Of a stretch of 64,000 nt of DNA, positions 1-64,000 are shown piece after piece (position 1 is the stretch's first letter; each line of letters opens with the position of its first letter). Under the pieces are notes generated by a model, which was not told the DNA's origin, searched no databases, and saw only the letters and a program-made list of their open reading frames with translations. This DNA comes from Psychrobacter ciconiae. GTDB lineage: Bacteria; Pseudomonadota; Gammaproteobacteria; Pseudomonadales; Moraxellaceae. A program made the position numbers and the translations under genes. The stretch lies in assembly GCF_904846055.1 (NCBI RefSeq), contig NZ_CAJGYV010000001.1, positions 2,170,001 to 2,234,000 on the forward strand. Reading direction: 5' to 3'.

Positions 1-1221
1 AATAGCGCGCTGATTGGCAACTAAAGGCGCTGCCGTATCACCACCGATGGCATTATTAACCGTGCCGTTCACTGACTCGCTATCGTCAGCGGCAGGATAG
101 AATTCACCTGTATTTTGCTGAGTAGAATTAGGATCAGTGCTATCATACATAATCTGACCTTCACCTAAATCTAAAGATACCAAGGCGTGGTTTACAATAT
201 TCGTTGAATCAGCAAAAGTCTCTGTAGTATCACGCTGAACGTTAAATCTAATAGTCGCCTCTTCACCAACTTTTAGATTAAGCAGCGTTACCTCAACACT
301 ATCTGATGCACTTCCTGTACCTTCGCCGCGTGTCCCAGATTTAATAGTAGCACCATTGCTAGCACTAAGCTTAGGATCATCTGCTAAACGCAGTCCAGCA
401 GGCAAGCCATCAAAGACGACAATGTTTGTGGCATCTGTAGCATAAGCGGCGCGATCATCGTTTTTAATTTTTACGATATAAGTGACTACGGAGCTTGAAT
501 TGTTTAAGTTTAAAGTGTTGCTGACTGAGCTTGTGATTTGAAATACAGGAACTTTAGTAGTGCTGTTGCTAATATTGGTTAAGGTGGCTTTGGTCTTATC
601 TTCAGTGGTGAAAAAAGCACTTGTAGCCGTTAGTGTCAAGTTCTGAGATGATCCGCCAACGTTGGCTTTAGTTTTTGCGGCTACCGTGATATCCGCATAT
701 TCATTTGGCTTTAATTTAATTTCAGTATTTTGAAACTCAGTCCCTGAAACGGTTTTGGTAGATATTTGCACCTTATCTTTATTATAGATGGTGTAAGTTA
801 CGTTAGTTGCTGCTAAATCATAAGCGCCTGAGCCGCTAGCAGTAATACCAGGAATGGTACCGCCGTCCGTAAGTTTTAATGTATAAGTATCATCAAGGTT
901 GCCAGCATTGGTCAGCGTATGGCTGAAGGTGACGCGACCTTTTGGCGTGACTGTAACTGCCTTATTATAATCGTCTGTTAAATCACCATCATTATTTTTC
1001 GCCTCAAGGCTAAATGCACCGCTTTGAGTAATATTAACGACCACTTTATTAGATTCAACAGTACGCTGAATGACGCCGTCAATGCTATAAGTGGCGGTTG
1101 CCACGTTCTCAATGGTAGGGGTTGAATCGGAAGTTGACTTTGCAGCGTGAGCAGTGCTAAACCCTAAGGCGGCTGCAACACCAATTGCTAAAGTAGAATA
1201 ATTAAGAGGGGCTGATTTCAT
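1..1221 (-). CDS. Exported DUF11-type repeat surface protein (3' end outside window)
   Basis: The frame opens at an ATG whose complement is at 1219-1221 and stays open for 407 codons to the window edge, so the C-terminus is missing. The first 26 residues form a signal peptide (Lys near the start, a hydrophobic run, then AHA before Ala). The mature part is rich in Thr, Asn, Ser and Val, with beta-sandwich repeats such as ATYSIDG and SNKVVVNI, which resemble DUF11/conserved-repeat proteins. An AGGA lies about 12 bases before the ATG. It starts 31 bases after the stop of the 152-residue DUF11-like gene, so the two are probably cotranscribed. The role is unknown; a secreted or surface structural protein is the inference. 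No anchor or sorting motif is visible in the part present. Confidence 0.75.
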   Translation of the reverse strand, partial: MKSAPLNYSTLAIGVAAALGFSTAHAAKSTSDSTPTIENVATATYSIDGVIQRTVESNKVVVNITQSGAFSLEAKNNDGDLTDDYNKAVTVTPKGRVTFSHTLTNAGNLDDTYTLKLTDGGTIPGITASGSGAYDLAATNVTYTIYNKDKVQISTKTVSGTEFQNTEIKLKPNEYADITVAAKTKANVGGSSQNLTLTATSAFFTTEDKTKATLTNISNSTTKVPVFQITSSVSNTLNLNNSSSVVTYIVKIKNDDRAAYATDATNIVVFDGLPAGLRLADDPKLSASNGATIKSGTRGEGTGSASDSVEVTLLNLKVGEEATIRFNVQRDTTETFADSTNIVNHALVSLDLGEGQIMYDSTDPNSTQQNTGEFYPAADDSESVNGTVNNAIGGDTAAPLVANQRAI

Positions 1222-1252
1222 AAATAAAAAATCCTGAAAATAAAAACTAGAA

Positions 1253-1711
1253 TCAATTAACAACGGTATTTAATGAAACATCAGCTGACTTATTGGCAGG
1301 AAGCCATTTGATGTTCCAACGCAGCGCTTTATATTCCGATAAAGGAACTTTAACGAGCTTGCCATCGACTTTTCGCATGAGCGGCATGTCAGCATAGTTT
1401 TTGCCATCAGTGGTGGCTTGCGCAGTGGCTGGGCTTGCCACGCCATTAAAGGTCATGTTGCCAGGAATAGGTAAAGTGACGGCAACATCACTAATAGGCT
1501 GATTGATCGTATTGGTGTAGGTGGCGCGGTATTGGATAATCTCCCCTGATTTAGCGTTGGATGCTGCTGTAGTTATAGACTTTCCTTGGCTATTTTTGAC
1601 GACTTTATTTGCTTGCAGCTCCATTTTTAGAGCATCGGCTGCATGAGCCGTGGTCAGAAAAGTAGCAATGGATAGTGCTGAAATTACTAGAGTTTTTGGA
1701 AAATTAGTCAT
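1253..1711 (-). CDS. Small exported DUF11-like protein
   Basis: This encodes 152 residues with a clear signal peptide ending TAHA-ADA at about residue 24. The mature protein looks like a single beta-sandwich of the DUF11/conserved-repeat kind: it has a stretch of the form QYRATYTNTINQPISDV, followed by LPIPGNMTF. An AGGAG-type ribosome site lies just before the ATG. It lies between the 670-residue SdrD-like gene and the long DUF11-like gene, all on the minus strand, which suggests one surface-protein locus. The specific function is not recognisable. The signal peptide is secure, the family assignment fairly sure. Confidence 0.75.
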   Translation of the reverse strand: MTNFPKTLVISALSIATFLTTAHAADALKMELQANKVVKNSQGKSITTAASNAKSGEIIQYRATYTNTINQPISDVAVTLPIPGNMTFNGVASPATAQATTDGKNYADMPLMRKVDGKLVKVPLSEYKALRWNIKWLPANKSADVSLNTVVN

Positions 1712-1941
1712 TACAAACTCCTGCTTTAATTATACGAAATGTATAGTGTAAGTAATGTTTTGTATCAATAGAAATATAAAGCGAATATTAACAAAAATTT
1801 AGAAGATAGAAATAAATTTCTGACAAAATGCTAAGAATTTGCGTTGAACGGTTAGGGCGGCGTTGGTGATGGTTTTTGGAATAATTAAGGTTCGTTATAC
1901 CGATTGATTGTTGGTAAATAGTTTTAACAGTCAACTATTAA

Positions 1942-3954
1942 TTAGGGCAATTGGGTGGAGCCATACTTGGTATTAAAGTAAAAACTACGAGCTTCTTTAG
2001 CAGCTAATGAAAAAGAAGCTGTTTTGACGATGCCGTTTTGACCGTCTTGTAAGGTATCGTTAAACTTGACCGCGGGACTTATAGGATTTGTGGAGGTGCT
2101 CACCCTTTTAGTATTGTGGATTAGCGTTGAAGTAATTAAGGCATCACCAATACCTTTTTGAGCCAGACGGTCTTGAATCACTACATTATTAATGGGCAAG
2201 TTTGCGCGGTTGGTAGCAATTAATTTATAAGCAATACAGTTCATTGGCGCGACATTTGGATTAGTAGCAGTTACTGGATTTTTGCTGTAATCAATACTGC
2301 TTTGCGAGGTTTCGACCAGACTGCTAAGATCGCACTTATTAGCAAACTGCAACTTTTCAAGGACCAGGGGGGCGTTTTTACTGATTACATGTCCAAAGTT
2401 TTGATTGGGGTAGTTGGTTGTATTGGGATCTACGCTTAGCTCTTTTAGGCTTGATGAGGTGGCAATCGGATAGTTTGTGGGGGCGATGCTCTCTTTGATA
2501 CACACTTTATTGGTAGGTAGCAGTGACTGCCCAATGCTAAAGCTATAACTGCCATTGGTATTGGTGGTTTTTTCAGTATAAATTTTATTATTGTCTGAGC
2601 AGTCGACAAGTTGAACGGTGCTTCCTGAGATGCCTGATTCCACATCATCTAATATGGCATTAAAGTATTTGGTGTTTTTTATATAGGGTGATCCAGCATT
2701 ATTTGCATCTGCACTGCTGTCCAAGATGCCGCCATTGTCGTTAAAGACTTTGCCTGAGATGATGTAGTATTTGGGAGTATTGGTGATGGTACAAGTGATC
2801 TCATCGCCGTAAGTGACATTGCTTATATTAAATGATCTAGATTTGGTGGCGTCATCGTAGGTCATAGCCGCTGTTGGCATAACTGTAGTGCTGCTTGTTG
2901 TGGCATTGGTACAAGAGTAGCTGCTGTCATAATTTGCCTTTAGATCAGCGAGCGTTGCACCATTCATCACCCGTTCAGTAATGGTATAAACAGTTGCTTC
3001 TTTTAGTGCTAGCGTCTCACTACTGCCATTTGCAATGGTTGCGCCTGTTCCTGTAGTCGTAAAGCTGTTGGCTGCGATCCCGCCACCTGTGACTTGAATT
3101 TCAAATTGGTCACGCTTGCTGCTGCTGTCATTGACGCGAGTGCCATTGAGTTCTTTTTTAACAATAATTTTAGGCGGCGCTAAGCAAAAATAAAAATCTG
3201 AATAGCCAACTGCATGAGGCGAGCTGGTTTGTGAAGCGGAGTTGTTGTGCCTTAAGATCAAAGGTGTATTGGTGCTCTTATAGCCCCAAGACGCATCGAT
3301 ATTACAGCCACCAATACCACAGTTTGACCCTGATATTGCTGTGACCAAATTGCCGGCACCATTGATGGTATGAAAACTTGGGTTATATGTCAGCTTCCCC
3401 CCTGAGATGGAAGCATCGACCTGTTCGGCGTAAGCGACTATGTTGTTTACTCGCACTGAATCTAGATCTTGTATCCTATAACCCATCTTACTGGTTGGGC
3501 GGTTGGCATTAATGCTCAAGACGTGATTGGTCTTTACTCCGGTTGATTCATGAACCATATTAATGGCAGAAGCGGTGGCGTTGCTAATGTTCCCAAAAAA
3601 AGGCGGTGTGCCACCATTGTTACTATTGATCTCAATTATTTGGGAAAAGCTAATCGTAAATGTCTTGCTTCCTGAGGTCTCATTAAAGATAAAGTTACGG
3701 GATGCCGCGCCCGCTGTCCAAGCAAGTGGGGTTGAAGTTACAGGCTGGGTAGTCGTAGATTTAGGTGGAGTTGCGCCTATATAATACATTTTATGATTAA
3801 CAGGGCAGGCAGCTGTGGTTGAAGGTTCAGTGACCTCAAAGGCAGCCTTCGCCTCAAAGCATAAGCTAGCAGCAGCTAAAGCAACTGCTATTATCAATAA
3901 CGCCTTAGGTGAGTAAGACGAGTTTTTAAAGCTTGTAATCAGACTGCAATCCAT
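1942..3954 (-). CDS. Exported SdrD-B-like / DUF11 surface protein
   Basis: The 670-residue protein has an N-terminal hydrophobic signal (about residues 15-37, ending EAKA-A). Residues about 40-260 form a lectin-like or unknown beta domain containing a CGIGGC cysteine pair. Residues about 265-390 resemble a prealbumin-like repeat (IIVKKELNGT to CTITNTP). Residues about 395-520 resemble an SdrD B-like domain (SGKVFNDN to a KESIAPTNYP-like end), and residues 530-670 form a DUF11-like domain. Such domain strings are typical of large cell-surface or secreted proteins. No LPXTG, autotransporter barrel or other anchor is seen, and no strong Shine-Dalgarno precedes the ATG. The 230 bases between its end and the next gene could hold a separate promoter. 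The exact role is unknown. Confidence 0.75.
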   Translation of the reverse strand: MDCSLITSFKNSSYSPKALLIIAVALAAASLCFEAKAAFEVTEPSTTAACPVNHKMYYIGATPPKSTTTQPVTSTPLAWTAGAASRNFIFNETSGSKTFTISFSQIIEINSNNGGTPPFFGNISNATASAINMVHESTGVKTNHVLSINANRPTSKMGYRIQDLDSVRVNNIVAYAEQVDASISGGKLTYNPSFHTINGAGNLVTAISGSNCGIGGCNIDASWGYKSTNTPLILRHNNSASQTSSPHAVGYSDFYFCLAPPKIIVKKELNGTRVNDSSSKRDQFEIQVTGGGIAANSFTTTGTGATIANGSSETLALKEATVYTITERVMNGATLADLKANYDSSYSCTNATTSSTTVMPTAAMTYDDATKSRSFNISNVTYGDEITCTITNTPKYYIISGKVFNDNGGILDSSADANNAGSPYIKNTKYFNAILDDVESGISGSTVQLVDCSDNNKIYTEKTTNTNGSYSFSIGQSLLPTNKVCIKESIAPTNYPIATSSSLKELSVDPNTTNYPNQNFGHVISKNAPLVLEKLQFANKCDLSSLVETSQSSIDYSKNPVTATNPNVAPMNCIAYKLIATNRANLPINNVVIQDRLAQKGIGDALITSTLIHNTKRVSTSTNPISPAVKFNDTLQDGQNGIVKTASFSLAAKEARSFYFNTKYGSTQLP

Positions 3955-4211
3955 GACTTAACCGCTATATTATCCAGATAAATATAATAGTTTCTAAGAA
4001 CATCTGTTCGTTCGGAGAATATAATAGAAGTTTAAAATAGTTACAATAAAATTATTGAAAAATTGGATAAAAGGAAGTTTTTTACGACAAGTAGCATACC
4101 GGAGATATTAAAGAAATATAGTTTAATAAGATTCTAAACTGTAAGATGCGCTGGCATTTCTCCTAAAATATGCAGGCGAGCTATTTTTTGACAAAATAAG
4201 CATTATTTCAT

Positions 4212-4235
4212 CATTTATATGGCTTTATATAAATG
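4212..4235. promoter_or_regulatory. Candidate operator dyad upstream of aceE
   Basis: CATTTATAT and ATATAAATG are perfect 9-bp inverted arms separated by GGCTTT. The right arm overlaps the -35 position of a candidate promoter whose -10 is the TATAAT at 4251-4256; no good -35 hexamer is present, as would fit an activator-dependent or repressed promoter. It does not resemble the E. coli PdhR site. Function is inferred only from symmetry and position, about 265 bases before aceE. Confidence 0.35.
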
Positions 4236-4335
4236 AAGCTCAAAACCCTTTATAATGAAAGTGCAATGAAACGCTTTTTGAAGTCAGTTTAAGTAAACGA
4301 GTTAAGGTTATGGAGAGCATAAAAAGGATTTTACT

Positions 4336-4410
4336 ATGAATAAAAAACCTGTGATAAAAGAGCCGTTAAGTGGCAGCAAATTGTGTTATCATCGATTGTT
4401 ACAAAATTAA
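4336..4410 (+). CDS. Possible 24-residue leader small ORF before aceE
   Basis: An ATG preceded by AAAAAGGATTTTACT (AAGGA about nine bases upstream) opens a 24-codon frame ending in TAA, 89 bases before aceE. The product is basic (KK near the N-terminus, SGSKLCYHR in the middle) and matches nothing I recognise. The ribosome site is stronger than that of many real genes here, so translation is plausible. It could be a leader peptide, a remnant of a decayed gene or chance. Confidence 0.25.
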   Translation: MNKKPVIKEPLSGSKLCYHRLLQN

Positions 4411-4499
4411 TTTTATCTTAAAAGTGGCTATTATTAGGGACAGATTTGAAGTCATACTTCTTAGCCTGCAATTGAAAATGAACTACAAAAGGTAATTGT

Positions 4500-7313
4500 A
4501 TGAACTATTATAAGGATGCTGATAGCACCGAAACTCAAGAGTGGCTCAGTGCATTTGAGTCGGTGATTAAGCATGCAGACAAAGAGCGCGCGCAGTTCTT
4601 ATTAAAAGCGCTTTATAATATGGCGGTTCAAGAAGGGCTGCCGTTTAACCGTTTGGATACCGCGTATATCAATACCATTGCGGCAGAAGACGAGCCGATG
4701 TATCCTGGGGATTTGGCGATTGAGCGTAAAATTCGTGCTTTGATTCGCTATAACGCGCTTGCGATGGTCATGCGCGCCAATAACAATGACGATGATTTGG
4801 GCGGTCACTTGGCGACTTTTGCCTCAAGTGCCACCCTTTATGAAACCGGATTTAACCACTTTTTCCGCGCGGCAAGTGACCACTTTGGCGGTGACATGAT
4901 TTATTATCAAGGTCACTCAGCGCCAGGGATTTACGCGCGCTCATACTTAGAAGGTCGTTTGACTGAAGATCAGTTAAAAAACTTCCGCCGTGAAGTTGGC
5001 GGTCATGGTTTGTCAAGCTATCCGCATCCTTACTTGATGCCGGACTATTGGCAGTTCCCAACCGTATCGATGGGATTGGGCCCTATCATGTCGATTTATC
5101 ATGCCCACGTTCAGCGTTATATGGAAAACCGCCGTTTGCTTGAAGATGAAGGTCGTAAGATTTGGGCTTTCTTGGGCGATGGCGAAACCGATGAGCCTGA
5201 AAGCTTAGGGGCGATTTCACTTGCTGGTCGTGAAAAGCTTGACAACTTGATTTGGGTGATTAACTGTAACCTTCAGCGCCTAGATGGTCCGGTTCGTGGT
5301 AACGGCAAAATCATTCAAGAGCTTGAGTCGGTGTTCCGCGGTGCTGGCTGGCGCGTTATCAAAGTGATTTGGGGCGGCAAGTGGGATAACTTATTAGCCA
5401 ATGATGACACCGGCGTTTTAAAATACCGCATGGAAGAGGCGGTAGATGGAGAGTATCAGCTTTATGAAGCTCGCGATGCTGCCTTCACTCGTAAGGAGTT
5501 CTTTAATAAATATCCTGAGCTTGAGGAAATGGCTAAAGAGCTTACGGATGAGGACATCACGCGGCTTAATCGCGGCGGTCATGATCCAGTTAAGGTGTAT
5601 GCTGCCTTTAGTGAAGCAATGAAAACCAAAGGTCAGCCAACGGTTATTTTGGTAAAAACTGTCAAAGGCTACGGTTTATCTACGCAAACTCAAGCGGTTA
5701 ACAAGTCGCACCAGATCAAAAAACTAGATAAAGAAGGCTTGGTATATTTCCGCGATCGTTTTGATTTGCCATTTACCGATGAGCAGCTAGATACCTTACC
5801 GTTTTATCGTCCAGAAGAAGATTCGGCTGAAATGAAGTACCTTAAAGGTCGCCGTGAAGCTTTAGGCGGTCATTTGCCAACGCGCCGAAGCGGTCATATC
5901 CCGCTCAATATTCCAGAATTGTCTATTTTTGATCGCATCTTAAAAGGCAGTAATGGCAAAGAGCAATCGACCACTATGGTTTTTGTGCGTCTGCTTTCTG
6001 CAATGTTAAAAAATAAAGACATTCAAGACCGCGTTGTGCCGATCGTTCCTGACGAAGCGCGAACCTTTGGTCTAGAAGGTATGTTCCGCCAGCTTGGTAT
6101 TTACTCAGCTGTTGGTCAAAAGTATACTCCTGAGGACAGCGAAGCGTTGATGGGCTATAAAGAAGCCATCGACGGTCACATGCTAGAAGAGGGAATTAAC
6201 GAAGCGGGCGCCATGAGTGCTTGGATTGCGTTGGCAACCAGTTATTCGGTGAACGCGTTACCGATGATTCCTTTATACATTTATTACTCAATGTTTGGTT
6301 TCCAGCGCGTGGGCGATTTGGCTTGGGCTGCGGGCGACTGTCAGGCGCAAGGATTCTTGCTTGGTGCAACCGCTGGTCGAACTACGCTTAACGGTGAAGG
6401 CTTGCAGCACCAAGATGGTCATTCACAAATCTTATTTAATGTCGTTCCAAACTGCGTAAGCTACGATCCATGCTTTGGTTATGAGCTTGCTGTGGTGATG
6501 CATGATGGTCTACGCCGGATGTATGGCGAGGGCGAGCGCGTTTATTATTATATTACCTTGATGAACGAAAATTATGAGCAGCCTGCCATGCCAGAAGGTG
6601 TTGAAGAAGGCATCAAGCGCGGTATGTACTTGCTAGAAGACAACGGCTCAACTCAAGTTCAATTGCTAGGTTCGGGCGTGATTTTACGTGAAGTCCAAAA
6701 AGCCGCTAAAATCTTAAAAGATGAGTTTAACATCACCGCTAACGTTTGGAGCGTGACCAGCTTTAACGAGCTGACCCGCGATGGTATGGCTTGCGATGAC
6801 TACAATCGACTGCATCCAATGGATGAAGAGCGTGTGCCTTGGGTCACTGAGCAATTAGCGCCGCACGAAGGCATCGTCGTTGCTGCAACTGACTACATGC
6901 GTAATTATTCTGAGCAAATCCGTGCTTGGCTTCCTGACAATCGTCCGTATACCACGCTTGGAACAGATGGTTACGGCAGATCAGATACCCGTGAGCAGCT
7001 GCGCAGCTTCTTCAACGTTGATGCTGAGCATATTGTTGTGGCGACCTTAAAGCGTTTGGCAGACGAAGGTGAAGTTGAAATGCGCCTAGTTAAGGATGCT
7101 ATTTCAAGCTTGAATATCGATATTGATCATCCACCTGCTTGGCATCAGCAGCCACAATTTGACCACTCGCCAGATGCTCCTGCTCCTGACAATGTCAACC
7201 CTAATCCTGTTCCTGAATTTGTCGTTGAAGATGATGATGAAATCAGCAGTGAAGGTCGCGCTGAAGACGCAGCTGACGCGGCGCTACTCGATGCTGACGA
7301 CATCAAAGAATAA
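4500..7313 (+). CDS. aceE: Pyruvate dehydrogenase E1 component (homodimeric type)
   Basis: This is the thiamine-diphosphate-dependent E1 of the pyruvate dehydrogenase complex, which decarboxylates pyruvate and passes the acetyl group to the lipoyl arms of AceF. The thiamine-binding motif GDGETDEPES followed by VINCN lies at about residues 226-260, and full-length homodimeric E1 features follow, including the GHSQILFN and YYYITLMNENY stretches. The protein has 937 residues, against 887 in E. coli; the extra length is largely an acidic, Pro/Asp/Glu-rich C-terminal tail from about residue 890. The aceF gene starts 24 bases downstream, so the two form an operon. No E3 gene follows, so dihydrolipoyl dehydrogenase must be encoded elsewhere. 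Confidence 0.97.
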   Translation: MNYYKDADSTETQEWLSAFESVIKHADKERAQFLLKALYNMAVQEGLPFNRLDTAYINTIAAEDEPMYPGDLAIERKIRALIRYNALAMVMRANNNDDDLGGHLATFASSATLYETGFNHFFRAASDHFGGDMIYYQGHSAPGIYARSYLEGRLTEDQLKNFRREVGGHGLSSYPHPYLMPDYWQFPTVSMGLGPIMSIYHAHVQRYMENRRLLEDEGRKIWAFLGDGETDEPESLGAISLAGREKLDNLIWVINCNLQRLDGPVRGNGKIIQELESVFRGAGWRVIKVIWGGKWDNLLANDDTGVLKYRMEEAVDGEYQLYEARDAAFTRKEFFNKYPELEEMAKELTDEDITRLNRGGHDPVKVYAAFSEAMKTKGQPTVILVKTVKGYGLSTQTQAVNKSHQIKKLDKEGLVYFRDRFDLPFTDEQLDTLPFYRPEEDSAEMKYLKGRREALGGHLPTRRSGHIPLNIPELSIFDRILKGSNGKEQSTTMVFVRLLSAMLKNKDIQDRVVPIVPDEARTFGLEGMFRQLGIYSAVGQKYTPEDSEALMGYKEAIDGHMLEEGINEAGAMSAWIALATSYSVNALPMIPLYIYYSMFGFQRVGDLAWAAGDCQAQGFLLGATAGRTTLNGEGLQHQDGHSQILFNVVPNCVSYDPCFGYELAVVMHDGLRRMYGEGERVYYYITLMNENYEQPAMPEGVEEGIKRGMYLLEDNGSTQVQLLGSGVILREVQKAAKILKDEFNITANVWSVTSFNELTRDGMACDDYNRLHPMDEERVPWVTEQLAPHEGIVVAATDYMRNYSEQIRAWLPDNRPYTTLGTDGYGRSDTREQLRSFFNVDAEHIVVATLKRLADEGEVEMRLVKDAISSLNIDIDHPPAWHQQPQFDHSPDAPAPDNVNPNPVPEFVVEDDDEISSEGRAEDAADAALLDADDIKE

Positions 7314-7337
7314 TTTTGACACTCAAGGAGAATTAGG

Positions 7338-9077
7338 ATGGAAATTAAAGCCCCCGATTTGGGTGTAGACAGCGCTGAAGTTAGCGAAATTATGGTCAAT
7401 GTTGGTGATACCATTGCCAAAGATGACAACATCATTTTGCTTGAATCTGACAAAGCGTCAGTTGAAGTGCCAAGCTCAGCTGCCGGCAAGGTTACCAAGA
7501 TCAATGTCAATGTTGGTGATATGGTCAGTGAAGGCATGACACTGATCGAAGTGGAAAGCGCTGATGATTCAAATGACAGCGCAAGTGATGAAACAGCGGC
7601 TAGTAAAGAAAAAGTATCGGAAAAACAAGAAAGTAATGCCGATAGTTCTGAAGTAACCGCCAATCAAAAGAGCGAAACCACAAGTGCGCCAAAAGCTGAG
7701 AACAGCCAAGCGCCATCAGCAGCAAAATCAAGCACCCATCAACTGCCAGATTTGGGCGTTGATGAAGCGCAAGTGGCTGAGGTTATGGTCAGCGTTGGCG
7801 ACACCGTTGACAAAGACGAGCCGATTTTATTGATTGAGTCGGATAAAGCCTCGGTTGAAGTTCCTGCCCCTGAAGCAGGCATCATTGAAAAAATCTTGGT
7901 AAATAATGGCGATATGGTCGCTAACGGTCAGGACTATATCATTATCAAGAGCGAAAGCAGCAGCTCAGTAGAAGCTGCCCCGCAACAAGACGCGCCTGCA
8001 ACCCAAGAGAGCAAACCAAAGCTGCAACAAACCACAGGTGAGCCTAAACAAGCGCCTGCACCAACAAGCAATAAAGCTGCTGCCAGTACTGCCGGCGGTC
8101 AACCACAACAAAATGTAAAAAAACTTAGCGAAAGCGAAGTCAATGCCAAGTTGACCGACGTTTATGCTGGTCCTGCCGTTCGTAAGCTTGCTCGTGAACT
8201 TGGCGTAGACATTACTCAAGTTCAAGGCTCAGCGTTGAACGAGCGCATTTTAAAAGAAGACTTATTTGCTTACGTTAAGACGCGGATGACGGCGCAAACG
8301 GCGGCTTCAGTAGGAACTGGTGTTGCAGTAGGGTCAGGATTGCCAAGCCTTCCTGATATGAGCAACATTGAGATTTGGGGCGAAACCGAAACGGCTGATT
8401 TAAGTCGACTACAAAAAGTATCGATTCCGCAGCTAAATTTAAACACGTACCTGCCGCAGGTCACCCAGTTTGATGTCGCTGATATCACCGAAACCGAAAG
8501 CTTGCGCAATGAGCTCAAAGGTGACTTGAAAAAGCAAGGTATTGGTTTAACTATTTTGGCATTTATTGTCAAAGCGACTGCTTATGCGTTGACACAGTTC
8601 CCAAGCTTTAACAGTCATTTAAGCGATGACAATACTCAGCTGATTTTACGAAAATCAGTAAATATGGGAATTGCTGTGGCAACGGATGATGGCTTGATTG
8701 TTCCTGTCATTAAAAACGCTCAAGACAAAGGCATTAAGCAAATCGCTATTGAAATTGGCGAACTGGCTGCCAAAGCTCGTGACAAAAAGCTTGGCGCAAA
8801 AGATTTGCAAGGCGCAAGCTTTACCATCTCAAGCCAAGGCGTACTTGGAGGTACTGCCTTCACGCCGCTCGTTAACTGGCCACAAGTTGGTATTTTGGGT
8901 GCATCGGAAGCGACCATTCAACCAAAATGGAGTGAGACAAGCCAAAGCTTTGAGCCGCGCCTCATGCTGCCGTTATCGCTGTCTTATGACCACCGCGTGA
9001 TTAACGGCGCTGATGCCGCCGTCTTTACGCGCTACGTCACTCAGCTATTGGCAGATCCGCGTAAGATTTTGCTGTAG
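7338..9077 (+). CDS. aceF: Dihydrolipoyllysine acetyltransferase (pyruvate dehydrogenase E2)
   Basis: The 579-residue core subunit of pyruvate dehydrogenase transfers acetyl from lipoyl-lysine to CoA. Two lipoyl domains are visible, with ESDKASVEVP motifs carrying the modified Lys at about residues 39 and 170, joined and followed by Ala/Gln/Ser/Pro-rich flexible linkers. The E3-binding domain lies at about residues 270-312 (AGPAVRKLARELGVD) and the catalytic domain ends with DHRVINGAD near residue 555, which supplies the acyltransferase His and Asp. E. coli has three lipoyl domains; two is common in other gammaproteobacteria. An AAGGAG site precedes the ATG. A TTCG-loop terminator follows directly. 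Confidence 0.97.
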   Translation: MEIKAPDLGVDSAEVSEIMVNVGDTIAKDDNIILLESDKASVEVPSSAAGKVTKINVNVGDMVSEGMTLIEVESADDSNDSASDETAASKEKVSEKQESNADSSEVTANQKSETTSAPKAENSQAPSAAKSSTHQLPDLGVDEAQVAEVMVSVGDTVDKDEPILLIESDKASVEVPAPEAGIIEKILVNNGDMVANGQDYIIIKSESSSSVEAAPQQDAPATQESKPKLQQTTGEPKQAPAPTSNKAAASTAGGQPQQNVKKLSESEVNAKLTDVYAGPAVRKLARELGVDITQVQGSALNERILKEDLFAYVKTRMTAQTAASVGTGVAVGSGLPSLPDMSNIEIWGETETADLSRLQKVSIPQLNLNTYLPQVTQFDVADITETESLRNELKGDLKKQGIGLTILAFIVKATAYALTQFPSFNSHLSDDNTQLILRKSVNMGIAVATDDGLIVPVIKNAQDKGIKQIAIEIGELAAKARDKKLGAKDLQGASFTISSQGVLGGTAFTPLVNWPQVGILGASEATIQPKWSETSQSFEPRLMLPLSLSYDHRVINGADAAVFTRYVTQLLADPRKILL

Positions 9078-9093
9078 CCTAGCTGGTTTAAGT

Positions 9094-9127
9094 AAAAAAA
9101 GACTGTCTTCGGATGGTCTTTTTTTAT
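9094..9127 (+). terminator. Rho-independent terminator of aceEF
   Basis: The stem GACTGTC/GATGGTC, extended by A7/T7, closes the very stable C(TTCG)G tetraloop and runs into a T tract 17 bases after the aceF stop. Confidence 0.85.
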
Positions 9128-9150
9128 TTTCTTAAATGTTTTAGATAATA

Positions 9151-9182
9151 AAAAAGCCAGCAATTCAGCCAGCTTTTTTATT
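9151..9182 (-). terminator. Terminator of the OmpW-like gene
   Basis: AAAAAAGC/GCTTTTTT arms with an inner GC/GC pairing (one internal mismatch loop) lie 18 bases after the minus-strand stop. In the minus direction the hairpin ends in a T run. It sits back-to-back with the aceEF terminator. Confidence 0.6.
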
Positions 9183-9199
9183 AAATTTGGGCGCGTTAA

Positions 9200-9835
9200 T
9201 TAAAAGCTTTTTACAAAGGCAACGCCATAAACCCAAGGGCTGATGTCAACAGAGCCGATGTCTGCGCCGTTTAGCTCAACGTCAGGTTTGATGTCCATAT
9301 AGCGCGCATCAATTCGAAATGCTTCAGTTGCTGAGTATGGGAAGTCAACGCCCACGTGACCGGCAACACCAACGCTGTCTTTAATTTTCAAATCGCTGCC
9401 AGCGCCATCATAAATTCTTTCTTTAAAGAAAGTGGTGTAGTTCACACCAACACCAACAAAAGGCTTAACATTCATCGGCATGTTGTAGCCATCAAAATGA
9501 TATTGTAGCGATAGCGTTGGTGGTAAATGCTGAGTACGAGCATCAATAGTTGCGCCTGTTGTATCGGTCAACGTGATGTCATGATGAAAAGGAATGGCAG
9601 CTAACAGTTCGACACCGATGTTATCAGCGAAGAAGTACTCACCAGTAATGGTTGGGCGGATATCGCTATCAACGTCAACTGAGTATGCACCAGCAGCTAG
9701 CGTACCATTATCGCTTTTTGGCTCAACGTAGTGAGCCCCTGCGCCAACTGTCCACGTTCCGGCAGGAACAGCAAAGGCAGAAGTCATGGCAAGGGTAGTG
9801 GCTGCTGCTAAAACTAGGGATTGTAGCTTCATCAT
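9200..9835 (-). CDS. OmpW-family outer membrane protein
   Basis: OmpW proteins are small eight-stranded outer-membrane barrels linked to uptake of small hydrophobic compounds. From the ATG at 9835 the product has 211 residues: a signal peptide (hydrophobic Ala/Leu run ending AFA-V at about residue 21), then alternating strands including GEYFFADNIGVELLAAIPF, an LPPTLSLQYHF stretch, a KPFVGVGVNY stretch and a C-terminal Phe typical of barrels. An upstream in-frame ATG at 9898 would put 21 non-signal residues in front, while GAGG lies about seven bases before 9835, so 9835 is preferred. The neighbouring divergent zinc-ribbon gene gives no functional link. Confidence 0.88.
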   Translation of the reverse strand: MMKLQSLVLAAATTLAMTSAFAVPAGTWTVGAGAHYVEPKSDNGTLAAGAYSVDVDSDIRPTITGEYFFADNIGVELLAAIPFHHDITLTDTTGATIDARTQHLPPTLSLQYHFDGYNMPMNVKPFVGVGVNYTTFFKERIYDGAGSDLKIKDSVGVAGHVGVDFPYSATEAFRIDARYMDIKPDVELNGADIGSVDISPWVYGVAFVKSF

Positions 9836-9940
9836 TTTATCCTCAATGTAACTAAAGATGGTCAGCGAAGAAAACTGGGATTGGACTTCAGCTGACAAGT
9901 TGCGTTACAGCTGTTTTGCTCTGATAACGTCTTAAAGTAT

Positions 9941-9946
9941 ATTATA
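9941..9946 (-). promoter_or_regulatory. Candidate -10 of the OmpW-like gene
   Basis: On the minus strand this reads TATAAT, about 110 bases before the chosen ATG. The matching -35 is weak, so the assignment is tentative. Confidence 0.3.
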
Positions 9947-10138
9947 TGACAAAATCCTTATAAACTGTAGTGTTTTAGATAGAAAACAGCAATATCGTAA
10001 ATGATAATTACTAAGCTTTTATGAGGCGTTGTGTAATCGCAACTTGCAATTTGGTAGCTAGTTTCTTAAAGTGAGAAACGCTTAGCTTTGCTAGGGCGAT
10101 AACCAATCAATTTACAAATAAGAAGTTAGTAACGTAAT

Positions 10139-10366
10139 ATGACAGGATATTGTAGTAACTCGCCCCTGCGTTGCATGAATGCCCGCACCATGGTCAAGCT
10201 AAATCAAGCAGACGACATCTGCCCAGATTGCGGTATGGCACTTGTCGCTAGCAACCGGCTAAGTTCAGCCTCAAAAATTGAACAGCGAATATTGCAAATA
10301 AGCTTGGCGGTCACCATTTTACTTCTATCGATCTTAATCTATATTTATTATGCCAATTTTGCTTGA
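10139..10366 (+). CDS. Small zinc-ribbon membrane protein
   Basis: This is a 75-residue protein. Cys residues at 5 and 12 and a CPDCG pair at about 28-31 suggest a small zinc ribbon. A single transmembrane helix (about residues 50-72: LQISLAVTILLLSILIYIYY) ends the protein. The N-terminal Cys pattern recalls the short ribbon found at the front of some Acinetobacter and Psychrobacter OmpA- or phosphate-binding-type proteins, but here it stands alone. It lies 54 bases upstream of a potassium-channel gene whose product also ends in a zinc-ribbon half (CPNCG), so co-transcription is likely. No function is assigned. Confidence 0.6.
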   Translation: MTGYCSNSPLRCMNARTMVKLNQADDICPDCGMALVASNRLSSASKIEQRILQISLAVTILLLSILIYIYYANFA

Positions 10367-10420
10367 GACTGGAAGCGGTTATCAGCACGCCATTGTTTTT
10401 GCATTTACTAAAGGCTTGTT

Positions 10421-11395
10421 ATGCTTTTTTTAAATCAGCTGCGGCGCTTTGTTTATGACACGCTGCAAAATGACGACCATGACAGCAGGCTAAGCCGCTA
10501 TGTCGATTATTTCTTAATTGTACTGATTATGACCAATGTCGCGGCGGTGATTATTGAATCCGTTGACAGTTGGTATTATCCATATCAAGCGTATTTTAAA
10601 GCTTTTGAGCAGTTTTCAATTACGGTGTTTTCTATTGAGTTTTTGCTTAGGATTTGGAGTGTGGCAGAAGCCAAGCCTGACCACACGACGTGGCGGCAGC
10701 GTTGGCAGTGGTTGACCAGTCCGTCAGCGCTCATTGATTTGGCAGCAATTGCACCGGCATTTTTGAATTATTTTGTCAGTATCGATTTGCGTTTTTTACG
10801 GATTTTACGACTGTTTAGAATCTTAAAATTAACGCGCTATTTTGCGTCGTTACGGATTTTATTGGTGGTGATTAATAAAGAGCGCGGCTCGTTTCAAGCC
10901 GTGATTTTTATTTTGATTATTATGATTGTCACGGCATCGAGTGGGATTTATTTGGTTGAAAATCGCGCTCAACCAGAGGAGTTTGAGTCCATTCCTAGGG
11001 CAATGTGGTGGGCGGTGGTGACGCTTACGACAGTGGGTTACGGTGATGTGACGCCGATTACGACAGCAGGGAAAATTTTAGGGGCGCTGATTACCATTCT
11101 TGGGGTGGGACTTGCCGCGCTTCCGGCAGGTATTTTGGCAACGGGGCTTGCCAATGAGCTTGCCTCCCGCCGTGAAGAGCTTGAGCAGGAGTTTCGTGAG
11201 TCACTGATGGATGGTGATTTTGATTTGGTTGAAAATCAGCTGACAATTGATAATATCCGCCGAAAGTTAGGGCTTGATAAAGAACAAGCGCAAGATATTG
11301 TGCTACAAGTGCTTCGAGAACAGGCACTGGCAGCGCGTGAAAAAGAAGTTCGCAAAAAGCACTTTTGTCCCAATTGCGGTGAGTCGCTGGACTAG
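10421..11395 (+). CDS. Voltage-gated potassium channel (ion transporter family)
   Basis: This 324-residue six-helix channel subunit has the selectivity filter TVGYGD at about residues 203-208, and a basic S4-like voltage-sensor helix with regularly spaced Arg (LRFLRILRLFRILKLTR) at about 123-140. Helices S1-S3 cover about residues 25-110 and S5/S6 flank the filter. After S6 comes a charged cytoplasmic tail ending in CPNCGESLD, half a zinc ribbon. Such channels form tetramers in the inner membrane. The start ATG follows a CTTGTT sequence with no strong ribosome site, so translation may be coupled to the small zinc-ribbon gene 54 bases upstream. Confidence 0.92.
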   Translation: MLFLNQLRRFVYDTLQNDDHDSRLSRYVDYFLIVLIMTNVAAVIIESVDSWYYPYQAYFKAFEQFSITVFSIEFLLRIWSVAEAKPDHTTWRQRWQWLTSPSALIDLAAIAPAFLNYFVSIDLRFLRILRLFRILKLTRYFASLRILLVVINKERGSFQAVIFILIIMIVTASSGIYLVENRAQPEEFESIPRAMWWAVVTLTTVGYGDVTPITTAGKILGALITILGVGLAALPAGILATGLANELASRREELEQEFRESLMDGDFDLVENQLTIDNIRRKLGLDKEQAQDIVLQVLREQALAAREKEVRKKHFCPNCGESLD

Positions 11396-11406
11396 AGGAG
11401 CTTTAG

Positions 11407-11432
11407 AAGCTTTGCAAATAAGACCAAAGCTT
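11407..11432. repeat. Inverted repeat between convergent genes
   Basis: AAGCTTTG and CAAAGCTT are perfect 8-bp arms around a 10-base loop, between the convergent channel and TerD-like genes. There is no strong T tract, so it is only a possible terminator. Confidence 0.35.
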
Positions 11433-11466
11433 TGATATTTAAAGTTTCTAACCGCTGAGTAAAAAA

Positions 11467-12120
11467 CTAGTTCGAGTCAGGCAAGCTCAGTGCTCGGGCA
11501 AGCTCACGACCGATAAAATGTGCAGCTTCGGGAATGTCTTTGTTGGTTAGCGTTAAGTTTTGCATGGTCAATTGCCAATCATCAACCTGCTTTTCAAGTT
11601 GGGCAACCCAAAGCATTTGGCATTTTTTTTCTAAAGAGGTTAAATCAAGCTCAAAAGCAAGGTTGCCCTCGTCATCACTTAAATGAATCTCGCCTTTGTC
11701 CACCTGATTAAAATCTTGACCAAAATAGGAGCTGGCAATCAGCGCAATTTTGGTGATGTGGGCAGGAAGCTTGTTTAAATAAATGCGAATTTGTTCTTGG
11801 TCAAAGGGCGCGTCATACATTGGCTCAAAGCCACGGTCTTTTCCGGTTAAGCTGTCACCTTGGTGGCGGACGGCTTCAGCCTTGTCGCGAAGCTCTTTAA
11901 ACCAAACGATGTCTTGAATGAGGCAAGCATCATCATAAAGCACGCAGCTTAAATCAAGGTCAATCTCGCCTTGGTTTTCTTTAAGCCTTTGCAAAATGCT
12001 CTTTTTTTTGGTATTTGGTGGGGTGAAGTCATAATTTAAGGCAAACAGCAAAATGTCGGAGGTTAAGCCAAGACCGCTTAAACTGTCTGAAAGCACGTTT
12101 TTGTTTTTTACTTCGAGCAT
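11467..12120 (-). CDS. TerD-family stress-response protein
   Basis: This 217-residue protein resembles the TerD/CABP1 fold, a calcium-binding domain found in tellurite and general stress resistance proteins. Visible family features are the early LGLTSDILLFALNYDF stretch, DLDLSCVLYD, a GDSLTGKDRG segment and the LNKLPAHITKIALIAS strand. The usual acidic calcium ligands are only partly conserved (GDSLTG then DAPFDQEQI rather than the classic GDD pair). Its ATG overlaps the stop of the WYL regulator by one base (TAATG), so it is translationally coupled to it. No other ter genes are present, so a tellurite role is not implied. Confidence 0.75.
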   Translation of the reverse strand: MLEVKNKNVLSDSLSGLGLTSDILLFALNYDFTPPNTKKKSILQRLKENQGEIDLDLSCVLYDDACLIQDIVWFKELRDKAEAVRHQGDSLTGKDRGFEPMYDAPFDQEQIRIYLNKLPAHITKIALIASSYFGQDFNQVDKGEIHLSDDEGNLAFELDLTSLEKKCQMLWVAQLEKQVDDWQLTMQNLTLTNKDIPEAAHFIGRELARALSLPDSN

Positions 12121-13274
12121 TATTCTTCCCCTTTGTTGTCGTTATTTTTATCATCAATAATATCAAATGCGCCTTCTGATGAGCTTGTGACAGGGTCATC
12201 AACTGGGGTGTCAAGCACCGCTTGATAAAGGGCGTCAGGTTTGGCGCTCAGCAAACCATTGCCGAAGCCGCGAAGCCACCAAACCAGCTGCGAGGTCAGG
12301 TTTAATGTGGCTTTAACGGTCAGCGTCCCATCGCTATTTGTGATGACTTGTTGGTCAAGGCTAAGTTTGCTTTCGGTCAAGCTTCTGCCGGCTCTTGAGG
12401 TAAAGTGCAGCTCAACGGGCGTATTTTCGCCGTGATGCGGCAGCTGACTTAGAAGTGGGTGCGAAAATCCCATGACGCCGGCGTCTAAAAAGCGGTCAAG
12501 CTCAAAATCTGCTGGTGTTTGCGCGGCGGTTTCTAAAATATCAACGTGGGTAAAGCGGTGCAGGGCAAAGGTTCGAATAACAGCATCAGGGTCATCAACG
12601 CGGGTGGCAAGCAGGTAAATAATCACGCCGCGCTGAATGATGGCAATGGGGTTTAAGATATATTCGCTAGCTTGCGTGTGGTTGCTTCGGGTGTAGTCAG
12701 CGCGGATTTGCAATTGGTAAAACAGCGCGTGATAAATGTTGTCTTTGCTGTCCAAATCAATGGCAGGGGCGATAAGCGGCTGCGTGGCAGGCTCAATGCG
12801 AACGCGGTCAAGCCAAGAGTGGGTGACTTTGCTGTTTTTAAGCTGCCGGCGTGCCAAATCAAACCATGGAAACAGCTCATCTAAAATGGCAGGTGGTAGT
12901 AATTGGGTGAGGTTTGCCTCGACCATATTAAAGGCAACGGCTTGCGATAGGTTCATGTGCGGTAAGCTTTGTAGCGGCGCGTCATCTTTCCAGCGCCAGC
13001 CTTGTGGGTTGGCGCTATTTTTTTCAATGGGAAAGCGTTTTGCAAGGGCATTTAAATCGCGCTGAACGGTTCGCAGGCTGATAGCAAACCCTGAAAGCTT
13101 CAGCTGCTCATAAATGTGCGCCGTTCCTACCCAGCGATGGCGCTGAAGCTGTGAGAGCACTTGCCATTGCCGAGCAGTGGTGGCAGCGCTGTGGCGACTT
13201 GCTGTGACCTCGCCCGCCTCGAGAATGGCTTGGCTCACTTGGTCTTTGGCTTCAGGAGAATTGAAATCACTCAT
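12120..13274 (-). CDS. WYL-domain transcriptional regulator
   Basis: This 384-residue protein has an N-terminal winged-helix HTH (about residues 35-95, including SLRTVQRDLNALAKRFPIE) followed by a WYL-type ligand-binding domain (about 175-270, with IIQRGVIIYLLATRVDD and a ALHRFTHVDILE strand) and a WCX-like C-terminus. Such proteins regulate stress, DNA repair or defence genes, often binding single-stranded DNA or nucleotides. An AAAGG site precedes the ATG. The TerD-like gene is coupled downstream, so the regulator probably controls it and itself. The C-terminal end is acidic and low complexity. Confidence 0.85.
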   Translation of the reverse strand: MSDFNSPEAKDQVSQAILEAGEVTASRHSAATTARQWQVLSQLQRHRWVGTAHIYEQLKLSGFAISLRTVQRDLNALAKRFPIEKNSANPQGWRWKDDAPLQSLPHMNLSQAVAFNMVEANLTQLLPPAILDELFPWFDLARRQLKNSKVTHSWLDRVRIEPATQPLIAPAIDLDSKDNIYHALFYQLQIRADYTRSNHTQASEYILNPIAIIQRGVIIYLLATRVDDPDAVIRTFALHRFTHVDILETAAQTPADFELDRFLDAGVMGFSHPLLSQLPHHGENTPVELHFTSRAGRSLTESKLSLDQQVITNSDGTLTVKATLNLTSQLVWWLRGFGNGLLSAKPDALYQAVLDTPVDDPVTSSSEGAFDIIDDKNNDNKGEE

Positions 13275-13324
13275 TGCTTACCTTTTTAAAATTTCGCGTC
13301 AATTATCATGGCAGAAAAGCAGGT

Positions 13325-13360
13325 CGGCGGCAATGGTAAAAGCTGAGCTGTGAGCCGCCG
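13325..13360. repeat. GC-rich inverted repeat after the Lon-like gene
   Basis: CGGCGGC and GCCGCCG arms (7 bp) flank a 22-base loop that itself contains AGCT-GAGCT. It lies between the end of the Lon-like gene and the WYL regulator. No T tract follows on the minus strand, so a terminator is uncertain. Confidence 0.35.
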
Positions 13361-13372
13361 GTTTGATTTTAT

Positions 13373-16003
13373 TTAAGCTGAATTGGATTTTTTTGGTGAG
13401 GCTTTGCCTTTTTTCTTTTTCTGCTTTTTTTTACCCTTTTCCTCCACCTCTTCTTCCGCGCTGTCACTGTCATCCCAAAGCTCAAGGCGCTGCAAAATTT
13501 TGCCAAATAAGGTGTTTTTTTGGTAGCGACCTTTTTTGTTTGGCGTATCAATCGGGATATTGGTCATGAGGCGCAGGGCTTCACTTAAAGTATTGACACC
13601 AAAAATTTGAAATTGCCCCGTTTTCACGGCATTTATAATGTCATCGCGCAGCATGAGCTGGTTGACGTTTGCCATAGGAATAATCACGCCTTGTTCACCG
13701 GTCAAGCCTTGCTCCACACAAGCGTCGAAAAATCCGGCAATTTTGGCATTAATACCGCCGACGGCTTGAACTTCGCCAAGCTGATTCATGGAGCCTGTGA
13801 TGGCAAAGGCTTGATTGATAGGAACGTCGGCAAGCGCCGACAATAGCGCGCAAGCTTCGCTCACGGTGGCGCTGTCGCCGTCGATGTGGGCGTAGCTTTG
13901 CTCAAAGGCTAAAGAGGCGCTAAAGTTTAAGGCGTGATGCTGACTGAATAACGCACGAAGGTAGCTTGTCATAATGAGCATGCCTTTGGCGTGAAGGCTG
14001 CCTCCTAAATCTACGTCGCGCTCGATGTCCAAAATATCGCCTGAGCCGGTGTTTGGCTGAATGACCGCCGTCAATCGCGCCGGCATACCAAACTCGCTAT
14101 CGGCGTAGCTGACGACAGTTAAAGCGTTGACTTGACCGACGGCAAGACCTTTGGTGTTAATGAGCTGCTGACCGCCTTTGAGCTCCTCCCAGTACAAATC
14201 GCGTAAGTAGCCTGAGCGCTCATCCATATCTAAAATGGCGCGCTCAACGTGCTGGGCGCTGACGATGGCGTCATTTTGCTTTTGGGCATGGCGACCTGAT
14301 TCATGAAGCAGTTTAATCAGGCGGTCGCTGTGCAAGCTCAAGCGGTTTTGGTCTTCTGCCTGCAAGCTTAAATGCTCAAGGAGCGCCGCTTGCGCGGTAT
14401 TGTCAAAGGGCAACAGGTTAGCGGCGTTAATAATATCCGCCATTTTGGCAACAAGCGCCAGTTCATGCTCAGCCGTTCTTGCTACGTCATCATGAAAGTC
14501 AGCGCGGACTTTAAATACCGCATCAAATTCTGGCTCAAGCTCAAGCAATTCATAATAAATGTCCGCCTCGCCAAGCAAAATGACTTTGACGTCCAAGTCA
14601 ATTGCGCTTGGGGCAAGTGACAAGCTACCGGTTAAGGTCAGCATTTGCTCAAGGCTTGACATCTTAATCTTGCCCGATTGTAGCGCGCGTTTCAGACCTT
14701 GCCACGCATAGGGATGCTCAAGTAACGAGTTGGCTTCAAGGAGCAAATAGCCGCCGTTGGCGCGGTGCAATGCGCCGGCGCGAATCATACTGACGTCAGT
14801 GGTCACCGTGCCAAGCTGGGTGATTTGCTCGACATGACCGAGCAAATTAAAATGCGTTGGTAGGTCTTCAAAAATGATTGGCGCGCCGCTGCCTGCAACG
14901 TGACTTGCCATCACATTGACGCTATAACGGCTTGGAGTTTTGGCAAAAACGCCCGCGACAAACTCTTCATCGTCCGCATTAACGATACGCTCGACGTGAT
15001 TGACCATATCATCCATCATGGCTTGCAAAAATTTGCTGACTGCAGGCAGTGCGGCAAATTGCTTTTGCAGTTTTTGAAATAACGGCGTGAGCGTTCGCTT
15101 AGCAATATCGCGGTGCTAGGCTTCGATGGCATCGTTTGCCGCATCCTCAAGCGCTTCAAGCTCAATGGTCAGCTGATTAAGCCGTTTTTGCATGTGGTTT
15201 TTTTGAGCAAACTGCGCATTTGGCAGTTCTGTTAAAACATCTAAAGCATCTTGGTTGATTTGCTCAATCGCTAGGTCGTCGGTCGCAGGGTCAATGGCTG
15301 ATTTGTCATCTTTATCGTCGACTTTGTCATCGGCGGCGCCCTCAAGCTGACTTGGGTGAACAAACATGGCTTTGTTATCAAAAGCGCGAAAGGTCAAGGT
15401 CAAATCAAACTGCTTGCCCTCAGCGCTTAGCTCTTCGTAAGCCATACTTTCTTTTTGATGGGTGTCATTTTTGATGGCTTCAATTTTGCTTTGATATTGC
15501 TCGCTACGAAAGCGCTGGCTTAAGCGCTTGTTGGCGTTTTGCCAAAGCCGGTCAACCTCGGTTTGTAAGGTGAGCGCTTGACCTGCCGGCAAGCAAAGGG
15601 CAATCGGCTCGCGCGGGTCGGTGAAATTATGAACGTAGGCCCAATCATCAGGGGTTGGCTCATGAATGACATTTTTACGCAAAAGCCTTGTGATAATCGT
15701 GCGCTTTCCTAAGCCGTTTTCGCCGGCAGCAAACACATGATAGCCATTAGCTTTGATATCAAACGCCGTTTGCAGTGCTTTAATGGCGCGTTTTTGCCCA
15801 AATCCCACATCAAGCGGTGGCGCTTTTTTGGTGGTTTTGGGCAGTTTTTTGACCTCGCTATAGCGTTTGAGTTTGTCCACTGCAATTCGGCAGCGCTCAA
15901 AGACATTGTCATTAACCGTATGGTCAGTACTTTCTGCTTGCGGTAAGGTCACTTTGGTCGAGGTTTTGGCATCACAGGATTTTACAGAAGTGGTGGTAGT
16001 CAT
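13373..16003 (-). pseudogene. Lon-like ATP-dependent protease (LonB/YcbZ type) interrupted by in-frame TAG
   Basis: Reading from the ATG at 16003, one frame runs to the stop at 13373 (877 codons) with a single TAG at 15116-15118 and no frameshift. The part before the TAG (295 residues) holds the Walker A motif GENGLGKRT at about residues 93-101 and a coiled-coil with an Asp/Lys-rich insertion. The part after it holds the Walker B-like GGYLLLEA, the sensor region and the Lon protease catalytic Ser (GDSATV) and Lys (NAKIAG). Translation continues smoothly across the TAG (EA-stop-HRDIAKRTL), as expected of one ancestral Gln or similar codon. The ATPase is split, so neither piece (15116-16003, or 13373-15028 from a TTG) should work alone. 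The C-terminus has a Lys-rich tail. Pseudogene, suppressed codon and sequencing error all remain possible. Confidence 0.85.
15116..15118 (-). other. In-frame amber codon in the Lon-like gene
   Basis: The plus-strand bases CTA read TAG on the coding strand. The frame upstream (GCC ATC GAA GCC) and downstream (CAC CGC GAT ATT GCT AAG) is the same. CAG to TAG is a one-base transition. Confidence 0.9.
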
Positions 16004-16196
16004 AAATGGCTTAGCGCTCAGGTCAATGGCTCAAATTAAATAAATTTGAAAGAAATGATTTAAAGATAAAAAACGGGTGTATTGCTGTAAATCTTAATAG
16101 GATGTTGGCAACAAAGATTGGGGCAATCTGTAACTATTCAATATGCAGCCCACATGATAAAATGGCGGGTTTACAATCCCAATCAGGACTTGCAAT

Positions 16197-16880
16197 ATGA
16201 CCGCTGCGCCTCAGTTTCAAATGAATAAGCCATTTGCCAAGCTTGGCAATCATGCCGACAGCCTGACAGCAATGCTCAAAGACAGTGCTCAGCAGCTTGG
16301 ACTTGACTTAAGCGAGGCGCAGTTTGCCCAATTGCTGCATTATTTAGATGGCTTATTGCTTTGGAATAAAGCGTATAATCTGACCGCGATTACCGCCCCA
16401 GTTGAGGCGCTGATTAAGCATGTCATCGATTGCTTGAGCATTATACCGCAATTGCCCAAAGGTGACTTGTTAGATATTGGTACAGGGGCAGGGCTGCCGT
16501 CAGTGATTGTTGCCATTTGTGAGCCCAATCGCCACTGCACCGCCCTTGATAGCAACCAAAAAAAGATTCGCTTTATCCGGCAAATCAGCAGCGAGCTTGG
16601 GCTTAATAATGTCATGCCGGTTGCCGCAAGGATTGAGGCGCATTCAGGTCAGTATGACGTGATTACCTCGCGAGCTTTTGCAAGCCTTGAAGATTTTGTT
16701 AGCGCTGCTACGCCTTATTTAAAGGCAAATGGTAAGCTTTGCGCGATGAAAGGCAAAGCACCAAGTAGTGATGAAATTAAAGCCTTGCAAAATGACTGGA
16801 AAATAACCACGACCGCGCTTTTGGTGCCAAACTTAAATGACAGTCGCCATTTGATTGAATTATCGCCAAAAAGTGACTAA
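16197..16880 (+). CDS. rsmG: 16S rRNA (guanine(527)-N7)-methyltransferase
   Basis: RsmG (GidB) adds a methyl group from S-adenosylmethionine to N7 of G527 in 16S rRNA. The 227-residue protein has the SAM-binding motif DIGTGAGLP at about residues 92-100, the downstream LDSNQKKIRF segment and the SRAFASLEDF motif, all characteristic. AGGA lies about nine bases before the ATG. It is followed 57 bases on by parA and then parB, the usual order near the replication origin of many gammaproteobacteria. Loss of this gene gives low-level streptomycin resistance in other bacteria. Confidence 0.95.
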   Translation: MTAAPQFQMNKPFAKLGNHADSLTAMLKDSAQQLGLDLSEAQFAQLLHYLDGLLLWNKAYNLTAITAPVEALIKHVIDCLSIIPQLPKGDLLDIGTGAGLPSVIVAICEPNRHCTALDSNQKKIRFIRQISSELGLNNVMPVAARIEAHSGQYDVITSRAFASLEDFVSAATPYLKANGKLCAMKGKAPSSDEIKALQNDWKITTTALLVPNLNDSRHLIELSPKSD

Positions 16881-16937
16881 GCTTACAGCATAAAAAGGCG
16901 CGCTAAGCGTCCTCTATCAATAAATTTGAGTGAATTT

Positions 16938-17729
16938 ATGGAAATCATAGCCATTGCCAACCAAAAAGGCGGGGTGGGAAAAACCACCACAGCGGTAAAT
17001 TTGACCGCAAGCTTAGCGGCACGAAAAAAGCGGGTGCTGCTCATCGACCTTGACCCGCAAGGCAATGCCACAACGGGAACGGGACTGGATAAAAACAGCC
17101 TTGAGCAAACCATGGCAGATGTGCTGCTCGATGGCGTACCGCTGATGAATGCCATTCACCAAAGCCCTGCAGGATTTGACGTTATCGGCGCCAACCGCGA
17201 GCTTGCCGGAATGGACATCACTTTGATGGGTCAAGCCAACAGCCACGAGTTGATGAAAAATGCCATGGCAGCACTGATTGATGACCAAGCAACCTCGAAG
17301 AAAAAGCCGTATGATTTTGTGATTATGGACTGCGCGCCAAGCTTAAACCTGTTAACCATTAACGCTTTGGTGGCAACTGATGGCGTCATTATCCCGATGC
17401 AGTGCGAGTATTATGCGCTCGAGGGCTTGGCGGATTTGTCACAAACCATTGACCGATTGACCGAACTAAACCCCAAGCTGCATATCCGAGGCGTGGTCAG
17501 AACGCTGTTTGACGCCCGAAACACCCTTGCTAATGATGTGTCAGATGAGCTTGAGGCGCATTTTGGCGATATCATGTACAAAACGCACATCCCAAGAAAT
17601 ATCCGCTTGGCAGAAGCGCCGGCTCATGGCATGCCAGTACTGGCGTTTGAAAAACGCTCAAAAGGTGCAAAGGCTTATCAAAAGCTTGCCGGTGAGGTTA
17701 TCAAACAAAGCTTGCAAAATAACGTATAA
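16938..17729 (+). CDS. parA: Chromosome partitioning ATPase ParA (Soj)
   Basis: ParA is a deviant-Walker ATPase that binds DNA non-specifically and moves ParB-parS complexes during segregation. The motif KGGVGKTT lies at about residues 10-17, with the signature Lys before GVGK, followed by LLIDLDPQGNAT and VIMDCAPSL. The frame extends back to a TTG at 16926, but the ATG at 16938 gives the standard MEIIAIANQKGG start and has GAG seven bases upstream. The 263-residue length is typical of chromosomal ParA. ParB is encoded 99 bases downstream, so this is the chromosomal pair. Confidence 0.95.
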   Translation: MEIIAIANQKGGVGKTTTAVNLTASLAARKKRVLLIDLDPQGNATTGTGLDKNSLEQTMADVLLDGVPLMNAIHQSPAGFDVIGANRELAGMDITLMGQANSHELMKNAMAALIDDQATSKKKPYDFVIMDCAPSLNLLTINALVATDGVIIPMQCEYYALEGLADLSQTIDRLTELNPKLHIRGVVRTLFDARNTLANDVSDELEAHFGDIMYKTHIPRNIRLAEAPAHGMPVLAFEKRSKGAKAYQKLAGEVIKQSLQNNV

Positions 17730-17778
17730 TCAGCGAGCATTTTAGGGCTTATTTTCATTCAAAAACGGCATAAAAATG

Positions 17779-17807
17779 AAAAAGCGCCCTGACATGGGCA
17801 GTTTTTT
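17779..17807 (+). terminator. Possible hairpin between parA and parB
   Basis: GCCC/GGGC around TGACAT, flanked by AAAAA and TTTTTT with a two-base internal mismatch. It may attenuate transcription into parB rather than end it. Confidence 0.4.
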
Positions 17808-17828
17808 AACAGTTGAGGATAGCAAATC

Positions 17829-18863
17829 ATGGCGAAAAAAAGAGGGTTGGCTGCCAATCGGGGCTTAGATGCTCTATTAGGGTCAATCAAAAAAGAAAAG
17901 CAAATCACCGCCACCGCGCTACAAGGTGAGGCGCTGCGCCATGACCACGACTCTTCGGCGCCAACGCCTGAAGCCGAAACCAACCCGCGCCAACCGCGCT
18001 CGCTAAAAGCCGCTAAGCCCAATAAAAAACCGGTTGAAATGGGCGATGACCAAGTCAGCCTCGTTCAAATCGACATTGAGCGCTTGCAGGCAGGAAAGTA
18101 TCAGCCGCGCCGCGACATGAGCGAAACCGCGCTGAGCGAACTTGCCGCCTCCATCGAGCAGCACGGCATCATGCAGCCTATTGTCATCAGACCGCTGCTT
18201 GCTAGCGAGGACAAAAGCCGCGACGAGGTCACCCACGAGATTATCGCCGGTGAGCGGCGCTGGCGGGCGGCAAAAATGGCAGGGAAAAAAGACATTCCGG
18301 CGATTGAACGCGCCTTATCCGACGAGCTTGCCATTGCTTTAGCATTGATTGAAAATATTCAGCGCGAGGACTTGACCGTCATTGAGCAAGCCGCCGCCTT
18401 GCAGCGTTTTCATACTGAATTTGGCATGAGTCACGCGATGATAGCTGACGTGGTGGGAAAAGCACGAACCACCGTTTCAAACTTACTTAGACTCAATCAG
18501 CTTCACGAAACGGTTAAAGACCATTTGGCGACTAGTGCCCTTGATATGGGGCATGCGCGAACCTTGCTGGCGTTATCGCTTGAGCAGCAGCCGATTATTG
18601 CCCAAAAAATCATCGATGGCGGCATGACCGTTCGCGAAGCTGAGCGCTTGGTCAAATCCATCTTGCAGCCTGAACCAAAAGCTAGCGCTACCAAAGCTGC
18701 CCGCAACCGCGACACGGAGCGTTTGATCGAGCGCTTGACCGAAACGCTTGGCGCTGAGGTGAAGCTTAAACATAAAAAAGACGGTCAAGGCAGCGTTGAG
18801 ATTTTTTTTCAAAGCGCTGATGAGCTTGCCGCGATCATTGAGCATTTAGGCGTGAGCAGTTAA
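17829..18863 (+). CDS. parB: Chromosome partitioning protein ParB (Spo0J)
   Basis: ParB is a CTP-dependent DNA clamp that loads at parS and works with ParA. The 344-residue protein has a basic N-terminus (KKRGLAANRGLDALLG, the ParA-contacting motif), the N-terminal ParB/Srx domain with the CTP-binding GERRWRAAK box at about residues 140-148, the HTH at about 200-230 (GKARTTVSNLLRL) and a C-terminal dimerisation segment. A Pro/Lys-rich linker occupies about residues 30-65. No parS palindrome was found by eye in the window. The start has a GAGGA ribosome site about seven bases upstream. Confidence 0.95.
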   Translation: MAKKRGLAANRGLDALLGSIKKEKQITATALQGEALRHDHDSSAPTPEAETNPRQPRSLKAAKPNKKPVEMGDDQVSLVQIDIERLQAGKYQPRRDMSETALSELAASIEQHGIMQPIVIRPLLASEDKSRDEVTHEIIAGERRWRAAKMAGKKDIPAIERALSDELAIALALIENIQREDLTVIEQAAALQRFHTEFGMSHAMIADVVGKARTTVSNLLRLNQLHETVKDHLATSALDMGHARTLLALSLEQQPIIAQKIIDGGMTVREAERLVKSILQPEPKASATKAARNRDTERLIERLTETLGAEVKLKHKKDGQGSVEIFFQSADELAAIIEHLGVSS

Positions 18864-18935
18864 GCAAAAACAGCTCACATAAAATCTGTTAACGATGCGC
18901 CTTTTTTTGTTGTACCTTATTGATTTGAGGCTTTT

Positions 18936-20702
18936 ATGAGCCAACCAAACATGACCGATGACGCGCTGATTAAGGCGTCATTGCCGCCAAAGCACAAAAC
19001 GCTTTTGCGATTATTAAGTTATCTGAAGCCATATTGGTGGGCGATTGCCTTAACCATTATCGGCTTTGCTATCAATGCTGCAACCGAAATTTGGATTGCC
19101 AAGTTGTTGCAATTTATCACCGATGCCATTAATAACAATGACCAAAGTAAGCAAGATTGGTTTCCAGCACTGATTGTGATTTTGTTTTTTGTTCGCGGGG
19201 TTGGCAGCTTTTTAGGTAATTATTATTCCGCGCTCGTGTCGCGAAATTTGGTTTATGAGCTGCGCGTGGAGATTTTTAACAAGCTGCTGCGGCTGCCAAG
19301 CGCCTTTTATTTGATCAATCCGGCAGGAACGATTTCCTCTAAGCTGATTTTTGATGTTGAGCAGGTCACGGCTGCCAGTACCGAGTCGATGAAAACGGTA
19401 CTTCGTGATGGTTTAACGGTCATCGGCTTGATTGGCTTTTTACTTTATAGCAATTGGCGCTTGACCTTGATTTTATTTGTGGTGCTACCGCCAATTTTAT
19501 GGCTCATTCAAAAGGCGTCAAAGCGTTATTTAAAGTTGTCCAAAGGCATTCAAGAAACCATGGGCGATGTCAGCCACATCACCAATGAGGTCATTAGCGG
19601 CTATCATGTGGTCAAAAACTACGGCGGTCAAGACTACGAGTCGCGCCGCTTTAATGCCAGCTCAAAAAAGAACTTGCGCCAAGGTATGAAAGTGGTGGTG
19701 ACCAACAGCATCAACACGCCTGCGGTTCAGCTTTTAATGGCAATGGCGATGGCAGTGGTGGTTTGGCTTGCGCTGCGACCGGCGGTGATTGATAACATCT
19801 CGGCAGGGCAGTTTATCTCCTATATTGCCGCGGCAGGGCTTTTAAGCAAGCCGGTGCGCTCGTTGACCGATGTCAACCAAAAATTGCAAAAAGGCATTGC
19901 GGCAGGGGAGTCGATTTTTGCGCTGCTTGATGAGCCAGAGGAGCAAGACAGCGGTATTTTAAGTCCTGAGATTTTAGGGGCGATTAACTTTAATGATGTC
20001 AGTCTTGTTTATCCAGATAGCACCGTAGCGCTGCAAGACTTTAATCTTGATATTAAGGCGGGCGAGACCATTGCTTTAGTGGGTCGCTCGGGCGCGGGCA
20101 AATCCTCACTGGTCAATTTGCTGACGCGGACGCTTAGCACCTCAACCGGTCAAATTACTATCGATGGCTTGCCCATTGAAGACATTACCTTGCAATGCTT
20201 GCGCTCGCAAATTGCGATGGTTAATCAGCAAGTGGTGCTATTTAACACTACCGTTTTTAACAACATTGCTTATGGCAGTCTTGCTAATAAATCGCAAGCC
20301 GAGGTTGAGCAGGCGGCAAAAGATGCCTTTGCCCATGACTTTATTATGAAGCTGCCGCAAGGTTATCAAAGTGAAATTGGTGCTGAAGGGCTACAGCTCT
20401 CGGGTGGTCAGCGTCAGCGGCTCTCGATTGCGCGAGCGCTCCTTAAAGACGCGCCAATTTTGATTTTGGATGAGGCAACCAGCGCCCTTGATAACGAGTC
20501 GGAGCATTACATCCAAAAGGCGCTTGATAATGTGATGAAAAACCGAACCACGCTGGTGATTGCCCACCGCTTGACCACCATTGAGTCCGCTGACCGGATT
20601 GCGGTAATGGACGCCGGTCGCATCATCGAGCTTGGAACGCATGACGAGCTGATGGCAAAACGCGGGGCTTATGCGCAAATGTATGCCCGCGACTTTGAAT
20701 AA
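18936..20702 (+). CDS. msbA: Lipid A export ABC transporter MsbA
   Basis: MsbA flips lipid A core across the inner membrane as a homodimer. This 588-residue half-transporter has an N-terminal six-helix domain (about residues 30-320) and a nucleotide-binding domain with Walker A GRSGAGKSS at about 383, the signature LSGGQ at about 487, Walker B ILILDEATSALD at about 507 and the H-loop VIAHRLTT. The lpxK gene begins 11 bases downstream and kdsB follows, the conserved lipopolysaccharide order in gammaproteobacteria, which makes the substrate assignment safe. Confidence 0.95.
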   Translation: MSQPNMTDDALIKASLPPKHKTLLRLLSYLKPYWWAIALTIIGFAINAATEIWIAKLLQFITDAINNNDQSKQDWFPALIVILFFVRGVGSFLGNYYSALVSRNLVYELRVEIFNKLLRLPSAFYLINPAGTISSKLIFDVEQVTAASTESMKTVLRDGLTVIGLIGFLLYSNWRLTLILFVVLPPILWLIQKASKRYLKLSKGIQETMGDVSHITNEVISGYHVVKNYGGQDYESRRFNASSKKNLRQGMKVVVTNSINTPAVQLLMAMAMAVVVWLALRPAVIDNISAGQFISYIAAAGLLSKPVRSLTDVNQKLQKGIAAGESIFALLDEPEEQDSGILSPEILGAINFNDVSLVYPDSTVALQDFNLDIKAGETIALVGRSGAGKSSLVNLLTRTLSTSTGQITIDGLPIEDITLQCLRSQIAMVNQQVVLFNTTVFNNIAYGSLANKSQAEVEQAAKDAFAHDFIMKLPQGYQSEIGAEGLQLSGGQRQRLSIARALLKDAPILILDEATSALDNESEHYIQKALDNVMKNRTTLVIAHRLTTIESADRIAVMDAGRIIELGTHDELMAKRGAYAQMYARDFE

Positions 20703-20713
20703 CGGTTGTTGTC

Positions 20714-21835
20714 ATGAGCTTTGAAACAAAAATCACCAACGCTTGGCAAAAAAAAGCCGCTTGGCTTTGGCTATTGTTGCCGCTGTCTTGGCTTTATGGC
20801 GCAATCATTTGGCTTCGGCGCAAGCTTTATCAACTTGGCATTTTAACAAGCTACCGCGCCCCTGTTCCGGTGATGGTTATTGGTAATATCACCGTTGGCG
20901 GCAGCGGCAAAACACCATTAATCATGAGCCTTGTGCAATTTTTGCAAAAAAAACAGGTTAAGGTTGGTGTGATTAGTCGCGGTTATGGCGGCGACATCAA
21001 TAAAATGCCTGCACTTGTGAGCACCCAAAGCTTGCCAAGTGAGGTTGGCGATGAGCCGTGTTTGATTGCGGCGATAACAGGCGCGCCCATTGCCGTTTGT
21101 CCCAATCGTCAGCAGGCGATTGAGATGCTGCTGACAAATTTTCCTGATATTCAGCTGATTATCGCCGATGATGGCTTGCAGCATTTTGCCTTAGCTCGCG
21201 ATATTGAATGGATTGTCGTTGATGCAGCGCGCGGATTTGGCAATAAGCAGCTGCTGCCAACGGGCTTTTTGCGCGAGCCGTTATCAAGGTTACAAGACGC
21301 CACCGTCATTTACCATGAAACGCCTGACGTGCAAGCTGATAATACCGCTAAAATTAATAATAAGCTGGTCATGACTTTAGTTCCTGATAAGGTGTCGCCA
21401 CTAATTTCACTAGATAAAGTTCAAGATTTGGCTTTAAAGACGCAATTACTACAACGCCAACTTACCACGCCTAAATCTGGCGATACCGTCCACGCGGTCA
21501 GCGGCATCGGCTATCCTAAGCGGTTTTTTGAAACGCTTGCAGCGCTTGGTTTTAACGTCATTGAGCACCCTTTTCCTGACCATCATGACTTTAGCCTTAG
21601 TGACTTGCAGCACTACCAAAATCATCCCATCATTGTTACCAGTAAAGATGCGGTAAAAATTCGAGTATTGTTATTAAAAGCGCTTCAAGCAGATAAAAAC
21701 GAGTCAAAAAAGCTGGTGGAAATTTTGGCGCTCATAGATCAGCTTTGGGAGCTTCCAGTGACGGCCAAATTAAGCCCAAATTGCTATGACAAACTGCAAA
21801 AAGAATTGTCAAAATTTTCAATTCATTTAAATTAA
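20714..21835 (+). CDS. lpxK: Tetraacyldisaccharide 4'-kinase
   Basis: LpxK phosphorylates the 4' position of the lipid A disaccharide at the inner membrane, the sixth step of lipid A synthesis. The 373-residue product has a short hydrophobic N-terminal membrane segment (about residues 15-33) and the P-loop GNITVGGSGKTPL at about 55-67. The family motifs SRGYGG, GDEP and ADDGLQH follow. It overlaps no neighbour but lies 11 bases after msbA and 20 before kdsB. A Lys/Asp-rich stretch at about 205-260 is less conserved. Confidence 0.95.
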   Translation: MSFETKITNAWQKKAAWLWLLLPLSWLYGAIIWLRRKLYQLGILTSYRAPVPVMVIGNITVGGSGKTPLIMSLVQFLQKKQVKVGVISRGYGGDINKMPALVSTQSLPSEVGDEPCLIAAITGAPIAVCPNRQQAIEMLLTNFPDIQLIIADDGLQHFALARDIEWIVVDAARGFGNKQLLPTGFLREPLSRLQDATVIYHETPDVQADNTAKINNKLVMTLVPDKVSPLISLDKVQDLALKTQLLQRQLTTPKSGDTVHAVSGIGYPKRFFETLAALGFNVIEHPFPDHHDFSLSDLQHYQNHPIIVTSKDAVKIRVLLLKALQADKNESKKLVEILALIDQLWELPVTAKLSPNCYDKLQKELSKFSIHLN

Positions 21836-21855
21836 AACAATAATTGGAGCGGCTG

Positions 21856-22698
21856 ATGAGTAACGAAACCAATAAAACCAAAACCAATAATACCAAAACC
21901 AATAAAACGCACATCGTTATCCCTGCACGCTATCAAAGCTCGCGACTGCCTGGAAAGCCGCTGCTTGATATTCATGGTAAGCCCATGATTTTGTGGGTTG
22001 CTCAAAAAGCAAAAATGGCAGAGTTTGCCGATGATTTGTGTATTGCCACCGATGATGAGCGCATTGCTACCGTTTGCCGCGATGCCGGGTTTGAGGTGGT
22101 GATGACTAAAGACAGCCACGCCTCCGGAACGGACAGACTCGCTGAAGTTGCCGCTATTCAAGGCTGGGCTGATAATGACATCGTTATCAACATGCAAGGC
22201 GATGAGCCGCTGGTGCCGCCGCTGCTGCTTGCGCAAGTTCAAGCGCTGCTGATCAACGATGATGACAGCGTCATGGCAACGCTTTATGAGCCGATTGAAG
22301 ATAAGGACAGCTTTTTGCGACCCTCAGTGGTTAAAGTCGTCAAGACCAATCATAATCAACATGAGCGAGCCTTATACTTTAGCCGAGCGCCGATTCCTTG
22401 CAACCGCGATGAAGTGTTGGGGCTTGCGGCTATTGAAACTCCTCCAAAAAATGCTTATCGCCACCTTGGACTTTATGCGTATCGGGTCAGCTTGCTTAAG
22501 CAGTTTGTCACTTGGTCGCAAACTCCGCTTGAAATGCTTGAAAGCTTAGAGCAGCTGCGGATTTTGGAAAATGGCGGTCAAATTGCCATTGCCAAAGCCA
22601 AAAAACAGCTTCCTGCCGGCGTGGATACGGCGGAGGATTTAGCGCGGCTAAATGCCATGCCGCTTGCCGAATTTTTAAGCTTTATCCAAGAAAAATAG
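21856..22698 (+). CDS. kdsB: 3-deoxy-manno-octulosonate cytidylyltransferase
   Basis: KdsB makes CMP-Kdo from CTP and Kdo for the lipopolysaccharide inner core. The family start [18 protein letters not shown] appears only after about 18 extra residues rich in Asn, Lys and Thr, encoded by a 15-bp tandem repeat at 21868-21912. An in-frame TTG at 21844 also exists, but GGAG lies seven bases before the ATG at 21856, so that start is preferred. Conserved [16 protein letters not shown] and [10 protein letters not shown] motifs follow. The total is 280 residues, against about 250 in relatives; the difference lies largely in the N-terminal repeat. Confidence 0.95.
21868..21912 (+). repeat. 15-bp in-frame tandem repeat at start of kdsB
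   Basis: Three near-copies of ACCAATAAAACCAAA (second copy ACCAATAATACCAAA, third diverging in its last four bases) encode TNKTK-type pentapeptides. The unit length is a multiple of three, so copy changes would keep the frame. Confidence 0.8.
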
Positions 22699-22736
22699 CC
22701 TCAGTATTTATTAGGTAAATTTTAAAAGTTGCTCTT

Positions 22737-23837
22737 ATGCAAAATCAAGCCGCCCTAACCAGTGCCATTTACTTTGCGCCCCTATTGCCTTGGCAAACTT
22801 TGCTTTGGGAGCAGGTGACCGCGCGTGCGCAAGATAGCAATAAACCGCTGCCGCATGCGCTTTTGGCTTCAGGAACGGCGGGGCTTGGCAAGCGCGCTTT
22901 TGTTTGGCGGCTGGTGGCTTGGCTGCTTTGCTATCAGCGCGAGCGCCACCCGATGGGCGCTTGCGGGGATTGTGAAAGCTGTCACTGGCTAAAATCAGGA
23001 ACGCATCCTAATCTACAAGTGTTACCGCTTGCCAGCTTGCCTTTTGACTGTCAAGACTCTGTCGCTAATAACAAAAATGACAGTACTAAAAAAGCGGCGA
23101 AACCTAAAGACACGACCATCAAAGTCGATGACATCCGCGCCATTCAGCCGTTCATTTACCAAGGCGGTCAAGGGTTAAAGCTTTGTATTATCGACAATGC
23201 TGAGCAAATGACCACCGCTGCTGCTAACGCGCTGCTAAAAACCCTTGAAGAGCCGCAAGCGTCTGTTCATTTAGTCTTGATTACCGACAGCAAAGCCAAA
23301 CTGCTACCGACTATCAACAGCCGATTGCAGCAGCTTCCCATTCAGCAGGTCAGCCCAGAGCTTGGCTTTGAGTTTGTCAGCCGTGCGCTTGGCGGTATCA
23401 TCCAGCAACAACCGGCAACTGACGCCGACATTCAGCAGTTATTGACCATCTCTCATGGTGCGCCCCTTGCAGCAATAGCGCTTGCTCAGCTGCCATGGTA
23501 TAGCAAGCGCGCGCTTTGGCTGACCACTTGGCAGGCGCTGTTTAGTAAAAAGCGCAGCGTGATTGCCGCAAGCAACTATTGGCAGGAGCAGCTGTCGCTT
23601 TTAGAGTTTATTGACTTAAGCAAGCTTATGCTAAGTGACATTCAGCGCGAATTGCTTGGACTGCCTAGTAATCAGCAAGATATTGATTTTAAAAGTGTTT
23701 TGCAAAATCATCAGCCAAGCTTCGATGCCATTGCCAGCTTATTGGCAGAGCTTGATGCCCTAACAGCCGCCCTTCAACAAAATGTGCAAGAAAAAGTGGC
23801 TTATGATAAGCTGATGGCAACTTTGGCGGCATTTTAG
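22737..23837 (+). CDS. holB: DNA polymerase III subunit delta'
   Basis: Delta' is part of the clamp-loader complex that opens the beta clamp. This 366-residue protein has a P-loop-like GTAGLGKRAF at about residues 45-54, a Cys-rich zinc module (ACGDCESCH) at about 77-85 and the SRC-type region near NSRLQQLP at about 195. The AAA+ lid is followed by a C-terminal collar domain. It has the standard place before pilZ, as in Pseudomonas and Acinetobacter, with 61 bases between. Confidence 0.92.
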   Translation: MQNQAALTSAIYFAPLLPWQTLLWEQVTARAQDSNKPLPHALLASGTAGLGKRAFVWRLVAWLLCYQRERHPMGACGDCESCHWLKSGTHPNLQVLPLASLPFDCQDSVANNKNDSTKKAAKPKDTTIKVDDIRAIQPFIYQGGQGLKLCIIDNAEQMTTAAANALLKTLEEPQASVHLVLITDSKAKLLPTINSRLQQLPIQQVSPELGFEFVSRALGGIIQQQPATDADIQQLLTISHGAPLAAIALAQLPWYSKRALWLTTWQALFSKKRSVIAASNYWQEQLSLLEFIDLSKLMLSDIQRELLGLPSNQQDIDFKSVLQNHQPSFDAIASLLAELDALTAALQQNVQEKVAYDKLMATLAAF

Positions 23838-23898
23838 ACCGCTGAATTTTTATTACTAATTCAGATTTTATAAAGCAATAATAAAAAAGGAGCAAGTT

Positions 23899-24246
23899 AT
23901 GGCTATGCCGGGTCGCGGCGGGATTCTTACCTGCCAAATTGAAGACATTCCTACGCTTTACGCCAGTTATTTATCCTTTGTTGATAACGGCGCATTATTT
24001 GTGCCCTCAGAGCGACCACAAACCCTTGGCGCTGAAGTTTTTATCGCGGTCACGCTTCCAGGATCGAGCGAGCGCTTGCCGATGAATGGTAAAGTTGTTT
24101 GGATTAATCAGCGCTCCCAAGCCAATCGTCCGGCAGGATTTGCGGTTCAAATTGGTAACGATGCCGCCGGTTTGAAAATCAAAAATGAAGTTGAGCGCTT
24201 GCTTGCCGGAAAAACCGAAGGGCTACAAGCGACTTATACCATGTAG
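23899..24246 (+). CDS. pilZ: PilZ-domain protein (type IV pilus biogenesis)
   Basis: This 115-residue PilZ-domain protein is the type that sits after holB and is needed for type IV pilus assembly and twitching in Pseudomonas and Xanthomonas, where it acts through PilB and FimX and binds c-di-GMP poorly or not at all. The beta-barrel strands include SFVDNGALFVPS and GKVVWINQRSQ. The c-di-GMP RxxxR motif is not evident at the N-terminus, which fits the non-binding type. AAGGAGC precedes the ATG. A strong bidirectional terminator follows. Confidence 0.9.
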   Translation: MAMPGRGGILTCQIEDIPTLYASYLSFVDNGALFVPSERPQTLGAEVFIAVTLPGSSERLPMNGKVVWINQRSQANRPAGFAVQIGNDAAGLKIKNEVERLLAGKTEGLQATYTM

Positions 24247-24281
24247 TTTTAAAGTGTTATTTACTATTTTTAAACGAACAT

Positions 24282-24314
24282 AAAAAGTGGGCAATCATGA
24301 TGCCCACTTTTTTT
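24282..24314. terminator. Bidirectional terminator between pilZ and thiolase
   Basis: AAAAAGTGGGCA and TGCCCACTTTTT are perfect 12-bp arms with a 7-base loop and T tracts on both strands, between the convergent pilZ and thiolase genes. Confidence 0.93.
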
Positions 24315-24336
24315 ATGACTTAATTTTACTACAGGC

Positions 24337-26223
24337 TTATTTTTCTAAAATACAAGTGACGCCTTGACCGCCCGCCGCGCAAATCGAGATAAGAGCGCGA
24401 CCTGAGCCTTTTTGGTCGAGAAGCTTGGCAGCTGTGGCTAAAATTCGACCGCCCGTTGCCGCAAATGGATGCCCTGCAGCAAGCGATGAACCGTTAACGT
24501 TAAGTTTATCGCGGTCGATGCTACCAAGTGGCGCGTTAAGCCCTAAGCGCTCTTGACAAAAGGTTTCATCTTCCCAAGCGGCAAGCGTTGATAGCACTTG
24601 TGAGGCAAAGGCTTCATGAATTTCATAAAAATCAAAGTCTTGCAGCGTCAATCCTGCGCGCTCAAGCATTCTTGGAACGGCGTAAGCAGGCGCCATTAAA
24701 AGACCTTCTTTGTCGCCTGATTTACCGATAAAGTCAACAGCAGCGGTTTCTTGGTGGGTGATATAAGCTAGTGGCTTTAGACCGCGCTCTTGTGCCCAAT
24801 CGTCGTTTGCAAGCAGCACAACCGACGCGCCATCGGTAAGCGGCGTTGAGTTGGCAGCGGTCATCGTTGGATTAGCATTGTCTTTCCCAAAGACGGGCTT
24901 TAGCTTGCCCATTTTTTCAAGGGTTGAGTCAGGGCGCAAGTTGTCGTCGCGGGTCAAGCCTTTATAAGGGCTGATTAAGTCATCAAAAAAGCCGTCTTCA
25001 TAAGCGCGGGCAAGCTTTTTATGGCTATCAAAGGCAAATTGGTCTTGGTCTTCGCGGCTGATGTTCCATTCAAGCGCGGTGATGGCTTGATGGTCGCCCA
25101 TAGACAGTCCGGTTCTTGGCTCGCCATTTTGTGGGGTGTCAATCAGCTCTTTTGGGTTTAAGCTTAACAGCGCTTGTAAACGCTCTTTATTGTTTTTTGC
25201 CGCGCCCAATTTTAAAATAACTTTGCGCAGTCCGTCACCAATGGCGATAGGCGCATCCGAGGTGGTATCGACGCCGCCGGTGATTGCCGAGTCGATGATG
25301 CCAAGGGCGATTTTGTTGGCTGAGGCAAAAGTCGCTTGCATGCCAGTTGCGCAAGCTTGAGCGATGTCATAAGCAGGCGTGTGCGGGTCAAGGGCAGTGT
25401 TAAGCGCCGACTCGCGGGTTAAGTTCAAATCGCGGCTAAGCTTGAGCACTGCGCCTGCAACCACTTCACCGACTTTTTCATCTTGCAAATTAAAGCGCTC
25501 AACCAAACCATTTAGGGCAGCGGTGAGCATATCGATGTTACTGGCATCAGAATAAGCGCCGTTTGAGCGTGCAAAGGGAATCCGGTTACCGCCGATGATG
25601 GCAACGCGGTGCTGACCTGAGATTAGTTTGCTGGGTTTTGATTTTGGCTTGGTAGCGGTGGTGGCTTTGTTGTCTTGAGCTGGCTCGCTGTTTTGGCTGT
25701 CGTTATCCGCGGTTGTGTCTGGTTTGTTGTCTTGATTGTTAGAAGGACTTTCCGAGTTGTTTTTACTTTCAGTGTTGTCCTGACTTTCCGTTTTAGCTTT
25801 GGTTTGAGCTTCTTGATTTTGGGCGTCATCTGACTGAGCGTTAGGGCGGTCTTCAGTCGCATTTTGGTCTTGATTATTAGCATCAATAACGGATTGCTGG
25901 TCACTGGTGGTATCAGTGGCTTTGCTAGCATTTAGGTTGCTATGGTCAGCGGCGTTGTCTTCTTGTTTTTCGCGGGCAAGCTCTTCAGCAAGGCGCGCTT
26001 TTTTGGCAGCGTCGCTGTTATCATCGCCTGACCGCTGATTGACAGGATTGCCATCGGCGTCAACGATTTCGGTGGCGCGAGCAAGCTCAGCAATAGAGTC
26101 AAAATGAGCGCTGTCATTTTGCGGGTTTTCTTGAGTGTCCTTGACGGTGTTGTTATTTGTTGTTGGCTCTGAGCCTTTTAATACGGTAGTTTCAACGATC
26201 GGAGTGTTTTTTTTATCGCTCAT
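24337..26223 (-). CDS. Acetyl-CoA C-acyltransferase (FadI-like thiolase) with long N-terminal extension
   Basis: Thiolase that condenses or cleaves acyl-CoA with acetyl-CoA. The catalytic nucleophile Cys lies in ACATGMQA at about residue 292; the His is in AAGHPFAATGG at about 584 and the second Cys in SICAAGGQG at about 615. The thiolase fold occupies about residues 205-628 and resembles FadI and the acetyl-CoA acetyltransferases of Acinetobacter, which are about 425-430 long. Residues 1-203 form a low-complexity region rich in Asn, Asp, Gln, Thr, Glu and Ser, then a Lys/Ser/Pro hinge. An AAGGA eight bases before the ATG supports translation of the whole frame. It is divergent from fabG and maoC, with which it probably works in fatty-acid or polyester chemistry. 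Confidence 0.88.
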   Translation of the reverse strand: MSDKKNTPIVETTVLKGSEPTTNNNTVKDTQENPQNDSAHFDSIAELARATEIVDADGNPVNQRSGDDNSDAAKKARLAEELAREKQEDNAADHSNLNASKATDTTSDQQSVIDANNQDQNATEDRPNAQSDDAQNQEAQTKAKTESQDNTESKNNSESPSNNQDNKPDTTADNDSQNSEPAQDNKATTATKPKSKPSKLISGQHRVAIIGGNRIPFARSNGAYSDASNIDMLTAALNGLVERFNLQDEKVGEVVAGAVLKLSRDLNLTRESALNTALDPHTPAYDIAQACATGMQATFASANKIALGIIDSAITGGVDTTSDAPIAIGDGLRKVILKLGAAKNNKERLQALLSLNPKELIDTPQNGEPRTGLSMGDHQAITALEWNISREDQDQFAFDSHKKLARAYEDGFFDDLISPYKGLTRDDNLRPDSTLEKMGKLKPVFGKDNANPTMTAANSTPLTDGASVVLLANDDWAQERGLKPLAYITHQETAAVDFIGKSGDKEGLLMAPAYAVPRMLERAGLTLQDFDFYEIHEAFASQVLSTLAAWEDETFCQERLGLNAPLGSIDRDKLNVNGSSLAAGHPFAATGGRILATAAKLLDQKGSGRALISICAAGGQGVTCILEK

Positions 26224-26342
26224 GGTGATGTCCTTAAAAATATTTTATTTAATTATTGCTCTTATGAAAAATATAAAACGGTGAACAAGATAAGACCGAG
26301 TTTTAGTCTGGGTAAAATCTTCTCTATCATAATCAAATTTTC

Positions 26343-26355
26343 TACAATTATTGTA
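26343..26355. promoter_or_regulatory. Palindrome TACAAT-T-ATTGTA
   Basis: Perfect 6-bp arms with one central base. With the second palindrome 49 bp away, it may form a pair of regulator sites between thiolase and fabG. Confidence 0.35.
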
Positions 26356-26391
26356 TGTCTTTAGCAAACTTTCGCGTTAATTAATGAAAAC

Positions 26392-26404
26392 TTGCGTAAC
26401 GCAA
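26392..26404. promoter_or_regulatory. Palindrome TTGCGT-A-ACGCAA
   Basis: Perfect 6-bp arms with a single central base, GC-richer than its surroundings. Symmetry of this size is common for TetR- or MarR-type operators; the binding protein is unknown. Confidence 0.4.
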
Positions 26405-26603
26405 TGGCGTCAGTTATAACGATAAGTTATGATTAAGACTGAGTTTGATAACAGCTTTAAAATAGTTTAGCATGATTCAGTTACGCTGTTAGTAGCGTTT
26501 AAGCTATAAGACTGACTGCTAAGGTTAGCAATCACATTAGACAAAGGCACGCTGATTGCGGCAAATTTACTAAATCGCAATAAAGTGGTGTTACAATACT
26601 CTC

Positions 26604-26609
26604 TATAAT
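26604..26609 (+). promoter_or_regulatory. Candidate -10 for fabG-like gene
   Basis: A perfect TATAAT 110 bases before the ATG, preceded by TTACAA but lacking a good -35 hexamer at 16-18 bases, so an activator may be needed. Tentative. Confidence 0.3.
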
Positions 26610-26718
26610 TGTCGGTTGTCGCTCGCTGAGCTTATCCCAGTTATTTTAGTTTCCAGTTATCTTTATAATGATAATGCAATTTTAATATTAACAATAATGA
26701 TCAGATTAGGAAAAAGTT

Positions 26719-28119
26719 ATGTCAGACCGTTATGGTGATTTTGTGCAGTCCTCAATTGGCAAAAAAGTCGCAAAAAATTTAGGGCTTCCGCTGCCAGTTG
26801 AGCTTGATCGTTTTGAAAGCGGTCAGCGTTTGGTTCGCGGCAGTGTGCTGATTGGTCGCGCCAAAGGTGACGACCAAAGCTTAAGTCAAGCAGTGGTCAA
26901 TATTTTATCCAAGCTTCATGCTGAGGTTTCAAGCAACGCCGATGACAGTATCAAAGGTCTGCTCGATGAGGCAGGAGTTCAAGCAAAAACCGCGACAAAC
27001 GACGACAGCAAGTTTAAGGTGTTGATTTTTGATGCCAGCAATGTGGCGAATACGGATGATTTAAAGCAGGTTTATGAGTTTTTTCATAAAGTTGCGCGCC
27101 GAGTTCAGCTGTCAGGGCGAGTGATTGTACTGGGACGACCGCCTGAAGATTTGGACGATATTGAAGCGGCATTGTCACAGCGCGCGCTTGAAGGCTTTGT
27201 GCGCTCGGTGGGCAAAGAGTTTAAACGCGGCATCACGGCTCAACTGATTTATGTGGCAAAAGGCGCTGAGCAAAATCTAGACTCGACCTTGCGCTTTTTT
27301 ACCTCAGCGCGCTCAGCTTATGTGTCAGGTCAGGTAATTCGTATTCAAGCCGGAAGTCATGTTGAGGTGGACTGGACGCAGCCGCTCAAAGGCAAATCGA
27401 TGCTGGTTACGGGCGCAAGTCGCGGTATCGGCGAGGCAATTGCTAAAGTGCTGGCTCGTGAGGGCGCTTATGTGATTGGTTTGGATGTTGAGGCGCAAAA
27501 AGACGACTTAGAAAAATTGATGGACGAGCTAAAAGGCACGCCGCTTTTGGTAGATATTACCAGTGACGATGCCGGCGCCACAATCGCTGAGGCGGCAAAA
27601 AGTATCGGCGGTCTTGATGCCGTTATCCATAACGCTGGCATCACCCGCGATAAAACCCTTGCCAATATGGATGAGCAAAAATGGGATTTGGTCATTAATA
27701 TTAACCTTGCCAGCATCGCTAAAATCAATCGCTATTTGTTCGACAACAAGGTGCTAAATGATGACGCGCGCATCGTTTGCGTGTCGTCCATTTCAGGAAT
27801 CGCCGGAAATATGGGACAAACCAACTACGCCACCTCAAAAGCGGGCGTGATTGGACTGGTGACCGCCACGGCAAAACAGCTTGAAACGACTGACCAAGGC
27901 ATGACCATCAATGCCGTTGCTCCAGGATTTATTGAAACACAGATGACCGAAGCCATCCCATTTGCCATTCGTGAAGCCGGTCGCCGGATGAACTCGTTAA
28001 GTCAAGGCGGCTTGCCCATTGACGTGGCAGAAACCATCGCTTGGCTGGCATCTCCTGCTTCAGGCGGTCTCAATGGCAACATTGTCCGTGTTTGCGGTCA
28101 AAGCTTGCTTGGGGCTTAA
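26719..28119 (+). CDS. 3-oxoacyl-ACP/CoA reductase, long FabG type
   Basis: This 466-residue short-chain dehydrogenase belongs to the high-molecular-weight FabG (FabG4-like) group. Its C-terminal half is catalytic: cofactor motif TGASRGIGEA at about 231, NAGITRD at about 310, the catalytic YATSK at about 369 and CVSSISG just before it. The N-terminal 210 residues are a degenerate flavodoxin-like or Rossmann domain without a nucleotide motif, as in other long FabGs. It probably reduces 3-oxoacyl-CoA with NADH. The MaoC hydratase follows after 327 bases, and a thiolase lies divergently, giving three of the four beta-oxidation-type steps. An AGGA-type site precedes the ATG. Confidence 0.9.
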   Translation: MSDRYGDFVQSSIGKKVAKNLGLPLPVELDRFESGQRLVRGSVLIGRAKGDDQSLSQAVVNILSKLHAEVSSNADDSIKGLLDEAGVQAKTATNDDSKFKVLIFDASNVANTDDLKQVYEFFHKVARRVQLSGRVIVLGRPPEDLDDIEAALSQRALEGFVRSVGKEFKRGITAQLIYVAKGAEQNLDSTLRFFTSARSAYVSGQVIRIQAGSHVEVDWTQPLKGKSMLVTGASRGIGEAIAKVLAREGAYVIGLDVEAQKDDLEKLMDELKGTPLLVDITSDDAGATIAEAAKSIGGLDAVIHNAGITRDKTLANMDEQKWDLVININLASIAKINRYLFDNKVLNDDARIVCVSSISGIAGNMGQTNYATSKAGVIGLVTATAKQLETTDQGMTINAVAPGFIETQMTEAIPFAIREAGRRMNSLSQGGLPIDVAETIAWLASPASGGLNGNIVRVCGQSLLGA

Positions 28120-28190
28120 GTTTTTGATTTAAGAAGTAAATCTGCTAAGCTGACATAAGTATTTACCAAAAAATTGCTAATTTTCACAAC

Positions 28191-28214
28191 AAAGCTGCCT
28201 AAAGGCGGCTTTTG
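28191..28214 (+). terminator. Probable terminator of fabG-like gene
   Basis: AAAGCTGCC and GGCGGCTTT pair (one G-T) around TAAA, 71 bases after the stop. The T run is short. Confidence 0.55.
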
Positions 28215-28268
28215 TGTGTTACAACTTTAGATAACTTTAAGAAATAGTAACCTCACGAAATAGTTAGA

Positions 28269-28292
28269 AAATAATTGCTCAAATAATTGTTC
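28269..28292 (+). repeat. 12-bp tandem direct repeat
   Basis: AAATAATTGCTC is followed immediately by AAATAATTGTTC, upstream of the maoC-like gene. It may be chance in AT-rich DNA or a pair of regulator half-sites. Confidence 0.4.
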
Positions 28293-28446
28293 AATAGTCA
28301 CGACTTTTTTTGATTAACTTTGTTAAACTTACGGGTCAAAAATTTTTTGGTTTTTTAGCATGGTCGTTGTTGATTAAAACCGGTTAATTAAAAAAACGAG
28401 TTGTTAAAAAACGGTTGGCTTATTCAAGCTTAATTTAGGATGGATT

Positions 28447-29397
28447 ATGTCAGACAAACATTACGATGCGCTGCCAAAGGCGCACACCACTTATGCCAAT
28501 ATTATCAAAAGCTTATTGCCAATTGGCGATGCCCAAGCCGATAAAGGCGAGTTGCCACAAGCGACTTATTTTGTAGATAACTTGCACATCGACCAAAGCA
28601 ACCTTGATGATTATCGCAAAATCTGCGGCTTTAAAGATGATGGTAAAGTGCCCATCACTTATTTTGCGGTACTCTCGCAAGCGCTGCAGATGAACATGAT
28701 GGTCAAAGAGCCATTTCCGTTTACCATGCTTGGGTTGGTTCATGTAGAAAACCGCGTGACTCAATATCGCCAAATCGGTGAGCGCGAAACGGTCGCCATG
28801 TCGGTACATTTTGCTAACTTACGCGACCATGCTCAAGGTCAGCAGTTTGACTTTGTTACCCAAGTTAAATCGCAAGATGATTTGATTTGGGAGGGGGTGT
28901 CCACCTATTTGGCACGTGGTAAAAAGCCTGCAACCAGTAGCAATAAGTCAAAAAAAGTGACGGTAAAGCCATTGGTTGATGAAAAAGGCGTTCATGATAT
29001 TTTTGAAGTCCCTGAAGACATGGGTCGCCGCTATGCATTTGTTTCAGGCGATTTTAACTTGATTCATTTGCATCCGCTGTCGGCAAAAGCGTTTGGCTTT
29101 CCAAAAGCCATTGCTCATGGCATGTGGTCAAAGGCAAAATGCTTGGCGCTGATGGGCGAGTTGCCGGAAGCTTGCAGCGCTGAAGTGTCGTTTAAACTGC
29201 CGATTTTTTTACCTTCAGAGGTTGAGCTTATCGGTGAGCCGATTGCGAAGTTAGAAAAGGTCGATGATAAGTGCGTGTTTGGACTTTATAGCGCCAAAAA
29301 TGACAAGCCGCATTTGTCAGGGGTGATTAAACTGATTGATAAAAAAGTCGCCGATGAGCACATCATTGCTGAAAGCGGTGCTGATGATAGCAACTAA
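28447..29397 (+). CDS. MaoC-like (R)-specific enoyl-CoA hydratase
   Basis: This 316-residue double-hotdog protein has its catalytic hydratase motif D-x4-H in GDFNLIHLHP at about residue 200, followed by AHGMW, typical of MaoC dehydratases. The N-terminal 130 residues form a second, degenerate hotdog. It should interconvert (R)-3-hydroxyacyl-CoA and trans-2-enoyl-CoA, fitting the neighbouring long FabG and thiolase. AGGATGG precedes the ATG. A strong terminator follows directly, ending this transcription unit. Confidence 0.88.
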   Translation: MSDKHYDALPKAHTTYANIIKSLLPIGDAQADKGELPQATYFVDNLHIDQSNLDDYRKICGFKDDGKVPITYFAVLSQALQMNMMVKEPFPFTMLGLVHVENRVTQYRQIGERETVAMSVHFANLRDHAQGQQFDFVTQVKSQDDLIWEGVSTYLARGKKPATSSNKSKKVTVKPLVDEKGVHDIFEVPEDMGRRYAFVSGDFNLIHLHPLSAKAFGFPKAIAHGMWSKAKCLALMGELPEACSAEVSFKLPIFLPSEVELIGEPIAKLEKVDDKCVFGLYSAKNDKPHLSGVIKLIDKKVADEHIIAESGADDSN

Positions 29398-29412
29398 GCC
29401 AACTAAGATAAT

Positions 29413-29441
29413 AAAGACCGGTGAATGAACTGGTCTTTTTC
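29413..29441 (+). terminator. Terminator of maoC-like gene
   Basis: AAAGACCGGT and ACTGGTCTTT form a 10-bp stem (one G-T) around GAATGA, followed by a T run, 15 bases after the stop. Confidence 0.88.
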
Positions 29442-29463
29442 TTTGTTTTTCCTTATTTTTTAA

Positions 29464-30069
29464 ATGAATACTGACGTTAAGACTGTGATGATGACCGAAA
29501 ATTCAAACCAAGCTGCAAATCAAAATCCATCGGATACTTTGCAAAACAATCCAAATGACCAAAAAGCGGTTGCTGATACGCCAAAGCTAGAGGCTATAGA
29601 TAGTGCCCTTGACAGTGACAATGGGGTGGCGCTTTGCGACGTATTAACGCCTTATTTCCGTCCTGATGAGTTGACCGTAGTTTGCGGGGCGCTCGATGAT
29701 GACAAAGTAAAGGCATTGGCAAAAGCAGGGGTTGAGGTGGTGATTAATTTGCAGCCAGAAGATGAGCTTGAATTTGATGAAAAAACAGCGGTTGAAAACG
29801 CCGGAATGGCTTATGAGTCGCTGCCGATTCGTCATGCCGAGGATTTAAAGCAGCTGAATATTTTAGCGTTTGATGGCATTTTGCGGCAATATCATGGTAA
29901 AAAAACCGCCATGCATTGTAAATCCGGTAACCGCGTTGGGGCAGCGGCAGCGCTTCGGGCAGGTTGGCTTCGTGGTCGCAAGATGGATACGGCAATGGAA
30001 CGTGGTCGCAGTCATGGCTTAACGGGGCTTGAGGACGAAGTTTATAACCGGCTGCTGGTGCCAAGATAG
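29464..30069 (+). CDS. DSP-like / beta-lactamase-hydrolase-like phosphatase (TIGR01244 type)
   Basis: From about residue 55 the 201-residue protein matches the DUF442/TIGR01244 family: PYFRPDELTVVCGAL, VVINLQPEDE, a PIRH strand and the active-site loop HCKSGNRVGA at about 149-158. The Cys-to-Arg spacing is C-x4-R, the DUF442 form, not the C-x5-R of classic tyrosine phosphatases. In other bacteria this domain is linked to sulfide oxidation and redox control. The first 50 residues are polar and Gln/Asn-rich, and no ribosome site precedes the ATG, which lies only about 23 bases after the upstream terminator. The start is therefore uncertain; ATGs at 29491 and 29494 are alternatives. Confidence 0.75.
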   Translation: MNTDVKTVMMTENSNQAANQNPSDTLQNNPNDQKAVADTPKLEAIDSALDSDNGVALCDVLTPYFRPDELTVVCGALDDDKVKALAKAGVEVVINLQPEDELEFDEKTAVENAGMAYESLPIRHAEDLKQLNILAFDGILRQYHGKKTAMHCKSGNRVGAAAALRAGWLRGRKMDTAMERGRSHGLTGLEDEVYNRLLVPR

Positions 30070-30158
30070 TTTTTTAAGATTGTTATTTAAAATAGGTTTT
30101 TAAGTTTTTGTTTTAAGCTTTGCTGATGTTTAATTTGAAATAATTTAAGAGTAAGTTC

Positions 30159-31490
30159 ATGACCGCGTTACCAAATTTTGCCATTCAAGACCGCTTGCAG
30201 TTTTTATTAAATCAATTACAGCTTGATGATGCGCCGGCAGGCGGGGCGGTGGTGGTTTATCACAATGGTAACTGCATCGCGCAAGCGGCAACTGGCTTGG
30301 CGCGTCCCGAGTTGCCTTGGCAGCCTGATACCTTGTCGCTTAACTTTTCGGCAGGAAAAGGCATTTTGGCGACGTTGGTTCACGTACTCGTATCAAACGG
30401 CATTTTGGAATATGACGCGCCAATCAGTGACTATTGGTCGGAGTTTGACGCAAACGGTAAAGCCAAAATTACGCTTCGTGAGGTGTTATCCCATCAAGCC
30501 AATTTGTTTGCGATTACCAGTCTTGAGATTGACGCGTCCTCAATGCTGGATTGGTCGTTGATGACAAGCAAAGTCGCGGCAATGTCGCCTGCCATTCCTG
30601 AGCCGATGCCAAGCAGTCAAACGCCTTATGTCAGTGCTTACAGCGCGCTGGTCTACGGTTGGGTACTGGGCGGTTTGATTGAAGCGGCAACCCATCAGCC
30701 TTTTCAAGAGGTACTTAAAACCTATTTGACCGAGCCGCTTGGCATTAGCGAAAGTTGTTATTTTGGCGTGCCAAGCGCTAAGGTTGATATTGTGGCAAAA
30801 CTGCCCAAAGATTTTGTGACCGATGATGCCGCCCTTGCGCCAACCAAAAAACGCCGAAAGCCGGTACTAAAAGCTGAAAGTTTAGAGACGCTTGCCACAT
30901 TTGAAAAGCTGCCAAGTTATCCATGTTGGCAAGAACTTGCCGTTAAAAATGGCATTGCAAGTGAAGATAAACCGCTTAATACGGCGCAAATCAGCCAATT
31001 ATACTTTAACCAAAGTAAGCTGAATTTAAAAAACTATAAAGCGGCGCTGATTCCAAATGGCGCGGGGATTGATTATTACGCGCCTGATGCGCTGCAAGCA
31101 GTGATGCCGGCGGTCAATGGCGTTGCCAGTGCCAAAGCGCTTGCCATCATTTATGCCATGCTAGCGAGTGGCGGCAATTGGCAAGGAAAAACGCTGATTG
31201 ATAGCGCAGCTTTTACCAAATTAGCAACGCCGCAAGTCGACGGGCAAGACGCGGTGATGCCAACCAATATGGCGTGGCGGCTGGGTTATCACCGTTTGTT
31301 TCAAGTTTGCAATCCAAAAGGCAAGCTTGGCTTTGGTCATATGGGCTACAACGGCGCGTCGGCATGGTGCGACCCTGAGCGCAATTTGTCCTTTGCTTTT
31401 GTGCATAACTTTGATGTAACGATGCTCACCGACATTCGCCAATTTGCGTTAGCCGAAGCGGTGATTGCGATGGTTGATGAGGCGCTTTAA
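30159..31490 (+). CDS. Serine hydrolase of the beta-lactamase / esterase EstB family
   Basis: This 443-residue member of the class C beta-lactamase-like fold carries the nucleophile motif S-x-x-K as SAGK at about residues 62-65, with the Tyr in AYSALVYG at about 161. A late Gly-rich strand, GHMGYNGASAW, stands where KTG occurs in true beta-lactamases. There is no signal peptide, so a cytoplasmic esterase or lipase is more likely than a resistance enzyme. A basic insertion (PTKKRRKPVLK) at about 228-238 is unusual for the family. No substrate can be named from context. Confidence 0.85.
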   Translation: MTALPNFAIQDRLQFLLNQLQLDDAPAGGAVVVYHNGNCIAQAATGLARPELPWQPDTLSLNFSAGKGILATLVHVLVSNGILEYDAPISDYWSEFDANGKAKITLREVLSHQANLFAITSLEIDASSMLDWSLMTSKVAAMSPAIPEPMPSSQTPYVSAYSALVYGWVLGGLIEAATHQPFQEVLKTYLTEPLGISESCYFGVPSAKVDIVAKLPKDFVTDDAALAPTKKRRKPVLKAESLETLATFEKLPSYPCWQELAVKNGIASEDKPLNTAQISQLYFNQSKLNLKNYKAALIPNGAGIDYYAPDALQAVMPAVNGVASAKALAIIYAMLASGGNWQGKTLIDSAAFTKLATPQVDGQDAVMPTNMAWRLGYHRLFQVCNPKGKLGFGHMGYNGASAWCDPERNLSFAFVHNFDVTMLTDIRQFALAEAVIAMVDEAL

Positions 31491-31661
31491 ATTTAGTTAT
31501 CAAATTTCATCATAAGGTGTGGTGCTTCGAGATTTATTAATAATAATGATAAGTTTTGTATTATTTTGAATTATTAACTAAAAGTTTTATGGAGTAAAAA
31601 TAGTCGTTAAGAGTGGTTTATTATTTTTTTGATTAGCGTTACTATCAGTATTTCTATATCG

Positions 31662-31697
31662 TAACGCAGCGGTCAACCAGCGCGGCGTTATTTTTTT
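31662..31697 (+). terminator. Probable terminator of the serine hydrolase gene
   Basis: TAACGC and GCGTTA arms with partly paired interior (GGT/ACC) run into seven Ts. It is 45 bases before the next ATG, so it also bounds that gene's leader. Confidence 0.55.
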
Positions 31698-31741
31698 GGT
31701 AGCTTAATATCATAAGCTTAAAGTCATAAAAAGGGTCAGAT

Positions 31742-32992
31742 ATGCGCTATGATGTGATTGTAGTTGGGGCAGGAATGGTAGGAACATCCATTGCTTGGCA
31801 TTTGCAAAAAAATGGCTCAAAGGTGCTGCTGCTCGACAAAAAGCTACCAGGGTCGGAAACCTCCTATGGCAATGCCGGATTGATTCAGCGCGAGGCGGTG
31901 CACACCCATCCTTTTCCGCGTCAAGTGTCGCAGATTTTTCGGGTACTGCCAAACCAAGGCACGGACATTCGCTATCGGCTGCCAGCACTGTTTCGCTATT
32001 CGCAAGCCTTGCTGCAATATTGGAAATATTCAACGCCGCAGTCGGTCGCTAAAATCGAGAAAGAATGGCAAACGTTGATTGAACATTGCACCCGCGAGCA
32101 TCAGGTCATGATTGAGGCGTCAGGCGCGGATAACTTAATCTCGCGTGATGGTTGGCTGCAATTGCACCGCTCAGAGGACACCTTAAAAGCGGCGATTGAG
32201 GCGGCGGTTCGCGACCAAGAAGTGGGCGTTGAGCATAAGGTCGTCAGCCTTGATGAGCTAAAAGCCCTTGAGCCCAATGCCAATTTTGATGATTTTGTCG
32301 GCGGGATTCATTGGCTAAACTCGTGGCAAGTGTCAAATCCAAGCGCCTTGGTTAAAGCTTATGCCAAAAGCTTTGAGGATATCGGCGGCACGTTGTTGAC
32401 GCTTGATGTGACCCACCTTGAGCAATTTGAGGGCGGCTGGCAGGTGACGACCGATGGCGGCGAGCAGTTTAACGCTGATGATTTGGTGGTTGCGGCAGGA
32501 CCGTGGTCGAACCATTTGATTAAGCCATTAGGTTACGATTTACCGCTGTTTCCGATGCGCGGCTACCATCAGCATTTTATTATTAATCATAAAAACTCTA
32601 TCCATCACAGCATGTTCGATATGGATAAAGGCTTTGTGATGGGACCGTTTCAGCAGGGCATCCGTATTACCACGGGTGCTGAGATGACCTTGATGGATGC
32701 GCCTAAAAACTTCGGTCAGCTTGAAACGGTACTTCGATATGCACGCCGGATTTTGCCGCTTGATGAAGCGGTTGAGTCCGAAGCTTGGGCAGGGTCGCGA
32801 CCTTGTATGCCGGATATGAAGCCGGTGATTGGCGCGGCAAATAAGCATGAGCATTTATGGTTTGCGTTTGGTCACAGTCATCAAGGATTTACCTTAGGTC
32901 CTGTTACTGGTCGTATTATGGAAGAATTAATTCATAAAAAACCGGTTTTGGTGGATGTGAAACCATTCAATGCCGACCGGTTTGGCAATTAG
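31742..32992 (+). CDS. FAD-dependent D-amino-acid dehydrogenase-like oxidoreductase
   Basis: This 416-residue DAO-fold flavoprotein has the dinucleotide motif VVGAGMVGTS at residues 7-16, followed by a basic strand end LLLDK. The C-terminal FAD/substrate segment ends with the GHSHQGFTLGP motif seen in DadA. The family oxidises D-amino acids and passes electrons to the respiratory chain. Its substrate is not shown by context, since the neighbours are a hydrolase and cobalamin genes. AGGG lies about eight bases before the ATG. A long terminator hairpin follows, so it is probably monocistronic. Confidence 0.85.
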   Translation: MRYDVIVVGAGMVGTSIAWHLQKNGSKVLLLDKKLPGSETSYGNAGLIQREAVHTHPFPRQVSQIFRVLPNQGTDIRYRLPALFRYSQALLQYWKYSTPQSVAKIEKEWQTLIEHCTREHQVMIEASGADNLISRDGWLQLHRSEDTLKAAIEAAVRDQEVGVEHKVVSLDELKALEPNANFDDFVGGIHWLNSWQVSNPSALVKAYAKSFEDIGGTLLTLDVTHLEQFEGGWQVTTDGGEQFNADDLVVAAGPWSNHLIKPLGYDLPLFPMRGYHQHFIINHKNSIHHSMFDMDKGFVMGPFQQGIRITTGAEMTLMDAPKNFGQLETVLRYARRILPLDEAVESEAWAGSRPCMPDMKPVIGAANKHEHLWFAFGHSHQGFTLGPVTGRIMEELIHKKPVLVDVKPFNADRFGN

Positions 32993-33003
32993 TTTTTAAC
33001 AAG

Positions 33004-33048
33004 AAGTGGCTGTCAAAGTCAAATGAGGCTTTGATAGCAGCTTTTTTT
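33004..33048 (+). terminator. Terminator of the DadA-like gene
   Basis: A 15-bp stem with one mismatch (AAGTGGCTGTCAAAG with CTTTGATAGCAGCTT), a 10-base loop and seven Ts, starting 12 bases after the stop. Confidence 0.88.
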
Positions 33049-33107
33049 GAATGACTTTTTTATAGCTTCGTTCATGGTTTCTTTGATTTTACTTTTAGGA
33101 CATTTCT

Positions 33108-34160
33108 TTGACTGCGTTTATTGCCCCAACGGTTGCTGCCATTGCTAACCCTGAGCTTGCTGCCAAACTTCAACAAAAAATTGATCATAAAACCAAACCA
33201 CAAGGGTCACTTGGTAGGATTGAAGCGCTTGCTTTGCAGCTTGGGATGATTCAAAACACCACCGCGCCAAGTATCATCAATCCTGAGATTTACGTGTTTG
33301 CTGCTGACCATGGGTTAACCAAGCATGGCACGTCAGCATTTCCAAGTGCCGTTACCGCGCAAATGGTGCAAAACTTCTTAAATGGCGGCGCGGCGATTAA
33401 CGTTCTTGCGCGGCAGCATCATATTGGCTTAAAGGTCGTTGACGCCGGCGTTAATGCAACCTTTGCGCCGCATACAGATTTTCTTGATCGTAAAGTTCGG
33501 ATGGGCAGCCGTGACGCCCTGACCGAGCCTGCAATGACAGCGGAGGAATGCCAAACCGCGCTCAATCATGGCGTGATGATTGCCGAAAATATGGCGGGTA
33601 ATTTGCTTATCGTTGGCGAGATGGGCATTGGTAATACCTCGGCGGCAAGTTTGCTGCTCGCTAAATTGGGAAACTTACCGATAGCCACTTGTATCGGTCG
33701 CGGAACGGGGCTTGATGATGAGGGCTTAGCAAAAAAACAAGCCATTTTAAGTCAAGTTCTAGCCCGTCATGACAGTGCCAAATCGCCGTTTGACATCTTA
33801 GCCGCGCTTGGCGGTCTTGAAATTGCCATGATGGCAGGGGCACTGATAAAAGCCGCAAGCCTTCGCAAAATCTTACTTATTGATGGTTTTATTGCAAGTA
33901 GCGCGCTGCTAGTTGCTGAAAATCTTGCCCCAAATACGGCGCAATTTGCCGTCTTTGCTCATAAATCAGCCGAAGCCGGTCATATTGAAATGCTAAAATT
34001 GCTTGATGCCAAACCACTTTTGGACATGGAGCTGCGGTTAGGTGAGGGCAGTGGCGCGGCGCTTGCTTATCCACTATTGGTATCGGCTTGCGCGATGATA
34101 AATGAGATGGCAAGCTTTAGCGAGGCGGGCATCAGCACCAATTCGGCGTCGGCGGATTGA
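33108..34160 (+). CDS. cobT: Nicotinate-nucleotide--dimethylbenzimidazole phosphoribosyltransferase
   Basis: CobT activates the lower ligand base of cobalamin by making alpha-ribazole phosphate from nicotinate mononucleotide. The 350-residue protein has the family features KPQGSLGRIE near the N-terminus, FAADHG at about 64, GEMGIGNTSAA at about 170 and the C-terminal GEGSGAA near residue 313, which carries the catalytic Glu. No ATG fits the N-terminus; the TTG at 33108 has AGGA seven bases upstream and is the likely start. Its stop overlaps the cobS start by one base. Only cobT, cobS and cobC are here, which points to late assembly or salvage. Confidence 0.93.
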   Translation: MTAFIAPTVAAIANPELAAKLQQKIDHKTKPQGSLGRIEALALQLGMIQNTTAPSIINPEIYVFAADHGLTKHGTSAFPSAVTAQMVQNFLNGGAAINVLARQHHIGLKVVDAGVNATFAPHTDFLDRKVRMGSRDALTEPAMTAEECQTALNHGVMIAENMAGNLLIVGEMGIGNTSAASLLLAKLGNLPIATCIGRGTGLDDEGLAKKQAILSQVLARHDSAKSPFDILAALGGLEIAMMAGALIKAASLRKILLIDGFIASSALLVAENLAPNTAQFAVFAHKSAEAGHIEMLKLLDAKPLLDMELRLGEGSGAALAYPLLVSACAMINEMASFSEAGISTNSASAD

Positions 34161-34996
34161 TGGCAACCCCGCAAAAATCATCGGTTGGGCTAGCTGCCAC
34201 CTTGCGCCATGAATGGCGGCTCATCTTGATTGCTATTCAGTTTTTAACCCGAATTCCAATTCCAAACATCAATAACTATCAGCCCGATTGGCTTCATCAA
34301 AGTAGCCGCCATTTTCCGGCGGTAGGCTTGTTAGTCGGCGTGCTTTGCGCTATTGTTTTTTGGCTGATGAGCGTGATTTTTACGCCTTTAGTTGCTGCTG
34401 TGGTCAGTACCGCGTTTGGCGTTCGGTTGACCGGCGCGTTTCATGAGGACGGTCTTGCTGATATTTGCGATGGTCTTGGCGGCGGCTACACCCGCGAGCG
34501 CGCGCTGACTATTATGAAAGACTCAAGGCTTGGGACGTTTGGCGTCTTGGGATTGGGGTTGGCGGTTTTATCCAAAATTGCACTTTTGGCAAGTATGCCA
34601 CCGATGATTGCGGTTGTAGCGCTCATTATTTCCCACGGCGCGTCCCGTCTTTGCTGCATTAGCCTTATTGCGCTGCTGCCTTATGGCGGCGACATTGAGC
34701 ACGCTCGCGCAAAACCGATGGCGCAATCATTAAGCGCTGCGCAAGCGTTGGTAGCGGGCAGCTGGCTTGTGATAGCCCTGCTGTTATTAGCGCTTATTTT
34801 TCCAAAAACGATGCACAGTATCGGTATTTTTCAATGGGCTTTAGCGGTTATTTTGGCAGTTTTTGCAACCGATTATTGGCGGCGACTGCTTAAGCGGCGG
34901 CTTGGCGGCTATACGGGCGACGGTCTTGGGGCGACTCAGCAAATCAGTGAAATTGTAATTTATGCTGGATTCGTCGCGACGTTTCCTTTTAATTGA
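34160..34996 (+). CDS. cobS: Adenosylcobinamide-GDP ribazoletransferase
   Basis: CobS joins adenosylcobinamide-GDP and alpha-ribazole at the inner membrane, the last major step of cobalamin assembly. The 278-residue polytopic protein has the early FLTRIPIP motif and the Asp-rich FHEDGLADICDGLGGG at about residues 94-109, plus about six hydrophobic helices. The ATG at 34160 overlaps the cobT stop (TGATG), so the genes are translationally coupled; an in-frame TTG one codon earlier is less likely. CobC follows 14 bases on. Confidence 0.92.
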   Translation: MATPQKSSVGLAATLRHEWRLILIAIQFLTRIPIPNINNYQPDWLHQSSRHFPAVGLLVGVLCAIVFWLMSVIFTPLVAAVVSTAFGVRLTGAFHEDGLADICDGLGGGYTRERALTIMKDSRLGTFGVLGLGLAVLSKIALLASMPPMIAVVALIISHGASRLCCISLIALLPYGGDIEHARAKPMAQSLSAAQALVAGSWLVIALLLLALIFPKTMHSIGIFQWALAVILAVFATDYWRRLLKRRLGGYTGDGLGATQQISEIVIYAGFVATFPFN

Positions 34997-35010
34997 TTGA
35001 TGAAAATAAA

Positions 35011-35574
35011 ATGACCACCCTTTATCTTTGGCGGCACCCAAAACCTAATGCGGCAAAATATCGCTGCATTGGTCAAACGGACTTAACCGTCAATCGCCGA
35101 AAAATCAAGCGCCTTGCCAATAAAATTGCCCGATTTGCTCGCTACCATAAGCTGCCAAAAGTGATTTGGGTCAGTCCGCTATTACGCTCACGACTCGTTG
35201 GTGAGTGGTTGGCGGCTCGCGGGTTTATTTGTCATGTTGATTCGCGCTTGATGGAGATTAGTTTTGGGAATTGGGACGGCAAACATTGGGACGATATTGA
35301 CAAAGCGCAAATCGATGCTTGGTGTGCTGATTTTGCAAATTTTGCGTTTGATAATGGTGAAAGTTTAACCGAGTTTTTTACAAGAGTTAAAGACTGGCTG
35401 GCAAGTTTTGATGAAAAAAGCCCTGAAAAAACATCGCCAAAGCTTATCGTTGGGCATTCCGGTTGGATTACGGCGGCAACGATGATTGCCAATCATCAAG
35501 CCGTTCCAACTGACCCTGCCAACTGGTCAAAAGCGATCGGCTATAATGAACTGCGCGTTCTTGAGATCAGTTAA
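35011..35574 (+). CDS. cobC: Histidine phosphatase, probable alpha-ribazole phosphatase
   Basis: This 187-residue member of the phosphoglycerate-mutase-like phosphatases probably removes phosphate from alpha-ribazole phosphate. The catalytic His is in LWRHPKP at about residue 9; the usual RHG has become RHP, which is worth noting. The second His is in VGHSGWI at about 147 and the Glu is near LMEISFGNWDG. The assignment to cobC relies on its place 14 bases after cobS. The frame reaches back to a TTG at 34993, but the ATG at 35011 leaves a normal N-terminus. Confidence 0.8.
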   Translation: MTTLYLWRHPKPNAAKYRCIGQTDLTVNRRKIKRLANKIARFARYHKLPKVIWVSPLLRSRLVGEWLAARGFICHVDSRLMEISFGNWDGKHWDDIDKAQIDAWCADFANFAFDNGESLTEFFTRVKDWLASFDEKSPEKTSPKLIVGHSGWITAATMIANHQAVPTDPANWSKAIGYNELRVLEIS

Positions 35575-35581
35575 CATTAAA

Positions 35582-35932
35582 TCAATGTCCTGCCGTTTTA
35601 GAAAATAAATTAATCACTAAAACGCCGCCAACAATCATCACAATGCCGATAACTGCAAACAAATCCAAGCGCTGCTTAAATAAGATAAGTCCGATGAGCG
35701 CGGTTAACACAATGCCCACGCCGCCCCAGATTGCATAAGCAATACCAAGCGGAATGGTCTTGAGAGTTTGGGTCAAAAAATAAAACGAGAAAACATAAAG
35801 CACGGCGGTTGCAAGCGTTGGCAGCAGCCGCGTGAACTGCTCAGATTTCATCAAAAACGTCGTCCCGCTGACCTCAAAGACAATGGCAAGCGCCAAAAAG
35901 GCATAGCCCATCACGACGGGATTATTACTCAT
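35582..35932 (-). CDS. Small multidrug resistance (SMR/EmrE-type) transporter
   Basis: From the ATG at 35932 this is a 116-residue protein with four transmembrane helices, the size of the SMR family. The essential membrane Glu is in VFEVSGTTF at residue 20, matching Glu14 of EmrE, and the GIAYAIWGGVG motif of helix 3 is present. SMR proteins export quaternary cations or polyamines in exchange for protons. The frame reaches back to 35989, but the added 19 residues are basic and not family-like; 35911 is a further possible start. It follows glycerate kinase on the minus strand and converges on cobC with seven bases between. Confidence 0.88.
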   Translation of the reverse strand: MSNNPVVMGYAFLALAIVFEVSGTTFLMKSEQFTRLLPTLATAVLYVFSFYFLTQTLKTIPLGIAYAIWGGVGIVLTALIGLILFKQRLDLFAVIGIVMIVGGVLVINLFSKTAGH

Positions 35933-35989
35933 AACAGCTCTCAAAAAATGGCGCGAAACGGCTATTATATCGCGAAATTTGAGCGGCAA

Positions 35990-37126
35990 TTAAGCAAGTG
36001 TGTTACTAAGTTTTAGCGCGGCGGCTAGGTTTTTTGCGGTGGTTTTTAAGTTATCAAATGTTGATGCAAAGACGATATCGGGCGAATCAAGGTGCTGAAT
36101 ACTGGGTAAAATCACATCAAAGGGCAGCTCATTTTCTTGGCTATAAATGGCATTATCAACGCCGCCGCAGATAGCAATAACAGGTTTATTTTGTGCTTTA
36201 GCGATATTGGCAACGCCAACGGCAACCTTTCCCATCAGGCTTTGGGCATCAAGCTTGCCCTCGCCGGTGATGACCAAATCGGCATTTTTAATATGTTCTG
36301 CTAATCGAACGCTGCCTGCGACAATCTCAAATCCCGATTGCATTTGGGCATTTAAAAAGGTTAATAACGCAAAGCCAAGACCGCCTGCTGCGCCTGCGCC
36401 TTGGGCATTTTGAAAGTCCCGATAGCCGTGATTGCAAACGACGCTAGCAAAGTTCGACAGGCTATTGTCTAAATGAATTATGTCTGCTGCTCTTGCGCCT
36501 TTTTGTGGGGCGAAAATGGCGCTTGCTCCCAATTCACCGCATAACGGGTTGATGACATCGCTTGCCACCCCAATGGGAATGTCTTTGAGTGCAAAATCGC
36601 CTGAATCAATCCGTGCTAAATGGATCAACGCGCCGCCGCCGGTTTTTAACAGTTGACCTTTACCATCAAAAAATTTCATTCCAAGCGCTTGTAGCATTCC
36701 GGCGCCGCCATCATTGGTTGCACTGCCGCCAAGTCCGATGATTAAACGCTCAGCGCCGTTATTAATCGCCGCATTGATTAACTCGCCAACGCCAAAGCTT
36801 GAGGTTAGCATGGGATTTCGCTCAATTGAAGCAAGCAGTGGCAATCCGCAAGCGCTTGCCGTTTCAATCAGCGCTGTTTTGTTGCCAAGCATTAAGTAGC
36901 GCGCGCGAATGGGTCGCAGTAATGGGTCATGAACCAAAACCTCATGCCAGCTGCCGCCAAGCGCAAAGGCAAGCACTTCGCTTGTGCCTTCGCCACCATC
37001 CGCCATCGGCAGCAAGGTAACATTGGCGTTTGGGAAAACCTCACAAAACCCAGCTTGAATCGCGCGGCAAACGTCACTGGCAGCAAGGCTTTCTTTAAAG
37101 CTGTCGGGGGCGATTAAAAGCTTCAT
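35990..37126 (-). CDS. Glycerate kinase (GlxK/GarK family)
   Basis: This 378-residue kinase phosphorylates D-glycerate, in this family usually to 2-phosphoglycerate. Family motifs are the N-terminal IAPDSFKESL, PMADGGEGT at about 41, GLGGSATNDGGAG at about 130 and the late TGEGKLDAQS. Neighbouring genes do not form a recognised glyoxylate or glucarate operon. The upstream region divides it from the LysR gene, which is transcribed away. The SMR gene begins 57 bases after its stop. Confidence 0.92.
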   Translation of the reverse strand: MKLLIAPDSFKESLAASDVCRAIQAGFCEVFPNANVTLLPMADGGEGTSEVLAFALGGSWHEVLVHDPLLRPIRARYLMLGNKTALIETASACGLPLLASIERNPMLTSSFGVGELINAAINNGAERLIIGLGGSATNDGGAGMLQALGMKFFDGKGQLLKTGGGALIHLARIDSGDFALKDIPIGVASDVINPLCGELGASAIFAPQKGARAADIIHLDNSLSNFASVVCNHGYRDFQNAQGAGAAGGLGFALLTFLNAQMQSGFEIVAGSVRLAEHIKNADLVITGEGKLDAQSLMGKVAVGVANIAKAQNKPVIAICGGVDNAIYSQENELPFDVILPSIQHLDSPDIVFASTFDNLKTTAKNLAAALKLSNTLA

Positions 37127-37227
37127 GATTGTCCTTATAAACTATGTTGATGACTGACAATGATAAGCGATATTGACTAAGCTTTTGCAAGCTTTATTCT
37201 TATTTATAATAAAAGATTGATACCTTA

Positions 37228-38163
37228 ATGAAAAATGTGAGCACGCAGCCTTTGGCTTTTCGCAAATATCCCTCAACGACGGCGCTACAATGCTTCGAGA
37301 CCGCTGCTCGTCATTTAAGCTTTACCAATGCCGCTCACGAGATGCACATGACCCAAAGTGCGGTCAGTAAGCAGGTCGCTCAGCTTGAAGATATGCTAAA
37401 CATTGCGCTGTTTTATCGAACGCCGCAGCGCATTTCATTAACGCCTGCTGGCAAGCGCTATTATATTGAGGTGCTTGGCATCTTGCAGCATATTGAGGCG
37501 GCGACCACCGATTTGATGTCGCACAGTAGCAATACTGAGGTGCTAAATATTATTGCCCATCCGACCTTTTGTGCGCGTTGGTTGCTGCCTGCGCTTTGCG
37601 GCTTTAACCAAAAGCAGCCATTGATTACGCTGAGGATTAAGGAGCAGGTGGGACCTTTTTTTTCAGAAGACCAAGAAGTTGATGTGGCGTTTTTATATGG
37701 TGATGGCATTTGGGACAAAATGGCAGCAACTAAGCTGTTTGATGAGTGCTGTGTGGCAGTTTGCCATCCGGAATATTTGCGTGACCGAAAGCTTGAGGCG
37801 CCGTTAACGAGCCTTGATGATATCATGCTATTGCAATTAAGCTCGCGACCAAGCGCTTGGTACGAGTATTTTAAACAGCAAGACATCCACATCGATGGCA
37901 CGTTTGTAGGACCACGATTTGACAGCTTTCAGGCGTGTATTGCCGCAGCCTTGCAAAAGTTTGGCATCGCGTTGGTTCCTAGACGCTTCGTGATCCATGA
38001 GCTTAATGCCAAGGCTTTAGTTCAGGTTTGGGAGTTTGCTGCCAAAGGTCGCGGCGCTTATTATGCGTGCTATCCGTTGTCGCTTGGCAGCTCGCATAAA
38101 GTTAAGGTATTGCTTGATTGGATTGACGCCTACTTAGCTTCAAAAAATGAAGATGCCTCTTAA
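37228..38163 (+). CDS. LysR-family transcriptional regulator (GcvA-like)
   Basis: This 311-residue regulator has the N-terminal winged helix at about residues 18-75 (ETAARHLSFTNAAHEMHMTQSAVSKQVAQLE) and a type-2 periplasmic-binding-like effector domain from about 100. The N-terminus resembles GcvA/AmpR-type regulators. It lies directly before the aminotransferase-hglS-amaB genes in the same direction, with a perfect inverted repeat between, so it is a good candidate to control that catabolic set. No strong ribosome site precedes the ATG. Confidence 0.9.
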   Translation: MKNVSTQPLAFRKYPSTTALQCFETAARHLSFTNAAHEMHMTQSAVSKQVAQLEDMLNIALFYRTPQRISLTPAGKRYYIEVLGILQHIEAATTDLMSHSSNTEVLNIIAHPTFCARWLLPALCGFNQKQPLITLRIKEQVGPFFSEDQEVDVAFLYGDGIWDKMAATKLFDECCVAVCHPEYLRDRKLEAPLTSLDDIMLLQLSSRPSAWYEYFKQQDIHIDGTFVGPRFDSFQACIAAALQKFGIALVPRRFVIHELNAKALVQVWEFAAKGRGAYYACYPLSLGSSHKVKVLLDWIDAYLASKNEDAS

Positions 38164-38185
38164 ACACTAATCAACGAAAAAAGTC

Positions 38186-38219
38186 CGATAAAAAGGAATG
38201 CTGGCACAACTTTTTATCG
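38186..38219. repeat. Perfect 10-bp inverted repeat between lysR and aminotransferase
   Basis: CGATAAAAAG and CTTTTTATCG flank a 14-base spacer. The hairpin could terminate the lysR transcript or be a regulator site for the catabolic operon. The left arm runs into AAAAAGGAATG, which recurs at 41043-41053. Confidence 0.55.
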
Positions 38220-38280
38220 TTTGTGAGTGTCGCCAAGTTTTGCTCAAATAAAAGTCACTCTCACGGACGAGGACGGACTT

Positions 38281-39570
38281 ATGAGCTCAATATCTCCCAT
38301 CACCGATGCCTTTAGCATGGTGCATCCAATAAATCTAGTCAAAGGGCAAAACGCCAAAGTCTGGGATGACAATGACGTCGAATATATCGATTTTATCGGC
38401 GGCATTGGCGTTCTTAACTTTGGTCACTGCCACCCAAAAGTCGTTGCTGCCATTCATAATCAAAGTCAGCAGCTGATTCATTTTGCTTACAACGCCGCCG
38501 CGCATTTGCCTTATCAGCAGCTGATGACAAGGCTTTGCGATATTCTGCCGATTTCAGGCGATCTGACAGGAATGCTGACCAACAGCGGCGCTGAAGCCAC
38601 CGAAAACGCCCTAAAAATCGCCAGAATGCATACCAAGCGCTCAGGGGTTATCGCCTTTGATGGCGGCTTTCATGGCAGAACGCTTGCGGCGGTCAATCTC
38701 AATGGCAAAGTTGCCCCTTACAAGCGCGGTCTTGGCGTTCTTGCTGGCGGCGTTTATCACATCCCTTTTCCAAGCCCCGACAATGAGGTCAGCGATGAGA
38801 TGGCGCACGCGGCATTAATGCGCCTGTTTTCAGTCGAAACCGACATCGACAATATTGGCGCGATCATCGTTGAGCCGGTTCAAGGGGAGGGCGGGTTTCA
38901 AGTGCTCTCGCCAAGCTTTGCAAAGTTTTTACGCAAATTTTGTGATGAGCAGGGCATGGTGCTGATTTTTGATGAGATCCAATCAGGATTCGGGCGAACC
39001 GGATTGCCCTTTGCGGCGGATCAGTTAGAGATTGAGCCGGATTTAATCTTACTTGGAAAAAGTATCGCCGGCGGGCTGCCGCTTGGGGCAGTAGTTGGGC
39101 ACTCAAGCATCGTTCATGGTCTGCATAAAGGCAGCCTTGGCGGTACGTACTCGGGCAATCCGGTGGCCTGTAGCGCCGCGCTTGCGGTGGTCGATATCAT
39201 GAGCGATGACGCCACGTGGCAATCAGCAAAATATTATGAAACTACCCTTTGCCAAACGGTTGCGGATTGGCAAAAAGAGAGGATTTCGCCGTGGCTGTTT
39301 GGCTTAACAGGCATTGGCGCGATGCGCGGGATTGAGCTGCGCCATCCAAAATATGGCACTCATCCCAAAGTGATGGCTTGGGTTTTGGCTACAGCGCGCG
39401 ATCAAGGACTGCTTTTAATGCCAAGCGGTCAGCATCGCCATATCATCCGCTTACTGCCGCCATTGACCATTGAGCCGGATACCTTAAAGCGCGGTCTTGA
39501 TATGTTAAGACAAGTGCTTACCGGCATTCCTGATGGCGACCCTGATGACTGGTCAGACAATACGATTTAA
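38281..39570 (+). CDS. Class III aminotransferase (probable 2-aminoadipate or GabT-like)
   Basis: This PLP-dependent class III enzyme has 429 residues. The internal aldimine Lys is in LLGKSIAGGLPLGA at about residue 259, the Asp contacting the pyridine nitrogen in IFDEIQSGFGRTG at about 229, and the Gly-rich TNSGAEATE lies at about 100. Sequence-wise it resembles GabT. Its place between a LysR gene and HglS, with AmaB and AmaA following, suggests it transaminates 2-aminoadipate to 2-oxoadipate; 4-aminobutyrate or 5-aminovalerate are alternatives. A GTG at 38227 extends the frame, but GAGGA seven bases before the ATG at 38281 favours that start. Confidence 0.85.
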   Translation: MSSISPITDAFSMVHPINLVKGQNAKVWDDNDVEYIDFIGGIGVLNFGHCHPKVVAAIHNQSQQLIHFAYNAAAHLPYQQLMTRLCDILPISGDLTGMLTNSGAEATENALKIARMHTKRSGVIAFDGGFHGRTLAAVNLNGKVAPYKRGLGVLAGGVYHIPFPSPDNEVSDEMAHAALMRLFSVETDIDNIGAIIVEPVQGEGGFQVLSPSFAKFLRKFCDEQGMVLIFDEIQSGFGRTGLPFAADQLEIEPDLILLGKSIAGGLPLGAVVGHSSIVHGLHKGSLGGTYSGNPVACSAALAVVDIMSDDATWQSAKYYETTLCQTVADWQKERISPWLFGLTGIGAMRGIELRHPKYGTHPKVMAWVLATARDQGLLLMPSGQHRHIIRLLPPLTIEPDTLKRGLDMLRQVLTGIPDGDPDDWSDNTI

Positions 39571-39615
39571 ATGTTAACCCTCATTTTTTTAACTTTTTTC
39601 TAAAAGGACAATGCT

Positions 39616-41019
39616 ATGAGTACCGAATTTATCAGCCAAGATGACATCCGCCGCCAGTTTTCAAAAGCCATGTCAAAAATGTACCAAAACGAGGTTCCGC
39701 TTTATGGCGAGCTTTTAGAGTTAGTCGCTGACGTTAATAAACAAGTTCTTGAAAATAATCCCAAAATCAAAGCGCAGCTTGAGGCAACTCATGAGCTATC
39801 AAGGCTCAATTTAGAGCGTCACGGCGCTATCCGTCTTGGCACCAAAGACGAGCTTGCCATAATGCGCCGATTATTTGCGGTGATGGGAATGTTTCCGGTT
39901 GGCTATTACGATTTAGCGCCTGCAGGCGTTCCGGTGCACTCAACCGCGTTTCGCGCTATTGACCCAAAAGCGCTGAGCCAAAGCCCATTTCGCGTGTTCA
40001 CATCCTTATTGCGGCTTGACTTAATCCCTGATGAAGCGCTCAAAAAAGACGCCACCACCGCGTTAAGTCAGCGGCAGATTTTCACAGAAAAAGCCGTCGC
40101 ACTAATTGAACAATTTGAAAATAACGGCGGCTTAACGGACATCGAGGCGTCGGAGTTTATCAAAGAAGCCCTTGAAACTTTCCGCTGGCATGACAATGCG
40201 CCAATTTCAAAAGCGCTTTATGACAAACTTGCCGATCAGCACCGCTTGATTGCTGATGTGGTGGGATTTAAAGGTCCGCATATCAACCATTTAACCCCAC
40301 GAACGCTTGATATTGATGCGGTGCAGCGCGGCATGGTTGAGCGCGGCATTCCACCAAAAGCGGTCATTGAAGGTCCACCGCGCCGAAACTGCCCGATTTT
40401 ACTGCGTCAAACCAGCTTTAAAGCATTAGAGGAGTCAGTCAACTTTAAGGCTGCCGACGGCAGGCTTGAGACCGGTCAGCATACCGCGCGCTTTGGTGAG
40501 ATTGAGCAGCGCGGGGTGGCACTGACGCCAAAAGGTCGCGCGCTTTACGATGACTTGCTAAACCAATCTCGAAGCACGCTAGGCGGCGCGCCGACCGAAG
40601 ACAACGCAGATGAGTATGAGCGGATACTGCAGCAAAGCTTTGCCGGATTTCCAGATGATTACCAATCCATGCACGAGCAGGGTTTGGCCTATTTTTATTA
40701 TCAGCCGCGCCCAAATGTAAGCGATTTTGACAAAACTTTGCCAATAAATACGCTGATTGAGCAAGGCGTTATTACCATTGAGCCGATAGTTTACGAGGAC
40801 TTTTTGCCGGTCAGCGCGGCAGGGATTTTTCAATCAAACCTTCATGGTGATGCCGCTCAAGACTATGCCACCGAGTCTAATAAGCAAGACTTCGAAATGG
40901 CGCTTGGCAGCCAAGTTTTTGATGAGCTTGAGCTTTATGAAAAGGCGTCGCAGCAAAGTTTAACGCACTGCCTAAGCGTGCTTGGCATCGCGGCTGAAAT
41001 TCAGGTGCAATTGATATAG
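39616..41019 (+). CDS. hglS: 2-oxoadipate dioxygenase/decarboxylase (HglS, DUF1338)
   Basis: HglS is a non-haem iron enzyme that turns 2-oxoadipate and oxygen into D-2-hydroxyglutarate and carbon dioxide in the lysine pathway of Pseudomonas putida; E. coli YdcJ is a relative. The 467-residue protein has the family start with DDIRRQFSKAMSKMYQNEVP, the His-containing VHSTAFRAID at about 115 and GPHINHLTPR at about 217, which hold likely iron ligands, then a TARFGEIEQRG segment. It is flanked by an aminotransferase and ALDH7, which supply the preceding steps. AAAGGA precedes the ATG. Confidence 0.88.
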   Translation: MSTEFISQDDIRRQFSKAMSKMYQNEVPLYGELLELVADVNKQVLENNPKIKAQLEATHELSRLNLERHGAIRLGTKDELAIMRRLFAVMGMFPVGYYDLAPAGVPVHSTAFRAIDPKALSQSPFRVFTSLLRLDLIPDEALKKDATTALSQRQIFTEKAVALIEQFENNGGLTDIEASEFIKEALETFRWHDNAPISKALYDKLADQHRLIADVVGFKGPHINHLTPRTLDIDAVQRGMVERGIPPKAVIEGPPRRNCPILLRQTSFKALEESVNFKAADGRLETGQHTARFGEIEQRGVALTPKGRALYDDLLNQSRSTLGGAPTEDNADEYERILQQSFAGFPDDYQSMHEQGLAYFYYQPRPNVSDFDKTLPINTLIEQGVITIEPIVYEDFLPVSAAGIFQSNLHGDAAQDYATESNKQDFEMALGSQVFDELELYEKASQQSLTHCLSVLGIAAEIQVQLI

Positions 41020-41036
41020 CAAAAATTTGGCTATCG

Positions 41037-41053
41037 CATTCCAAAAAGGAATG
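41037..41053 (+). repeat. Hairpin between hglS and amaB
   Basis: CATTCC and GGAATG pair around AAAAA, 17 bases after the hglS stop. There is no T tract directly after it. The right part, AAAAAGGAATG, matches 38190-38200 upstream of the aminotransferase. Confidence 0.45.
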
Positions 41054-41177
41054 AGCGCAAGAATTTTATTATTTTGCAACTTAGCGGGTGACGCGGTAAT
41101 TTGAACTTAAGCCTTAAAAACAAAATATCGACCAGTTTTTAAGACACTACTAATCATTATAAGCAAAGGATTGAGAC

Positions 41178-42668
41178 ATGATTGAGCAGTTTATGAGCGC
41201 GATGGGCGTGGACACAGCGTTATTTAATAGCGGTGATTTGAAAGTGACCACGCCGATTGATGGCAGCCAAATTGGCACGGTCAAAATGGACAGTATCGCC
41301 GATGTTCAAACCAAAATTAACAACGCCAAAACCGCGTTTCAAGCGTGGCGCGTCGTTCCTGCGCCCAAGCGCGGCGAGCTGATTCGGCTGCTTGGTGAGG
41401 TGCTGCGCGAGCACAAAGAAGATTTGGGCGCTTTGGTATCGATTGAAGCAGGAAAAATCAAAGAAGAAGGTCTTGGCGAAGTTCAAGAGATGATCGACAT
41501 TTGCGACTTTGCGGTGGGCTTGTCGCGGCAGCTTTATGGCTTGACGATTGCCTCTGAGCGCGCAGGGCATCATATGCGTGAGACTTGGCATCCGCTTGGG
41601 GTGATTGGCGTGATTTCAGCGTTTAACTTTCCGGTGGCGGTGTGGTCGTGGAATACGGCGCTGGCGATTGTTTGCGGTAACCCTGTAGTTTGGAAGCCGT
41701 CAGAAAAAACGCCACTCGTTGCGCTGGCTTGCCAAGCTTTGTTTGAAAAGGCATTGGCAAAATTTGGCGACGCGCCTGAGCATTTATCTCAACTTGTCAT
41801 CGGTCATGTCGATGTGGGTAATGTGCTCGTTGAAAACGAAGATGTGGCGTTAGTTAGCGCCACAGGAAGCACGCGAATGGGGCGTGAGGTTGCACCAAAA
41901 GTTGCGGCGCGTTTTGGCAAATGCTTGCTTGAGCTTGGTGGCAATAACGCGATGATTTTAGCGCCAAGCGCCGATTTAAACCTAGCTTTACGCGGGATTT
42001 TATTTTCAGCCGTTGGCACTGCCGGTCAGCGCTGCACGACTTTACGCCGCTTGATTGTCCACGACAGCTTAAAAGACGAGGTGGTCAGCAAAATCAAATC
42101 CGCTTATGAAACCGTCACCATTGGTGACCCATTAAAAGGCAATTTGGTCGGACCTTTGATTGATAAAGACAGCTTTGAGGGGATGCAAGCTGCCCTTGCG
42201 CGCGCCAAAGCTGTCGGCGGCAAAGTGACGGGCGGTGAGCGCGTGCTGGCAGATGAGTATTCTGATGCTTATTACGTCAAGCCTGCCATCGTTGAGCTTG
42301 ATTCACAACTTGACGTGGCAAAAACCGAGACCTTTGCGCCGATTTTATACGTGATGAGCTATCACGATTTTGATGAGGCGCTTGCCATGCAAAACGACGT
42401 TCCTCAAGGGTTATCCTCATGCGTCTTTACCAATGATATTCGCGAAGCGGAGCTGTTTTTAAGCGCTCGCGGTAGCGACTGCGGCATTGCCAACGTTAAC
42501 ATTGGTACCAGTGGCGCGGAGATTGGCGGCGCGTTTGGCGGCGAAAAAGAAACCGGCGGTGGTCGTGAGTCCGGCTCAGATGCTTGGAAAAATTACATGC
42601 GCCGGCAAACCAACACCGTCAACTATTCAACCGAATTGCCCTTGGCTCAAGGTATCAATTTTGGCTAA
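41178..42668 (+). CDS. amaB: ALDH7-family 2-aminoadipate semialdehyde dehydrogenase
   Basis: This 496-residue aldehyde dehydrogenase is of the antiquitin (ALDH7) type, the group that includes P. putida AmaB. The catalytic Cys is in GQRCTTL at about residue 286, the general-base Glu in LLELGGNNA at about 252, and the cofactor-loop FNFPVAVWSWN at about 152. It should oxidise 2-aminoadipate semialdehyde to 2-aminoadipate with NAD. Neighbours on both sides (HglS and the pipecolate-oxidase-like AmaA) support this substrate. AAAGGA precedes the ATG. A hairpin at 42699 separates it from the transporter gene. Confidence 0.9.
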   Translation: MIEQFMSAMGVDTALFNSGDLKVTTPIDGSQIGTVKMDSIADVQTKINNAKTAFQAWRVVPAPKRGELIRLLGEVLREHKEDLGALVSIEAGKIKEEGLGEVQEMIDICDFAVGLSRQLYGLTIASERAGHHMRETWHPLGVIGVISAFNFPVAVWSWNTALAIVCGNPVVWKPSEKTPLVALACQALFEKALAKFGDAPEHLSQLVIGHVDVGNVLVENEDVALVSATGSTRMGREVAPKVAARFGKCLLELGGNNAMILAPSADLNLALRGILFSAVGTAGQRCTTLRRLIVHDSLKDEVVSKIKSAYETVTIGDPLKGNLVGPLIDKDSFEGMQAALARAKAVGGKVTGGERVLADEYSDAYYVKPAIVELDSQLDVAKTETFAPILYVMSYHDFDEALAMQNDVPQGLSSCVFTNDIREAELFLSARGSDCGIANVNIGTSGAEIGGAFGGEKETGGGRESGSDAWKNYMRRQTNTVNYSTELPLAQGINFG

Positions 42669-42698
42669 TACAAGAGCAATGACAATACGGCAGTAACC

Positions 42699-42727
42699 GG
42701 CTAAGTGGTCGATACACTTAGCCTTTA
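42699..42727 (+). terminator. Hairpin between amaB and transporter gene
   Basis: GGCTAAGTG and CACTTAGCC form a perfect 9-bp stem with a 7-base loop, followed by TTTATT. The weak T run suggests attenuation or partial termination. Confidence 0.6.
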
Positions 42728-42774
42728 TTCCCAACCAAGGACTGGTTGCCACTCACAAGGAAGGTAGGTGTGTC

Positions 42775-44247
42775 ATGAATCCCAAACAACCATTGGCGCA
42801 AGCCGATACTACGCCCCCATCAAATTTTTTACTTGATATTGCACCGCTCGTGCTTACTGCCGCCATTTTAATGGTGCAATTTTTCGTTTTCAAAGACTTT
42901 ACCCCGCATATTCCGCTCGCTTGCGGCATTTTAATCACAGGGCTTTTTATGAAGCTTCGTGGTCGCAGTTGGGAGGGTATGGAATCGCGCTTTTTAAAAG
43001 TGGTCAAAATCGGTTTGCCGGCGATGATTATTTTGATGGGCGTGGGAATGCTCATTGGTGCTTGGATTATTTCAGGAACTGTGCCGACCATTTTGTATTA
43101 TGGCTTTAGTATTTTTTCACCCGCCTCCTTTTTATTTTCAGTTTGCTTGATTTGCGCGATTATTTCGGTGGCAACCGGAACGTCGTGGGGCACGATTGGC
43201 ACGGTCGGGCTTGCCATGATGGGCATCGGTATGGGACTTGGCATTCCGGTGCATTTTACCGGCGGCGCGATTGTTTCAGGGGCATTTTTTGGCGATAAAA
43301 TGTCGCCATTATCGGACACTACAAACTTAACCCCTGCCGCAGCGGGCGTGGATTTGTGGGATCATATCCGTGGCATGCTGCCGACCACCATTCCTGCGAT
43401 GATCACGGCTCTTGCGCTTTATGCTTGGATTGGTATGGGCTATGGCAATGATAGTATTGACTTGTCGGCAATCAAAGAGCTGCAATCAGCCCTTGCAGCA
43501 AACTATAACATCAGCTTATTGACCTTAATTCCGGCGCTTGTGGTCATTGGCGCGGCAATGTTTAAAATGCCAGCTATCCCAACTGTGCTCAGCGGCGTGG
43601 TTGTGGCGTCTTTGGTGGCGTTTTTTATGCAAGGCGTTGGCGTCAGTCAAATCTTTGATGTCCTGCAAAATGGCTTTAAAAGTGAAACCGGTCTTGACGT
43701 GGTTGACCAGCTTTTGTCAAAAGGCGGCGTCATGTCGATGACTTGGGTCATTACCTTGACCATTTTTGCGTTGGCGTTTATTGGCTCGCTTGAGCATTAC
43801 GGGACGCTCAAAGCCATCATGAATAAAATCAATGCGGTGGTTAAATCGCGCTTTGGTCTTGTGCTGTCAACCTATGGCAGCGTGATTGGCGTCGGTACGC
43901 TCATCGGCGACGTTTATACCACGCTTGTGCTGCCAGGGCGATTGCTCAAAGACAAGTACCAAGAGATGGGCTATAAGCGCACGACGCTCACGCGCTCAAT
44001 TGAAGATTCAGGAACATTGCTATCACCGTTAATTCCTTGGAACATGGGCGGAAGCTTTGTTGCCGCAACGCTTGGTATTGCCACCTTAACTTATGCGCCA
44101 TTTGCCTTTGCTTGCTGGCTGTCACCACTGTTTGGGCTACTTTGGGCGGCGCTTGGCAAATTTACCCCGCGTGATGACACGCCGCAACCGGCAGCAAAAA
44201 AAGTCAGCTTAAAAAAGGTCAAAAAACTGACCGTAAGAGAAGCTTAA
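42775..44247 (+). CDS. NhaC-family Na+/H+ antiporter-like transporter
   Basis: This 490-residue membrane protein has about 11-12 hydrophobic helices. NhaC-family features include GTSWGTIGTVGLA at about residue 139, the Asp-bearing GDKMSPLSDTTNL at about 175 and a C-terminal PWNMGG segment. Known members exchange sodium or organic acids such as malate and lactate for protons. Here it is inside a catabolic set between amaB and amaA, so uptake of lysine, pipecolate or a related compound is inferred, not shown. AGGTAGGTG precedes the ATG; amaA starts 12 bases after the stop. A basic C-terminal tail ends the protein. Confidence 0.85.
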   Translation: MNPKQPLAQADTTPPSNFLLDIAPLVLTAAILMVQFFVFKDFTPHIPLACGILITGLFMKLRGRSWEGMESRFLKVVKIGLPAMIILMGVGMLIGAWIISGTVPTILYYGFSIFSPASFLFSVCLICAIISVATGTSWGTIGTVGLAMMGIGMGLGIPVHFTGGAIVSGAFFGDKMSPLSDTTNLTPAAAGVDLWDHIRGMLPTTIPAMITALALYAWIGMGYGNDSIDLSAIKELQSALAANYNISLLTLIPALVVIGAAMFKMPAIPTVLSGVVVASLVAFFMQGVGVSQIFDVLQNGFKSETGLDVVDQLLSKGGVMSMTWVITLTIFALAFIGSLEHYGTLKAIMNKINAVVKSRFGLVLSTYGSVIGVGTLIGDVYTTLVLPGRLLKDKYQEMGYKRTTLTRSIEDSGTLLSPLIPWNMGGSFVAATLGIATLTYAPFAFACWLSPLFGLLWAALGKFTPRDDTPQPAAKKVSLKKVKKLTVREA

Positions 44248-44259
44248 GGGAGGTGTCAC

Positions 44260-45546
44260 ATGATAATTGAGCAATGTTTATGGGACATCACTGCCCCAAA
44301 AGCCGACAGCTATCCAAGTCTCAGCCAAGAGTTGACCACTCAAGTTTGCATTATCGGGGGCGGCTATACGGGACTGTCAGCAGCCATTCACTTGCGCGAG
44401 CTTGGGATTGATGCCATCGTCCTTGAAAGTCAGCACATCGGCAGCGGCGGCTCAGGAAAAAGCGTCGGCTTGGTGAATGCCGGAACGTGGGCGCGCCCCG
44501 ACGACCTCAATGGCTTTTTGGGAGAAACGCACGGCGAGGGCTTAACAGCCGCCCTTGGCAGTGCTCCTGAATTGGTTTTTGAGTTGATCAAGCGCTACAA
44601 TATCGACGCCCAAGCCATTCAAGCAGGTAACTTGCATATGGCGCACAACAAAAAAGGCGAAGAAGACGTCGATATCCGCTACGAGCAATTGCGCCGCCGC
44701 GGGGTTGACGCTCGTGTATTGACCGGCAGCATTTGCCATGAATACTGCGGCACGACCAGTATCAATAAAGCGCTGCTTGACCCAAGAACTGGAACGCTAA
44801 ATCCTCTAGCTTACGTTCGCGGTCTTGCTAAAGTTGCAAGCCGTCTTGGCGCTCAGATATTTGAGCAGTCAGCGGTAAGCCGCATTGAAAAATCAGGGGA
44901 CAAATGGTGGGCGAAAACGCAAAACGGCAATATCGGTGCCGACCACATCATCATCGCGACCAATGCTTACACCGAAGGCGAATGGTCGGAGATAAAAAAG
45001 ACCTTTTATACCGTGTCTTATTACCAAATCGCCTCTGAGCCTTTAACCAGCGCTGAGGCCGCGCGAATCTTACCGCACAAAAATGGTGCTTGGGATACGC
45101 GGCTTGCGTTATCAAGCTTTCGCCGCGATAAAGACGACCGACTGCTACTAGGAACGGTGGGCGGCGCGGCAGGAAAGCCAAAATGCTTTTATCAATCGTG
45201 GGCAAATCAAGTTCAAAAAAGCTATTATCCCTACTTGCCAAAATTTGACTGGCAATACGAGTGGTTTGGCAATTTTGGGTTTACCCAAGACCATATATTT
45301 CGCGTGCTAGAGCCTGATGAAGGCATTTTAACCGCCACCGCTTATAATGGTCGCGGCATCACCACCGGAACGATGATGGGAAAATGCTTTGCTGATTACA
45401 TCGCCACCGGTGATAAAAGCCGAATCCCGCTACCGTTTAAAAGCTTGAATGAGGCTAAAGTCAGTTTTCCCAATTTGAAATCTGGATTTACCGAGCTTGG
45501 CTTAACCTTGTATCATCTTGGGCAATGCTTACGAATAATCCGTTAA
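44260..45546 (+). CDS. amaA: FAD-dependent L-pipecolate oxidase (AmaA-like)
   Basis: This 428-residue DAO-family flavoprotein has the FAD motif GGGYTG at residues 33-38 and the SGGSGKSVGLVNAGTW segment, which matches the family loop around the flavin. The late AYNGRGITTGT motif is typical of the PuuB/AmaA group. In P. putida AmaA oxidises L-pipecolate to piperideine-6-carboxylate, which opens to 2-aminoadipate semialdehyde, the substrate of AmaB. The adjacent amaB and hglS make this assignment likely over a gamma-glutamylputrescine oxidase. A near-perfect GGGAGGTG ribosome site lies before the ATG. Confidence 0.85.
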   Translation: MIIEQCLWDITAPKADSYPSLSQELTTQVCIIGGGYTGLSAAIHLRELGIDAIVLESQHIGSGGSGKSVGLVNAGTWARPDDLNGFLGETHGEGLTAALGSAPELVFELIKRYNIDAQAIQAGNLHMAHNKKGEEDVDIRYEQLRRRGVDARVLTGSICHEYCGTTSINKALLDPRTGTLNPLAYVRGLAKVASRLGAQIFEQSAVSRIEKSGDKWWAKTQNGNIGADHIIIATNAYTEGEWSEIKKTFYTVSYYQIASEPLTSAEAARILPHKNGAWDTRLALSSFRRDKDDRLLLGTVGGAAGKPKCFYQSWANQVQKSYYPYLPKFDWQYEWFGNFGFTQDHIFRVLEPDEGILTATAYNGRGITTGTMMGKCFADYIATGDKSRIPLPFKSLNEAKVSFPNLKSGFTELGLTLYHLGQCLRIIR

Positions 45547-45556
45547 TGAAAATTAT

Positions 45557-45802
45557 ATGAAACCCGTGCAAATAAAACTTTCTAAAGAAGATGAGGCGCT
45601 CGTTCTTGAGCGTCTTGCGGACTATTTAAACCAAGAGTTTGATTTGGATATTGGCAATCTACCAGCAAAAATGCTGCTGGATTTTTTGATTGAAACCTTA
45701 ACGCCAGTGATCGCTAATCAGCTTATCGACGATTTAGAGCCGTGGCTGTACGAGCGCATGACAGGGATATTAGAAGACATGCACAGCTTTAAACAAGATT
45801 AA
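45557..45802 (+). CDS. DUF2164-family small protein
   Basis: This 81-residue protein is of the DUF2164 type: IKLSKEDEALVLERLADYLN, then FDLDIGNLPAKMLLDFLIE and an acidic C-terminus. No function is known for the family. It starts ten bases after amaA, so it probably shares its transcript, although the family is widespread and not tied to lysine use. It converges on the MFS gene with only 23 bases between. Confidence 0.8.
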   Translation: MKPVQIKLSKEDEALVLERLADYLNQEFDLDIGNLPAKMLLDFLIETLTPVIANQLIDDLEPWLYERMTGILEDMHSFKQD

Positions 45803-45825
45803 AACCTGTGCTAAAAGTGCCGAAA

Positions 45826-46992
45826 TCAGCGCGCTCGAAAGCCGTGATGCCGCGCTGACCAAACGATCATAAACGCAAAGCTTGCCAATATAAGCACCGC
45901 CCAAGCAAAGGACATCACGCCAAACTGATTGAGCAAAATGGCGCCTGCCAAACTGCCGCCACCCACCGCAATATTAAAAACGGTCACAAACATCGATTGC
46001 GCCACATCGGTATTTTCGCGGGCAGCATCGGCAAGCGCGGTTTGTAGCATAATTGGCGCGCCGCCAAACGTCACCCCCCAAAGGGCAACACAAACAAACA
46101 CGACCGGCTTAACATCACCGAATAAGCCTAAAGTAAGGGCGGCAACAACAAAAGTCGCTAAACTTATCAAGGTCAATTGCCGTGGATGATTATCCACCAA
46201 AAGCCCCGTAAGCCAAATGCCTAACAGCGCTGCCACCCCAAATACCAGCAATACCACATCGACGCGCCCCTCAAGTCCCGATAAAGTCAAAAACGGCTCA
46301 ATATAGGTATAAAGGGTATTGTGCGCTAAAATCCAAAACAGTAGCGTTAATAATATCGCCCAAATGCCTTTAATTTGAGCAACTTTGCTTAACGGCAATC
46401 GCTGACTTGCACTTTGACCGGCAAAATCAGGAATAAACAAACGAATCCAAAAAAACAGCAACAGCGTGAGCACCGACATCACCCAAAAAACACCGCGCCA
46501 ATCAAAAATCCCGCCAAGCCAAGTGCCAAGCGGGACACCAACAGCAAAGGCAATCGGCTGACCGACACCGGCAATCGCCAAAGCGCGACCTTGCAGACCG
46601 TCTTTGACCAAGCGCATCACATAACCGGGAAATAGCCCCCAAATCACCCCTGCCATCATTCCGGCGGCAAAGCGCACTGCAAGGATGATACCGTAATGAC
46701 TCGATAGGGCAGTGATGACATTAAACAACAGCAAGCCGCCCACAGCAAACAGCAAAAGCCGCCGCCGATTCCAGCTGCGCGTTGCGGCAATCACTGGAAT
46801 TGCTGCAAGCACAGATCCAAGCGCATAAAGGGTGATAAGCTGACCTGCCAGTGCCTTTGACACGCCAAGCGCCTCGCTGATTTGTGGCAGCAGCCCCGCC
46901 GGCATGGTTTCGGTCATAATCACCAAAAACCCTGCCAGAGTAAAGGCAAACAGCCGCCAATAAGGCAAGGCAGTTTTTTGCTTGGCGCTCAT
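45826..46992 (-). CDS. MFS transporter (AraJ/sugar-efflux DHA1 type)
   Basis: This 388-residue protein has twelve hydrophobic helices. It belongs to the DHA1 type of the major facilitator superfamily, shown by the early VIMTETMPAGLLPQIS segment and the helix 2-3 loop RSWNRRRLLL. Relatives export sugars or drugs. It starts six bases after the aromatic aminotransferase stop on the same strand, so the two are probably one operon. The substrate is unknown; an amino-acid-derived compound is possible from the context only. Confidence 0.88.
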   Translation of the reverse strand: MSAKQKTALPYWRLFAFTLAGFLVIMTETMPAGLLPQISEALGVSKALAGQLITLYALGSVLAAIPVIAATRSWNRRRLLLFAVGGLLLFNVITALSSHYGIILAVRFAAGMMAGVIWGLFPGYVMRLVKDGLQGRALAIAGVGQPIAFAVGVPLGTWLGGIFDWRGVFWVMSVLTLLLFFWIRLFIPDFAGQSASQRLPLSKVAQIKGIWAILLTLLFWILAHNTLYTYIEPFLTLSGLEGRVDVVLLVFGVAALLGIWLTGLLVDNHPRQLTLISLATFVVAALTLGLFGDVKPVVFVCVALWGVTFGGAPIMLQTALADAARENTDVAQSMFVTVFNIAVGGGSLAGAILLNQFGVMSFAWAVLILASFAFMIVWSARHHGFRAR

Positions 46993-46998
46993 CGGTTA

Positions 46999-48198
46999 CT
47001 ACGCCTCTTGAAGCACTTCTGCCATGGCATTTGCCACATAATCGATATTGCTATCGTTAAGCCCTGCCACGCACATTCTTGAGTTTGAAATCATGTAGAT
47101 ACCAAACTTATCTTGCAAGCGCTGAACTTGATTTGGGGTAAGCCCTGTAAAGCTGAACATCCCTTTTTGACGGGTTAAATAATCAAAATTGCGACCCGGC
47201 ACTTTTTCTTCCAACACCGCTTTTAATTGCGAGCGCATTTTTTTGATGCGGTCGCGCATGGCGTAAACTTCACCAAGCCACTGCTCATGAAGTGCCTCAT
47301 CGTTCATCACGATATCAACCACGTGACCGCCGTGCGATGGTGGGCTGCTGTAGATTTGACGAACGGTCAATTGCAATTGGCTAAAGACCAAGTCTGCCTC
47401 AGCTTTATCTTGGCAAACGACCGACAAGCCGCCAACGCGCTCACCATAAAGCGATAAGTTTTTAGAAAATGAGTTACTGATAAACAAGCTCAATCCCAAA
47501 TCAACCGCTTTACGAATGGCATAAGCGTCCTCATCCATGTCCACGCCAAAGCCTTGATAGGCGATGTCCATAAACGCAATCAGCTCTTTTTCTTTAATTA
47601 AAACAAGCAACTCATCCCACTGCTCATGGGTCAAATCCATGCCCGTTGGGTTGTGGCAGCAAGGGTGCAGCAGCACGACGTCATGCGCATTTAACTTGCT
47701 AAAAAAGTCTTTCATTTCGTCAAATTTGACGCTATTGGTTGGCGTGTCGTAATACGGATATTTGCCAACTTCCATGCCGCTTCCGGCAAAAATACCGATG
47801 TGGTTGCCCCAAGTTGGGTCACTCACGTAGCATTTGGCGTCAGGATACCATTGATGGATAAATTCCGCGCCAACTTTTAGCGCCCCTGAGCCGCCAATAG
47901 TCGCGATGGTTGCCACACGCTCTTCTTTAAGGGCAACTGAGTCTTTTCCAAGCAATAAACGCTGACACGCCAAGCGGTGACCGGGAAGTCCAGCCATAGG
48001 CAAATACGGTCTTGGTAAAATTGGGTCAGCGATTCGGCGTTCGGCTGTTTTTACGCACTCAAGGACGTTTAAGCCGCCAAGCTCATCATAATAAATGCCA
48101 ATGCCCAAGTTAACCTTGTTTGGGTTTTCATCAGCCAAAAACGTATCGACCAAGCCCAAAATTGGGTCACCTGCATAATATTCGATATGATTAAACAT
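46999..48198 (-). CDS. tyrB: Aromatic / aspartate aminotransferase
   Basis: This 399-residue class I aminotransferase (AspC/TyrB type) has the PLP Lys in SNSFSKNLSLYGERVG at about residue 245, HPCCHNPTGMDLT at about 185 for cofactor and substrate binding, and the C-terminal Arg in SNSRMCVAGLN near 378, which binds the substrate carboxylate. It interconverts aromatic or acidic amino acids and 2-oxo acids with glutamate. I cannot separate TyrB from AspC by eye, so the symbol is tentative. The MFS gene follows directly. Confidence 0.88.
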   Translation of the reverse strand: MFNHIEYYAGDPILGLVDTFLADENPNKVNLGIGIYYDELGGLNVLECVKTAERRIADPILPRPYLPMAGLPGHRLACQRLLLGKDSVALKEERVATIATIGGSGALKVGAEFIHQWYPDAKCYVSDPTWGNHIGIFAGSGMEVGKYPYYDTPTNSVKFDEMKDFFSKLNAHDVVLLHPCCHNPTGMDLTHEQWDELLVLIKEKELIAFMDIAYQGFGVDMDEDAYAIRKAVDLGLSLFISNSFSKNLSLYGERVGGLSVVCQDKAEADLVFSQLQLTVRQIYSSPPSHGGHVVDIVMNDEALHEQWLGEVYAMRDRIKKMRSQLKAVLEEKVPGRNFDYLTRQKGMFSFTGLTPNQVQRLQDKFGIYMISNSRMCVAGLNDSNIDYVANAMAEVLQEA

Positions 48199-48659
48199 AA
48201 ATTTCTCTTATTAATTGCTAAAATTTGATAAAGACGCTATCACTATAAATAAGAATCGCACCACAATGCCGTGATGCCAAAAAAAGAGAGATAATTCGTC
48301 AAAGAAAAGTCGCATTGAGGGTTGCGACTCAATCAGGATAAACCACTTGCGCGCTAAGCTCAATGGCATTGTAGCTAAATTTGAGGCTTTGTTACTGATT
48401 TTGTAGCCAGCCGTGTTTTGTCATTTACAAGATTTAAAAAACAGCCTAAGGTGAAACGAGCGGTTTGAACAGTTGTTTTTACGATTAAAACCGCTTTTGT
48501 GTTAACCAAGATTGTAAATATGAATTAAAAAAATAGCTAAAATTTTTAAGCTTAAAGTCGGTCGTTTTTAATTGCCATTATTTTTAACTAGCATTATTTT
48601 TAATTACCATTATCACGATTAGCCTCATTATCTTTAGTCTGATTTTAATAGGTCAACTT
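48199..48659. other. 461-bp divergent spacer before the molybdenum locus
   Basis: AT-rich region between the divergent aminotransferase and the YdeP-like gene. It holds an ATTGAG/CTCAAT inverted repeat at 48314-48333 and a three-copy 16-bp tandem repeat at 48565-48612. No RNA gene or molybdenum-cofactor riboswitch was recognised. Confidence 0.5.
48565..48612 (+). repeat. Three 16-bp tandem repeats upstream of the YdeP-like gene
   Basis: TTTTTAATTGCCATTA, TTTTTAACTAGCATTA and TTTTTAATTACCATTA are exactly abutting. A fourth weak echo (CTCATTATCTTTA) follows. They end 47 bases before the ATG, where an activator or repressor array could sit. Confidence 0.75.
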
Positions 48660-50981
48660 ATGCGCAAAATTCCTGTTTATCCGCATCCGGCGGCCGGTTG
48701 GTCAGCCCTTGTCGCCTCAAGCCGAAAGCTGATGGATTATCAGTCCTTTTTGCGCGGCAGTGTCAGCGTACTGCATAGCAATCAGCCTCACGGCGGCTTT
48801 GATTGCCCCGGTTGTGCTTGGCCCGACCACAAAACCCACAAAACGCTAGACGTTTGCGAAACTGGCATTAAAGTTTTGGCAAGCGAAACCACCACAAGAG
48901 CTGCCGATGCCAAGTTTTTTTATCAAAATAAGGTCAGCCAATTGCAGCGCTGGTCAGGCTATGAGCTTGAGCATGCAGGGCGCTTGTCCGAGCCGCTGTG
49001 TTACGATGAGGAAGAAGACCGTTATCTGCCTATCTCTTGGGAAGATGCCTTTATTAAAGTGGCTGACGAATTAAAAAAACTAGCAAGCCCTGATGATGCG
49101 CTGTTTTACACCTCAGGGCGGGTGACCAATGAGCCGGCATTTTTGTATCAGCTGATGGTTCGCTGTTTTGGGACAAATAATTTGCCGGATTGCTCAAATA
49201 TGTGCCACGAGCCGACCTCAGTGATGCTTGCCCGTCAGCTTGGCGTTGGTAAAGCAACTGTGATACTGGAGGACTTTGAGCGCGCTAAACTCATCTTAAT
49301 GTTCGGTCAAAATCCTGCCACCAATCATCCAAGAATGCTTGAAATGCTGGCTCATGCTCATAAAGAGGGTTGTAAGATTATTGCGATCAATCCCATGCGT
49401 GAGCAAGGTCTAAAGGCGTTTCGCAATCCACAAAAACCCACCCACATGGCGGCCGGCATGAGTGACGACATGGTGGATAACGTGATTCAAATCCGCGTGG
49501 GCGGCGACGTGGCGCTGTTAACCGGCTTGGCAAAGTGGCTGGTTGATAACGATAAAATAAATCGCGACTTTATTGACACCGAAACGTCCGGATTCGACGC
49601 GCTTAACGATTGGCTTAGCGCCCAATCTTGGGAAGATATCGAGCGCGGTTCAGGACTTACCAAAGCCGATATCATCGCGGTAGCTAAGCTTGTCGCGGAC
49701 AGTCCTGCCACCATTTGCACTTGGGGCATGGGAATCACGCAGCACGTCCAAGGCGATGACAACGTGGCAATGATTACCAATCTTTTACTGCTTTTGGGAA
49801 TGATTGGCATTGAGGGTGCAGGAGCTGCTCCGATTCGTGGTCACTCAAATGTTCAAGGCGACCGCACCATGGGCATTCACGAACGTCCAAAACCTAAGCT
49901 TTTGGCAAGCCTTGAGCGCGTGTTCAAACTGCCCATGCCAAAGGAGGATGGCTTGGATGTTATCCAAGGTGCCAAAGCTTTAATTGACGGCAAAATCCAC
50001 GCCTTTATCAGCTTGGGCGGTAACTATTCGGTGGCAGCGCCCGACAGTAAAGCTATTCAGCACGCCTTAAGCAAAGCGCAACTGAGCGTTTTTGTTGGCA
50101 CGAAACTGAATGAAACGATGCTTTATCCGGCAAAAACCAGCCTGATTTTGCCATGTCTCAGTCGAACTGAGCGCTATGTGACGGAATATGGTGAGCAATT
50201 TGCCACCATTGAAGACTCTATTTGCCAAATTGTGGCGACCAAAGGTCATTTAAAACCGCTAAGCGCGCAGTTAAAGTCTGAAGCACAAATTATTGCCGGA
50301 ATTGCGCTTGCCCTGTTTGACGACGCTAAGATTGATGATGCTAAAAAGTCAAGCATTGCAAGCATCGATTGGCAAAAAATGAGCACTGATTTTGATTTTA
50401 CCCGCAATTATATTGCCCAAGCCATTGAAGGCTTTGAAAACTTTAATGCCAAAATCCGTGAGCATAAGCGCGGCTTTCATTTGTACCATCCGGCGCGCCA
50501 CCGCTCATGGCAAACCCAAAGCGGTAAAGCGCAATTTGAACTCCCAACCCATTCGGTCACTTTGGTTGCTGACCGTGCGGCGAAAATTGAGCAAGACGCA
50601 AATCACGACTCAGTTTGGCAATTGACCAGCGTCCGTAGTCATGACCAATTTAACACCATGATTTTTGGTTTTGAAGACCGCTACCGGCAGACGCAGCGGC
50701 GCGATGTGCTGTTCATGCACCCTGATGAGATGGCGCGGGCAGGATTACACGAGGGCGCACGCGTTATGGTCACCCGAAAGGACAGTCAAGGCAACGCGCG
50801 AACGCTTGGACCTTTGATATTGACCAAAATGGACATCGCCGCAGGGTCGGTGGCGACGTATTACCCAGAGTGTAACGATTTAATCGACCTTGACAGTCAT
50901 GCGCCTGAATCGCGAACGCCAGCTTATAAGTCAATGACGGTCAGCATCTCGCGCTATGATGAACAAGGCGTCACTGCCTAA
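48660..50981 (+). CDS. FdhF/YdeP-family molybdopterin oxidoreductase
   Basis: This 773-residue enzyme belongs to the molybdopterin oxidoreductases of the YdeP type. Cys at 49, 52 and 66 (DCPGCAWPD then VCETG) form the reduced N-terminal cluster motif of this group. Molybdopterin-guanine-dinucleotide binding regions follow, with FGQNPATNHPRM at about 215 and GHSNVQGDRTMG at about 396. The C-terminal dinucleotide domain includes VRSHDQFNTMIFG. YdeP of E. coli is associated with acid resistance, and the reaction is not settled. There is no Tat signal, so it is cytoplasmic. FdhD, which sulfurates the cofactor of formate-dehydrogenase-like enzymes, follows and overlaps. Confidence 0.9.
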   Translation: MRKIPVYPHPAAGWSALVASSRKLMDYQSFLRGSVSVLHSNQPHGGFDCPGCAWPDHKTHKTLDVCETGIKVLASETTTRAADAKFFYQNKVSQLQRWSGYELEHAGRLSEPLCYDEEEDRYLPISWEDAFIKVADELKKLASPDDALFYTSGRVTNEPAFLYQLMVRCFGTNNLPDCSNMCHEPTSVMLARQLGVGKATVILEDFERAKLILMFGQNPATNHPRMLEMLAHAHKEGCKIIAINPMREQGLKAFRNPQKPTHMAAGMSDDMVDNVIQIRVGGDVALLTGLAKWLVDNDKINRDFIDTETSGFDALNDWLSAQSWEDIERGSGLTKADIIAVAKLVADSPATICTWGMGITQHVQGDDNVAMITNLLLLLGMIGIEGAGAAPIRGHSNVQGDRTMGIHERPKPKLLASLERVFKLPMPKEDGLDVIQGAKALIDGKIHAFISLGGNYSVAAPDSKAIQHALSKAQLSVFVGTKLNETMLYPAKTSLILPCLSRTERYVTEYGEQFATIEDSICQIVATKGHLKPLSAQLKSEAQIIAGIALALFDDAKIDDAKKSSIASIDWQKMSTDFDFTRNYIAQAIEGFENFNAKIREHKRGFHLYHPARHRSWQTQSGKAQFELPTHSVTLVADRAAKIEQDANHDSVWQLTSVRSHDQFNTMIFGFEDRYRQTQRRDVLFMHPDEMARAGLHEGARVMVTRKDSQGNARTLGPLILTKMDIAAGSVATYYPECNDLIDLDSHAPESRTPAYKSMTVSISRYDEQGVTA

Positions 50982-51897
50982 TATGAAAGATAATCAAGAA
51001 TTTAAAAGTAACGACCAAGCGGCGGATGCTGCCCCGCTAAGTCGTGAGCACCTCACCCAAAAGCATAGTTGTGACGATAATCAACAAATAGAAAAAATCG
51101 ACAACACCGAAAGCTTGGTCGTTGAAGCTGCCATTGCGATTGTGATTAACGGTATTCATTACGCCGTTTTGATGGCAAGTCCCAATCAGCTTGATAAGCT
51201 TGCGCTTGGGTTTTTATTTAGTGAAGGTTTGATTTTACAAAAATCGGACTTGATAGATTGGGAAATTACGCCGATTGTTGATTTGACTGAACTTGCCGAG
51301 AAGATAAGCGCGTCAGCTGAATTTGATGAAAATAGCGATTTGGCACATTTAAGCGATTATGACATTTATTTGGTTGAGCTGACCTTAAATCAGCGCTGCC
51401 ATCAACGTATCCAAGCCCAAAGGCGGCTATTATCAGGGCGCACGGGCTGCGGCATGTGCGGAATGACCGGAATTTACCAAGCGCTGCCAAAGTTAAAGCC
51501 AATACCAAACACGACACCAAAGCCAAGCCTTGAAACGTTATTAACGGTCCGCTCAGCGATTAATGATGCCCAATTTACCCACCAGTTAACCGGCGCTGTT
51601 CACGCAGCAGCGACTTGTTATCAAGGTCAGCTATTTTTATTTGAAGACGTCGGTCGCCATAATGCCTTAGATAAGCTGATTGGTTGGCAACTAAAAACGG
51701 GCGCGGCGCTTGATTTTGTGGTGATGACGTCACGGCTGTCGATTGAATTGGTTCAAAAAGCCATCCGCGCCGATATTCCGTGGCTCATCGGCATGTCAGC
51801 GCCAACCAGTACCGCCGTTTTGGTGGCAAAGCGTTACGACTTGGGGCTTGGCGGATTTTTACGCGGCAATCGGGTGACTTTTTATTCAAATTCGTAA
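50956..51897 (+). CDS. fdhD: Formate dehydrogenase accessory sulfurtransferase FdhD
   Basis: FdhD transfers sulfur from IscS to the molybdenum cofactor of formate-dehydrogenase-like enzymes. The motif SGRTGCGMCG at about residues 158-167 supplies the paired Cys, and the later DVGRHNALDKLIG is diagnostic. The protein has 313 residues; the first 50 are polar and Asn/Gln/Asp-rich, unlike the family core. The start at 50956 overlaps the YdeP-like stop by 26 bases; the alternative ATG at 50983 sits just after that stop. Neither has a strong ribosome site, so coupling is likely. Confidence 0.92.
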   Translation: MMNKASLPNMKDNQEFKSNDQAADAAPLSREHLTQKHSCDDNQQIEKIDNTESLVVEAAIAIVINGIHYAVLMASPNQLDKLALGFLFSEGLILQKSDLIDWEITPIVDLTELAEKISASAEFDENSDLAHLSDYDIYLVELTLNQRCHQRIQAQRRLLSGRTGCGMCGMTGIYQALPKLKPIPNTTPKPSLETLLTVRSAINDAQFTHQLTGAVHAAATCYQGQLFLFEDVGRHNALDKLIGWQLKTGAALDFVVMTSRLSIELVQKAIRADIPWLIGMSAPTSTAVLVAKRYDLGLGGFLRGNRVTFYSNS

Positions 51898-52129
51898 CTT
51901 CTAAAAACTTGTTTTAAATAATAAATGCTTCTCATTTAACCTCACAATTTTTAACTAACTTTACCAAACTGTCTATCAACAGTAGGGCAATCTCACGCAA
52001 GCTCAACGCAATTGGCGAAATTAAAGTTTATAAAGTCGATATGATGAAAAAGAGTGTTGATAACCGTGTTAATAACAACAAATAAACTCTTCGATAACCA
52101 TAAATTTTGCCAGCCTGTGAGATGCCAGC

Positions 52130-52825
52130 ATGCCAAATTTGACCTTGATGATAAATGGTCAGGAACATCATTTCGATGACCTCGACCCAAGAACCAGTCT
52201 GCTTGACGTTTGCCGTCAGCATCTTGACTTAACCGGTGCTAAAAAAGGCTGTGACCACGGTCAATGCGGCGCTTGCACCATGATAGTGAACGGTAAGCGC
52301 ATCAACAGCTGCTTGACCCTTGCCATCATGCACGGCGGCGACGAGATTACCACCATTGAAGGTATCGGCGCGCCGGATTCGCTTAGCGAACTGCAACAAG
52401 CTTTTATTGACCATGATGCCTTTCAGTGTGGCTATTGCACACCGGGGCAGATTTGCTCAGCGACCGCAATGATAAGTGAAATTGAAAAGCACTTTCCAAG
52501 TCACGTCACCTCAAATTTAAAAAACCCGCAAATTACCCTTGAGGAAATCGGCGAGCGCATGAGTGGCAACCTTTGTCGCTGTTCGGCGTATCCCAACATT
52601 ATCAACGCCATTTATCAGGTATTAGCCAGTAACGGTTTGGTACAAAATGCCGATAAGTCAGCCGACTCTGCTAATTTAAAAGCTGCCAATTCAAACCCCG
52701 TCACTTCGCAAACAATAAGCCAACCACAAATTTGGTCACCGCTTGCAAGCAATGCCAACCCCAAGCAAGATTCACAAAGCCAAGTCGCCCAACAAAGCCA
52801 CAATAAGCTAGGAGCTGAATTATGA
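52130..52825 (+). CDS. PaoA-like [2Fe-2S] subunit of aldehyde/xanthine dehydrogenase family
   Basis: This 231-residue iron-sulfur subunit has Cys at 41, 46, 49 and 61 (GCDHGQCGAC then NSCLTL) that bind the plant-type cluster. A second set, QCGYCTPG at about 100 and NLCRCSAYPN at about 148, binds the other cluster. Unlike E. coli PaoA there is no Tat signal: the chain starts directly with the beta-grasp domain, so it is predicted to be cytoplasmic. Residues after about 170 form a Gln/Ser/Asn-rich tail not seen in the family. Its stop overlaps the next ATG by four bases (ATGA). Confidence 0.92.
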   Translation: MPNLTLMINGQEHHFDDLDPRTSLLDVCRQHLDLTGAKKGCDHGQCGACTMIVNGKRINSCLTLAIMHGGDEITTIEGIGAPDSLSELQQAFIDHDAFQCGYCTPGQICSATAMISEIEKHFPSHVTSNLKNPQITLEEIGERMSGNLCRCSAYPNIINAIYQVLASNGLVQNADKSADSANLKAANSNPVTSQTISQPQIWSPLASNANPKQDSQSQVAQQSHNKLGAEL

Positions 52826-53859
52826 AACCTTTTGTGTATCAGCGCCCTAACAGCGTAAATGAGGCAATTAAAGAGGGCGCAGCGCAAGATGCCACGTTTA
52901 TTGCAGGCGGCACCAATTTGCTAGATTTGATGAAGCATGAGATTGAAACGCCGCTTAAACTTATTGATATCAACCATTTAGAACTTAGCCAAATTGAAAA
53001 ACTGGACTCAGGCGAGTTAAAAATCGGCGCGCTGGTCAGTAACAGCGACCTTGCCGCTCACCCTGAAGTCATTGCCAATTATCCGGTGTTGTCGCGGGCG
53101 CTTTTAGCAGGCGCGTCGGGACAACTGCGCAATAAAGCCACGACGGCGGGCAACTTGCTACAACGAACGCGCTGTTATTACTTTTATCAGCCGGACAGCC
53201 CTTGTAACAAACGCAACCCCAACTCTGGCTGTTCTGCGATTGACGGCGAGAGCCGAAAGCTTGCGATTTTAGGCGTGAGTGATGATTGCATTGCTCAGCA
53301 TCCTTCAGATATGGCGGTGGCGATGCGCGCCCTTGATGCCAAAGTTATCACTCAACTTGCCGATGGCAGCTCGCGAACGCTTAGCCTCGATGAGCTGTAC
53401 CGGTTGCCAAAAGATACCCCAAATATCGAAACCAACTTACAATCTGGCGAACTGATTTCGCACCTCGTTTTGCCGCCGCCAGTAAATGGCATTCAAACTT
53501 ATGACAAGGTTCGCGACCGCGCCTCTTACGCGTTTGCGCTGGTATCGCTTGCCGCGATTATCGATGTTGATAATGAGGGTAATTTGACCACCGTTCAGTT
53601 AGCGTTCGGCGGTATTGGTGTGATGCCGTGGCGAAATGCTGCCGTTGAAGCGCTGCTGACAAGCTCAAAAGGTGAGCGCGAAGCGGTGGTTCAAGCCGCA
53701 GAGTTGCTGTTAAATGATGCCAAAACTACCGAACAAAATGCCTTTAAAGTGCCACTGACCAAGCGCTTACTTATTCAAGCGATTGAGCGTGCTATTAGCG
53801 CCAGTAAAAACGCCGCGCTTAATACCACCGCCCATCCTGCCAATTTAAACTTGCCTTAG
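52822..53859 (+). CDS. PaoB-like FAD and [4Fe-4S] subunit
   Basis: This 345-residue FAD-binding subunit belongs to the xanthine dehydrogenase family. The FAD loop AGGTNLLDLMK is at about 32-42 and the second contact, ATTAGNLLQRTRC, at about 104-116. Cys residues in TRCYYFY, SPCNKRNP and SGCSAI at about 116-136 match the extra [4Fe-4S] cluster peculiar to PaoB, which places the enzyme in the PaoABC group rather than classic xanthine dehydrogenase. It is coupled to the upstream PaoA-like gene by a four-base overlap and followed nine bases on by the large subunit. Confidence 0.92.
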   Translation: MKPFVYQRPNSVNEAIKEGAAQDATFIAGGTNLLDLMKHEIETPLKLIDINHLELSQIEKLDSGELKIGALVSNSDLAAHPEVIANYPVLSRALLAGASGQLRNKATTAGNLLQRTRCYYFYQPDSPCNKRNPNSGCSAIDGESRKLAILGVSDDCIAQHPSDMAVAMRALDAKVITQLADGSSRTLSLDELYRLPKDTPNIETNLQSGELISHLVLPPPVNGIQTYDKVRDRASYAFALVSLAAIIDVDNEGNLTTVQLAFGGIGVMPWRNAAVEALLTSSKGEREAVVQAAELLLNDAKTTEQNAFKVPLTKRLLIQAIERAISASKNAALNTTAHPANLNLP

Positions 53860-53868
53860 GAGCACGTT

Positions 53869-56376
53869 ATGCCGTCTATTTCTGATGTAAAATCGCTTCT
53901 TGATGACAAACTTGCGCCGCACAAAACGCTGACCATGGATGACGCTATGCCAACTTTGCTTGGCAAAACGCCAAATCCTGAAGTTGGCAAGCCGGTGAAC
54001 CGCTTGCACGGCGATTTAAAAGTAAGCGGTCATGCCAAATACGCCGCTGAATATCGCTTTGATGACGAGCTGTTCGGCGTTTTGGTTTGTGCAACCATTG
54101 GCAAAGGCAAAATTTCGCAAATTCACACCGACGCTGCCAAAAAACTGTCGAACGTTGTGGATATTGTCATTGATTTTGAGCAATTTATCCGCCATCCGCA
54201 GCAAGGCGGCAAAAAAAAGTCACCCTCGCAAGGCGCGGATACTATCGTTTATCATGGACAGCCGATAGCTTTGGCAGTCGCCAAAACGTTTGAGGCGGCA
54301 ACTGAAGCGGCAAAGCTGGTTCAAATTGAATACCAAAATGAAAGTAATGACGGCGCGTTTGATTTTGCCAAAGAAAAAATGGGCGCTCACAGCATGCCCA
54401 AAGTGCCAACCCAAATCCAAGGCGACCCTGAAAAAACGCTAAAAGATGCGCAGGTCAGCGTTGATAAAACGTACACCACGCCAAGCCAAAGCAACTCGCC
54501 CATAGAGCCACACGCTACCATTGCCAAGTGGGATGGTGATAGCGTGACCCTTTATACCGCAAATCAAATGCTGGCGTCCTGCAAACAGCAAGTGGCTGAT
54601 GCTTTAGATTTAAAACCCGACAATGTGCGTTTGGTGTCGCGGTTTGTTGGCGGCGGCTTTGGTAGTAAGCTTGGGATTGCCCCTGAACTCATTGCCGCTG
54701 CCGTTGCTGCAAAACAATTAAATGCACCGGTTCGCGTGGTTATGTCGCGGCCGCAAGTCATGGAGGCGACCGTTCGCCGATCCAACACCGAGCAGCGCAT
54801 TGGTCTTGGGGCGGACAAAGACGGCCGCATCCACACCGTCATTCACGACACCATCATCACCAACTTGCCCGACCAAACGTTTTATGAGCCAACTGCTGAG
54901 TCCACACCGTTTTTATATCAAGGTGAAAACCGTAAGATCAGCTATAAAATGGTTCGGATGAACCAAGTGCTGGCAGGGTCAATGCGCGCACCCGGCGAGG
55001 CAGTCGGGCAAATCGCTTTGGAATGCGCAATGGATGAGCTTGCTGAAAAGCTAAACCTTGACCCCATTGAATTGCGGATTTTAAACGAACCCAAAAAAGA
55101 CCCAAGCAAAGACATTCCCTACTCAAGCCGGCATTTGGTTGAGTGTATGAAAGTTGGCGCGGAAAAGTTCGGTTGGAGTCAGCGCCAAGCAACCCCTTGC
55201 AGCACCCGCGATGGCGATTGGCTCGTTGGCATGGGAATGGCGGTGGCTTGCCGTGTCAATAATTTAGAAAAATCACAAGCCCGAGCTAGCCTGAAATTAA
55301 GCGACCAAAAGCCACTTGGGGTGGAAGCGGTGATTGAAACTGACATGACCGACATTGGTACAGGCTCTTATACCGTTTTGGCGCAAATTGCTGCTGAAAT
55401 GCTCGGCTTACCGCTTGACCATGTCGTCATCAACTTGGGCGATACCAATTTGCCACCGGCATCTGGCTCAGGCGGAAGCGTTGGGGCAGCAAGCGCCGGA
55501 AGCAGCGTTTATTTGGCGTGTCAAAAGCTTCGCGAGCTGATTGCCGAGCGCGCCAATGTGGCAAGTGATGATTTAAATATAGATAACGGCAAAGTCTTTG
55601 AATCGGACGACACTGAGAAAAATAACCTTGGCATGATTGACCAGTTCAAACAAGCGGTTAAAGAAAAAGCCGAAATCGTTTCTGCTGAAATTATCGACAA
55701 AGCTACCAAAACCGCAAAAGAGGCGCTAAACCAACTTTCTGATAATGCCAATGATAAAAAAGACAGTGATAAAAATGACGCAGACAAAAATTCAAGCCCG
55801 CAAGATAAACCCATCGACTTATCTTCATCTAAAAACTTAAGCGAAATCTTAACGCATTTTGATGACAATAAAATCAGCGCCCTTGGCACGATTAAACCAG
55901 GGAAAACCCAAAAAGAGTACCGCCAAGCTTGTTATGGGGCGAACTTTGTTGAGGTCGGCGTTCATCGCTTCACCGGTGAGATTCGCGTTCGCCGGATGAC
56001 GGGCGTATTTACCGCCGGCAAGATTTTAAACCATAAGACCGCAACGTCGCAATGCTATGGCGGTATGGTCTTTGGTATTGGCTCAGCGCTTATGGAAGAA
56101 ATCGTCCACGACAAGCGCACAGGTCGCCTTTGTAATCACGATTTAGCGGAATATCATATTCCGGTCAACGCCGACGTCCCGCAGCTTGACGTGACCTTAT
56201 TAGATGAAGCCGATGAATATGCCAACCCCATTCATATTAAAGGTATTGGCGAAACGGCAATTTCAGGGGCGGCCGCAGCGATTGCCAATGCAGTTTATAA
56301 TGCAACTGGCGTTCGCGTTTATGAGTTCCCGATTAAGATTGAGCATTTACTTGACAAGCTTCCTGACGGCTTATGA
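53869..56376 (+). CDS. PaoC-like molybdenum-cytosine-dinucleotide subunit
   Basis: The large catalytic subunit has 835 residues. The Gly-rich cofactor motif GGGFGSKLG is at about 262, GSMRAPGEAVGQ at about 369 and the catalytic Glu in KGIGETAISGA near 793. E. coli PaoC has about 732 residues; much of the excess is a highly charged Lys/Asp/Asn/Ser insertion at about residues 585-655, between the cluster-binding strand and the LSEIL helix. Paired with the PaoB-like [4Fe-4S] subunit it is probably an aldehyde dehydrogenase; the substrate is unknown. The four-base ATGA overlap couples it to xdhC. AGGAGC precedes the ATG. Confidence 0.92.
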   Translation: MPSISDVKSLLDDKLAPHKTLTMDDAMPTLLGKTPNPEVGKPVNRLHGDLKVSGHAKYAAEYRFDDELFGVLVCATIGKGKISQIHTDAAKKLSNVVDIVIDFEQFIRHPQQGGKKKSPSQGADTIVYHGQPIALAVAKTFEAATEAAKLVQIEYQNESNDGAFDFAKEKMGAHSMPKVPTQIQGDPEKTLKDAQVSVDKTYTTPSQSNSPIEPHATIAKWDGDSVTLYTANQMLASCKQQVADALDLKPDNVRLVSRFVGGGFGSKLGIAPELIAAAVAAKQLNAPVRVVMSRPQVMEATVRRSNTEQRIGLGADKDGRIHTVIHDTIITNLPDQTFYEPTAESTPFLYQGENRKISYKMVRMNQVLAGSMRAPGEAVGQIALECAMDELAEKLNLDPIELRILNEPKKDPSKDIPYSSRHLVECMKVGAEKFGWSQRQATPCSTRDGDWLVGMGMAVACRVNNLEKSQARASLKLSDQKPLGVEAVIETDMTDIGTGSYTVLAQIAAEMLGLPLDHVVINLGDTNLPPASGSGGSVGAASAGSSVYLACQKLRELIAERANVASDDLNIDNGKVFESDDTEKNNLGMIDQFKQAVKEKAEIVSAEIIDKATKTAKEALNQLSDNANDKKDSDKNDADKNSSPQDKPIDLSSSKNLSEILTHFDDNKISALGTIKPGKTQKEYRQACYGANFVEVGVHRFTGEIRVRRMTGVFTAGKILNHKTATSQCYGGMVFGIGSALMEEIVHDKRTGRLCNHDLAEYHIPVNADVPQLDVTLLDEADEYANPIHIKGIGETAISGAAAAIANAVYNATGVRVYEFPIKIEHLLDKLPDGL

Positions 56377-57497
56377 ACCAAGTTAGCGATATTTTACGCC
56401 TTGCCAAAACGGCTCAAACTGAGGGCATCGATGCGGTTTTGGCAACGGTGGTAAAAACTGAAGGCTCGGCATACCGGCAGGTCGGCGCAATGATGCTCAT
56501 TTGTAAAGATGGTCGTTCGGTCGGCATGATTAGTGGCGGCTGTCTTGAGCCGCATATCATCAAAAAAGCCTTTTGGCTCACCAAAGACGGCGCAACCGTT
56601 CAAGTTTACCAAACCGGCGATAGTGATGACGACGAGGTGGACGACGCGCTAAACTTTGGTCTTGGCTGCAACGGTCGCGTTTATGTTTTATTTGAGCGTC
56701 TAAATCAAGCCGCGCCGCTTTTGAGCTTAATTGAGAATATCCGGCAGTCACAATCACCTAAAACGATTGCCACCGTGATTGATTCAAATCATCCAAAGCT
56801 TGCTGTTGGAACGCGGTTTTGCTTGGATGATTTATTACAAAACCAATTCACGGATATTCAAGGTAAAACGCAAGTTATTGACCCTAAGCTACTATCAAAG
56901 TTGACTGAATTTAATGCGCAAAACCTAGATAAAAAATATTTTTCACATCTTGAAGTCGATAAAAGCACGTGGCTGATTCAAAACCTCAAACCGCAAATTC
57001 GCTTGCTGATTTGCGGCACAGGAAATGACGTCATGCCGCTGGTCAGCCTTGCTAAAATGCAAGATTGGCACGTCACTGTCATTGATAGCCGAGCGCATTA
57101 TGCAACAAGGTTACGATTTACCACGGCTGACGACGTACGTTGCGTGGCGCTCGATGATGAAAAAACGTTGCTCACTTTGAGCCAAAATGCCTTAATAGCT
57201 ATCATGTCGCACAGCTTAACCCAAGATAGGGCAAGGCTTAATATATTGCTTAATCATCCAGATCATTATCACTATTTAGGTCAACTTGGCCCCAAATATC
57301 GAACCGAGCGCTTGCTTAATGAGATTAAAACCGCAAGTCCAAACCCCGAAACTTTTAATCAAGGCATCAAAAAGCTGCATTTTCCTATCGGCTTTAAGCT
57401 TGGCGGTGATGGTCCTGAAGCTTTAGCGCTTGGTATTATGGCACAAATGAGCGCGGTTATTTATGATTGTGATTTGATGAAAATAGAAGAAGGTTAA
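56373..57497 (+). CDS. XdhC/PaoD-family maturation factor
   Basis: This 374-residue protein has the XdhC N-terminal domain (SGGCLEPHI at about 52-60, the GLGCNG motif at about 96) and the C-terminal Rossmann XdhC_C domain with LLICGTGNDVMPL at about 210. XdhC and PaoD proteins bind the sulfurated molybdenum cofactor and insert it into the PaoC- or XdhB-type subunit, with MocA supplying the cytosine dinucleotide. It overlaps the large-subunit stop by four bases, and a MocA-like gene starts six bases after it. Confidence 0.9.
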   Translation: MNQVSDILRLAKTAQTEGIDAVLATVVKTEGSAYRQVGAMMLICKDGRSVGMISGGCLEPHIIKKAFWLTKDGATVQVYQTGDSDDDEVDDALNFGLGCNGRVYVLFERLNQAAPLLSLIENIRQSQSPKTIATVIDSNHPKLAVGTRFCLDDLLQNQFTDIQGKTQVIDPKLLSKLTEFNAQNLDKKYFSHLEVDKSTWLIQNLKPQIRLLICGTGNDVMPLVSLAKMQDWHVTVIDSRAHYATRLRFTTADDVRCVALDDEKTLLTLSQNALIAIMSHSLTQDRARLNILLNHPDHYHYLGQLGPKYRTERLLNEIKTASPNPETFNQGIKKLHFPIGFKLGGDGPEALALGIMAQMSAVIYDCDLMKIEEG

Positions 57498-57503
57498 AAA
57501 ATA

Positions 57504-58196
57504 ATGACGGTTGAACTGCAAGGGGCAGTGCCAAATTCACATCATGCGGTCATTATTTTAGCGGCAGGACTAAGCACGCGCCTTGGAACGCCAAAGCAGC
57601 TGCTTTGCAAACATGGTCAACCATTAATTGAAGTGATGACCAAAGAGGCGCTAAAAACCAACCCTGCTGCCGTCATTATCGTCAGTCAAAACCAATCAAA
57701 AAATTTAGCTGACGTCTTAACCTCCCTTAGCAAATTATCAAATCGCAATTACATTGTCATTAATCGGGCGCCCGAAAAAGGCATGGCGCAAAGCTTATCT
57801 TTAGGGGTTGAGGCGCTTAAGACTTTAGCAAGCAGCGCTGATATTAAGCGCGTTTTAATTTTAGGAATTGACCAAATTCATTTAGACAGTGCCCATTTGC
57901 AAGAGCTATTAACCGTTAAAAAAGTTGTTGGAGCAAGCAGTTATCCAAAAGATGAAGCAGCGCTTATTAATGCTGATGACCCGCGCGCTAACATTGTTGG
58001 GCTTCCTATTGCTATTGATTATGCTAAGCTTACCCCGTGGCAAGATAAGCTTTCGGGGGATAAAGGGCTTCGGGCGCTCATTCGCAGTTTGGATGCTTGC
58101 CAAATTGCAACCGTAATCAACCCCAAGCTTTGCTATGATATTGACACCAAAGCTCAGCTTGAAGCTGCCCAAAGCAAAGGCTGGCTAGACCAATAG
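57504..58196 (+). CDS. mocA: MocA-like molybdenum cofactor cytidylyltransferase
   Basis: This 230-residue nucleotidyltransferase has the start motif ILAAGLSTRLGTPKQLL at about 17-33, the CTP-binding pattern of the MocA/MobA family. The RLGTPKQLL form with Pro-Lys is nearer MocA (cytidylyl) than MobA (guanylyl). It forms molybdenum cytosine dinucleotide, the cofactor of PaoC-type subunits, and lies directly after the xdhC gene, as expected. A separate mobA for the YdeP-type enzyme occurs at 61355. Confidence 0.87.
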   Translation: MTVELQGAVPNSHHAVIILAAGLSTRLGTPKQLLCKHGQPLIEVMTKEALKTNPAAVIIVSQNQSKNLADVLTSLSKLSNRNYIVINRAPEKGMAQSLSLGVEALKTLASSADIKRVLILGIDQIHLDSAHLQELLTVKKVVGASSYPKDEAALINADDPRANIVGLPIAIDYAKLTPWQDKLSGDKGLRALIRSLDACQIATVINPKLCYDIDTKAQLEAAQSKGWLDQ

Positions 58197-58269
58197 CCAC
58201 GGTTAACCCAAATTACTATTAAAACATTAACTTTAAAATAAAAATGACCAAAACAAAAAAGAGCCAAAT

Positions 58270-59580
58270 ATGATTACGATGGAAGCGCTGGTTGCCGCGA
58301 TTAGCGCGCGGATTGATGATTATAACCAAACAGATTTGCCACTGAACAAGCGCCAAGTGATCACCATTTCGCTGCTTGAGAGCGTCAATCATATTTTGGC
58401 GGTCGATATTAGCGCGCCGTTTGATGTGCCACGGCAGGACTTATCGGCGATGGATGGCTACGCGATTGCTAAAGGTACAATGATTGCCAAAGACGCCAAA
58501 ATCAGTATTGTTGGCGAGTCGCAAGCCGGTCGTGCGTTTACCGGCAATTTGAAGTCAGGTGAGGGCGTTCGCATTTTTACCGGTGCGGTCGTTCCAAACG
58601 ATTGCGACAGCATTTTAATCCAAGAAAATACTGATTTTGCCACCATTCGCCATCACATCGACAAATCAAAACCTTATGATATTACCGTCACCGATTTGCC
58701 AAGTTCGGATGATCATATCCGCCGCCAAGGCGAGGAAATCACCAAAGGCGCGGTCGTTCTTAGCGTCCAAAAACGCTTAAATCCTACCGATATCAGCTTG
58801 CTTGCCAATTTAGGCGTTGCTGAAGTTCAAGTTTTTAAACCCTTAACCGTTGGGCTGATTGCCACCGGTGACGAGCTTGTTGCGCTTGGCGGCACGCTTG
58901 ACAGCCTAGCGCAGATTTATAACGGCAACTCGCCGACCATTCAGACCTTGCTTGCTGAGTTGCCTATCAACATAAAAGACTACGGCATCATTCCTGATGA
59001 TAAAGATGCTACCGTTAACGCTATAAAATTAGCAACCACCGAGTGCGATGTTTTGGTATCAAGCGCGGGCGTTTCCGTCGGTGATTATGACTTTTTAACG
59101 CCGGTGATTGAGGAAGTCGGTAAAATCAACCATTATAAAGTCGCGATGAAACCTGGGAAGCCGTTTGTTTTTGGGGAGTTAACGCGCTCAAAATCGGCAG
59201 AAAATAGCTCAGCACCGATTTTATATTTTGGACTTCCAGGCAATCCCTTATCGGCACTGGTAGGAACCTTGCAATTTGTCATTCCGGCGCTTTGGCAACT
59301 GTCGGGCACTGCTGATGGCGATATTCCAAAGCCATTAATGCTAAAAGCCAAGCTGACTTGCGATATCAAAAAAGCGGTCGGTCGCAAGGACTTTCAGCGC
59401 GGCATTTTGACCCAAGATGGCTTGGGCAATTATGAGGTTAAAGGCAGCAGTCATCAGCAGTCGCACCGAATCAAGCAGCTAAGCGATGCCAATTGCTTTA
59501 TCGTTCTTGATAAAGAGTCAGGAAGCCTAAAGGCAGGAAGTGACGTGCTAGTTCAGCCTTTTCCGTGGTGTTTTGCTTAA
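58270..59580 (+). CDS. moeA: Molybdopterin molybdotransferase
   Basis: MoeA inserts molybdenum into adenylated molybdopterin. The 436-residue protein has the characteristic DVPRQDLSAMDGYA at about 54-67, IFTGAVVP at about 98, LIATGDELV at about 197 and the GLPGNPLSALVG motif near 322, with KPGKPFVFGE just before it. Domain order matches E. coli MoeA (about 411 residues). It is separated from mocA by 73 bases and lies ahead of moaA, inside the molybdenum locus. Confidence 0.95.
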   Translation: MITMEALVAAISARIDDYNQTDLPLNKRQVITISLLESVNHILAVDISAPFDVPRQDLSAMDGYAIAKGTMIAKDAKISIVGESQAGRAFTGNLKSGEGVRIFTGAVVPNDCDSILIQENTDFATIRHHIDKSKPYDITVTDLPSSDDHIRRQGEEITKGAVVLSVQKRLNPTDISLLANLGVAEVQVFKPLTVGLIATGDELVALGGTLDSLAQIYNGNSPTIQTLLAELPINIKDYGIIPDDKDATVNAIKLATTECDVLVSSAGVSVGDYDFLTPVIEEVGKINHYKVAMKPGKPFVFGELTRSKSAENSSAPILYFGLPGNPLSALVGTLQFVIPALWQLSGTADGDIPKPLMLKAKLTCDIKKAVGRKDFQRGILTQDGLGNYEVKGSSHQQSHRIKQLSDANCFIVLDKESGSLKAGSDVLVQPFPWCFA

Positions 59581-59644
59581 CAGACCTTATATACAAAAGA
59601 TAGCCCACTATCATTGTCACGACGACCATCAACCAAGGATGTGA

Positions 59645-60745
59645 ATGATGACGTATCAGCGCCCAACTGCCAACACCGCTCAGCAATTTGTGCCGACGCC
59701 TGTTCGCGTGGGCGCTGATGCGCCAAGGTTAAGCGCTGCCGCCTCAATTTTGGAAGCGACCGAAGCAGCCCAAGCGCTCACCGACGGCTTTTCGCGGCAG
59801 CTGACTTATTTGCGGCTGTCCATCACCGATTTTTGCAACTTTCGCTGTGAATATTGCCTCCCCAACGGCTATCAGGGCGTTCGCGCTAAAGACGAGCTGA
59901 CCTTGCCCGAAATCAAACGCTTGGTTAATGGCTTTGCTTTGCTTGGCACCAAAAAAGTGCGAATTACCGGCGGCGAGCCATCCATTCGGCAAGACGTCAC
60001 CCAAATTATCGAAATCGTTCGCCAAACTGCCGGAATCGATACCATCGCGATGACCAGTAACGGCTATAAGCTTGGTAAGCATTTGGCAGGCTGGCAAGCT
60101 GCCGGACTTAATCAGCTAAATATTAGCATTGACAGCTTTGATGCCGATATTTTTCATCAAATGACCGGAATGAATACGTTGCCTGCGCTCATGACTGATA
60201 TGGAAACGCTGCTTGAAACGACTGATATTAAGCTTAAAATCAACAGCATTTTGATGAAAGAAACGGCATTTGATAACCTAATTTATGCTTTAGATTTTGT
60301 CAAATCGCGACCGGTTACCTATCGCTTTATCGAATTTATGCAGACCAGTGACAACCATCAGCTGTTTTTTGCTCAGCATGCCAACGCCGACCGCGTCAAA
60401 AGCTATCTGCTTGAGCGCGGCTGGCGGGCGGAAATCCGAGGTCAAAGCGATGGTCCTGCCGTTGAATTTTCCCATCCGGATTATTTGGGCAGGATTGGTC
60501 TGATTGCCCCTTATGCCGCCCATTTTTGCGACAATTGCAACCGGCTTCGGGTCAGCTGTCACGGTCGCGTTCATTTGTGCTTATTTGACCAAGGCAACTA
60601 CGACATCCGACCTTTCTTGCAGCACGACAACCCAGCGCCTTTAATAAACGCCCTACAAAACCTGATGCCCATCAAACCTGAGCACCACCATTTGCACGAC
60701 AACAACAGCGGAATGATGACCAATTTATCCATCATTGGCGGTTAA
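59645..60745 (+). CDS. moaA: GTP 3',8-cyclase (MoaA)
   Basis: MoaA is a radical SAM enzyme that converts GTP into 3',8-cyclo-GTP, the first step of molybdopterin synthesis. The radical cluster motif FCNFRCEYC lies at about residues 63-71 and the second cluster Cys set (FCDNCNRLRVSC...LCLF) at about 295-315. The protein ends in the conserved Gly-Gly. The N-terminus is about 45 residues longer than in many MoaA proteins and Ala/Thr-rich. An AGGATGTGA site precedes the ATG. MoaC, which completes the step, is further on. Confidence 0.95.
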   Translation: MMTYQRPTANTAQQFVPTPVRVGADAPRLSAAASILEATEAAQALTDGFSRQLTYLRLSITDFCNFRCEYCLPNGYQGVRAKDELTLPEIKRLVNGFALLGTKKVRITGGEPSIRQDVTQIIEIVRQTAGIDTIAMTSNGYKLGKHLAGWQAAGLNQLNISIDSFDADIFHQMTGMNTLPALMTDMETLLETTDIKLKINSILMKETAFDNLIYALDFVKSRPVTYRFIEFMQTSDNHQLFFAQHANADRVKSYLLERGWRAEIRGQSDGPAVEFSHPDYLGRIGLIAPYAAHFCDNCNRLRVSCHGRVHLCLFDQGNYDIRPFLQHDNPAPLINALQNLMPIKPEHHHLHDNNSGMMTNLSIIGG

Positions 60746-60816
60746 AACTAGGCTAAATCAACTAAGCAAAGCTTTATAAGAAAAATTTTATTCGAAAAAC
60801 ATAAAAAGGATAATCA

Positions 60817-61344
60817 ATGACTAAGCCCCAAGCGCCATTTTTACCGCTCAATATTGCCGTACTTTGCGTTTCCGACAGCCGAACTTTGGCTGAGGATACT
60901 TCAGGAAAATACCTTGCCGACAGCTTAACCGAAGCGGGGCACAATCTTGCTGACCGAAAAGTGGTCACCGATGATGTTTACCAAATCCGCGCCGTTATTA
61001 GCGCTTGGATTGCTGACAAAAATATTCATGCCATTATCACCACCGGCGGCACTGGGTTTTATAAGCGCGACAGCGTTCCTGAAGCGGTCAGCGTACTGTT
61101 TGATAAATCGGTCGATGGCTTTGGTGAAATGTTCCGCTTAATTTCTAAAGACGACATCGGCATGTCAACCATCCAGTCAAGAGCAATCGCTGGAATGGCA
61201 AACAATACGGGGGTCTTTTGCCTTCCAGGGTCATCAGGCGCTTGCCGAACCGGTTGGGAAGGTATTTTAAAAGAGCAGCTTGATAATCGCACCCGACCTT
61301 GCAACTTTGTGGCGCACTTTTTGGGTGAAAATCCAAGCCATTAA
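60817..61344 (+). CDS. moaB: Molybdenum cofactor biosynthesis protein B (MoaB/MogA family)
   Basis: This 175-residue member of the MPT adenylyltransferase-like family has the Gly-rich TTGGTGFYKRDSVPEAV at about residues 69-85 and the early VSDSRTLAEDTSG. MoaB-type proteins adenylate molybdopterin or act near that step; MogA does so in E. coli. The length matches MoaB. AAAAGGATAATC precedes the ATG. The mobA start lies ten bases after its stop. Confidence 0.93.
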   Translation: MTKPQAPFLPLNIAVLCVSDSRTLAEDTSGKYLADSLTEAGHNLADRKVVTDDVYQIRAVISAWIADKNIHAIITTGGTGFYKRDSVPEAVSVLFDKSVDGFGEMFRLISKDDIGMSTIQSRAIAGMANNTGVFCLPGSSGACRTGWEGILKEQLDNRTRPCNFVAHFLGENPSH

Positions 61345-61354
61345 AGCAAATAAA

Positions 61355-62053
61355 ATGCTGAAAAATAATAACCTTTTGATGCCTGCTGCCATCGTTATTT
61401 TAGCAGGGGGTCAATCGCGGCGAATGGGGTCAGCAAAGGCGCTGTTAACCTTGCCAAATGGCAAGTCGCTACTTGATTATCATATTGATTCTGCAAAAGC
61501 TTTTAACTGCCCAATTTTGATTGCAGATAATGGTCAAGGTTTTTTCGATAAAGAAAAAAACCGTGATAGCACGAATATAAGGCAAATCAGCGATTACAAA
61601 CCGAAAGACGCTCAAAACCAACATCAGGGCGGAGCATTGGTGGCAATTTTAGGGGCGATGCAAGCGCTCAAAGGGCTGCCTGATGATGGTTGGCTGCTTG
61701 TTATTAGCTGTGATAGTTTGATTTCTGCCAAGATGCTTTGGGAGAAACTAAGCGATGAAGTTGCTTTGGTAAATAAGGCAGATAAGACCAATAAGACAGG
61801 TCAAGCTGATATTATTTGTTTAAATGGTGAGCATAAAATTTTGCCTTTATTGGGCGCTTATTGTTTGGGTTTAGCAGATGAATTAAAGTCATACATTGAT
61901 AATGGTGAGCGCCGAGTCATACCGTTTATTCTGCCGAAAGTTAGCACGATTGACACGCCAAAATCATGGGAGGCATTTACAAATTTTAATTCCCAAACAG
62001 ACTTTAATCGCGCTTGCCAAGCTTTTTTATCATTCAAAGGTTTTGTCATCTAA
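61355..62053 (+). CDS. mobA: Molybdenum cofactor guanylyltransferase
   Basis: MobA attaches GMP to molybdopterin to form the bis-MGD cofactor that the YdeP/FdhF-type enzyme uses. The nucleotide motif ILAGGQSRRMGSAKALL lies near the N-terminus, the most diagnostic feature. The open frame reaches back to a TTG at 61280, inside moaB, but the ATG at 61355 gives a normal start and no strong ribosome site distinguishes it from the ATG at 61379, which is a further possibility. A Lys/Asn/Asp-rich loop at about residues 55-70 is less conserved. The moaC gene follows 23 bases on. Confidence 0.88.
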   Translation: MLKNNNLLMPAAIVILAGGQSRRMGSAKALLTLPNGKSLLDYHIDSAKAFNCPILIADNGQGFFDKEKNRDSTNIRQISDYKPKDAQNQHQGGALVAILGAMQALKGLPDDGWLLVISCDSLISAKMLWEKLSDEVALVNKADKTNKTGQADIICLNGEHKILPLLGAYCLGLADELKSYIDNGERRVIPFILPKVSTIDTPKSWEAFTNFNSQTDFNRACQAFLSFKGFVI

Positions 62054-62076
62054 ACAATAGAGAGTTTTAGAGAGTT

Positions 62077-62577
62077 ATGAGTAGTCAATCAAATCAGCTG
62101 TCACACCTAGATGCCTCAGGCGACATTCAAATGGTCGATGTCAGCGGCAAATCAGCAACCACGCGCGAGGCGACCGCTCAAGGTCAGGTGCGTTTTTTAC
62201 CCGAAATTTACGCGCAAATCAAAGCTGCTGATGGCATGACCAAAAAAGGCAGCATCACTCAAACCGCGCACATTGCAGGGATTATGGCTGCCAAAAAAAC
62301 CGCTGACTTTATTCCGCTTTGTCACCCATTGCCGCTTGATAAAATTGGTTTGACCTTTGATTTTAATGATAAAAATTTTGCTATTAATGTTACCGCGACT
62401 GTCAAAGTCACCCATAAAACGGGCGTTGAAATGGAAGCTTTAACGGCGGTCAGCATCGCCTGCTTGACCATTTATGACATGACCAAAGCCTTATCGCATG
62501 ATATTGTCATTGATAACATTCAGCTGCTACAAAAATCAGGCGGCAAGTCCGATTATGCGATAAATTATAGCAAATAG
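62077..62577 (+). CDS. moaC: Cyclic pyranopterin monophosphate synthase
   Basis: MoaC rearranges 3',8-cyclo-GTP to cyclic pyranopterin monophosphate, after MoaA. The 166-residue protein has the conserved AARIAGIMAAKKT-like helix (AHIAGIMAAKKTADFIPLCHPLPL) at about residues 66-90, and EMEALTAVSIACLTIYDM at about 112-130, both diagnostic. It is preceded by a GAGAG-type ribosome site and lies between mobA and moaD. Confidence 0.95.
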   Translation: MSSQSNQLSHLDASGDIQMVDVSGKSATTREATAQGQVRFLPEIYAQIKAADGMTKKGSITQTAHIAGIMAAKKTADFIPLCHPLPLDKIGLTFDFNDKNFAINVTATVKVTHKTGVEMEALTAVSIACLTIYDMTKALSHDIVIDNIQLLQKSGGKSDYAINYSK

Positions 62578-62626
62578 TTTGATGGTCAAAACGAGCTATT
62601 CAAACGCTTAGCAACAGGAATTGGTC

Positions 62627-62881
62627 ATGAGTTCAGAAATTCAAGTTCACATCTTATATTTTGCAAGCCTTGCCGATGAGGCGGGAATCAACGACGAGAC
62701 GTTAACCCTCAATAAAGACACCTCGCTTAGCGCACTTTATGAAATGCTGCGCCAAAAGCATCAGTTGAGCCTGCCGCAATCAAAACTGCGCGTGGCAATC
62801 AATGACTATTTTGCCTCATGGGATGACGCTGTAAGCGACGGCGATAGCATTGTATTTATCAGCCCTGTTGCTGGTGGTTAA
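62627..62881 (+). CDS. moaD: Molybdopterin synthase sulfur carrier subunit
   Basis: MoaD is the ubiquitin-like small subunit whose C-terminal Gly-Gly is thiocarboxylated to donate sulfur to cyclic pyranopterin. The 84-residue product ends SPVAGG. The frame begins at a TTG (62621), but AGGA lies seven bases before the ATG at 62627, so that start is chosen. The partner moaE follows after 21 bases. Confidence 0.93.
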   Translation: MSSEIQVHILYFASLADEAGINDETLTLNKDTSLSALYEMLRQKHQLSLPQSKLRVAINDYFASWDDAVSDGDSIVFISPVAGG

Positions 62882-62902
62882 GCGTAAACGAGGATAGCGG
62901 TC

Positions 62903-63406
62903 ATGCAAAATCATATCGAAAAAAACGTTCATCAAGGCGCGATGAAAATCAAACGTAGCGCTGATGAAGCTTATCAAATTGCAATTCAAGATGGCTTTGC
63001 GCTGCTGGATTTGCCGATTGATGATGGACGATTAAAACGCGCGCTAATTCATGATGAAAGCGGGGCACTGGTCAGCTTTGATGGTCGCGTCCGCAATCAT
63101 AACAATGACAGTAGCGTTCAGCGCCTTACTTATTACGGTTATGAAGACTTGGCGATTAACCAAGGTCGCTTAATTATTGAGCAAGCCAAAACAAAATTTG
63201 ACATTGTAAATGCCGTTGCCATGCACCGAATTGGCGCGCTTGCGATTGGCGATATGGCGGTTTGGGTTGGCGTTTGCGCCGCGCACAGGGACGCCGCTTT
63301 TGAAGCTTGTCGCTGGATTTTGGATACCATCAAAGCTGATATTCCGATTTGGAAGCAGGAGTATTATCCTAATGAGCCGTCAAAATGGCTAAGCAACAAT
63401 GGTTAA
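62903..63406 (+). CDS. moaE: Molybdopterin synthase catalytic subunit
   Basis: MoaE forms a heterotetramer with MoaD and adds two sulfurs to make molybdopterin. The 167-residue product has the GALVSFDGRVRN motif at about residues 51-62, MHRIGALAIGDMAVWVGV at about 108-125 and a Lys-bearing PIWKQEYYPNEPSKW at about 148-162, close to the family catalytic Lys region. The N-terminus is about 15 residues longer than usual; an ATG at 62942 would give the standard start, but GAGGA precedes the one chosen. Confidence 0.93.
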   Translation: MQNHIEKNVHQGAMKIKRSADEAYQIAIQDGFALLDLPIDDGRLKRALIHDESGALVSFDGRVRNHNNDSSVQRLTYYGYEDLAINQGRLIIEQAKTKFDIVNAVAMHRIGALAIGDMAVWVGVCAAHRDAAFEACRWILDTIKADIPIWKQEYYPNEPSKWLSNNG

Positions 63407-63477
63407 GTAATGACGGTTAAGCAGCAATGGCTAGACCTTAAAAATTACAAAAGTTTATTTTTTTAAGGAATTGAAGA

Positions 63478-63483
63478 TATAAT
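63478..63483 (+). promoter_or_regulatory. Candidate -10 for modA
   Basis: A perfect TATAAT 38 bases before the modA ATG, with a TTATTT 17 bases upstream as a poor -35. It suggests that modA has its own promoter after moaE. No ModE-type site was recognised. Confidence 0.4.
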
Positions 63484-63520
63484 AACGCCGTTTTAATAAT
63501 AAAAATTAGGGTTAATAAAG

Positions 63521-64000
63521 ATGATGCCATTTGTTTGTGAGCCGTTAGCGGTCAAGCCATCAAAGATGTGGTTATTAAGCTTAAGTTTGGGGGCGGGCGT
63601 TGCTCTAAGTGGTTGCAATAATTCTACCGCGCCAAACGAGCCGGCAACGACAACCCGCCAAGACTCGACGCCACAAGAAAATGCGTCAACACAGGCAGAA
63701 GGCGCAGAAATCCGCATTGCTGCTGCTGCTAACTTATCAGACGTGTTGCCGGAAATCATCGACAGCTATAAAGCTGATAATAATATTCCAAACCAAAAAA
63801 TTGACGTCACTTTTGCGTCCTCAGGCAAGCTGGTGGCTCAAATTGAAGCCGGTGCGCCTTACGATATCTTTTTATCCGCTGACCAAGATTTTCCGGCAAA
63901 GCTTGCAGGCGGTATGCTTAAAGACCAAAGCAAACCTTTTACCTATACCCAAGGTCAGCTGACGCTTTATAGCACCAAGCATGCCTTAACGGATTTTACC
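63521..64000 (+). CDS. modA: Molybdate-binding lipoprotein ModA (3' end outside window)
   Basis: The frame is open from the ATG at 63521 to the window edge, 160 codons. Residues 15-32 form a lipoprotein signal with the lipobox LSGC, so it is a lipid-anchored binding protein rather than the soluble E. coli form. After a Thr/Gln/Glu-rich linker comes IRIAAAANLSDVLPEI, then a FASSGKLVAQIEAGAPYDIFLSAD stretch, the hallmark of ModA family molybdate-binding proteins, including the Ser contacts for the oxyanion. AGGG lies nine bases before the ATG. The modB and modC genes are expected beyond the window. Confidence 0.9.
   Translation, partial: MMPFVCEPLAVKPSKMWLLSLSLGAGVALSGCNNSTAPNEPATTTRQDSTPQENASTQAEGAEIRIAAAANLSDVLPEIIDSYKADNNIPNQKIDVTFASSGKLVAQIEAGAPYDIFLSADQDFPAKLAGGMLKDQSKPFTYTQGQLTLYSTKHALTDFT

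What the first reader, a model, noticed from the sequence alone, without database searches (positions are those of the whole stretch)
15116..15118. One amber codon splits an otherwise intact Lon-like protease
Across 877 codons (16003 to 13373, minus strand) the only defect is a TAG; the frame is the same on both sides and the protein text reads straight through. The ATPase is cut between Walker A (upstream) and Walker B (downstream), so neither fragment should function. A gene this clean suggests a very recent CAG-to-TAG change, a suppressor tRNA, regulated read-through or a base-call error. LonB/YcbZ-type proteases are usually stable core genes.
Basis: partly seen in the sequence, partly recalled or inferred. 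Interest (0 to 1): 0.75.

Follow-up and report, generated by a model that had tools for sequence, protein, structure and literature searches.

The report
Recent stop codon breaks LonC-like protease
One Psychrobacter genome has a single stop codon in the middle of an otherwise unspoilt protease gene; this looks like an ordinary, very recent loss of the gene (or a base-call error), not a new way of reading stop codons.

Summary
In detail: TAG at 15118-15116 (minus strand) is the only in-frame stop in an 877-codon frame (16003-13373) of a Psychrobacter genome. The gene encodes a LonC-like S16 protease. A near-identical full-length protein (P0019) exists: 872 of 872 shared residues identical, one 3-residue indel, leucine at the stop. 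Of 207 aligned sequences 196 reach this column: 194 Leu, 2 Met, no Gln, so the CAG origin is not supported. 98 of 104 other Psychrobacter genomes keep one open frame. Against suppression or recoding: none of 48 tRNA genes reads a stop, RF1 and RF2 have intact frames, TAG ends other genes normally, no second junction of this kind in 464 kb sampled, no unusual RNA structure downstream. Best explanation: a very recent, apparently private nonsense mutation that inactivates the gene. A base error at this one site cannot be excluded without reads, although 40.5 kb of conserved coding in the window shows no other break. Low interest.

The parts
15119..16003 (-). Upstream open part, 295 codons: N-terminal AAA-like segment with Walker-A-like motif and LonC helical domain
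15116..15118 (-). In-frame TAG, codon 296; leucine in 194 of the 196 aligned sequences that reach it
13376..15115 (-). Downstream open part, 580 codons: AAA_32, LonB_AAA-LID and Lon_C protease domain; TAA at 13375-13373
15698..15724 (-). Walker-A-like motif GENGLGKRT (residues 94-102)
   Evidence: seen directly; each column kept in at least 197 of the 198-199 sequences that reach it
15545..15646 (-). LonC_helical (PF20437) match, residues 120-153; the only one in the genome
15233..15250 (-). Imperfect 9-bp tandem repeat; P0019 lacks three residues here
14735..14749 (-). Walker-B-like motif YLLLE (residues 419-423), without the canonical Asp-Glu pair
   Evidence: canonical form recalled
14495..14887 (-). 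AAA_32 (PF13654) match; the only one in the genome
13571..13882 (-). Lon_C (PF05362) match, protease domain
13871..13873 (-). Predicted catalytic serine 711 (GDSA), 190 of 190 that reach it
   Evidence: catalytic role recalled from the S16 family
13742..13744 (-). Predicted catalytic lysine 754 (AKI), 188 of 188 that reach it
   Evidence: catalytic role recalled from the S16 family
13697..13720 (-). CVEQGLTG, fits the LonC-specific insertion CX3GLX(G/E)
   Evidence: sequence; consensus from PMC3391209 passages
15017..15019 (-). First ATG after the stop, 32 codons on; by eye no Shine-Dalgarno-like sequence in front, but none in front of ATG 16003 either

Best explanation
A conserved, single-copy LonC-like (S16, Ser-Lys) protease gene of Psychrobacter was inactivated in this strain by one very recent substitution that turned what is a leucine codon in its relatives into TAG. 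RF1 ends translation at codon 296 and releases a 295-residue piece with the Walker-A-like segment and part of the helical region; the 580 codons with the Walker-B-like segment and the protease dyad are untranslated, or at most weakly re-initiated. Shown: stop, frame, near-identical intact allele, leucine column, RF1 gene, no stop-reading tRNA gene found. Inferred: that the change is real in the cell, that the products are inactive, and that the loss is tolerated because canonical Lon is present.
For: Same frame on both sides and 872 of 872 shared residues identical to P0019. Leu in 194 and Met in 2 of 196 sequences that reach the column; the 67 loci that reach it use six leucine codons. 98 of 104 other genus genomes have one open frame. 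0 of 48 tRNA genes read a stop; RF1 and RF2 frames intact and over cut-off. TAG ends 31 of 143 long coding-like frames in 464 kb, this one possibly among them; of the 11 other TAG-ended window ORFs, 9 have a relative and all 9 end within 11 residues of it. Canonical Lon elsewhere has an 835-codon open frame. Loss of the E. coli relative ycbZ is tolerated.
Against: No read data. Only one near-identical allele (P0019, on a 3549-base contig, source not shown) was found, so the privacy of the stop rests on n = 1. There is no second lesion: nothing but the stop itself shows loss of function. The lineage is thinly sampled: the neighbouring TerD-like protein's best database match is 91%.
Confidence: 0.76

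Rival explanations
1. Base-call or consensus error: the organism has a sense codon there and the gene is intact.
For: No other lesion; the only near-identical allele is intact. Three of 104 other genus genomes (G048, G050, G075) show copies broken between frames in assemblies of 84-86% completeness, so assembly errors probably hit this gene elsewhere in the public record.
Against: The assembly looks good: 99.9% complete, 0% contamination, 2 contigs; 40,523 window bases matched to relatives' ORFs show no other stop or frameshift apart from a start-site artefact at 33066-33108 and one alignment cut by the window edge. A lone substitution is unlike the usual indel errors of long-read assemblies (recalled; the sequencing method is not known here).
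Confidence: 0.17
2. Regulated or suppressed read-through: TAG is decoded at useful frequency (suppressor tRNA, weak RF1 or leaky context), giving full-length protein.
For: The base after the stop is C, recalled as a leaky context; the downstream half is intact.
Against: 0 of 48 tRNA genes read stops; RF1 frame intact; a sense codon in all 196 aligned sequences that reach the column; downstream RNA no more folded than shuffles, z 0.64; only candidate junction without a nearby start in 464 kb; TAG is a normal terminator in the window.
Confidence: 0.03
3. Functional split protease: both halves are made (the second from an internal start) and reassemble, or the second half works as an ATP-independent peptidase.
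For: A TTG and an ATG lie 29 and 32 codons after the stop in the open frame; the two LonC proteases discussed in PMC3391209 lack ATPase activity (passages).
Against: By eye no ribosome-binding-like sequence before the internal ATG, though the native start has none either; the stop interrupts a predicted helix (poor model overall); 98 of 104 other genus genomes keep the gene in one frame.
Confidence: 0.04

Closest known systems
LonC proteases (MtaLonC of Meiothermus taiwanensis, TTC1975 of Thermus thermophilus; PDB 4fwd)
   Same: Best solved relatives by sequence (E 3.2e-86 with P0019); share the CX3GLX(G/E) insertion and the Ser-Lys dyad; P0019's leucine at the stop position aligns with a leucine. 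P0019 and the window match LonC_helical.
   Different: Here the gene is cut by TAG; the Walker-A-like Lys is followed by Arg-Thr; ATPase state unknown.
E. coli YcbZ
   Same: E. coli is among the control genomes with AAA_32; that the hit is YcbZ is recalled. Loss tolerated in E. coli.
   Different: LonC_helical did not ring in the E. coli control, so YcbZ is a relative, not a proven orthologue.
Recent nonsense pseudogenes in bacterial strains
   Same: One stop, otherwise unspoilt frame, intact near-identical allele.
   Different: Nothing beyond the gene affected.

Membership tests
LonC subfamily of S16 proteases | LonC-specific insertion CX3GLX(G/E) after the catalytic lysine helix | tested here: met
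   CVEQGLTG at 13720-13697, 8 codons after Lys754 (consensus from PMC3391209 passages)
LonC subfamily of S16 proteases | LonC helical domain (PF20437) plus Lon_C protease domain | tested here: met
LonC subfamily of S16 proteases | Ser-Lys catalytic dyad | tested here: met
   Ser711 190 of 190, Lys754 188 of 188 sequences that reach them
LonC subfamily of S16 proteases | Lack of canonical AAA+ motifs and of ATPase activity | tested here: inconclusive
   GENGLGKRT and YLLLEA depart from the consensus; activity not testable here
LonC subfamily of S16 proteases | Second LonC-specific insertion in helix alpha5 | not tested
   named in PMC3391209 passages only
Archaeal LonB | Membrane-spanning segments in the AAA+ domain | not tested
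   no transmembrane prediction run; the downstream half matches TIGR00764 far below its cut-off (111.3 vs 516.6 bits)
Recent nonsense pseudogene | Intact near-identical allele with a sense codon at the site | tested here: met
   P0019
Recent nonsense pseudogene | Stop present in the organism's own reads | not testable with these tools
   no reads held
Suppressor tRNA or reassigned TAG | tRNA with an amber-reading anticodon | tested here: not met
   0 of 48; 46 of 196 first-look candidates were not scored
Suppressor tRNA or reassigned TAG | TAG no longer terminates other genes | tested here: not met
   9 of 9 other TAG-ended window ORFs that have a relative end within 11 residues of it;
Programmed read-through | Stop conserved among relatives | tested here: not met
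   194 Leu and 2 Met of 196 that reach the column

The most novel reading that the evidence does not exclude
The stop is a selected, naturally occurring loss of the LonC-like protease in a lineage with a small Psychrobacter genome, parallel to the repeated mutation of E. coli ycbZ under erythromycin and another chemical in laboratory evolution; or both halves are expressed and work as a split LonC.
Probability: 0.07. Interest if true: 0.4.

Novelty: new member of a known kind. Interest (0 to 1): 0.13.

Why it matters
It is a clean example of a very young nonsense lesion in a widely kept but dispensable protease gene, and a caution: an intact-looking frame with one TAG needs a check for an intact near-identical allele before suppression or recoding is invoked. 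The role of LonC/YcbZ-like proteases in gamma-proteobacteria is poorly known (YcbZ is called uncharacterised in PMC7686311); a natural null strain could help, if real.

Tried and rejected
CAG origin: not supported. Suppressor tRNA and RF1 defect: not supported. One tRNA-Leu carries the anticodon 'tag'; that reads CUA codons, not amber. Programmed read-through: not supported. Paralogue as backup: AAA_32 and LonC_helical each match once in the genome; the other two Lon_C matches are canonical Lon and, by its sequence, RadA (names recalled).

A truncated allele in the protein database: a search with the upstream half (295 aa, so candidates of about 162-516 residues) gave 18 proteins, the best-scoring 62% and none over 67% identical, so no truncated copy of this allele was seen; but clusters are shown by one representative, so a fragment could hide inside the P0019 cluster (5 member sequences).

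Scans that failed: the first two coding-stop-coding scans did not recover the known junction at 15118, so their short lists count for nothing (the stop-codon tally and the start positions are used). The third scores longer segments, and its threshold was chosen after seeing those failures; of 641 junctions it keeps 14, of which 13 have a start codon 0-15 codons after the stop and 15118 has its first at 29. One search read minus-strand loci in the wrong orientation and was redone. Promoter- and terminator-like sites around the gene were no more than in shuffles (2 vs 1.9 and 2 vs 2.2). The AlphaFold model of P0019 is poor overall (mean pLDDT 46.4, pTM 0.31); only the local helix 258-312 (block means 64-86 for residues 261-310) is used, and no fold search was run. 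A plasmid search with the region gave no match; E. coli genomes and phages were not searched by similarity. Papers: passages of PMC4079197, PMC7686311, PMC3391209, PMC8546975 and PMC13232886 (YcbZ and RNase E, not used) were read; PMC9569914 and the other listed papers were seen in search listings only.

Full report
Observation. The minus strand reads ATG at 16003, 295 open codons, TAG at 15118-15116, 580 open codons, TAA at 13375-13373. Both halves match a single database protein, P0019 (873 aa), end to end in one frame: upstream 292 identities over 295 with one 3-residue gap, downstream 580 of 580. The finding is confirmed at its coordinates.

What the gene is. Upstream: LonC_helical (PF20437). 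Downstream: AAA_32, LonB_AAA-LID, Lon_C. P0019 has all four above cut-off. The nearest solved structures by sequence are the LonC proteases TTC1975/MtaLonC (PDB 4fwd and kin, E 3.2e-86). CVEQGLTG fits the LonC-specific insertion CX3GLX(G/E) given in PMC3391209 (passages read). Ser711 and Lys754 are invariant among the sequences that reach them (190 of 190, 188 of 188). Walker-A-like GENGLGKRT and Walker-B-like YLLLEA are conserved in the alignment but depart from the canonical motifs; MtaLonC also has altered motifs and no ATPase activity. It is therefore better called LonC-like than LonB or YcbZ: AAA_32 rings in the E. coli control, LonC_helical does not. The stop corresponds to residue 293 of P0019, inside a predicted helix 258-312 (model poor overall, better locally).

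Relatives. The genus is Psychrobacter, by the record titles of the closest loci. Of 105 genomes of the genus searched with the downstream half, 104 have a match at E 0.001 or better. Of the 104 other than this one, 97 have an open frame of at least 798 codons (my count from the table) and G011 has 775 codons with both matched pieces in one frame and no stop: 98 of 104. The other six: G048, G050 and G075 have pieces in different frames, in assemblies of 84-86% completeness; G087 has pieces in two frames in a stretch that contains N; G062 gave no match and G074 only a weak one (E 3.5e-4), not an orthologue. In the family, 113 of 119 genomes match P0019 (one of them, G188, only at 4.6e-4); G151 (one contig, 100% complete) has none, and G172 shows two pieces in separate open frames, so loss seems to occur elsewhere too.

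The site. I aligned 207 sequences to the window protein (69 loci, L005-L073, with L074 left out; and 138 proteins): 194 have Leu, 2 have Met, 11 do not reach the column. Some loci and proteins are the same genomes, so rows are not independent. The 67 loci that reach the column use six leucine codons: the residue is kept while the codon drifts.

Age. Against P0019 the window has no amino-acid substitution in 872 shared residues, one 3-residue difference at a 9-bp imperfect tandem repeat (15250-15233), and the stop. P0019 comes from a 3549-base contig and its source is not shown; it is the only such allele seen. The next alleles are 95% and 94% identical over the downstream half and full-length (P0020, P0021). 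A gene long in decay would be expected to show other lesions; there are none. The change is very recent or an error.

Suppression, recoding, read-through. All 48 tRNA genes found were assigned an anticodon; none reads UAG, UAA or UGA; 46 of 196 first-look candidates were not scored. RF1 and RF2 have open frames over their cut-offs. In 464 kb (window plus 20 stretches of 20 kb, about 19% of the genome) 31 of 143 long coding-like frames end in TAG, this one possibly among them. In the window 12 of 43 ORFs of 200 or more residues end in TAG; of the 11 besides this one, 9 have a relative in the fetched stretches and all 9 end within 11 residues of it. Of 641 in-frame junctions with 40 open codons on each side, 14 had coding signal on both sides; 13 have a start codon 0-15 codons after the stop, 15118 alone not (first at 29) (threshold set after two failed scans). 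RNA downstream of the stop is not unusually folded (z 0.64).

Error or mutation. The assembly is 99.9% complete with 0% contamination in two contigs. ORFs of at least 150 residues from 80-kb stretches of four relatives (92 of 194 had a window match) covered 40,523 bases of the window; besides this gene one alignment was cut by the window edge and one held stops, which lie upstream of the window ORF's own start at 33108. Genes shorter than that and the part from about 48.6 kb on were not covered. Base quality therefore looks good, but one position cannot be judged without reads.

Consequence. The 295-residue product lacks the Walker-B-like segment, the lid and the protease domain. An internal ATG lies 32 codons after the stop, by eye without a Shine-Dalgarno-like sequence, though the native start has none either. 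Canonical Lon has an 835-codon open frame. In E. [quoted passage not shown] this shows the gene can be lost there, and is only an analogy here. PMC8546975 (passages) gives a mean Psychrobacter genome size of 3.12 Mb and a higher share of predicted pseudogenes in the flexible ecotype (P 0.03, but 0.6 after phylogenetic correction); this genome has 2.48 Mb. I do not know its ecotype.

Verdict. An ordinary, very recent nonsense lesion in a LonC-like protease gene (0.76), or a base error (0.17). No support for suppression or programmed read-through.

Noticed in passing
48660-62053 (+): Molybdoenzyme block (molybdopterin oxidoreductase, FdhD, three-subunit Fer2/FAD/MoCoBD hydroxylase, XdhC, MoeA, two MobA-like proteins) without a match in the 80-kb stretches of four relatives around this gene; the rest of those genomes was not searched.
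   Followed up: partly
15233-15250: Imperfect 9-bp tandem repeat where P0019 lacks three residues.
   Followed up: partly
L159, L161 (G048, G075): Copies of the same gene broken between frames in assemblies of 84-85% completeness, probably assembly errors.
   Followed up: partly
G172:C1:1018864-1022413: A genome of another genus in the family has the gene in two pieces with separate open frames (533 and 386 codons), possibly an independent loss.
   Followed up: no
L157 (G011): Copy with a shorter open frame: P0019 residues 171-256 find no match there, no stops.
   Followed up: no
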